Shown here piece after piece: positions 1 through 32,611 of a DNA stretch of 32,611 nt. The notes below the pieces were generated by a model, which worked only from the letters and a program-made list of their open reading frames with translations, made no database searches and was not told where the DNA came from. This DNA comes from Nitrospirota bacterium (GTDB lineage Bacteria > Nitrospirota > Thermodesulfovibrionia > Thermodesulfovibrionales > UBA1546). The stretch lies in the NCBI GenBank assembly GCA_026387575.1, contig JAPLLK010000035.1, forward strand, positions 1-32,611. The letters run 5' to 3'. Position 1 is the stretch's first letter. Each line of letters starts with the position of its first letter. Made by a program: the position numbers and the translations under genes.

Positions 1-724
1 AATAGGCTTCAGCCATCCAGAACTGTGCATTGCCTGCAAGTTTATCTTTCGGAAACGCCTTCAGAAACGCCTCAAATTTTTCTCTCGCCTCTTTGTATTT
101 CTTGTCTTTGAAGGCGGTGTAAGCTGCTGCATATGCTTTTAGAGGGTCGTTTATTTCAGGGGTTTTTGCCTCCGGAGCTTTTGTCTCTCTAGTCTCGAGT
201 TTCTTTTCTTCTTTTACATCCGGTTTGCTTTTTGCAGTAGCGTCTGCTTCTGTTTTTGAAGAGAGCTTTGTCTGCATTTCCTTTGTCTGCGTTTCAAGGG
301 CGGTTATCTGAGAGCGGAGCAGGTCTATCTCCGAAGATTTGTCTTTAAGGGACTTGTCAATAAAGTATTTGTTCTCGTCAAACCTTCCTGTCAGCGATTG
401 TAAATCCTTTGAGATGCCTGAGACCTCTGAGCGGAGTGATACCATGCCTTCCCTTATCGCATTTAGCGAATCCTCTTTTACTGACTTTTCTTTAAGGGCA
501 GACAGTTCTGCCTTAAACTCAGATTTTATATCGGAGGTCTCTTTTGCCGACTTTTCTTTAAGTTCAGCAATCTCTGTCTTAAACGCAGATTTTGTCTCTG
601 AGCTCTCTTTTTTGATATCAAAGGAATTTTTTTTAAGCTGATTGATATCAGCCTTCATTACCTCAAGATCATTAGTTATACAGCCTGCAAAAAACAACAA
701 AAGGATTAAAACAAGCCGTTTCAC
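1..724 (-). CDS. ybgF: Tol-Pal system protein YbgF/CpoB-like lipoprotein, partial (C-terminus outside window)
   Basis: Open minus-strand frame from a GTG at 724: VKRLVLILLLFFAGCITNDLEVMKADINQLKK..., lipobox FAGC, coiled coil, then TPR-like KAYAAAYTAFKDKKYKEAREKFEAFLKAFPKDKLAGNAQFWMAEAY. Directly downstream of pal. Confidence 0.85.
   Translation of the reverse strand, partial: MKRLVLILLLFFAGCITNDLEVMKADINQLKKNSFDIKKESSETKSAFKTEIAELKEKSAKETSDIKSEFKAELSALKEKSVKEDSLNAIREGMVSLRSEVSGISKDLQSLTGRFDENKYFIDKSLKDKSSEIDLLRSQITALETQTKEMQTKLSSKTEADATAKSKPDVKEEKKLETRETKAPEAKTPEINDPLKAYAAAYTAFKDKKYKEAREKFEAFLKAFPKDKLAGNAQFWMAEAY
482..613 (-). repeat. 66-bp tandem duplication within ybgF coiled coil
   Basis: KKESSETKSAFKTEIAELKEKS / AKETSDIKSEFKAELSALKEKS encoded by adjacent 66-nt units (482-547 and 548-613). 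Confidence 0.8.
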
Positions 725-1321
725 TTATTTACCTGCTTTTGCTGGTATAAACTGAACCCTTCTGTTTTTCTGCCAGCAGTCTTCGCTCTGCTCTTTACAG
801 AAAGGTTTTTCCTCGCCATAACTTATTATGTCAAGTCTGTTTTTTGCCACGCCTGATGATACGAGATAATCACTCGCGGATTTTGCCCTTTTTTCTCCAA
901 GCGCAAGATTGTATTCATTAGTGCCCCTCTCGTCACAATGCCCTTCAAGTATCATATTTGCATCATTATTTTTTATCAGCCAGTCAGCGGCAGACTTAAG
1001 TGTCGGCTTTGCATCTTCCCTTATATTATATTTGTCAAAATCAAAATATATATTTGGGAACTGGGAAGCTACTGCCTCAGCCTCCTTGACCTGCACAGTC
1101 TCGACCTTTTTAGGCTCTGCCTTTGCCATAACTGGCTCCTCTGTCTTCATCGGTGTTTTCTTTTCAACCTCTATTTTCTTTTCAGGCTCAACAGGCGCGG
1201 ATTTTTGAGCTGTTTCCTTTGGAGCTTCCTGCGTAACAGGTGTAGTTACTGCTCTTTTTGCACATCAGGCAAAAACAAAAACTAAAACAAAAGCCAAGAA
1301 CAATAAAAAAATCTTCTTCAT
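725..1321 (-). pseudogene. pal: Peptidoglycan-associated lipoprotein Pal (OmpA-family) with in-frame TGA at 1265-1267 in the lipobox
   Basis: Frame from ATG at 1321 reads MKKIFLLFLAFVLVFVFA*CAKRAVTTPVTQEAPKET...; the C-terminal OmpA-like domain (NIYFDFDKYNIREDAKPTL...GHCDERGTNEYNLALGEKRA) is intact. The ORF track only starts at internal Met 1150. Confidence 0.85.
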
Positions 1322-1427
1322 AAAACCTCCTCCTTTTTTGGCAGTAGTAAGTAGTTGGCAGGTAGCAGTGAAGGGAAGACTTTTTGGCTTTGCCCCTAAC
1401 TACAAACTACCTACTGCTAACTACTAT

Positions 1428-2750
1428 TTAATTCGGTGACCACCTTGGGCCAAAGGTCCGTAACCATGGCGGTGTTATTTTCTTTTGTGATTCTCCGTTT
1501 GCCCTCATTATGTAAATGCTGTTGCCTCCGTTTCTGTCAGACGAGAATATTATAAATCTTCCATCAGGAGAAAATGAAGGGTCTTCATTATTCCCTTTGT
1601 CTGTGAGCTGTATAAGCTCTGAACCTTCAGGAGAGATGATGAAAATCTGGTGTTTGCCTGAAAACCTGCCGACGAATACAATCTTCTTGCCGTCAGGCGA
1701 CCAGCTTGGCGAGGTGTTGTACAAGCCTTCAAATGTCACTCTTCTTACATCATGTCCGTTACTGTTCATTATGTATATCTGGGGAGTACCGCCGCGGTCT
1801 GATACAAATGCAACGAGTTTTCCGTCAGGTGAGACAGCAGGCGAAATCTCTATCCATCTTGCAGAGGTTATCCTTGTAAGTTTTGAGTCTGAAAGCTTAA
1901 TATTATATATGCCGTACGTCTCATCCTGTGATGATGAAAACACAAGCTCATCTCCGTCAGGGGAAAAATTGCCCGCTATATTAAGTCCCCTCGAGGCAAA
2001 AACTTTTTTTTCTGACATTTTTGTAAAGTCTAACAGATATATTCCCCATTGTCCACCCCTTTCAGATGAGTAAACTATCTTGCTGCCGTCCTGCGACCAG
2101 TGCGGCCTGAGAACAAAATTTCCTTGAATTCCAAGCCGTTTAATGCCTGTGCCGTCCCAGTCCATCATATATAGACCTTTTTTGCCCTCATCTTCTGCAA
2201 TAAATGCCACCTTTGTCTTGAATATCCCTTTTTCGCCTGTAATATGCTGGTATATATCGCTTGCAATGCTGTGGCTAAGATGCCTTATTGAAGCCCTTGC
2301 TCCTTTATATTCTTTTCTTAAGACCTCTCTCCCTTCGCTTATATCATAAAGCGAGACAACTGCAGTTAGGTTTTGTTCTCCGCGCACAGTTCCCTTTATA
2401 ACAGCCTCTGCACCGATTACAGCCCAGTTTTTAGGATTGAAAACCTCGGCAGAACTCTCTATATAGGCAGCCCTATCAATGCACAGTAAAAAACCTGTAA
2501 ACTCAAGGTCATCTCTTATGATGTCTGCAATCTGTTTTCCCTCAGTGCCACTGAATTCCTGAATAGCAATGGGAAGTTTTTTTATGGCAGGAGAGGTTAT
2601 ATCAATGTAAATCTTTGCGTAGCAAGTTGAAAGTGAAAAGTTGAAAATTATAAGTGCCATAAAGAAGGCACTTATAAAAACCTTTAACTTTTTCGCCTCA
2701 GGCGAACCCGTCCGAGACGGGAAACTTTTAACTCTAAAGTTTTCTTTCAT
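1428..2750 (-). CDS. tolB: Tol-Pal system beta-propeller protein TolB
   Basis: 440 aa; repeated WSPDG/FSPDG beta-propeller motifs; position in the tol operon; signal peptide ...FFMALIIFNFSLSTCYA. Confidence 0.93.
   Translation of the reverse strand: MKENFRVKSFPSRTGSPEAKKLKVFISAFFMALIIFNFSLSTCYAKIYIDITSPAIKKLPIAIQEFSGTEGKQIADIIRDDLEFTGFLLCIDRAAYIESSAEVFNPKNWAVIGAEAVIKGTVRGEQNLTAVVSLYDISEGREVLRKEYKGARASIRHLSHSIASDIYQHITGEKGIFKTKVAFIAEDEGKKGLYMMDWDGTGIKRLGIQGNFVLRPHWSQDGSKIVYSSERGGQWGIYLLDFTKMSEKKVFASRGLNIAGNFSPDGDELVFSSSQDETYGIYNIKLSDSKLTRITSARWIEISPAVSPDGKLVAFVSDRGGTPQIYIMNSNGHDVRRVTFEGLYNTSPSWSPDGKKIVFVGRFSGKHQIFIISPEGSELIQLTDKGNNEDPSFSPDGRFIIFSSDRNGGNSIYIMRANGESQKKITPPWLRTFGPRWSPN
2682..2733. 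repeat. Dispersed double-hairpin repeat, copy 1 (inside tolB N-terminal coding region)
   Basis: Reverse complement AGTTAAAAGTTTCCCGTCTCGGACGGGTTCGCCTGAGGCGAAAAAGTTAAAG; hairpins CCCGTC-tcg-GACGGG and TTCGCC-tga-GGCGAA. Confidence 0.85.
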
Positions 2751-3421
2751 GGCATAAACCTCAATCCTATTTCCATCTCATGCGGAGGAGGAGAGACAGG
2801 GCTTGCTTTATTAATGGCTCTCAGAACAGAGCGGTCAAAGAGAACATTGCCCGAGCTTTTTTCGACACTGTTTATCTTAACAGTTCCATTCGACATTATA
2901 GTTACCGAGATTACTGCCTCAAGGGTTTTCCCCCATGCCTCGGGGAATGCCCAGCGCTGCCTTATCTCTTTTCCTATCTTTTCAGGATAACCCTCCAATA
3001 TCGCAGCTTCGTTAGCGCTAACCTTTGCAGAAGGAGAGATTTCTTTTGTATCTTTCCCTTGCTTGTCAGCGCCTTTTATGGAAACCATGTTTCTCAGTTT
3101 AACAACGCGCTTTGCCTTTCTTGTTGCCTCTATTGCGGCGATTCTGTCCGAGACGTATTGCTTTGAATCCTCAGAGGCTTTGTTTTTTGAAGGCTCTAAA
3201 GGCAGTTTCATTTTTTGTTCAGATTCTTCTATCTGTGACGCTGTCCCTTCTTTGCCCCGGGCGGGCTGTCCGCTTACTTCAGTGCTGACAAGGCTTACAA
3301 TATACGCAGAAGGCAGAGTAAAATGATTTGCATTTTTAATTGTTATCAGCGCCGTAAAGATAAAAGTCAGGTGAAGCAAAAAAGAGAAGAATGCCGTGAC
3401 TGGAAGGCTTGGTCCCTTCAT
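2747..3421 (-). CDS. tolA: TonB/TolA C-terminal domain energy transducer (TolA role)
   Basis: N-terminal TM helix, charged middle, TonB-like C-terminus (RQRWAFPEAWGKTLEAVISVTIMSNGTVKINSVEKSSGNVLFDRSVLRAI); between tolR and tolB with 4-nt overlaps. Confidence 0.8.
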   Translation of the reverse strand: MKGPSLPVTAFFSFLLHLTFIFTALITIKNANHFTLPSAYIVSLVSTEVSGQPARGKEGTASQIEESEQKMKLPLEPSKNKASEDSKQYVSDRIAAIEATRKAKRVVKLRNMVSIKGADKQGKDTKEISPSAKVSANEAAILEGYPEKIGKEIRQRWAFPEAWGKTLEAVISVTIMSNGTVKINSVEKSSGNVLFDRSVLRAINKASPVSPPPHEMEIGLRFMP

Positions 3422-3825
3422 TTCCCTTCTATGTTTATCTTAGGCTCGGTTATCATTCCGAGTTTCTCTATCCCTGCCTCCTTTATGTCGCTCATCAACT
3501 GGACAACAAAGCCGTAGGGCACATCCTTATCAGCTTTAAGAAAGACATTCGGGTTTAATTTGCTGATTGCAGTAAGCTTCTGCTTTATCTCAGACATAGA
3601 CATGGGTTTGTCATTCATAAAAATAATGCCATCCTTTTTTACAATGAGCGTTATTCTCTCTTCAGAAGGCAGGTCTTTGCCTTTTGCCTGTGGAAGATTT
3701 ACGTCAATGCCCTGTTGGAGCAGTGGCGCTGTCACCATAAAGATTATAAGCAGGACGAGCATTACGTCCACGAAGGGCGTTACATTTATCTCTGAAAGCA
3801 CACCTCTGTTTCTATCAGCCTTCAT
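3418..3825 (-). CDS. tolR: ExbD/TolR biopolymer transport protein
   Basis: SEINVTPFVDVMLVLLIIFMVTAPLLQQGIDVNLP is a hallmark ExbD/TolR N-terminus. Confidence 0.93.
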   Translation of the reverse strand: MKADRNRGVLSEINVTPFVDVMLVLLIIFMVTAPLLQQGIDVNLPQAKGKDLPSEERITLIVKKDGIIFMNDKPMSMSEIKQKLTAISKLNPNVFLKADKDVPYGFVVQLMSDIKEAGIEKLGMITEPKINIEGK

Positions 3826-4454
3826 TCTGTTTCCTTTGAAAAGAAGTCAAGGAGTTCTTCTGAGAAATCCTCCATCTCTATAATCAACTGCCGCGCCCTG
3901 CTCAGATAATAGTTATAGGCGATTACAGCGGGGATTGCCGCTGCAAGTCCTGCCGCTGTTGTAATCAATGCCTCTGCAATGCCCGGAGCAACGACTGCCA
4001 ATGATGCCGAGCCGGCAGCGCCTATCCCTCTGAAGGCATTCATAATTCCCCAGACAGTTCCGAACAGGCCGATGAACGGCGTGGTAGAACCCGTGGTTGC
4101 GAGGAAACTTAGATATTTCTCAAGCTTTGCTGACTCAAGCGCCGAGAATCTCCTAAGCGAACGTTTAATCTCAGCCTTATCAACGATATTTTCTGAGGAT
4201 GTAAATTTAAATATATTTGCCAGAGGGCTGAGGTTGATGGAACGTGCAGCAATTAAAAGCCCTTTCAGGTCACGTCCTGCCCTGTATGATCTCAGAAATA
4301 CGTCTGTCTCTTTGTTAGCCCTTGAAATGTAACGGTATTTATAAAAAATGATTGCCCATGATACGACAGAGAAAAACAGCAGGATAAGCAATACCACTTT
4401 AACCACATAGCCTGCCTGAAGAATCAATTGTATTGCAGAGTATTGCATAAGCAC
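3822..4454 (-). CDS. tolQ: MotA/TolQ/ExbB proton channel (TolQ)
   Basis: LATTGSTTPFIGLFGTVWGIMNAFRGIGAAGSASLAVVAPGIAEALITTAAGLAAAIPAVIAYNYY is the classic TolQ/ExbB motif. Confidence 0.95.
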   Translation of the reverse strand: MLMQYSAIQLILQAGYVVKVVLLILLFFSVVSWAIIFYKYRYISRANKETDVFLRSYRAGRDLKGLLIAARSINLSPLANIFKFTSSENIVDKAEIKRSLRRFSALESAKLEKYLSFLATTGSTTPFIGLFGTVWGIMNAFRGIGAAGSASLAVVAPGIAEALITTAAGLAAAIPAVIAYNYYLSRARQLIIEMEDFSEELLDFFSKETE

Positions 4455-4522
4455 CTCTCTTTTATTTTGTTTAACTGTTAAACTTTAAAAAAAATCAGGC
4501 TAAAAGTCAATTGCACGGCTGC

Positions 4523-5197
4523 TCAGCGCCCTTTTCTTGCCTGAACAATTTTTTTAGCGGTTGTGCGAATCACCTCTGCTATATTTCTGTTCTTCTCAAG
4601 AGAAGCAAGGTCTTTTGTCTTTAAGCCATACAAAAGCGGGACTGCCACTCCTGCAGGTGTTTTTGGATTACTCACGACTGCAAGCAGCACTCCGTAATTT
4701 TTCATCCATTCTTTAGTTCTGGTAATTGCCCTCAGCGCTTCATCAGGAATAGAGCGGGAATGCGCAAACATCTCTATCTCCGCTTCTTTTATCTTCGGGT
4801 TGTCAAGAACCGCCATGACTATCTGCTTGTTTGTATCTTTTATTAGAATTGACCTTGCCTCACGCCCACCTCTCATTGCAAGCAGTCTCTTCTCAGCCAC
4901 AGTCAATCCCTGCACCTTCTGGAGAAGGGTTTGAGTGCGCTGTTCATCTGTCTGTTCTGTCTCTTCAAGGAACGCGGATACTTCTACGGGAATCTGTAAG
5001 ATTTTTGCAGCCTCTTCCCTTATATTTTCAGGGGTGTATGGGCTTTCAGCCAACAGTCTGAGGATGTCATGCCGCTGGGTATTTGCCTTTAAAACCTCCT
5101 CAAATATCGCTGTCTCTCCGGACTCTGAAATCAGGGCTTCTATCATCTCTTTGGATGCTATTGAGAAGTCAACTCCTATACCTTTCTGTTCTTCCAT
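4523..5197 (-). CDS. Hypothetical alpha-helical (HEAT/DUF2336-like repeat) protein
   Basis: 224 aa ORF with repeated helical units (LLAESPYTPENIREEAAKIL, AVLDNPKIKEAEIEMFAHSRSIPDEALRAI, AVVSNPKTPAGVAVPLL); family only guessed. Confidence 0.7.
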   Translation of the reverse strand: MEEQKGIGVDFSIASKEMIEALISESGETAIFEEVLKANTQRHDILRLLAESPYTPENIREEAAKILQIPVEVSAFLEETEQTDEQRTQTLLQKVQGLTVAEKRLLAMRGGREARSILIKDTNKQIVMAVLDNPKIKEAEIEMFAHSRSIPDEALRAITRTKEWMKNYGVLLAVVSNPKTPAGVAVPLLYGLKTKDLASLEKNRNIAEVIRTTAKKIVQARKGR

Positions 5198-5202
5198 TCC
5201 GA

Positions 5203-5934
5203 TTATCCCTTCTTCAAATATAGGAAATATTCTATATTGCCTTTCCGTCCTGCAACAGGCGACTCAAACACACCAACAGTATGCAATCCGGCAGCCTCTA
5301 TTTCTGTTCTCACAGAATCAACTGCCGCAAGCCTTTTTTCTTCTTCTCTAACAATGCCGCCCTTGCCTACCTCTCCCCTGCCTACTTCAAACTGCGGTTT
5401 TACAAGCGCAAGTATTTCGCCATTCTCTTTTAAGAATTCTAACACTTTAGGAATAACCTTTGTAAGAGATATGAAGGAGACATCAATTGTTGCAATGTCA
5501 ATAATATCAGGAATCCTTTTCAGTTCAAGATGCCTGATATTTGTCCTTTCAAGAAGGATAACCCTCGAATCGTTCCTTAAAGACCATGCGATTTGTCCGT
5601 ATCCCACATCAATGCAGTATATTTTCTTAGCTCCCATCTGGAGCATACAGTCAGTAAAACCGCCTGTTGATGAGCCGACATCCATGGTTGTTTTATCTTT
5701 TAAGTCTATGTTGAAAAAATCTATGGCAGCTTTGAGCTTTAACCCTCCCCTGCTTACATATGGGATATCCTCTGACTTTAGGGTTATTGAGGATTCGCTG
5801 TTTATCATAGCGCCTGCCTTTGTGACAGGAGAGCCGTCAACCAGAACATTCCCTTCCATTATCAAAGCCCTTGCCCGCTCCCTGCTTTTTACCAGCGCCC
5901 TGTCAACCATTATCTTATCAAGACGATCTTTCAT
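5203..5934 (-). CDS. tlyA: TlyA-family rRNA 2'-O-methyltransferase / hemolysin A-like
   Basis: S4 domain start (RLDKIMVDRALVKSRERARALIMEGNVLVDG) followed by a FtsJ-like MTase (MDVGSSTGGFTDCMLQMGAKKIYCIDVGYGQIAWSLR). Confidence 0.93.
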   Translation of the reverse strand: MKDRLDKIMVDRALVKSRERARALIMEGNVLVDGSPVTKAGAMINSESSITLKSEDIPYVSRGGLKLKAAIDFFNIDLKDKTTMDVGSSTGGFTDCMLQMGAKKIYCIDVGYGQIAWSLRNDSRVILLERTNIRHLELKRIPDIIDIATIDVSFISLTKVIPKVLEFLKENGEILALVKPQFEVGRGEVGKGGIVREEEKRLAAVDSVRTEIEAAGLHTVGVFESPVAGRKGNIEYFLYLKKG

Positions 5935-6012
5935 ATGAACGTATTATATCAAACATAGCCCTCAGCACAATTTATCTAACATGTAATCAGATAAAAATTT
6001 TAGCGCAATTAT

Positions 6013-6117
6013 TTATCCAGAGGACTCCTCACGCCGAGAATATTCTTGGTAGCCACATGGGTATATATCATTGTGGTCTGGATGCTGCTGTGACCCAACA
6101 AATTTTTATTGAATAAT
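6013..6117 (-). pseudogene. C-terminal remnant of an integron-type tyrosine recombinase (IntI-like)
   Basis: Minus-strand translation [35 protein letters not shown]; matches the LLGH..[10 protein letters not shown]...GVRSPLD end of integron integrases, including the catalytic Tyr; in-frame stop immediately upstream, no start. Confidence 0.8.
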
Positions 6118-6165
6118 TATATTGCAACATGCTGCCTTTTTCAAGAGTTTTATCACTTTTTCTTC

Positions 6166-6194
6166 TTGACTCTATCCCTCTCCTTCACTATAAT
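6166..6194 (+). promoter_or_regulatory. Sigma70-type promoter (possible integron Pc)
   Basis: TTGACT (6166-6171), 17-nt spacer, TATAAT (6189-6194), between the integrase remnant and the cassette ORF. Confidence 0.65.
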
Positions 6195-6277
6195 TCATCA
6201 TAATGTTGAAGCAACATAAAATATAATATTATACCAGTTAATCGAACAGTCATCGATCACAATGAAGGAGGTAGAAA

Positions 6278-6778
6278 ATGTTGAATAAACGCATAGCAAT
6301 AGTGACAATTGTGATGGCTCTTTGTGCTTCTGGCACTGCAGCCATTGCACAGGATGTTAGACAAGAGAAGAACATGTCGTTGACACTTGCCTACGAAGCA
6401 GCCACCGCTGCAATGCAGTTTTGCGCGGAAAAAGGATGGAACGTGTCTGTCGCAGTAGTCGATAGAGCAGGTCAACTCAAAGCATTGTTGCGGGCGGATG
6501 GAGCTGGCCCGCATACCATAGATGCAAGTCGTCGCAAGGCCTTCACTTCGGCATCTGCTCGCAACAACACGAGCGCCATACTCGAAAATGTTCAGAAAAA
6601 TCCCGGTGCTGCCAACCTTCAGTTGATTGATGGTTTCCTTGTCTTGGGGGGCGGCATGCCTATTCGTGTCGGAGACGAAGTGATTGGGGCTATCGGCGTT
6701 GGCGGCGCTCCAGGCGGTCATCTGGATGATCAGTGTGCAGAAGCGGGGATAAACAAGATTCGCGATCGCCTCAAGTAA
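6278..6778 (+). CDS. GlcG/HbpS-family (DUF336-like) protein with signal peptide; likely integron cassette gene
   Basis: 166 aa, signal peptide ...CASGTAAIAQD; LAYEAATAAMQFCAEKGWNVSVAVVDRAGQLKALLRADGA...GGGMPIRVGDEVIGAIGVGGAPGGHLDDQCAEAGI is typical of the family; good SD (AAGGAGG) upstream. Confidence 0.88.
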   Translation: MLNKRIAIVTIVMALCASGTAAIAQDVRQEKNMSLTLAYEAATAAMQFCAEKGWNVSVAVVDRAGQLKALLRADGAGPHTIDASRRKAFTSASARNNTSAILENVQKNPGAANLQLIDGFLVLGGGMPIRVGDEVIGAIGVGGAPGGHLDDQCAEAGINKIRDRLK

Positions 6779-6794
6779 ACGAGATAGATGCTTC

Positions 6795-6856
6795 GCCTAA
6801 CCTATGCATCCAGGGGACACGGATGAAGCCCTGTGCCGCTGATGCTGCCGTTAGGC
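6795..6856 (+). repeat. attC-like recombination site (59-be)
   Basis: GCCTAAC (6795-6801) ... GTTAGGC (6850-6856), perfectly complementary R''/R' boxes; inner GCATC/GATGC and CAGGG/CCCTG pairings; directly 3' of the cassette ORF. Confidence 0.75.
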
Positions 6857-6883
6857 AAGTGTGAATAATAAACACCGCTTCTC

Positions 6884-9268
6884 TCACCACACACTGAAAA
6901 GCCTCTTTATATTCTTCATCTCTCCGGCAAGGCTTTTTGTCTTTGAAAATCTATAGTCTCTGTGCGTTTTAACTTCAAGCATGCCGTCTTTTTCTGTTAT
7001 TTTTACTGCGCCGTTCATGTCCGTGCGGTATATCTTTGCACCCTCAAGCATATCAAGCGTATTCTGATGTGGATGCCCAAAACTGTTATCCCTTCCCAAG
7101 CTTATCACTGCAATCTCAGGAGATACAACATCATAGAAGGGCTTATATGCTGATGTCCTTCCGCCGTGATGGGGGACTTTAACAACATCACTCTTAAGCC
7201 ATTTGTCAAGATGGATTATATCCTCTTCTGCCTCCTCTTCAATGTCTCCTGTGAATAAAAATGTTTTCTTCCTTCCGCCTGAGGCAGATTCTATCTTTAA
7301 TGTCAAAGAACTGTTATTCCCTCCGTTATCGCCGTTCATTGTATAAAATTCCTTATATGGATGAAGCACATACACCTTATATCCTTTACCTTCAACAATA
7401 TCGCCCCTCTCAAGTATCCTGCGAACTATGCCCGTGCTGTTTCCCTCCGGATAAATAATGCGTCCGCTGTCCCACATCTCTTTAACCTTAAAACGTGCCA
7501 TCAGATAATCTGTTCCTCCCGCATGGTCAGAATCTGCATGTGAAAGAACAAGGGCGTCTATGCTTTTCATGCCGAGATATTTCAAAAATGCAGCCGCTTC
7601 GCGCCCGCTTTTCCCTGTATCCACCACAACAACCTTTTTATCAGGAAGTTCAACAACTGCTCCGTCCCCCTGCCCGACATCAAGATAAGTTATTCCTATT
7701 TCGCCGCCTCTTAAAAAGATATACGCTGACAAATAGACTATTATCAGGAGAGAAGTGATTGCAGGGACAAGTTTTTTCTTGCTTACGAAAAAATAAAAAA
7801 TAAATCCCGCGTAAAAGATTATTACTACAAACAGGGGCAATGCAGGAATCTTTATATCTGAAAACGGGAATTCCGCTGTAAATCTCACGAGATAGACAGT
7901 AATGTCAGTTACTGTCTTTACCAGAGAACCTAACATATAATGTCCTGTAAAAAGAAATATGAGAGACGATATCAGCGACAACGGCAAGAGCACAAAGCCT
8001 ATCAGCGGCGTAATTAAGAGATTGGACAGCGGAGATATAACCGAAAAATAATGAAAGTGATACGCAACCAGAGGCGCTGTCCCCAGAGAAGCTGCAAGCG
8101 TAAGCAAGACAGAAGCCCGCAATATCCTGAGTGAAGAAGCGAAAAAACGTGACAGGATTTTTTGTTCGTCTGCACCTTTGTTCTCCTGCGCTTCAGGATT
8201 CTCCTTGTCCTTTTCATAATCTATTGAAAACCCGATAAACAGCACTGCAAGGAATGAGAGCTGAAAAGAAAGGCTGAACAGAGACTCGGGATTCCACAAG
8301 ACAATCACAAATGCAGCAAACAAGAGTGAATTAAGCCAGAATCTTTTCCTGCCTATCAAAAGACCGATGAGAAACAGACTTATCATTATGAAAGACCTCA
8401 CTGCCGGAATGCTCCATCCTGAAAGAGCAAGATATGCAAGCATGAACGGAAGACTTAGAGCCGCTGCTCCCTGAGACGGCGTGACATAGAGTGTAATCCT
8501 CTGTAACAAACTGTACGGCAGAAATTTTATTACAAACCTGAATAAACCGAACAGGAGAACAGAGAAGATTCCGAAATGTGTGCCTGAAATGCTTAAAACA
8601 TGCGCAAGCCCTGTTGAGTTAAAGGCATCTTTTAAGCCATCGCTCATATTGCCTCTCTGACCTGTGGTTATGGCGGAAACAAGCGCGCCTGAATCAGCGC
8701 TGAAGTTCTCTATAACATATCTGTTAAGTTTTGCCCTTGCATCTTCAAACACTGCCCATATACTTTTTTTGCTGCCCCTTAAGTCTTTGACTTCAATCAG
8801 GTTTGCATAGAGATTGTTGTTTTCGGTCATTCCGGGATTGAACTTTCTATTGTCTCTGCCTATCTTAACCGCTATCTCATATATGTGTCCTGCTTCAAAC
8901 TCAGTATCAGAGAAAATAAAAATATCTTTCTCCTCAATCTCTTTTAATACCTTCCCTGTTTCCTCATCTGCCGCCGAGTTTACATGAAACTCCTGAATAA
9001 ATTTTCCTGTTGATGCCGCAACTGCATCTGAACCGAACACCCCTGACACGATTATTTCTTTTCCCCTGATATTAGGAAAATCAGTCTCAGGCGCATATCT
9101 GAAAAAGGCATATAAAACTCCGAAAACAAGGACAGGGATTAACAGGTATCTTTTCTTAAAAATCAGACTGGCAAGAAACAGAAAAAATATCAGACTGCTT
9201 GTGAAGGGGAAATAATGAAATGAATAAAATAGAATAACACCGGCAAGAAATGAAATGAAAAATGCCAT
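6884..9268 (-). CDS. comEC: DNA internalization-related competence protein ComEC/Rec2
   Basis: 794 aa, multi-TM competence domain (HVLSISGTHFGIFS) and C-terminal metallo-beta-lactamase-like domain (DVGQGDGAVVELP...LSHADSDHAGG...VPHHGG). Confidence 0.93.
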   Translation of the reverse strand: MAFFISFLAGVILFYSFHYFPFTSSLIFFLFLASLIFKKRYLLIPVLVFGVLYAFFRYAPETDFPNIRGKEIIVSGVFGSDAVAASTGKFIQEFHVNSAADEETGKVLKEIEEKDIFIFSDTEFEAGHIYEIAVKIGRDNRKFNPGMTENNNLYANLIEVKDLRGSKKSIWAVFEDARAKLNRYVIENFSADSGALVSAITTGQRGNMSDGLKDAFNSTGLAHVLSISGTHFGIFSVLLFGLFRFVIKFLPYSLLQRITLYVTPSQGAAALSLPFMLAYLALSGWSIPAVRSFIMISLFLIGLLIGRKRFWLNSLLFAAFVIVLWNPESLFSLSFQLSFLAVLFIGFSIDYEKDKENPEAQENKGADEQKILSRFFASSLRILRASVLLTLAASLGTAPLVAYHFHYFSVISPLSNLLITPLIGFVLLPLSLISSLIFLFTGHYMLGSLVKTVTDITVYLVRFTAEFPFSDIKIPALPLFVVIIFYAGFIFYFFVSKKKLVPAITSLLIIVYLSAYIFLRGGEIGITYLDVGQGDGAVVELPDKKVVVVDTGKSGREAAAFLKYLGMKSIDALVLSHADSDHAGGTDYLMARFKVKEMWDSGRIIYPEGNSTGIVRRILERGDIVEGKGYKVYVLHPYKEFYTMNGDNGGNNSSLTLKIESASGGRKKTFLFTGDIEEEAEEDIIHLDKWLKSDVVKVPHHGGRTSAYKPFYDVVSPEIAVISLGRDNSFGHPHQNTLDMLEGAKIYRTDMNGAVKITEKDGMLEVKTHRDYRFSKTKSLAGEMKNIKRLFSVW

Positions 9269-9284
9269 TCTTAACCCGTATTAC

Positions 9285-10628
9285 TTACAAATATTCTCTC
9301 ACAACTTTTGCGATTTCATTCCCCAGCTTCTCTATCAATCGCCTCTCTTTACCTTCAACCATCACTCTTATCTTCGGCTCCGTGCCTGACGGCCTTACAA
9401 GTATCCTGCCATTGCCGGCAAGCCTTTTTTCAGCATTCTTAATTATCGACTCTATTTCAGGGATTGACTTAAAGTCCTTCCTCTTCTCTGTCTCAACATT
9501 TATAAGAACCTGAGGATACAGCGTTATGTCAGATACGAGCTTGGAGAAAGGCTTACCTCTTTTCCTCATCAGATAAAGAACATGAAGGGCGGTGATAGGC
9601 CCATCTCCTGTTGTATTGTAATCAGAGAATATTATATGCCCTGACTGTTCTCCTCCAAAGTTATATCCGCCGGCTCTCATCCTCTCAGCAACAAATCTGT
9701 CTCCGACCTTTGTCCTTATAAATTTAATTCCGTTTTTTTCAAGATAGTGCTCAAGCCCAAGGTTGCTCATAACCGTAGAGACAACTGTATTGCCTTTAAG
9801 CCTTCCTTCTATCTTAAACTCTCGCGCGCATATCCCTATAATCTGATCTCCGTTGACGATTCTGCCCTTTTCATCGCAGAATATTGTCCTGTCAGCATCG
9901 CCGTCATGCGCAATACCGACATGAGCCCTGTGCTGCCTGACTGCCTTCTGGAGCATTTCAGGATAGAGCGCTCCGCATCCATCATTAATATTACTGCCGT
10001 CAGGCTTATCGTTTATCACTACAACCTCAGCGCCGAGTTCACGCAGAACCCACGGCGTTGTTTTATATGCGGCGCCGTTTGCGCAGTCAACAACAACCTT
10101 TATCCCTTCAAGTGTCACGCCTTTGGGCACAGTTGATTTTATATATTCAATATACCTGCCTGTTGCATCATCAAGCCTGTATGCCTTCCCTATATCAGAA
10201 CCTGACGTCCTTTTTGTGCCAAGCCCGTCATCCACAACAAGCTCTTCTATGCTCTTTTCTATTTCATCGGGAAGCTTGAACCCGTCAGCTGAAAAAAACT
10301 TTATTCCGTTATCCTCGTAAGGATTATGAGATGCTGATATCACAATCCCTGCATCAAGCCTCAAAGCCCTTGTAAGAAATGCCACTCCGGGAGTCGGTAT
10401 AGGTCCCACAAGCGTTACGTTCATCCCCATTGAGCAAATCCCTGAGGTAAGGGCGCTTTCTATCATATACCCTGAAAGCCTTGTGTCTTTTCCTATCAGA
10501 ACCATATTCCTGCCATGCTTTTTCCTCAGAACTTTAGCTGCTGCCATTCCAATCCTGAGCACATTTTCAGGAGTCATTGGATGCTTATTTACTCTGCCTC
10601 TTATACCGTCTGTCCCAAATAATTTCAT
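9285..10628 (-). CDS. glmM: Phosphoglucosamine mutase
   Basis: MKLFGTDGIRGRVNKHPMTPENVLRIG; ISASHNPYEDNGIKFFS active site; C-terminal RPSGTEPKIRVMVE. Confidence 0.95.
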   Translation of the reverse strand: MKLFGTDGIRGRVNKHPMTPENVLRIGMAAAKVLRKKHGRNMVLIGKDTRLSGYMIESALTSGICSMGMNVTLVGPIPTPGVAFLTRALRLDAGIVISASHNPYEDNGIKFFSADGFKLPDEIEKSIEELVVDDGLGTKRTSGSDIGKAYRLDDATGRYIEYIKSTVPKGVTLEGIKVVVDCANGAAYKTTPWVLRELGAEVVVINDKPDGSNINDGCGALYPEMLQKAVRQHRAHVGIAHDGDADRTIFCDEKGRIVNGDQIIGICAREFKIEGRLKGNTVVSTVMSNLGLEHYLEKNGIKFIRTKVGDRFVAERMRAGGYNFGGEQSGHIIFSDYNTTGDGPITALHVLYLMRKRGKPFSKLVSDITLYPQVLINVETEKRKDFKSIPEIESIIKNAEKRLAGNGRILVRPSGTEPKIRVMVEGKERRLIEKLGNEIAKVVREYL

Positions 10629-10691
10629 ATAAAAGCTCCATTTTAGTATCAGTCGTCAGTTCCGATTACTGACACTAATTACTTACACTGT

Positions 10692-11333
10692 TCACTTTCT
10701 TCTTATAACAACCTTCACGCTGACTTCCTGTATAGCAGTCCTTATATTCCTGCCGGCCATATCAATGCGCACAGTCTGTGTGAAAGTTTTATCAGTGTCT
10801 GAAATATCAACAGGCTCGGTGCTCAGAAATTTTACTTTGCCTGTCTCTGTCCTTACTCCTTCAATGGCCACATCCTTAGGCAAAACCTCTACAGAACTCA
10901 CAACAAACCCTTCTTTAGGACTGCCAGCCATAATTGCACTTACAGACACGGTCTTAATAATTGTCTTTTCCAGCACAATCCAGACAGACGAGGGGGTTAT
11001 GCCTGTAATGTTAATTGTGGGAGGGAGTTTAATATCCTCCTTGTTTATATAGTATATTCCTTTCCCTTTTTTTGCCTTGCTCAAATCTACATGAACTCTT
11101 ACATCAGACGGCTTCATATTCCTGAGAATTCTATCCTGTCCTTTCAGGCTCACATTTACAGATTTCACTCCCTGCTTAATACTCTCAAACCCCTGCGGTA
11201 TATTTTTAAGTTCCATAGGAACGTCAATTGATATCTCAGACTGTCCCTTCGAGATAACAAAAAACCACAAGATTATTGCCATGACAACTGCAGTAACTTT
11301 CAATCCGAAATTCTCAAGCAATCGCCTTCTCAT
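10692..11333 (-). CDS. cdaR: YbbR-like/CdaR domain protein
   Basis: Single N-terminal TM followed by YbbR-type repeats; between cdaA and glmM. Confidence 0.85.
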   Translation of the reverse strand: MRRRLLENFGLKVTAVVMAIILWFFVISKGQSEISIDVPMELKNIPQGFESIKQGVKSVNVSLKGQDRILRNMKPSDVRVHVDLSKAKKGKGIYYINKEDIKLPPTINITGITPSSVWIVLEKTIIKTVSVSAIMAGSPKEGFVVSSVEVLPKDVAIEGVRTETGKVKFLSTEPVDISDTDKTFTQTVRIDMAGRNIRTAIQEVSVKVVIRRK

Positions 11334-12097
11334 TGTGCCGCCTTCTTCTGGGATGTGAACATATCCGTTAATATATCACGGAGAGTCCCCATGTCAATAT
11401 GGGTTTCAAGTTTTCCGCCAATAGCCATAGAGATATTGCCTGTTTCTTCAGAAACTATAATAGCAACCGCATCTGTTTCTTCTGTAAGTCCGAGTCCTGC
11501 CCTGTGTCTTGTCCCCATGGCTTTATCAACCTCAGAGCTGAGCATGATAGGCAGAAAACAACCTGCGGCAACAATCCTGTTCCCTTTTATAACAACCGCT
11601 CCGTCGTGTATCGGAGAGGAAGGATGAAAGATGCTGAGGAGTATTTCACGCGTAACCCTTGCATCAAGCGATGTCCCTATCTCAACAAATTCATTCAGGT
11701 TTGTTTCACGCTCAATAACAATCAATGCGCCAATCTTTCTGTTTGCAAGGGCAACGGAAGCCTTGACTATCTCTTCCAGAGATTTGAGTTCCTCAGCGGA
11801 AGTGAATGACTGCAGAAACGGCGTCTCGCCCATACGCGCAAGCGCCCTTCTGATCTCAGGCTGGAAGAGCACTATAAGCGCTATAACTATCTGCGCCCAG
11901 AAGCTCTGGATTATCCAGTCCATTGTGTAAAGTCCTGTATAACCGGAAAGGAGAGAGGCAAGCAGCAACACCCCAATACCTATAAGCATCTGAACAGCCT
12001 TTGTGCCTTTTATAAACAGAAGCAGACGGTAAAGCAGGAAGGACACGAGAATAATGTCCAGAATATCCTGCCACCTTAATTGCCTGAATATTTCCAC
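11330..12097 (-). CDS. cdaA: Diadenylate cyclase CdaA (DisA_N domain)
   Basis: Three TM helices, then IFHPSSPIHDGAVVIKGNRIVAAGCFLP...MGTRHRAGLGLTEETDAVAIIVSEETG (DGA and RHR motifs). Confidence 0.95.
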   Translation of the reverse strand: MEIFRQLRWQDILDIILVSFLLYRLLLFIKGTKAVQMLIGIGVLLLASLLSGYTGLYTMDWIIQSFWAQIVIALIVLFQPEIRRALARMGETPFLQSFTSAEELKSLEEIVKASVALANRKIGALIVIERETNLNEFVEIGTSLDARVTREILLSIFHPSSPIHDGAVVIKGNRIVAAGCFLPIMLSSEVDKAMGTRHRAGLGLTEETDAVAIIVSEETGNISMAIGGKLETHIDMGTLRDILTDMFTSQKKAAQ

Positions 12098-12098
12098 C

Positions 12099-12578
12099 TC
12101 AAACCCTCTTCTTAAGCCAGTTCTTAGGATTTATTACATGAACGTTTCCGTTTCCATCCGAATAAACCACTCTTGCAATCCGTGCATTGAGTATTATCCT
12201 TTTGCACATCATGCACGGCTCTGAATGGCATTCATCAGCACCGTCATCAGCGCCCGATATATAAATGGTTGCGCCTTCAAGTTCATGAACTGCTGCGCGT
12301 ATTATCGCATTTGCCTCCGCATGAACACTGTGGCAGAGTTCGTATCTTTCACCGTGAGGAATTTGAAGTTCCTTCCTCGTGCATTTCCCGACCTCAAGAC
12401 AGTCTTTCATACCTGCCGGAGCACCGTTATACCCTGTGCTCACGATAATATTGTCTTTCGTAATCACAGCGCCGTACTTGCGCCTGAGACATGTAGCCCT
12501 TGTTGAAACAGCCTTGGCTATGTTTATGAAATATTCATCCCATCCCGGCCTTTTACTCTTCTTTTTGCTTTTAGGCAT
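12099..12578 (-). CDS. dCMP/cytidine deaminase family (ComEB-like)
   Basis: HAEANAI and PCMMCKRIILNA zinc-binding motifs; GYNGAPAGMKDC. Confidence 0.92.
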   Translation of the reverse strand: MPKSKKKSKRPGWDEYFINIAKAVSTRATCLRRKYGAVITKDNIIVSTGYNGAPAGMKDCLEVGKCTRKELQIPHGERYELCHSVHAEANAIIRAAVHELEGATIYISGADDGADECHSEPCMMCKRIILNARIARVVYSDGNGNVHVINPKNWLKKRV

Positions 12579-12631
12579 ATTCTATATTATTAAATTCAGA
12601 GTGCAAAATGCAAAGATGGATGTAAAGAAGG

Positions 12632-13426
12632 CTATCTCCTTGCCCTCAAAAACGCAGTGAAAAAGAGCGCTGTGGTTATCAGGACGATTGTACCGCCCGG
12701 AGAGAGGTCAAATTGATATGAAAGATAAAGCCCTGCTATCGTAGAAAAAAGCGCGGCAGAACATGATATGAGCAGCATCGGATAAAAACTCCTTGAAAGC
12801 AGTTGTGCAACAGCGCCGGGGATGACGAGAAGCGCGGAAACAAGGATAATCCCCACGACTTTGATGGAGATAACAATCGCCACTGCCATAGAGAGCAGAA
12901 AGAGCGATTTAATCAGACGTGTCGGGATACCGCTTACAATCGCAAGCTCTTCGTTGAATGTCGTAAACAAAAGCTCCTTCATAATCACCATAATCACAGC
13001 GAGGATTACTATTGTTACTGCAATTGTCAGCCACATCTCGCTTTCGCTTATTGCAAGGATACTGCCGAAAAGATAGCCGAAAAGGTCTACATTGTAATTC
13101 TTTGAAAGGCTTATCAGAACAATGCCGAGAGCCATTGAGCTTGAAAAGAATACGCCTATGGCGGTATCTTCCGCCACCCGGCCCTTTGAGCTTATTTTCT
13201 CAATTCCGAATGCTACAAGGATGGAATATATCATCGCTGTTATGACAGGATTTACTCCAGCAAGAAAACCTATTGCAACTCCTCCGAATGCCGCATGGGA
13301 GATGCCTGAACCTACGAAGGAGACTCTCCTCAGCACAACAAAGACAGAGACTACACCCGCAAGTATGCTGATAGCTATGCCTGTGACAACAGCCCTCTGC
13401 ATGAACCCGTATGACAAGATTTCCAT
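12632..13426 (-). CDS. znuB: Zinc/metal ABC transporter permease (ZnuB-like)
   Basis: ABC-3 family TM protein (SFVGSGISHAAFGGVAIGFL); likely start MEILSYGFMQRA at 13426, overlapping the znuC stop. Confidence 0.88.
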   Translation of the reverse strand: MEILSYGFMQRAVVTGIAISILAGVVSVFVVLRRVSFVGSGISHAAFGGVAIGFLAGVNPVITAMIYSILVAFGIEKISSKGRVAEDTAIGVFFSSSMALGIVLISLSKNYNVDLFGYLFGSILAISESEMWLTIAVTIVILAVIMVIMKELLFTTFNEELAIVSGIPTRLIKSLFLLSMAVAIVISIKVVGIILVSALLVIPGAVAQLLSRSFYPMLLISCSAALFSTIAGLYLSYQFDLSPGGTIVLITTALFFTAFLRARR

Positions 13427-14196
13427 TATTTTCTCAGCCTCTCGCATTTATCGCATACCTCAGAATGTATCAGTATATCCACATTCTTGCCGTAGAGCCT
13501 TTCAAGCACATTGTCGTCAAGCGCGCCAAGAGGCGCGCCGTGGTAATAGAGAATTTTATTCAGGCAGGCAATCTCATCAACGTAGGCTGTCACAGCGCCG
13601 ATATCATGCGACACCATGATAATTGTCAGCCCGAGTCTCTTCTGAAATCCTTTAAGGAGATGATAAAAATCCTCCTGCCCGACAACATCTATGCCTGTGC
13701 TCGGCTCGTCAAGTATGAGTATTTTCGGATTGCTCACAAGCGCCCTTGCAATAGAGATGCGCTGCTGTTCTCCGCCCGACATCTCGCCAAACGGAAAATT
13801 CTCATTTCCCGACATCCCTATAAGCTCTATATATTCACCCGCCTTTTCTTTCTCCTTTTTTGAAGGCCATCTGAACAGCCCGAGCTTTCCGTATAATCCC
13901 ATTGTCACAACATCTATTGCCCTTGCAGGGAAATTAATGTCAAGGTTAAGGTACTGCGGCACATATCCAAAAACTCCTTCCTTCAAACATTCCTCGGAAG
14001 ATTTGCCCAGCACACTTACCTCTCCTGCAGAATGCTTAATAAGGCCGAGGATTGACTTCAGGAATGTTGTCTTGCCGCTGCCGTTAGGCCCGACAATGCC
14101 GAGAAATTTTCCTTCTTCAAGAGTAAGGTTTATATCCTTCAGTATCTCTTTACCTCTGAGGATTACAGAAAGTTCTCTTATCTCTAATGCCACCAT
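13426..14196 (-). CDS. znuC: Zinc/metal ABC transporter ATP-binding protein (ZnuC-like)
   Basis: Walker A GPNGSGKTT, signature MSGGEQQR, Walker B ILILDEPSTG. Confidence 0.92.
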   Translation of the reverse strand: MVALEIRELSVILRGKEILKDINLTLEEGKFLGIVGPNGSGKTTFLKSILGLIKHSAGEVSVLGKSSEECLKEGVFGYVPQYLNLDINFPARAIDVVTMGLYGKLGLFRWPSKKEKEKAGEYIELIGMSGNENFPFGEMSGGEQQRISIARALVSNPKILILDEPSTGIDVVGQEDFYHLLKGFQKRLGLTIIMVSHDIGAVTAYVDEIACLNKILYYHGAPLGALDDNVLERLYGKNVDILIHSEVCDKCERLRK

Positions 14197-14340
14197 TTTA
14201 GAGTCAATTCTCTCGATATATAAGCATGGCTGAGCGGAATGAATTTAGAACTGTCGAAAAATATCGCGGAAAGTGAAAGGCAGTTATGCTTATAGCACAG
14301 ATGATGAACGAGAATACTATATCCTGACTTAGTTTCAACT

Positions 14341-15243
14341 TCACTTCATCCCCTCTTCCATCACAGAAAGATTATATCTCATAAGTCCTATATACGTATC
14401 CCTGCCTTTAACATTAGTGCCGCCAATCGGGTCAAGAAATAAAACCTTAGCACCTGCCTCTTTTGCAATCACCTCTGCAATCTTCGGATTAAACTGAGGC
14501 TCTGCAAAGACAATTCTTGAGTTTATCCTCTTTATCTCACTTACAATCTTTGCAATATGTTTCGGGGAAGACTCTCTGCCTGGAGATTCCTCTATAACCC
14601 CTGCGACCCTGAGCCCGTATCTTTTTGAAAAATAGTCCCACGCAGGATGAAAGGTCACATACTCTTTTACACGGAAACTTTTTACTCTATTCATAATCTC
14701 GCTGTGAAGGGCATCTAAATCTTTTTTATATCTCTCAGCATTCTCTCTGTAATAAGCCTCTCCCCCGGGGTCAGCCTTAGAGAGCGCATTTTTTATCTTA
14801 TCCACAACTGTTTTCATCAGCACAGGGTCAAGCCACACATGAGGGTTGGCAGATTCCTGATGCCCTTTTTCTTCAGCGGTGCCTGCGCCGGCATGAGAAT
14901 GAACATGCCTTATCAGGGAAAGCCCTGAAGTTGCATCAACAATAATGAGCTTCATATTAGAAGATGCATTCATCATCTTTTCTGCCCAGAATTCAAGCCC
15001 CGCGCCTGCCTTTATAAAAACCTTTGAATTCTGGATTTCCATCATATCAAGCGACGTGGGCTCAAATGTATGCGGTGATGCAGCCGGTGGGAGCATAACC
15101 TTAACGCTAACTCTGTCTTTGCCAACCTGTTTTGTGACATCACCAAGGGGATGTATGCTCGCAACAACCTTTATTTTTTCTCCAAAGGAGGCATGAGCAA
15201 AAGACAAAAACACTGCTATAAAAATTATTGTAAATCTTTTCAT
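14341..15243 (-). CDS. znuA: Zinc ABC transporter substrate-binding protein (ZnuA-like)
   Basis: Signal peptide; ASIHPLGDVTKQVGKDRVSVKVMLPPAASPHTFEPT; short His-containing loop HVHSHAG; NPHVWLDP. Confidence 0.93.
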   Translation of the reverse strand: MKRFTIIFIAVFLSFAHASFGEKIKVVASIHPLGDVTKQVGKDRVSVKVMLPPAASPHTFEPTSLDMMEIQNSKVFIKAGAGLEFWAEKMMNASSNMKLIIVDATSGLSLIRHVHSHAGAGTAEEKGHQESANPHVWLDPVLMKTVVDKIKNALSKADPGGEAYYRENAERYKKDLDALHSEIMNRVKSFRVKEYVTFHPAWDYFSKRYGLRVAGVIEESPGRESSPKHIAKIVSEIKRINSRIVFAEPQFNPKIAEVIAKEAGAKVLFLDPIGGTNVKGRDTYIGLMRYNLSVMEEGMK

Positions 15244-15342
15244 ATCTTTTATGCCCTCTATCGTAGCGGTGTTTTAAGATACTGTCAACCCCAAAAATGC
15301 ATTATTCGGGATAAGAGAGATAAGTTTGTGTAAAATATTATA

Positions 15343-16548
15343 ATGGAAAGCACAGAGAGAACATCCGCATTGTATTTCAGGGACTTCCGCCTCTTCTGGT
15401 TTAGCCAGTTGATTTCCCTCTCAGGCACGTGGATGCAGTCTGTTGCACAGGGATGGCTGGTATACTCCTTAACTAAATCTCCTTTTTATCTCGGAATGGT
15501 AGCAGCCGCATCAACCCTTCCCATACTCCTCTTTACATTAATAGGAGGCATTGCGGCAGATAGATTCAGGAAAAGAAACCTCCTGATTACAACACAGGCA
15601 TTATCAATAGTCCCTGCACTTATGCTCGGCATATTTACGGATACAGGCGTAATAACTGTGTATCAGGTAATCTTCCTTGCATTTTTTCTCGGCACAGTCA
15701 ATGCTTTTGACATACCTGCAAGGCAGTCGTTCGTAATTGAGATGGTCGGCAAAGGGCATCTCCTTAATGCCATTGCTCTCAACTCTGCCGCATTTAACGG
15801 AGCGCGGCTCATCGGCCCTGTTATTGCCGGTCTGGCAATAGCATACATGGGGTTTCCCTCATGTTTTTATCTGAATGCCGCGAGTTTTATCCCTGTGATA
15901 ATCGCCCTCTCGATGCTGAAAGCAAAAGGCGATATAAGGAGTACGCAGGGAGGGTTTTTAAGAGACCTTGCCGAAGGTTTTTATTTTATAAAAGGTCAGA
16001 AAAATATCCTTTACATGGTAATTCTCATTGCTGTCTTCAGCCTTTTCGGAATCCCGTTTACAAGTTTTCTGCCTGTCTTTGCCGAGGAGATATTCAATGC
16101 CGGGTCAACAGGTTTGGGCCTTCTTGTAAGCGCAACTGGATTAGGTGCTCTTTCCGCAGCCATACTGCTAGCATTCAAAAGTGATATGAAAGATAAATTG
16201 AGATTTATGTCCCTGTCAGGGTTGTGTTTTTCACTGGCGCTTCTCTGCGTTTCTTTCTCAAGGTTTTTTGCGGTTTCACTTTTACTGCTAATCATGGCCG
16301 GCTGGGGAATAGTAAGTTTTCTTGCAACCGCAAACAGTTTTATCCAGCTGTCAACAACCGACAACCTCAGAGGAAGGGTAATGAGCGTTTATTCTTTTGT
16401 ATTTCTCGGATTTACGCCTATAGGGAACTTTATCATGGGCATGATGTCAGAGCGCATAGGGACAACAAACACCGTTGCGGCAGCATCGCTGGTATGTCTT
16501 TTCGCCGCTATTGTGTTTGCGATGAAACATCTGAAATCTTACAATTAA
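15343..16548 (+). CDS. MFS transporter (EntS/MFS_3-like exporter)
   Basis: 401 aa, 12 TM; FRLFWFSQLISLSGTWMQSVAQGWLVYSLTKSPFYLG is typical. Confidence 0.9.
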   Translation: MESTERTSALYFRDFRLFWFSQLISLSGTWMQSVAQGWLVYSLTKSPFYLGMVAAASTLPILLFTLIGGIAADRFRKRNLLITTQALSIVPALMLGIFTDTGVITVYQVIFLAFFLGTVNAFDIPARQSFVIEMVGKGHLLNAIALNSAAFNGARLIGPVIAGLAIAYMGFPSCFYLNAASFIPVIIALSMLKAKGDIRSTQGGFLRDLAEGFYFIKGQKNILYMVILIAVFSLFGIPFTSFLPVFAEEIFNAGSTGLGLLVSATGLGALSAAILLAFKSDMKDKLRFMSLSGLCFSLALLCVSFSRFFAVSLLLLIMAGWGIVSFLATANSFIQLSTTDNLRGRVMSVYSFVFLGFTPIGNFIMGMMSERIGTTNTVAAASLVCLFAAIVFAMKHLKSYN

Positions 16549-16560
16549 CTCGATCACTAC

Positions 16561-16715
16561 AGGCAGTCAAAGTTGGAGAAGAATTTTTATACGACACCTC
16601 GAAAAAATAAAACATGGTGGAACTGGAACAAAAAACCTTTGGTTGTTAAGCCACAAACGGCTGATCTCTAATTATCTTGTCGATTATAAAAATTCTGAAA
16701 CAACTTTGACTGCCT
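16561..16715. mobile_element. MITE-like element with ~36-38-nt imperfect terminal inverted repeats
   Basis: Left AGGCAGTCAAAGTTGgagaAGAATTTTTATA--CGACA; right (reverse complement) AGGCAGTCAAAGTTGtttcAGAATTTTTATAATCGACA; outer 15 nt identical. No transposase inside. Confidence 0.7.
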
Positions 16716-16762
16716 ATTTCCCAATTGAAAAAGAAATCCTGATATATTAGTCTGTATATACA

Positions 16763-17467
16763 ATGATAATACTTGCGATAGACACATCAACAATGCTCGG
16801 CGGGATAGCAATCATGGATGAATCCTTGCTGATTGCAGAAAGCAGGCTCAATGTCAGGTCAACACATTCAGAGAGACTTATGACGGAGATTGAGCACTGC
16901 CTCAAACAGTCAGGCATCAAAATATCTGATATTGACGTCTTTGCAGTCGCAGCAGGCCCAGGTTCCTTCACAGGCCTGAGAATCGGACTGAGCACAGTCA
17001 AGGGTTTTTCCTATGCGACAGGAAAACCGATAGTCTCTGTTCCGACGCTTGAAGCGCTCGCATGGAACTTCCCTTGCAGCAAATACCCTGTCTGCACAAT
17101 GCTTGATGCAAGAAAAAAAGAGGTCTACGCAGCATTGTTTAAATGGGAAGAAGAGAATTTCACAAGGCTGATAAACGAGATATCAGCAAAGCCTGAAGAG
17201 TTTGCATGCGATGCGTTGCGCGTTACGCATGATGATAAATTCATATTCGCGGGAGAGGGAGCTGCGCTCTACAGGGATAAGATAACTGAGGCCATGGGTG
17301 AAAAGGCTATATTCGCATCTCCAGAAAAAACAGTCCCATCACCTGCGAATGTCGCAGTTCTTGGACTGAAAAAGGCTAAGGCAGGAGAATTTTCAGAGTC
17401 TATCAGCCTTATCCCCATGTACATAAGAAAATCAGAGGCAGAGGTAAAGTGGAAGAACTTACAATAA
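16763..17467 (+). CDS. tsaB: tRNA threonylcarbamoyladenosine biosynthesis protein TsaB
   Basis: ILAIDTSTMLGGIAIMD...AAGPGSFTGLRIGLSTVKGFSYATGKPIVSVPTLEALA. Confidence 0.94.
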   Translation: MIILAIDTSTMLGGIAIMDESLLIAESRLNVRSTHSERLMTEIEHCLKQSGIKISDIDVFAVAAGPGSFTGLRIGLSTVKGFSYATGKPIVSVPTLEALAWNFPCSKYPVCTMLDARKKEVYAALFKWEEENFTRLINEISAKPEEFACDALRVTHDDKFIFAGEGAALYRDKITEAMGEKAIFASPEKTVPSPANVAVLGLKKAKAGEFSESISLIPMYIRKSEAEVKWKNLQ

Positions 17468-17892
17468 GGGCAATGCGGGAATCTGACCTGCCTTCTGTAG
17501 TTGCAATTGAGCGCCTCTCATTTAGCACACCTTGGTCAGAGACATCCTTCTTGAATGAAATATATAAACACAATTCAACTGCAAAAATTTCTGTTGCAGG
17601 AGAAAGAGTTATCGGATATATGTGCGCCAATCAGATTGCTGATGAGGGGCATATCCTGAATCTTGCAGTCCATCCTGATTTCAGAGGAAGGGGAATTGCA
17701 AATACGCTGGTTAAAAACATCATTGAAGAACTAAAAGAAAAAGCCTGCAGGTTTTTATATCTTGAGGTGAGGGCATCAAACAATGCCGCAAGAAAACTTT
17801 ATGAAGGCTTTGGATTCAGCATTGTTGGAGCAAGAAAGGCGTATTATACAGAGCCAAAAGAAGATGCAGTGATTATGATGCTAAGGATTTAG
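17449..17892 (+). CDS. rimI: Ribosomal protein S18-alanine N-acetyltransferase RimI
   Basis: GNAT fold: NLAVHPDFRGRGIANTLVKNII...LEVRASNNAARKLYEGFGFSIVGARKAYYTEPKEDAVIM; overlaps tsaB. Confidence 0.93.
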   Translation: MEELTIRAMRESDLPSVVAIERLSFSTPWSETSFLNEIYKHNSTAKISVAGERVIGYMCANQIADEGHILNLAVHPDFRGRGIANTLVKNIIEELKEKACRFLYLEVRASNNAARKLYEGFGFSIVGARKAYYTEPKEDAVIMMLRI

Positions 17893-18274
17893 CCTTTTTA
17901 TCTCTCTTTTCCGATAACTCAGCTATACTTTTTATTGTAATCAAAAATCCATCTTTCAAATTTTTATTCTTTATGCTTCTAAAGAGTTTGAGAAGTTCAA
18001 TCTCATTATCGCTCAGTGTGCCATACGGACTAACAGATTCAGATACCATCATCCTTTCTTCATCCAGAACAAACCTGCTCAATGGGATATTCAAGGCATG
18101 TGCAATCTGGGAAAGACGCGATACGCTGATCTCGCTTACTCCTTTTTCGTATTTCTGAATCTGTTGATAGGAAATACCCACCATTTCCGCTAACTCCATC
18201 TGAGATAGCCCGGCTGCCTTCCTCACAATTCTTATCAGACTTCCAATATGTATTTTATCTGTCTCTCTTTTCAT
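17873..18274 (-). CDS. XRE-family helix-turn-helix regulator
   Basis: GSLIRIVRKAAGLSQMELAEMVGISYQQIQKYEKGVSEISVSRLSQIAHAL; likely start is MKRETDK at 18274 rather than 18352. Confidence 0.88.
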   Translation of the reverse strand: MKRETDKIHIGSLIRIVRKAAGLSQMELAEMVGISYQQIQKYEKGVSEISVSRLSQIAHALNIPLSRFVLDEERMMVSESVSPYGTLSDNEIELLKLFRSIKNKNLKDGFLITIKSIAELSEKRDKKAKSLAS

Positions 18275-18338
18275 ATATGCTGCATAATTTTGCTTGTTGC
18301 GATATAAAATGTCTATAAACCAGCAGTTGCAATAAGAA

Positions 18339-18367
18339 TTGACAAACACCACCCTAAGTAGTATTAT
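18339..18367 (+). promoter_or_regulatory. Sigma70-type promoter for the response regulator gene
   Basis: TTGACA (18339-18344), 17-nt spacer, TATTAT (18362-18367). Confidence 0.65.
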
Positions 18368-18373
18368 TTGAGC

Positions 18374-18736
18374 GTGAAGACTGATAATAAAAAAATCTTA
18401 GTCGCTGATGATGATCCCCTCGTAAGAAAATTGTTAAGTAAACTCCTGACTTTTTATGGATATGATGTAGAATGCGTAAACAATGGAAAAGAGGCGATAG
18501 CGCTGATAGAGACAGGCAGCTATGACATCCTTATAACTGACTATCTGATGCCTGAAATGAACGGTATAGAACTTATAAAAAAAGTACGCGATATTAAGAA
18601 ATCATTGGCAATAATTGGTATGAGTTCCTCGGAGGAAGAGAAAGGATTCTTGGCTGCAGGGGCAAATCTTTTTATAGCCAAGCCTTTCAGCCCTTATGCG
18701 CTAAAAAATAGAATTGAGGAAATCTATCTTACTTAG
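18374..18736 (+). CDS. Single-domain response regulator (CheY-like receiver)
   Basis: KKILVADDDPLVRKLLSKLLTFYGY...DILITDYLMPEMNGIEL...IGMSSSEE...LFIAKPFSPYAL; GTG at 18374 (the track uses TTG 18368). Confidence 0.92.
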   Translation: MKTDNKKILVADDDPLVRKLLSKLLTFYGYDVECVNNGKEAIALIETGSYDILITDYLMPEMNGIELIKKVRDIKKSLAIIGMSSSEEEKGFLAAGANLFIAKPFSPYALKNRIEEIYLT

Positions 18737-19697
18737 AAAAATTTCTTATTGATTCCATAATCCTTGCCGGTGTTGTCACTGCTGTCCCGACTTCTCCCAC
18801 AACAATGCCTGCCGCATGATTCGCAATAACCGCTGACTGATGCATGGTTGCGCCTGATGCATGGGCAAGGGCAAAGGCTGCAATAACAGTATCGCCTGCC
18901 CCTGTAACATCATAAACATGCTTTGCAACCGTGGGGATATGCGTGACCCTGCCTTTCTCAAAAAGGCTCATTCCTTCCTCTCCCCTTGTTATCAGCGCTG
19001 ATTTGCATGGAAGTTTTTTGAGAAGTATCCTGCCTGCCTTAATCAGCGATTTTTTGTCTTTTATCTCAATTCCAGCTCCATGTGACGCCTCCATAATATT
19101 CGGCGTTATCAGCGAGACATTCTTATAACAGTGGAAATGACCTGCCTTAGGATCAACAGCAATAAATTTATTTTTTGCCCTTGAAGCCTTTACCACCTCT
19201 GCCACAAGTTCTGAGGAGACAATACCCTTTTTATAGTCGGATATTATAACCGCATCATGGTCCCTGACTGCATTCCTTATGCAGTCAATAATCGCCTCAA
19301 ATGTCCTGCCTACAACCTTCCTTTTTTCCTCCCTGTCAAACCTCACAACCTGCTGGTTATGCGCTATTACTCTTGTCTTGACTATTGTGGGCCGAAGGTC
19401 GTCAAAGATGCACGAGCCGATGCCCTTTTCATCAAGAATGCTTCTTAATACATCGCCTGTCCTGTCTTTGCCAACTATTCCAACAACAGTCACCTGTCCT
19501 TCAAGACTGACAATATTATGCGCCACGTTGGCTGCTCCGCCTAAAAGGAAATCCTCATGTGTAACCTCTACAACAGGGACAGGCGCCTCAGGAGATATCC
19601 TGCTGACCTTGCCCCAGATATAGCGGTCAAGGACAAGGTCACCGATTACAAGTATCTTTTTTCTGCTGAAATTATTGAATACCTTGGAATAATCCAT
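18729..19697 (-). CDS. hldE1/rfaE1: D-glycero-beta-D-manno-heptose-7-phosphate kinase (RfaE domain I)
   Basis: ILVIGDLVLDRYIWGKVSRISPEAPVPVVEV...GGAANVAHN...DVTGAGDTVIAAFALA; likely start at internal Met 19697. Confidence 0.92.
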   Translation of the reverse strand: MDYSKVFNNFSRKKILVIGDLVLDRYIWGKVSRISPEAPVPVVEVTHEDFLLGGAANVAHNIVSLEGQVTVVGIVGKDRTGDVLRSILDEKGIGSCIFDDLRPTIVKTRVIAHNQQVVRFDREEKRKVVGRTFEAIIDCIRNAVRDHDAVIISDYKKGIVSSELVAEVVKASRAKNKFIAVDPKAGHFHCYKNVSLITPNIMEASHGAGIEIKDKKSLIKAGRILLKKLPCKSALITRGEEGMSLFEKGRVTHIPTVAKHVYDVTGAGDTVIAAFALAHASGATMHQSAVIANHAAGIVVGEVGTAVTTPARIMESIRNFSK

Positions 19698-19780
19698 GTC
19701 ATTAAGAATAAAATAACGGGCTTTAAAAATCAATCACGTTATTTAAGGGCAATGCTGAAACCATAAAGCTCGTCTTCCAC

Positions 19781-19810
19781 TTGACAGTAAAGTGAGATAT
19801 TTATTATAGT
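19781..19810 (+). promoter_or_regulatory. Candidate sigma70 promoter upstream of small cytochrome
   Basis: TTGACA (19781-19786), 18-nt spacer, TATAGT (19805-19810). Confidence 0.45.
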
Positions 19811-19916
19811 GAACTTGCTCTGTCATTTCCAAATTGGGGATATATTCTTCAAAAAGGAAGAGTGTCTATTCTGATTAAGGTTTAAAATCAAACAGATTAA
19901 CTGGCATACAATTTGA

Positions 19917-19938
19917 TTCGCTAAATTATTTTAGCGAA
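19917..19938. repeat. Perfect inverted repeat in cytochrome leader
   Basis: TTCGCTAAA-ttat-TTTAGCGAA upstream of the SD at about 19953. Confidence 0.8.
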
Positions 19939-19967
19939 AAAATCTTTTATGAACGGAGGTGAATAGG

Positions 19968-20249
19968 ATGAAGAGGATAGTGTCAATCGTTCTTGCCCTT
20001 GTTATGGTAATGGTATTTGCAACTGTTTCCATGGCAGGATGGGATAAATGCAAGGGCTGTCACAAAGAGACAGGTGAACCTATGGTGGTAGGAGGAAAAC
20101 CTGTTTTAACAAAGGCTGATTTGTTAAAAAAGTTCAAGACAGCCGCTGACTTAAAAAAAGCTGCAAAGAATGCGCAGAATCCAATAATGAATGCATTTAA
20201 AGGTGATGCAGATATTAATGCAGCAGCAAAGGACCTCGGTCTTAAATAA
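19968..20249 (+). CDS. Small periplasmic c-type cytochrome
   Basis: Signal peptide MKRIVSIVLALVMVMVFATVSMA, heme motif CKGCH, GGAGGT SD upstream of ATG 19968 (the track starts at GTG 19959). Confidence 0.8.
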   Translation: MKRIVSIVLALVMVMVFATVSMAGWDKCKGCHKETGEPMVVGGKPVLTKADLLKKFKTAADLKKAAKNAQNPIMNAFKGDADINAAAKDLGLK

Positions 20250-20263
20250 GCAGGTCTAATCAT

Positions 20264-20304
20264 AAAGAGGGATGAATTCCACATTCATCCCTCTTTATTT
20301 GTTT
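20264..20304 (+). terminator. Rho-independent terminator
   Basis: Perfect 14-bp stem AAAGAGGGATGAAT-tccac-ATTCATCCCTCTTT followed by a T-rich tract. Confidence 0.9.
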
Positions 20305-20329
20305 TTCTAAGCTTTAAGCCATTAATTTG

Positions 20330-21247
20330 CTATTTCACATACGTAAGCCATGATTCGTATTTTTTATTCTTCCCTTTTATGCTGTCAAAGAATACAGACT
20401 GCAGTTTTTTTGTAATTCTTCCTGCCCTTCCTTCTCCTATAACTCTGCCGTCAACCTCTCTTATCGGGGTAACCTCTGCTGCTGTGCCTGTGAAAAACGC
20501 CTCATCCGCTATATAGAGTTCATCCCTTGTGAACCGCTCTTCTATGACTTCAATCTTTTCATCACGCGCAATCTTCATTATGCTGTCTCTTGTAATTCCC
20601 TCAAGCACCGAGGTCAAAGGCGTGGTCTTAAGCCTGCCGTTTCTCATAATAAATATATTCTCGCCGCTCCCTTCAGCCACATACCCGTCTGTGTCAAGCA
20701 GAAGCGCTTCGTCGTAGCCTAATGATATTGCCTCTTTCTTTGCAAGCTGAGAATTGATGTAATATCCGCATGCCTTAGCCCTGCCCATCTGTGAGTTTAC
20801 ATGACTCCTTATAAAGGATGACACCTTAACCCTTATGCCGTTTTTCAGTCCCTCGTCTCCGAGGTATGAGCCCCACGGCCATATGCTGATGGCAACCCTC
20901 ACAGGATTATCCTTGGGATATACGCCCATAGCTCCGTATCCTATATATACCAATGGCCTTATGTAGCATTCCTTGGCCTTATTTATCTTAACTGTCTTTT
21001 TTATCGCATCTTCTATATCTCTCTCTGAATAAGGAATCTCGAGCAGAAAAATATGGGCTGACTTAAAGAGCCTCTGAACATGCTCCTTGAGCCTGAAGAT
21101 TGCGGGCCCGCCTTTTGTCTCATAACACCTTATGCCCTCAAAAACTCCAAGCCCGTAATGAAGGGTATGAGTCATTACATGCACATTGGCGTTATCCCAA
21201 TCCACAAACCTGCCGTCCATCCATATCTTTTTTGTCTTCTTTATCAT
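20330..21247 (-). CDS. ilvE: Branched-chain amino acid aminotransferase
   Basis: [64 protein letters not shown]. Confidence 0.94.
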
Positions 21248-21307
21248 AGGGATTATTCTATAACAAACATAATGTATAAATCCAGCACAAAACCGGCTAA
21301 AAAATTA

Positions 21308-22435
21308 TCAGTCAAGCCCTAATCCTTCAAACAACCTTATTATAATCGCATTGGATATGACCAGACCTTTTCTTGAAAGCCTCAGATAATCACCTTTTAT
21401 CTCAAGATATCCGTCTTCAATCAATCCCCTGCAGACACCGGACATATCCACTCCAAGGGCTTCTGCCTTTAAAAGACTTATCCCTTCAGTCTTTCTGAGA
21501 TTGAGGAATATAAACTCCTTAATCGCATCCTCACACTTAATCTCCACTGACTCAGCTTCAGGGATTATCTCTTTTTTAATTTCCTCAATATACTTTCTGA
21601 TGTCACCAGTATTTTGAGAGCGGAAGCCTCTTATGAAGGAGTGCGCTCCGGCTCCTGCGCCTATGTATTCCCCCCTGCTCCAGTAATTCAGATTGTGGAG
21701 ACACCTGAACTGTGGCAATGCAAAATTTGATATTTCATAATGCTCATAGCCTTTGGATGTCAAATAGTCTATAGCATAATCATACATTGACAAAACCATA
21801 TCTTCATCAGGCATCTTAACTTCGCTTGATTGTATCAACCTGTATAGAGGCGTATCTTTTTCAGTAGTGAGTTCATAAGAAGATATATGCGCCGGAGAAA
21901 GTTCAACTGCCCTTGATACAGTCTTTCTCCATGAATCATCTGTCTGCCCCGGAATTCCGTATATCAGGTCTATTGAAAAATTATCAATGCCTGAATTTTT
22001 GATTGTCTCTATTGCCTTTAATGCCTCATCAGATGTATGGATTCTTCCAAGCGTCTTTAATTCAGCATCATTGAATGACTGAACTCCGATGCTTAATCTG
22101 TTCACTCCGAGGGAAAGCATTGTATCTATCTTTGATTTATCAACAGTTCCCGGATTTGCCTCAACCGTAATCTCATGAGAATCAGAGAATTTAAAATTAT
22201 TCTTAAGACATTCAAACACCTCTCTGAAGCATTTCTCAGACAGGATAGAAGGAGTTCCTCCTCCCACATAAACAGTCTTCAAGTCGCCAGCATCATTTTT
22301 TTTCAGAATCAACTCTTTGCAGAGGGCATCCGTATAAGCCTTTACAAGTGATTCATCATAGGGCACAGACAAGAAATCGCAGTAAAGGCACTTTTTTATG
22401 CAGAAAGGGATATGGATGTAAAGGAATGCAGGCAT
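21308..22435 (-). CDS. hemW: Radical SAM heme chaperone HemW (HemN-like)
   Basis: YIHIPFCIKKCLYCDF (CxxxCxxC) and GGGTPSIL; IDLIYGIPGQT. Confidence 0.93.
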   Translation of the reverse strand: MPAFLYIHIPFCIKKCLYCDFLSVPYDESLVKAYTDALCKELILKKNDAGDLKTVYVGGGTPSILSEKCFREVFECLKNNFKFSDSHEITVEANPGTVDKSKIDTMLSLGVNRLSIGVQSFNDAELKTLGRIHTSDEALKAIETIKNSGIDNFSIDLIYGIPGQTDDSWRKTVSRAVELSPAHISSYELTTEKDTPLYRLIQSSEVKMPDEDMVLSMYDYAIDYLTSKGYEHYEISNFALPQFRCLHNLNYWSRGEYIGAGAGAHSFIRGFRSQNTGDIRKYIEEIKKEIIPEAESVEIKCEDAIKEFIFLNLRKTEGISLLKAEALGVDMSGVCRGLIEDGYLEIKGDYLRLSRKGLVISNAIIIRLFEGLGLD

Positions 22436-22763
22436 GGCTTAGAGTAACACAAAAATCAGAGGATATTTTTCAGGGGCTTTCCCCTCCGACAGAGTCTCTT
22501 TAGCAGAAGACATGCTTGATGAACTTTCGACGCTTACCGAAGTACGCACTAAGTCTCAAAATTTATTGCAATGACATGCTTGCCCTTTGCTAAAGAAAAA
22601 CTCCCTCTCCGCCATCGGCAGAAAAAGAGAAGACAGAAAAAGAAATTACAGTTACTGATGAGGGAAGGAAGATAATCAAGGGGGTTATAACAAAACCTTG
22701 CAAAACCAAGGGGAAAATTAGTAGAATTACTCGTATTCAGATCGATTTTTCAGCAGGAGACTT

Positions 22764-23834
22764 ATGGGAGAGATTGAAAAGCTAAGAAATGAGATTGATG
22801 CTGTTGACGAAGAGATTCTTAAACTTCTCAATAAACGGTCGCGGATTGTCCTTGATATCGCAAATATAAAACGCAATACCAAGTCAAAGTTTTACTCGCC
22901 TGAACGTGAGCAGCAGATACTTGAAAAACTGATATCCCTGAATAACGGGCCTTTTCCGAATGATGTGCTGAAGTCAATTTACAGAGAGATACTCTCAGCC
23001 TCATTATCGCTTGAAGAACCTCTAAAGATAGCTTATTTTGGTCCAGTTGCAACGTTCACACACCTTGCAGCGTTAAGGCATTTCGGCTCTTCAGCCGACT
23101 TTGTGTCTGTTGAGAGCATAAAAAGCGTATTTGAAGCAGTTGATTCAGCGAAAGCAGAATTCGGGGTTGTGCCAATAGAAAACTCCACAGAAGGAGTGGT
23201 GAGTTACACCCTTGATATGTTCATGGATTACGACCTCAAGATAATAGCTGAGGTTATGCTTGAGATATCACATAATATGCTTTCTTTGACAGGCAGTAAA
23301 AAGGACATTAAAAAAATATATTCACACCCCCAGCCGACAGCGCAGTGCAGAGGCTGGCTTGAAAAGAATCTTCCGAATGTAGAGATATTTGAAGCTACAA
23401 GCACAGCCAAAGCCGCAGAGCTTGCATCAAAAGATCAGTCATCAGCCGCAATTGCAAGCGAACTTGCCGCAAAGATATACAACCTTAATTTTGTGGAGCG
23501 AAACATAGAAGACAATAAGCATAACTACACACGGTTCCTTATAATCTCAAAAAACATAGCCCCGAAAACAGGAAAAGACAAGACATCAATTATGTTCTCT
23601 ATTAAGGATAAACCAGGCGCCCTTTACGATATCCTTCAGCCAATTAAGAAGGCAAAGATAAATCTTACGAAACTGGAATCAAGGCCTTCCAGAAGAAAGG
23701 CATGGGAATACATATTCTTTGTGGATATGGAAGGACATATAGAGGATAAAAAAGTCAAAAAAACCATAGAAAATATAAAAGGTGGATGTCTCTATCTTAA
23801 ATTCCTCGGCTCTTATCCGCATGGTGGCCAGTAG
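22764..23834 (+). CDS. pheA: Bifunctional chorismate mutase / prephenate dehydratase
   Basis: N-terminal CM helix (LRNEIDAVDEEILKLLNKR), PDT (AYFGPVATFTHLAALRHFG; VPIENSTEGVVSYTLD), C-terminal ACT (ESRPSRRKAWEYIFFVD). Confidence 0.95.
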   Translation: MGEIEKLRNEIDAVDEEILKLLNKRSRIVLDIANIKRNTKSKFYSPEREQQILEKLISLNNGPFPNDVLKSIYREILSASLSLEEPLKIAYFGPVATFTHLAALRHFGSSADFVSVESIKSVFEAVDSAKAEFGVVPIENSTEGVVSYTLDMFMDYDLKIIAEVMLEISHNMLSLTGSKKDIKKIYSHPQPTAQCRGWLEKNLPNVEIFEATSTAKAAELASKDQSSAAIASELAAKIYNLNFVERNIEDNKHNYTRFLIISKNIAPKTGKDKTSIMFSIKDKPGALYDILQPIKKAKINLTKLESRPSRRKAWEYIFFVDMEGHIEDKKVKKTIENIKGGCLYLKFLGSYPHGGQ

Positions 23835-24907
23835 TGATAAAGGCTCCGGAACATATCAGTGCGCTCCGGCCATACATCCCCGGCAAACCCATAGAAGAAC
23901 TTGAACGGGAACTTGGGATAAAAAACTCCATAAAGCTTGCCTCAAATGAAAACCCTATGGGCCCTTCTCCTGCGGCTGTCAGGGCAATAGCAGCGGGGCT
24001 GAAAAAAACACTGAACAGATACCCTGATGGAAACGGTTATTATCTCAAAAATGCACTGGCAGAAAAACTCTCTATCAAACCCGAAGAGATTATACTCGGA
24101 AACGGCTCAAACGAGCTTCTTGACATAGCGGCAAGGACATTCTTAGCTCCGGGTGATGAGGCTGTTATGGCACATCCTTCTTTCGTTGTTTATTCTATGG
24201 CTGTTCAGGCAGCAGGTGGAAAAGCAGTTCAGGTGCCACTCAGGGATTACAGGCATGACCTTGACGCAATGTTGAATGCTGTAACACCAAAGACAAAAAT
24301 GTTGTTTATAGCAAATCCGAATAATCCGACAGGCACAATGAATACAAAGGAAGAATTTGACAGATTGATGAGAAAAATCAGGAACGGCATACTTGTAGTT
24401 GTTGATGAGGCATACTATGAATATGTTACAAATACCGAATATGCCGACAGCTTTAAGCATTTCAGAACTGGCAGGGACGTATTAATTCTCAGGACATTCT
24501 CCAAGATTTACGGACTTGCGGGACTCAGGATCGGCTACGGCATTGCACATCAGGAAATAATTGCTGAAATAAATAAGGTGCGCGCGCCATTCAACACAAA
24601 CTCCGTTGCGCAAAAAGCCGCAATAGAGGCATTAAAGGACAAAGGCCATATCAAAAAATCAAAGGAGATAAACAACAGAGGCAAAATATATCTCTACAAA
24701 GAACTTTCTTCACTCGGAATAAGGCATGTGCCCACAGAGACAAATTTCATCTACATGCCTGTTGCCGATTCAATGAATATTTATGAGAAACTTCTTCATT
24801 CCGGAGTTATTGTCAGGCCCATGTGGCCTGATGCAATACGGGTGACCATAGGTCTGCCTGAGGAGAACAGGAAATTTACAAACGCACTAAGGAAAGCTTA
24901 CAGCTGA
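23834..24907 (+). CDS. hisC: Histidinol-phosphate aminotransferase
   Basis: ASNENPMGPSPAAVRAI; NPNNPTGTMN; VDEAYYEY; RTFSKIYGLAGLRIGYG. Confidence 0.92.
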   Translation: MIKAPEHISALRPYIPGKPIEELERELGIKNSIKLASNENPMGPSPAAVRAIAAGLKKTLNRYPDGNGYYLKNALAEKLSIKPEEIILGNGSNELLDIAARTFLAPGDEAVMAHPSFVVYSMAVQAAGGKAVQVPLRDYRHDLDAMLNAVTPKTKMLFIANPNNPTGTMNTKEEFDRLMRKIRNGILVVVDEAYYEYVTNTEYADSFKHFRTGRDVLILRTFSKIYGLAGLRIGYGIAHQEIIAEINKVRAPFNTNSVAQKAAIEALKDKGHIKKSKEINNRGKIYLYKELSSLGIRHVPTETNFIYMPVADSMNIYEKLLHSGVIVRPMWPDAIRVTIGLPEENRKFTNALRKAYS

Positions 24908-24918
24908 TAGCTGTAAGC
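24896..24918. repeat. Perfect palindrome spanning the hisC stop
   Basis: GCTTACAGCT-gat-AGCTGTAAGC, 10-bp stem, 3-nt loop. Confidence 0.9.
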
Positions 24919-24935
24919 TACTATTGGAGGAATAA

Positions 24936-25961
24936 ATGGACATAATAGTTTTAAACCGGAAGGCTACTGAAAAAAATATCACCCACCTGCTCAAAAAACT
25001 TGAAAGCAAAGGGCTGAAGGCAACTATCTCAAGAGGCACCGAAAAAACAGTTATAGGCGTCATAGGCGATACATCACGGATAACAGAGGAAGAAGAGAAT
25101 GCTGTGCGAGTAATGAAAGGTGTTGAGGATGTGGTTAGAATCCTCAAGCCGTATAAACTTGCAAGCAGGGATTTCAAGGCCCAGAACACGATAATAAAAG
25201 TCAAAGGGAAAGTTATCGGAGGCAAAAAAATACCTGTTATTGCAGGGCCGTGTGCTGTTGAAAACAGGACCATAATGATAAATATAGCCGAGAAGGTTAA
25301 AGCAGCAGGGGCCTCGTTTATAAGAGGAGGCGCTTATAAACCAAGGACATCGCCTTATTCATTTCAGGGACTTGGAGAGGAAGGACTTAAACACCTTGTC
25401 GAGGCGAGCAGGAGAACAGGGCTCCCTGTTGTCACAGAGATAATGGATCCAAGAGATCTGGAAACAATCCTTCAATATACAGACATAATTCAGATAGGAG
25501 CAAGGAATATGCAGAATTTCAGGCTGCTGCTTGAGGTCGGAATGTGCAATAAACCGGTTCTTCTCAAGAGAGGGCTTTCAGCCACAATCAAGGAATGGCT
25601 TATGGCAGCAGAGTATGTAATGTCAAAGGGCAATCAGGAGGTTATACTCTGCGAAAGAGGCATAAGGACATTTGAGACAGCAACAAGGAACACTCTTGAC
25701 CTCAGTGCTGTGCCTGTGCTGAAACAAAAAACGCATCTGCCTGTTGTAGTTGACCCGAGCCACGGCGTCGGCAAATGGGATCTGGTTGCTCCTATGGCAA
25801 AGGCTGCTGTTGCAGTCGGCGCAGACGGCCTTCTCATAGAAGTACATACGAACCCTGAAAATGCAATGTCAGACGGAGAGCAGTCATTAAAACCTGATGC
25901 ATTCAAAAAACTGATGGCTGAATTAAAACCTATAGCAAAGGCTGTTGGAAGAGAAATATAA
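24936..25961 (+). CDS. aroF: 3-deoxy-7-phosphoheptulonate synthase (DAHP synthase)
   Basis: N-terminal FeL-like domain plus [45 protein letters not shown]. Confidence 0.95.
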
Positions 25962-25965
25962 AACA

Positions 25966-26017
25966 AGTTAAAAGTTGCCCATCTTGGACGGGTTCGCCTG
26001 AGGCGAAAAAGTTTAAA
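25966..26017. repeat. Dispersed double-hairpin repeat, copy 2 (aroF-tyrA intergenic)
   Basis: AGTTAAAAGTTgCCCaTCTtGGACGGGTTCGCCTGAGGCGAAAAAGTTTAAA; near-identical to the inverse of 2682-2733. Confidence 0.85.
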
Positions 26018-26028
26018 ATTAAAAGTTA

Positions 26029-26886
26029 ATGAAGGATATAAAGTTTAATAAAGTCACTATTCTCGGCGTAGGCCTCATCGGCGCATCATTTGCCCTTGCC
26101 ATGAAGAAAAGAGGACTCTGTAATCACATTGCAGGGTACGGCAGAAGAGAAAATAACCTCAGGAAAGCAATGGATATGAAAATAATTGATTCTTTTGCGG
26201 TTGACGCATCAAAAGCATGCGCTGACTCTGACCTCGTTTTATTCGCTATTCCTGTCGGCTGTTTTACAGAAACTGTCAGAAAGATAAACGGCTCATTTAA
26301 AAAAGGCTCAATTGTAACAGATGTCGGCAGTGTCAAAGGAAAACTTGTCAGGGATATGGAAGCCCTGATGCCTGAAGGTGTAAGTTTCGTAGGAGGCCAC
26401 CCGATAGCAGGAAGCGACAGGACAGGGATAGCCACGGCAGCAGCGGATTTATTTTCAGGCGCAAGGTGCATATTAACACCAACGGAAAAGACGGATAAGG
26501 CTGCTCTAAAAAAAATCACCGCATTATGGAAGTCGCTCGGCGCAGCAGTTTCTGCTATGGATCCAGAGGAGCATGACAGGATATACGCTGCCGTAAGCCA
26601 CCTCCCTCATATTATTGCCTCTGCAATCGTCAATACAGTGGCTGATATAAACAACTCTTATCTTAAATTTGCAGGCCAGGGGTTTAAAGACACAACCCGG
26701 ATTGCGGCAAGCTCCCCTGAATTATGGCGCGACATATCCCTGATGAACAGAGAGAATATTCTTGAGTTCATAAAGCTTTTTAAAAAAAATCTCGACAGCC
26801 TCAGCGGTTACTTAAAGAAATCAGATTCTGAGGCTATTGAAAAGAAATTTAAAAAAGCCAAGGCGCTGAGGGAAGATGTCAGATAG
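26029..26886 (+). CDS. tyrA: Prephenate dehydrogenase
   Basis: [51 protein letters not shown]. Confidence 0.94.
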
Positions 26887-28168
26887 GATTGAATTAAAAA
26901 AAGCAAAAAGATTAAAGGGCGAAATCATTCCTCCGCCGGACAAATCCATATCTCACAGGGCAGTTATCCTCGCGTCTTTAGCAAAAGGCAAAAGCGTTGT
27001 CAGGAATTTTCTCAGAGCTGAAGATACAATGAGCACCCTTAATGCGTTCAGAAAACTTGGCATCAAAATAGAGGATAAAGGTAAAAAAATAATTATAGAG
27101 GGCAAGGGGATTCATGGTCTCAAGGAGCCCGCAGACATAATTGACTGCGGCAATTCAGGCACAACAGCAAGGCTTCTTTCAGGTATTCTTGCAGGGAATC
27201 CGTTTTTTTCCGTCCTTACAGGCGATGATTCTTTAAGGCAAAGACCCATGGCGAGGGTTATAAATCCCCTTAAAGAGATGGGAGCAGAGATTTCAGGAAG
27301 GGATAAAGGCAAATACCTGCCCATTGCAATTAGAGGCAAAAGGCTGAATGCCATAAACTATAATATGCCTGTTGCAAGCGCACAGGTCAAATCAGCACTG
27401 CTTCTTGCAGGTCTCTATGCAGACGGAGAAACAAAGATATCGGAGCCGATAAAATCCCGCGACCATACAGAGCGGATGCTGTCATCCTATGGAGTCAGGA
27501 TTGACATTGAAGGGCTCAAAATAAAGATTAAAGGCGGGCAGGAACTAAAAGCAAAAGATATGGATGTGCCCGGTGATTTTTCATCCGCAGCATTTTTCAT
27601 TGTAGCTGCACTGCTGATACCTGACTCTGATATAACGATAAAAGGCGTTGGCATAAATCCTACAAGAACAGGGCTGCTTGATGTCCTTAAAACAATGGGG
27701 GCAGATATAGAATTGACGAATATTAGAAATATCTCGGGCGAGCCTGTCGCCGACATACACTGTAAAGGAGGCAGAGGCTTAACGGCTGTAAATATAACAA
27801 AGGAACATATCCCTGCTCTTATTGATGAGTTCCCAATACTCTGCATTGCAGCAACACAGGCAGATGGTATGACCACAATACGCGGTGCGGAAGAACTCAG
27901 GGTTAAAGAATCAGACAGGATAAAGGCAATGGCAACCGACATGAGGAAGATGGGCGTAGAAGCAGAGGAACTCAGCGATGGAATAAGAATCAACGGCAAT
28001 GCAAATCTTAAAGGCGCATCCATAAACAGCTATGGAGACCATAGGATAACAATGGCATTTTCAGTTGCGGCATTGATTGCAAAAGGCAGAACTACAATAA
28101 ACGGAATATCGTCAGTGAACATATCATTCCCGGGATTTTTTGAGATGTTGAAAAGGTTAACACGCTGA
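26876..28168 (+). CDS. aroA: 3-phosphoshikimate 1-carboxyvinyltransferase (EPSP synthase)
   Basis: PPDKSISHRAVILASLAKG; DCGNSGTTARLLSGIL; GAEELRVKESDRI; GDHRITMAFSVAAL. Confidence 0.96.
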   Translation: MSDRIELKKAKRLKGEIIPPPDKSISHRAVILASLAKGKSVVRNFLRAEDTMSTLNAFRKLGIKIEDKGKKIIIEGKGIHGLKEPADIIDCGNSGTTARLLSGILAGNPFFSVLTGDDSLRQRPMARVINPLKEMGAEISGRDKGKYLPIAIRGKRLNAINYNMPVASAQVKSALLLAGLYADGETKISEPIKSRDHTERMLSSYGVRIDIEGLKIKIKGGQELKAKDMDVPGDFSSAAFFIVAALLIPDSDITIKGVGINPTRTGLLDVLKTMGADIELTNIRNISGEPVADIHCKGGRGLTAVNITKEHIPALIDEFPILCIAATQADGMTTIRGAEELRVKESDRIKAMATDMRKMGVEAEELSDGIRINGNANLKGASINSYGDHRITMAFSVAALIAKGRTTINGISSVNISFPGFFEMLKRLTR

Positions 28169-28275
28169 ATTTAGGAGAAAAGGGAATAATATTGAAGGGG
28201 AAATTGGGAGTGTTACATAATTGTGGGGAAAGCTTTGAAGAAGAAACATTGAATGAGAGTAGTAATTAGTTTATT

Positions 28276-29139
28276 TCACGTTCTGTAACGTATATAGTTG
28301 ATTCCTTCCAGTAAGGGTATAAAGGTTGCAGAAATATGCTCCTTCGGGAATTTGATATACTCACTTGATCCGAGTAATCCAGGCTGCAAAGTCACACATT
28401 CCTCAACCAATGGAAAGACGGGTGTGCCGATAGCACGTGAATATACGGCTTCATCTCGTATCCAAGCTGATTCCCCACTTTCAGAAATTAGATAAATACA
28501 GAAATCTATGTCAGCACGCAAGCTGTCTTCAACTTTTTCATTTATATTACGCGGTTGATAAGGCCTACCTGAAGTTGATATTACATTAATCAATGAAAGA
28601 AACTTTTGCAACTCTATTACATATGGTTCCGTTGCTTTATCAAAGCGGTATGATATAAAGCACTTTAACGGTCTATATCCTGATACTGGCTTGTGGTCTG
28701 TGCCCTCTGCACGGATAGGTTCAGATGCTTTTGATTGCTCCTCCTTAGGTGGAGGAGGTTCTAAAGATAAAGTTTTTTCAACAAAAGATGGAACGGTTTC
28801 GGCAAAACTATGTTTATCAAAAAAATAGTTAACATTAAAAGTATCTCCATATTGTCGAAACAGCATCAAATATAAATCATCTGGAAATCCAAGCACATTT
28901 AGATTTCGAAACCTTACGGACAGAGATCTGGGGCTTCCCTCAAATGATACAATCGTTGATAGATCATCCAGAGACAGATATTTGCTTTCAGTGCCAATAT
29001 TGCTCACATCGTAAGAAGCCGATATTCGTAAGTTAGACGGCTCGATACCAGCTTCTTTTGCGAGTCCAAGAACGGCTTGTTTCAAGGTCCCCACGTCAAG
29101 TTTGGGTAAAGAATATGATTTGGTCATCTCAATACTCAT
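28276..29139 (-). CDS. TIR-domain protein with uncharacterised N-terminal domain
   Basis: C-terminal KCFISYRFDKATEPYVIELQKFL...INEKVEDSLRADIDFCIYLISESGESAWIRDEAVYSRAIGTPVFPLVEE resembles a TIR fold, with a S-x-W-x3-E motif; Pro/Glu-rich linker; N-terminal ~125 aa unrecognised. Confidence 0.75.
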   Translation of the reverse strand: MSIEMTKSYSLPKLDVGTLKQAVLGLAKEAGIEPSNLRISASYDVSNIGTESKYLSLDDLSTIVSFEGSPRSLSVRFRNLNVLGFPDDLYLMLFRQYGDTFNVNYFFDKHSFAETVPSFVEKTLSLEPPPPKEEQSKASEPIRAEGTDHKPVSGYRPLKCFISYRFDKATEPYVIELQKFLSLINVISTSGRPYQPRNINEKVEDSLRADIDFCIYLISESGESAWIRDEAVYSRAIGTPVFPLVEECVTLQPGLLGSSEYIKFPKEHISATFIPLLEGINYIRYRT

Positions 29140-29257
29140 GTGGCATTTTATACAATTTAAGAAAAAATGTAAATTAGTTGGGGGTAGTCATTAATGGTAA
29201 TTTTCATAGATTATCACTCTCCTGATCTTCCCCCGATTTAACGGACACTGAGTTAAG

Positions 29258-29350
29258 TTAGGCTGCCATAGCCTCCAGCTCAAAAGATACCTGCGCTTGG
29301 GTCAGGTTCAGGTCTTGATTCTTGAAATAGAAGTACGAAGATGGTGTGGC
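29258..29350 (-). pseudogene. Possible IS transposase C-terminal remnant plus IS end
   Basis: Minus-strand translation ATPSSYFYFKNQDLNLTQAQVSFELEAMAA*, bounded by stops, followed by CTTAACTCAGTGTCCGTTAAATCGGGGGAAGATCA, which resembles an IS terminus. Confidence 0.4.
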
Positions 29351-29373
29351 TTAAAAATTGAAATGAAGAAATC

Positions 29374-31059
29374 CTATCCTCTCGTCAAATGCCTGTACTT
29401 GATGCGATGCGGCTGGTCTGCCGCTGCGCCGAGTCGCGTCTTTCTGTCCGCTTCGTATTCTGAATAATTCCCATCAAACCAGACTACTTTGCTGTCGCCT
29501 TCAAAAGCGATTATGTGTGTAGCAATACGGTCGAGAAACCATCTGTCATGGCTGATGACAACTGCGCAACCCGCAAAATACTCCAAAGCCTCTTCAAGCG
29601 CGCGCATTGTATTCACATCCAGATCATTGGTAGGTTCATCAAGCAAAAGCACATTGGCTTCTTCCTTAAGCATACGCGCAAGATGTACGCGGTTTCTCTC
29701 TCCGCCTGACAGCATGGAAGCTTTTTTCTGCTGATCGCTGCCGGAGAAGTTGAAGCGTGCAACATAGGCGCGCGAGTTGAACTGCCTCTTGCCAAGTTGA
29801 ACGACATCCAGCCCATCGGAGATAATCTCCCATATAGTCTTCTTTGGGTCGAGGTCGTCACGACTCTGATCTACGTATCCCAGCTTTACGGTTTCTCCAA
29901 TTTTGAATGTGCCTGAATCAGGCTTTTCCTTCCCGGTTATCATATGGAAAAGGGTGGTCTTCCCCGCTCCGTTCGGCCCGATTATGCCGACAATTCCTCC
30001 GGGTGGAAGGGAGAATGTCATGCCCTCCATAAGGATATTATCGCCGTATGCCTTGCTCACATTGTCAGCCTTGATGACTACGTCGCCAAGACGGGGACCC
30101 GGCGGGATATAGATTTCGAGATCCTTTGAACTTTTTTCAATATCTTGACTGAGGAGCCTCTCATAAGAAGTGATGCGCGCCTTGGCTTTTGCATGGCGTC
30201 CTTTGGGAGACATCCTTATCCACTCAAGCTCGCGCTGCAGGGTCTTCTGCCTTTCGCTTTCGGACTTCTCTTCCTGCTCAAGACGGTTCTTCTTCTGTTC
30301 CAGCCACGATGAGTAATTGCCTTTCCATGGAATCCCCTGTCCCCTGTCGAGTTCAAGAATCCATCCGGCGACATTATCGAGGAAATACCGGTCATGAGTC
30401 ACTGCAATAATAGTGCCGACGTAGTTTTTCAGATGGTGTTCCAGCCACGCCACTGTCTCGGCATCGAGGTGGTTGGTCGGTTCGTCCAACAGCAGGATAT
30501 CGGGCTTTTTCAAGAGGAGTCTGCAAAGCGCCACGCGCCGCCTTTCTCCTCCTGACAGCACTTTAACCGGTGTATCTCCATAAGGACAACGCAGGGCATC
30601 CATGGCCATCTCAAGACGCGAATCTATATCCCATGCATCCATTGCATCGAGTTTCTCCTGTACTTTTCCCTGACGTTCAATAAGCTTGCTCATTTCATCG
30701 TTAGACATCGGCTCTGCGAATTTTTCATTAATCAGGTTATACTCTTTGAGAGTATTAACTATCTCCTGCACGCCTTCTTCCACGATCTCACGCACTGTCT
30801 TGCTGTTATCAAGCTGCGGCTCCTGCTCAAGGAGACCTATGGTGTGTCCAGGCGACAGGACTGTCTCGCCGTTGAACTCTTTATCAACTCCTGCAAGAAT
30901 GCGGAGAAGCGAGCTCTTCCCTGATCCATTCAGTCCGAGGACGCCTATCTTTGCCCCGTAGAAATAGGAGAGATAGATATCTTTTAAAACCGTTTTGTTA
31001 TCATGATGCTTGCTTACTCCGACCATGGAGTAAATTACCTTATTCGGCTCGCTGCTCAT
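29374..31059 (-). CDS. ettA: ABC-F protein, EttA-like energy-dependent translational throttle
   Basis: Two ABC domains (GLNGSGKSS...LSGGERRRVALCRLLL; GPNGAGKTT...LSGGERNRVHLARML) with the arm/linker typical of EttA. Confidence 0.93.
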   Translation of the reverse strand: MSSEPNKVIYSMVGVSKHHDNKTVLKDIYLSYFYGAKIGVLGLNGSGKSSLLRILAGVDKEFNGETVLSPGHTIGLLEQEPQLDNSKTVREIVEEGVQEIVNTLKEYNLINEKFAEPMSNDEMSKLIERQGKVQEKLDAMDAWDIDSRLEMAMDALRCPYGDTPVKVLSGGERRRVALCRLLLKKPDILLLDEPTNHLDAETVAWLEHHLKNYVGTIIAVTHDRYFLDNVAGWILELDRGQGIPWKGNYSSWLEQKKNRLEQEEKSESERQKTLQRELEWIRMSPKGRHAKAKARITSYERLLSQDIEKSSKDLEIYIPPGPRLGDVVIKADNVSKAYGDNILMEGMTFSLPPGGIVGIIGPNGAGKTTLFHMITGKEKPDSGTFKIGETVKLGYVDQSRDDLDPKKTIWEIISDGLDVVQLGKRQFNSRAYVARFNFSGSDQQKKASMLSGGERNRVHLARMLKEEANVLLLDEPTNDLDVNTMRALEEALEYFAGCAVVISHDRWFLDRIATHIIAFEGDSKVVWFDGNYSEYEADRKTRLGAAADQPHRIKYRHLTRG

Positions 31060-31209
31060 CTTCTTTCATATCCTTTCATCAAGTCATCGCGGTTTGGAAT
31101 TACGCGGTTTTGAAGTATATCATAATCAGGGCAATGGAGAAATTTCCAACGTATACTTGTTGCCTTTTCTAAATCGCTCAACTTAGGTTAGAATATCAAT
31201 TATTAATTC

Positions 31210-31866
31210 ATGGGAAAGGTAATCGCCATAGATGGCCCTTCAGGTGCAGGTAAAGGGACAATTGCCAAACTCCTTGCCGGAGAACTTGGGTTCAGCTACC
31301 TTGACACAGGCGCGCTTTACAGGGCAGTTGCGCTTGCACTAAGGGGAAAAGGGGTCGCACCTGAAGACAATAATGAAAAACTGAAGACTATTCTGAGAGA
31401 TATGGATGTCAGGTTTGCGGATGGGAAGGTCTTTCTTAACAACAAAGATGTTTCTGAGGCAATCAGGACTCCTGAAATAGGACATTATTCATCTGTATTT
31501 TCCGCAAGAAAGGTTGTAAGGGATTTTCTTCTTGATATTCAGAGAAGCGCCTCGCGCCATTCCGACCTTGTTGCAGAGGGAAGGGATATGACAACAGTCG
31601 TATTCCCTTACGCATGGAAAAAATTTTATCTTGATGCATCTGTTGAAGAGCGGGCAAAAAGGCGCTATCTCCAGTTGAAAAAAAAGGGAATCAACATAAC
31701 CGAATCAGAGGCAAAGAAAGATGTTGTGGAAAGAGACGTAAGGGATTCAGGCAGGGACATTGCCCCGCTCAGGAAAGCTGATGATGCTGTCATCATAGAT
31801 TCCTCAAGCATGACCATAGACAAGGTTTTAGAAAATATTATGAAAGTCGTAAGGGCTAACAATTGA
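31210..31866 (+). CDS. cmk: Cytidylate kinase
   Basis: IAIDGPSGAGKGTIAKLLAGELGFSYLDTGALYRAVAL; AEGRDMTTVVFP. Confidence 0.95.
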   Translation: MGKVIAIDGPSGAGKGTIAKLLAGELGFSYLDTGALYRAVALALRGKGVAPEDNNEKLKTILRDMDVRFADGKVFLNNKDVSEAIRTPEIGHYSSVFSARKVVRDFLLDIQRSASRHSDLVAEGRDMTTVVFPYAWKKFYLDASVEERAKRRYLQLKKKGINITESEAKKDVVERDVRDSGRDIAPLRKADDAVIIDSSSMTIDKVLENIMKVVRANN

Positions 31867-32495
31867 CTTTAGCTTACAGGTTTGCCACAACCTTTTTCTT
31901 CCTGCTCTTTAAAATCTTTTTCAGGTTTAAGATTATAAATATCGAAAAAGTTCCTGAAAAAGGCGGCGTTATAGTCGTGTCAAACCATGTCAGTCATTTA
32001 GACCCTCTGGTAATAGGCGCTGCAATAAGAAAAAGGCAGGCAACTTTCATGGCAAAAAGAGGGCTTTTCAAGATACCGCTCATTGGCGCCTTTGTAAAAA
32101 CATTCTCATTTCCTGTTGACAGAGATACTCCTCAGCCATCTACGATAAAAGAAGCGGTGAGGAGGTTAAAGAAAGGTGAACTGATAGTTATGTTTCCTGA
32201 AGGCGGCAGGAGCAAAGACGGCAGTCTTCTTGATGCAAAGAGAGGAACGGGATTAATAGCATCGCTGTCAGGGGCAAAAGTTATTCCTGCTTATATTGAC
32301 GGCACGAACACGGCTCTGCCTGCCGGCGCTAAGTTTATAAGGCTTTCAAGTATCAGGATTATATTCGGCGACTCCATAGAAACAAAAGACAGAGAATCAG
32401 GCAAGGATTTTCAGGAGAGAATTGGTAATGATATAATAGAAGCAATAAGAAATCTGAAGGATAAAATGTCATTGCGAGGAAGTCGTAACGACTGA
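31863..32495 (+). CDS. plsC: 1-acyl-sn-glycerol-3-phosphate acyltransferase
   Basis: VVSNHVSHLDPLVIG (HxxxxD); VMFPEGGRSKDG; TTG start overlapping the cmk stop (TTGA). Confidence 0.93.
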   Translation: MTLAYRFATTFFFLLFKIFFRFKIINIEKVPEKGGVIVVSNHVSHLDPLVIGAAIRKRQATFMAKRGLFKIPLIGAFVKTFSFPVDRDTPQPSTIKEAVRRLKKGELIVMFPEGGRSKDGSLLDAKRGTGLIASLSGAKVIPAYIDGTNTALPAGAKFIRLSSIRIIFGDSIETKDRESGKDFQERIGNDIIEAIRNLKDKMSLRGSRND

Positions 32496-32543
32496 CGAAG
32501 CAATCTAAAAAAGTGAGACTGCTTCGCTGCGCTCGCAGTGACA
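32467..32543. repeat. Long imperfect palindromic intergenic repeat overlapping the plsC 3' end
   Basis: TGTCATTGCGAG...GAAGCAATCT...AGACTGCTTC...CTCGCAGTGACA; arms pair with single mismatches. Confidence 0.85.
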
Positions 32544-32553
32544 GGGTGAATAT

Positions 32554-32611
32554 ATGAAAATAATAGCAGCTAAGACAGCAGGATTCTGTTTTGGAGTAAA
32601 GAGAGCCGTTG
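32554..32611 (+). CDS. ispH: 4-hydroxy-3-methylbut-2-enyl diphosphate reductase, partial N-terminus
   Basis: MKIIAAKTAGFCFGVKRAV, characteristic LytB/IspH N-terminus running off the window end. Confidence 0.9.
   Translation, partial: MKIIAAKTAGFCFGVKRAV

What the first reader, a model, noticed from the sequence alone, without database searches (positions are those of the whole stretch)
28276..29139. Lone TIR-domain protein with unknown N-terminal domain
The C-terminal half resembles TIR domains (FISYR start; SAWIRDE matching the S-x-W-x3-E region where the NADase glutamate lies in catalytic TIRs). It is linked by a Pro/Glu-rich segment to an unrecognised ~125-aa N-terminal domain. Many bacterial TIR proteins are antiphage effectors, but no recognised partner (Thoeris, Pycsar/CBASS, pAgo, SIR2) is adjacent. 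The N-terminal domain could be a new sensor, so a single-gene defence system is possible.
Basis: partly seen in the sequence, partly recalled or inferred. Interest (0 to 1): 0.62.

Follow-up and report, generated by a model that had tools for sequence, protein, structure and literature searches.

The report
Lone TIR protein, probable phage defence
This gene encodes a probable NAD-cleaving TIR protein with an unrecognised front domain, carried as swappable cargo in a bacterial chromosome; it most likely works like the known one-gene phage-defence protein SpbK but with a different sensor.

Summary
[quoted passage not shown] Pfam TIR_2 is sub-threshold (16.1 bits). AlphaFold2 nevertheless gives a TIR topology, with human SARM1 TIR as the top PDB hit. 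A family profile finds SARM1 and a bona fide TIR protein, and W226-x3-E230 aligns with SARM1's catalytic glutamate. Relatives are few and patchy: 5 full-length in 231 genomes of the class, none in seven other genomes of the genus, plus one Chlorobiales MAG. The gene has the lowest GC3 in the window and abuts an IS3-family relic. It sits between aroA and an ABC-F gene, where three sister genomes carry other cargo: ORF6N plus a toxin-antitoxin pair, DUF2971, or Fic plus a HEPN-like gene. This supports an acquired accessory defence or toxin gene. Best reading: a one-gene, SpbK-like abortive-infection TIR NADase with an unrelated sensor. The sensor domain appears alpha/beta by weak evidence and has no match in Pfam. 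It diverges much faster than the TIR. NADase activity, defence and trigger are inferred, not shown. New variant of a known kind; moderate interest.

The parts
28276..29139 (-). TIR-protein gene, 287 aa, single gene
   Evidence: single copy in its genome; full-length profile hits in 5 of 231 class genomes
28765..29139 (-). N-terminal domain, residues 1-125, proposed sensor
   Evidence: No Pfam family; AF2 pLDDT below 50 over nearly all of it; topology alpha-beta-alpha'-beta-beta-beta-alpha proposed from crude secondary structure shared with relatives: weak
28678..28764 (-). Pro/Glu-rich linker, residues 126-154
   Evidence: read from translation; unstructured in model
28279..28677 (-). TIR domain, residues 155-287
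   Evidence: AF2 block means 48-88 with TIR topology; Foldseek SARM1 E 4.6e-5; profile to SARM1
28450..28470 (-). SAWIRDE motif with W226 and putative catalytic E230
   Evidence: W and E invariant in nine aligned TIR domains; aligned to SARM1 DWVHKE
29145..29173 (-). sigma-70-like promoter match TTTACA-17-TAAAAT just upstream of the start codon
   Evidence: 10 of 12 matches; number of matches in the region is at chance level, so weak
29223..29291 (-). right end of an IS3-family element, including the tail of its OrfB transposase (SFELEAMAA stop)
   Evidence: 69 bp repeated at 90-94 percent in several family genomes, 9 copies in G004 and 13 in G010; in G006 it is the 3' end of an IS3-type OrfB ORF
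28213..29302 (.). segment specific to this genome between conserved aroA-side and ABC-F-side flanks (approximate bounds)
   Evidence: flank matches to sister genomes stop at about 28212 and resume at about 29303

Best explanation
A horizontally acquired single-gene anti-phage protein. The N-terminal domain binds a phage-derived trigger. Binding clusters the C-terminal TIR domains, which then cleave NAD+ using E230, causing abortive infection. Shown here: TIR fold and conserved glutamate (computational), N-terminal domain plus linker plus TIR architecture, foreign cargo context, patchy distribution. Inferred: NADase activity, trigger binding by the N-terminal domain, clustering, defence.
For: TIR topology and SARM1, SPARTA and TIR-STING as PDB fold matches. 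W-x3-E invariant in nine TIR domains; the profile puts this E on SARM1 E642, and the score falls from 21.7 to 17.2 bits for the E642A chain 7cm7 against wild-type 7cm5. Rare and patchy family. GC3 0.312 against 0.440 (sd 0.049) for 29 other genes in the window. IS3-family relic next to the gene. Same interval in sister genomes holds ORF6N plus Gp49/HTH, DUF2971, or Fic, matching PADLOC candidate models PDC-S05 and PDC-S31 and SoFic. A relative, L011, lies between a Phd/ParE-type pair and a HigBA-type pair (names of the toxins and of HigBA by eye). N-terminal domain diverges faster than TIR (38 against 62 percent mean identity). [quoted passage not shown]).
Against: No experiment. P0001 itself has no PADLOC hit. 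Single-sequence TIR_2 score is below the Pfam cut-off. N-terminal fold unresolved. Toxins and regulators also travel in such intervals. W-x3-E occurs in some TIRs whose NADase activity has not been shown.
Confidence: 0.58

Rival explanations
1. A Thoeris-ThsB-like signalling TIR: it makes a cyclic ADP-ribose isomer that activates an effector encoded elsewhere in the genome, instead of depleting NAD+ itself.
For: One family member matches PADLOC ThsB at E 4.5e-4; some TIRs produce cyclic ADPR isomers (literature, e.g. PMC10022894 abstract).
Against: No neighbouring effector gene here or conserved in relatives. ThsB is typically adjacent to ThsA (own knowledge). The own-genome search for the STALD domain of ThsA was negative but uninformative, because controls did not ring either.
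Confidence: 0.15
2. A toxin or regulator unrelated to phage, for example one half of a toxin-antitoxin or stress module.
For: Neighbouring cargo types in sister genomes include TA and Fic genes.
Against: No antitoxin-like partner ORF next to it; architecture matches a sensor-linker-TIR protein.
Confidence: 0.15
3. A TIR-fold protein that no longer cleaves NAD+, or a scaffold-only TIR.
For: Distant sequence; sub-threshold TIR_2 score.
Against: W226 and E230 are invariant across nine diverged TIR domains, six family members plus three outgroups; intact ORF.
Confidence: 0.12

Closest known systems
SpbK (Bacillus subtilis ICEBs1)
   Same: Single gene on mobile or accessory DNA; N-terminal domain, flexible linker, C-terminal TIR; similar size (266-267 aa against 287 aa; relatives 261-266 aa)
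   Different: SpbK's N-terminal domain is a four-helix bundle that binds the YonE portal (PMC12847820); here the N-terminal domain appears alpha/beta and its trigger is unknown. No sequence-level link to SpbK surfaced in the PDB sequence searches.
SARM1 TIR domain (catalytic NADase)
   Same: Top structural and profile match; W-x3-E active-site motif aligned
   Different: SARM1 is an animal protein with ARM and SAM domains; about 17 percent identity in the fold alignment
SPARTA TIR-APAZ and TIR-STING/Pycsar TIR effectors
   Same: TIR fold matches in PDB
   Different: No APAZ, pAgo, STING or cyclase partner found next to the gene
Thoeris ThsB
   Same: TIR domain; one family member has a weak PADLOC ThsB match
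   Different: No ThsA-like neighbour; extra N-terminal domain

Membership tests
TIR domain superfamily | Five-stranded flavodoxin-like TIR fold | tested here: met
   AF2 strands and helices in TIR order at pLDDT mostly 60-88; Foldseek top hit SARM1 TIR
TIR domain superfamily | Pfam TIR_2 above the curated cut-off | tested here: not met
   16.1 bits against 28 for P0001; 18.8 for the domain alone; linked instead through the family profile
Catalytic TIR NADases | Glutamate at the SARM1 E642 position | tested here: met
   E230 aligned and invariant
Catalytic TIR NADases | NAD+ cleavage | not testable with these tools
   needs an enzyme assay
SpbK | N-terminal domain, linker and C-terminal TIR in one gene | tested here: met
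   literature
SpbK | N-terminal four-helix bundle binding phage portal | tested here: inconclusive
   low-confidence models and crude secondary structure suggest strands, not a helical bundle; binding not testable
Thoeris | ThsB TIR beside ThsA effector | tested here: not met
   neighbours are aroA and ABC-F; genome-wide STALD search uninformative
CBASS/Pycsar TIR effectors | cyclase partner and nucleotide-sensor domain | tested here: not met
   no adjacent cyclase; N-terminal domain matches no Pfam sensor
SPARTA | TIR-APAZ with short pAgo | tested here: not met
   no pAgo neighbour and no APAZ hit

The most novel reading that the evidence does not exclude
A previously undescribed family of one-gene TIR NADase defences, found in Nitrospirota and Chlorobiales, that pairs a conserved TIR with a fast-diverging alpha/beta sensor domain not seen in SpbK or other known TIR systems.
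Probability: 0.45. Interest if true: 0.55.

Novelty: new variant of a known kind. Interest (0 to 1): 0.42.

Why it matters
How bacterial TIR proteins sense phage is known for few cases (for example SpbK with a portal protein, and staphylococcal Thoeris with capsid). A compact TIR protein with a different, fast-changing N-terminal domain offers another sensor to pair with a trigger, and the aroA/ABC-F interval offers a small cargo site in which to look for more defence candidates in uncultured Nitrospirota.

Tried and rejected
Direct Pfam, PADLOC, NCBIfam, PHROGs and PDB sequence searches with P0001 gave only sub-threshold TIR_2 and a chance ABC_trans_N stretch. Phage, plasmid and viral-contig searches found no relatives. 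Profile comparison of N-terminal domains between P0001, L011 and the L010/L012 group gave no detectable similarity (hhalign probability about 0.2 percent or less), so a common origin of these N-terminal domains is a topology-based guess only. Two AlphaFold2 runs left the N-terminal domain unresolved; no fold search was run for it because the model is meaningless there. DUF6602 (NucC/PD-DExK-like) beside L010 was considered as a partner and rejected: it is not next to the other relatives. TRADD-N was considered from memory and not tested.

Full report
What is there. The gene lies on the minus strand at 28276-29139 and encodes 287 aa. It is the only copy in its 1.63-Mb draft genome. Relatives with public names indicate Nitrospirota (L011, GWC2_42_7; L010, BMS3Bbin05). 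It stands alone between aroA (26876-28168, plus strand) and an ABC-F ATPase gene (29374-31059, minus strand) beside an otherwise ordinary aromatic amino acid gene cluster.

TIR identity. Pfam TIR_2 reaches only 16.1 bits over residues 161-266. Stronger support comes from elsewhere. AlphaFold2 with four sequences gives a beta-alpha TIR-type succession over 158-286 (block-mean pLDDT 48-88) while the N-terminal part stays almost entirely below 50. Foldseek ranks human SARM1 TIR first, and SPARTA, TIR-STING and other TIRs follow, along with a few unrelated flavodoxin-like folds. A TIR-only profile of the six family members ranks SARM1 first in the PDB at E 0.011. Adding three more distant TIRs gives 2.3e-5, but that set includes L005, a TIR itself found by this query, so it is partly circular. 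The family profile independently retrieves L005/L018, a clear TIR_2 protein, at E 3.5e-10. W226 and E230 are invariant in nine aligned TIR domains and align to SARM1 DWVHKE. The SARM1 E642A chain scores 17.2 bits against 21.7 for wild type, which places the profile's glutamate on E642.

N-terminal domain. Residues 1-125 match no Pfam family. Three groups of relatives (this protein; L011; the L010/L012/L003/L004 group) carry N-terminal domains of similar length that are not detectably similar between groups. A crude secondary-structure estimate and the low-confidence models suggest the same order, alpha-beta-alpha'-beta-beta-beta-alpha; this is a lead, not a result. Within the best-aligned group the N-terminal half averages 38 percent identity and the TIR half 62 percent, the pattern expected for a sensor under changing selection, though relaxed constraint would look the same.

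Distribution. Full-length profile matches occur in 5 of 231 genomes of the class, none in seven other genomes of the genus, and one Chlorobiales MAG (L012). The phylum and Bacteroidota samples added only TIR-half matches, the best at E 1.6e-18. No relative was found in phage, plasmid or viral-contig collections.

Genomic context. In sister genomes the aroA to ABC-F interval holds different genes: ORF6N with a Gp49/HTH pair (L032), a small membrane-like protein and DUF2971 (L033), Fic and a protein that is HEPN-like by eye (L034); in L036 aroA is followed directly by cmk. Several match PADLOC single-gene candidate models or SoFic. Conserved flank sequence stops near 28212 and resumes near 29303. 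The 69-bp stretch 29223-29291 is the end of an IS3-family element that is multicopy in relatives and in G006 is the 3' end of an OrfB ORF (the IS3 family name is by eye from the OrfB sequence). GC3 of the gene is 0.312, the lowest of 30 window genes, whose others average 0.440 with sd 0.049. The upstream promoter-like match (29173-29145) is at the chance rate.

Mechanism. By analogy with SpbK, whose N-terminal domain docks on the phage portal and clusters the TIR domains into active NADase assemblies (PMC12847820, PMC11984713), the simplest model is trigger binding by the N-terminal domain, TIR clustering, NAD+ cleavage through E230 and abortive infection. The TIR fold, the glutamate, the architecture and the cargo context are supported by the computations above; the enzyme activity, the trigger and the defence phenotype are inference.

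Verdict. It is a new variant of a known kind (a single-gene TIR defence candidate) and its unusual part is the unrecognised N-terminal domain. The weak points are the unresolved N-terminal fold and the absence of any functional data.

Noticed in passing
window 28169-29373; L032, L033, L034: The aroA to ABC-F interval carries different accessory genes (TIR, ORF6N plus TA, DUF2971, Fic plus HEPN-like) in different genomes of one genus: a small cargo hotspot.
   Followed up: partly
window 29223-29291; L052: Relic of the right end of an IS3-family element; the same end is multicopy in relatives, often at contig ends.
   Followed up: partly
L010 4564-5496: DUF6602 protein with NucC/PD-DExK-like PADLOC matches directly upstream of the TIR relative, same strand.
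   Followed up: partly
L011 3658-6100: TIR relative lies between a Phd/ParE-like pair and a HigBA-like pair (type II toxin-antitoxin modules; only the Phd antitoxin tested by Pfam).
   Followed up: partly
L008, L019, L021: Large (about 640-690 aa) Nitrospirota proteins with an N-terminal TIR-like domain (S-x-W-I-x-Q-E) followed by what looks like TPR repeats.
   Followed up: no
L034 417-1616: In G002 the roughly 40-bp sequence that follows aroA elsewhere is displaced to after the Fic gene, suggesting insertion right behind the aroA stop codon.
   Followed up: no
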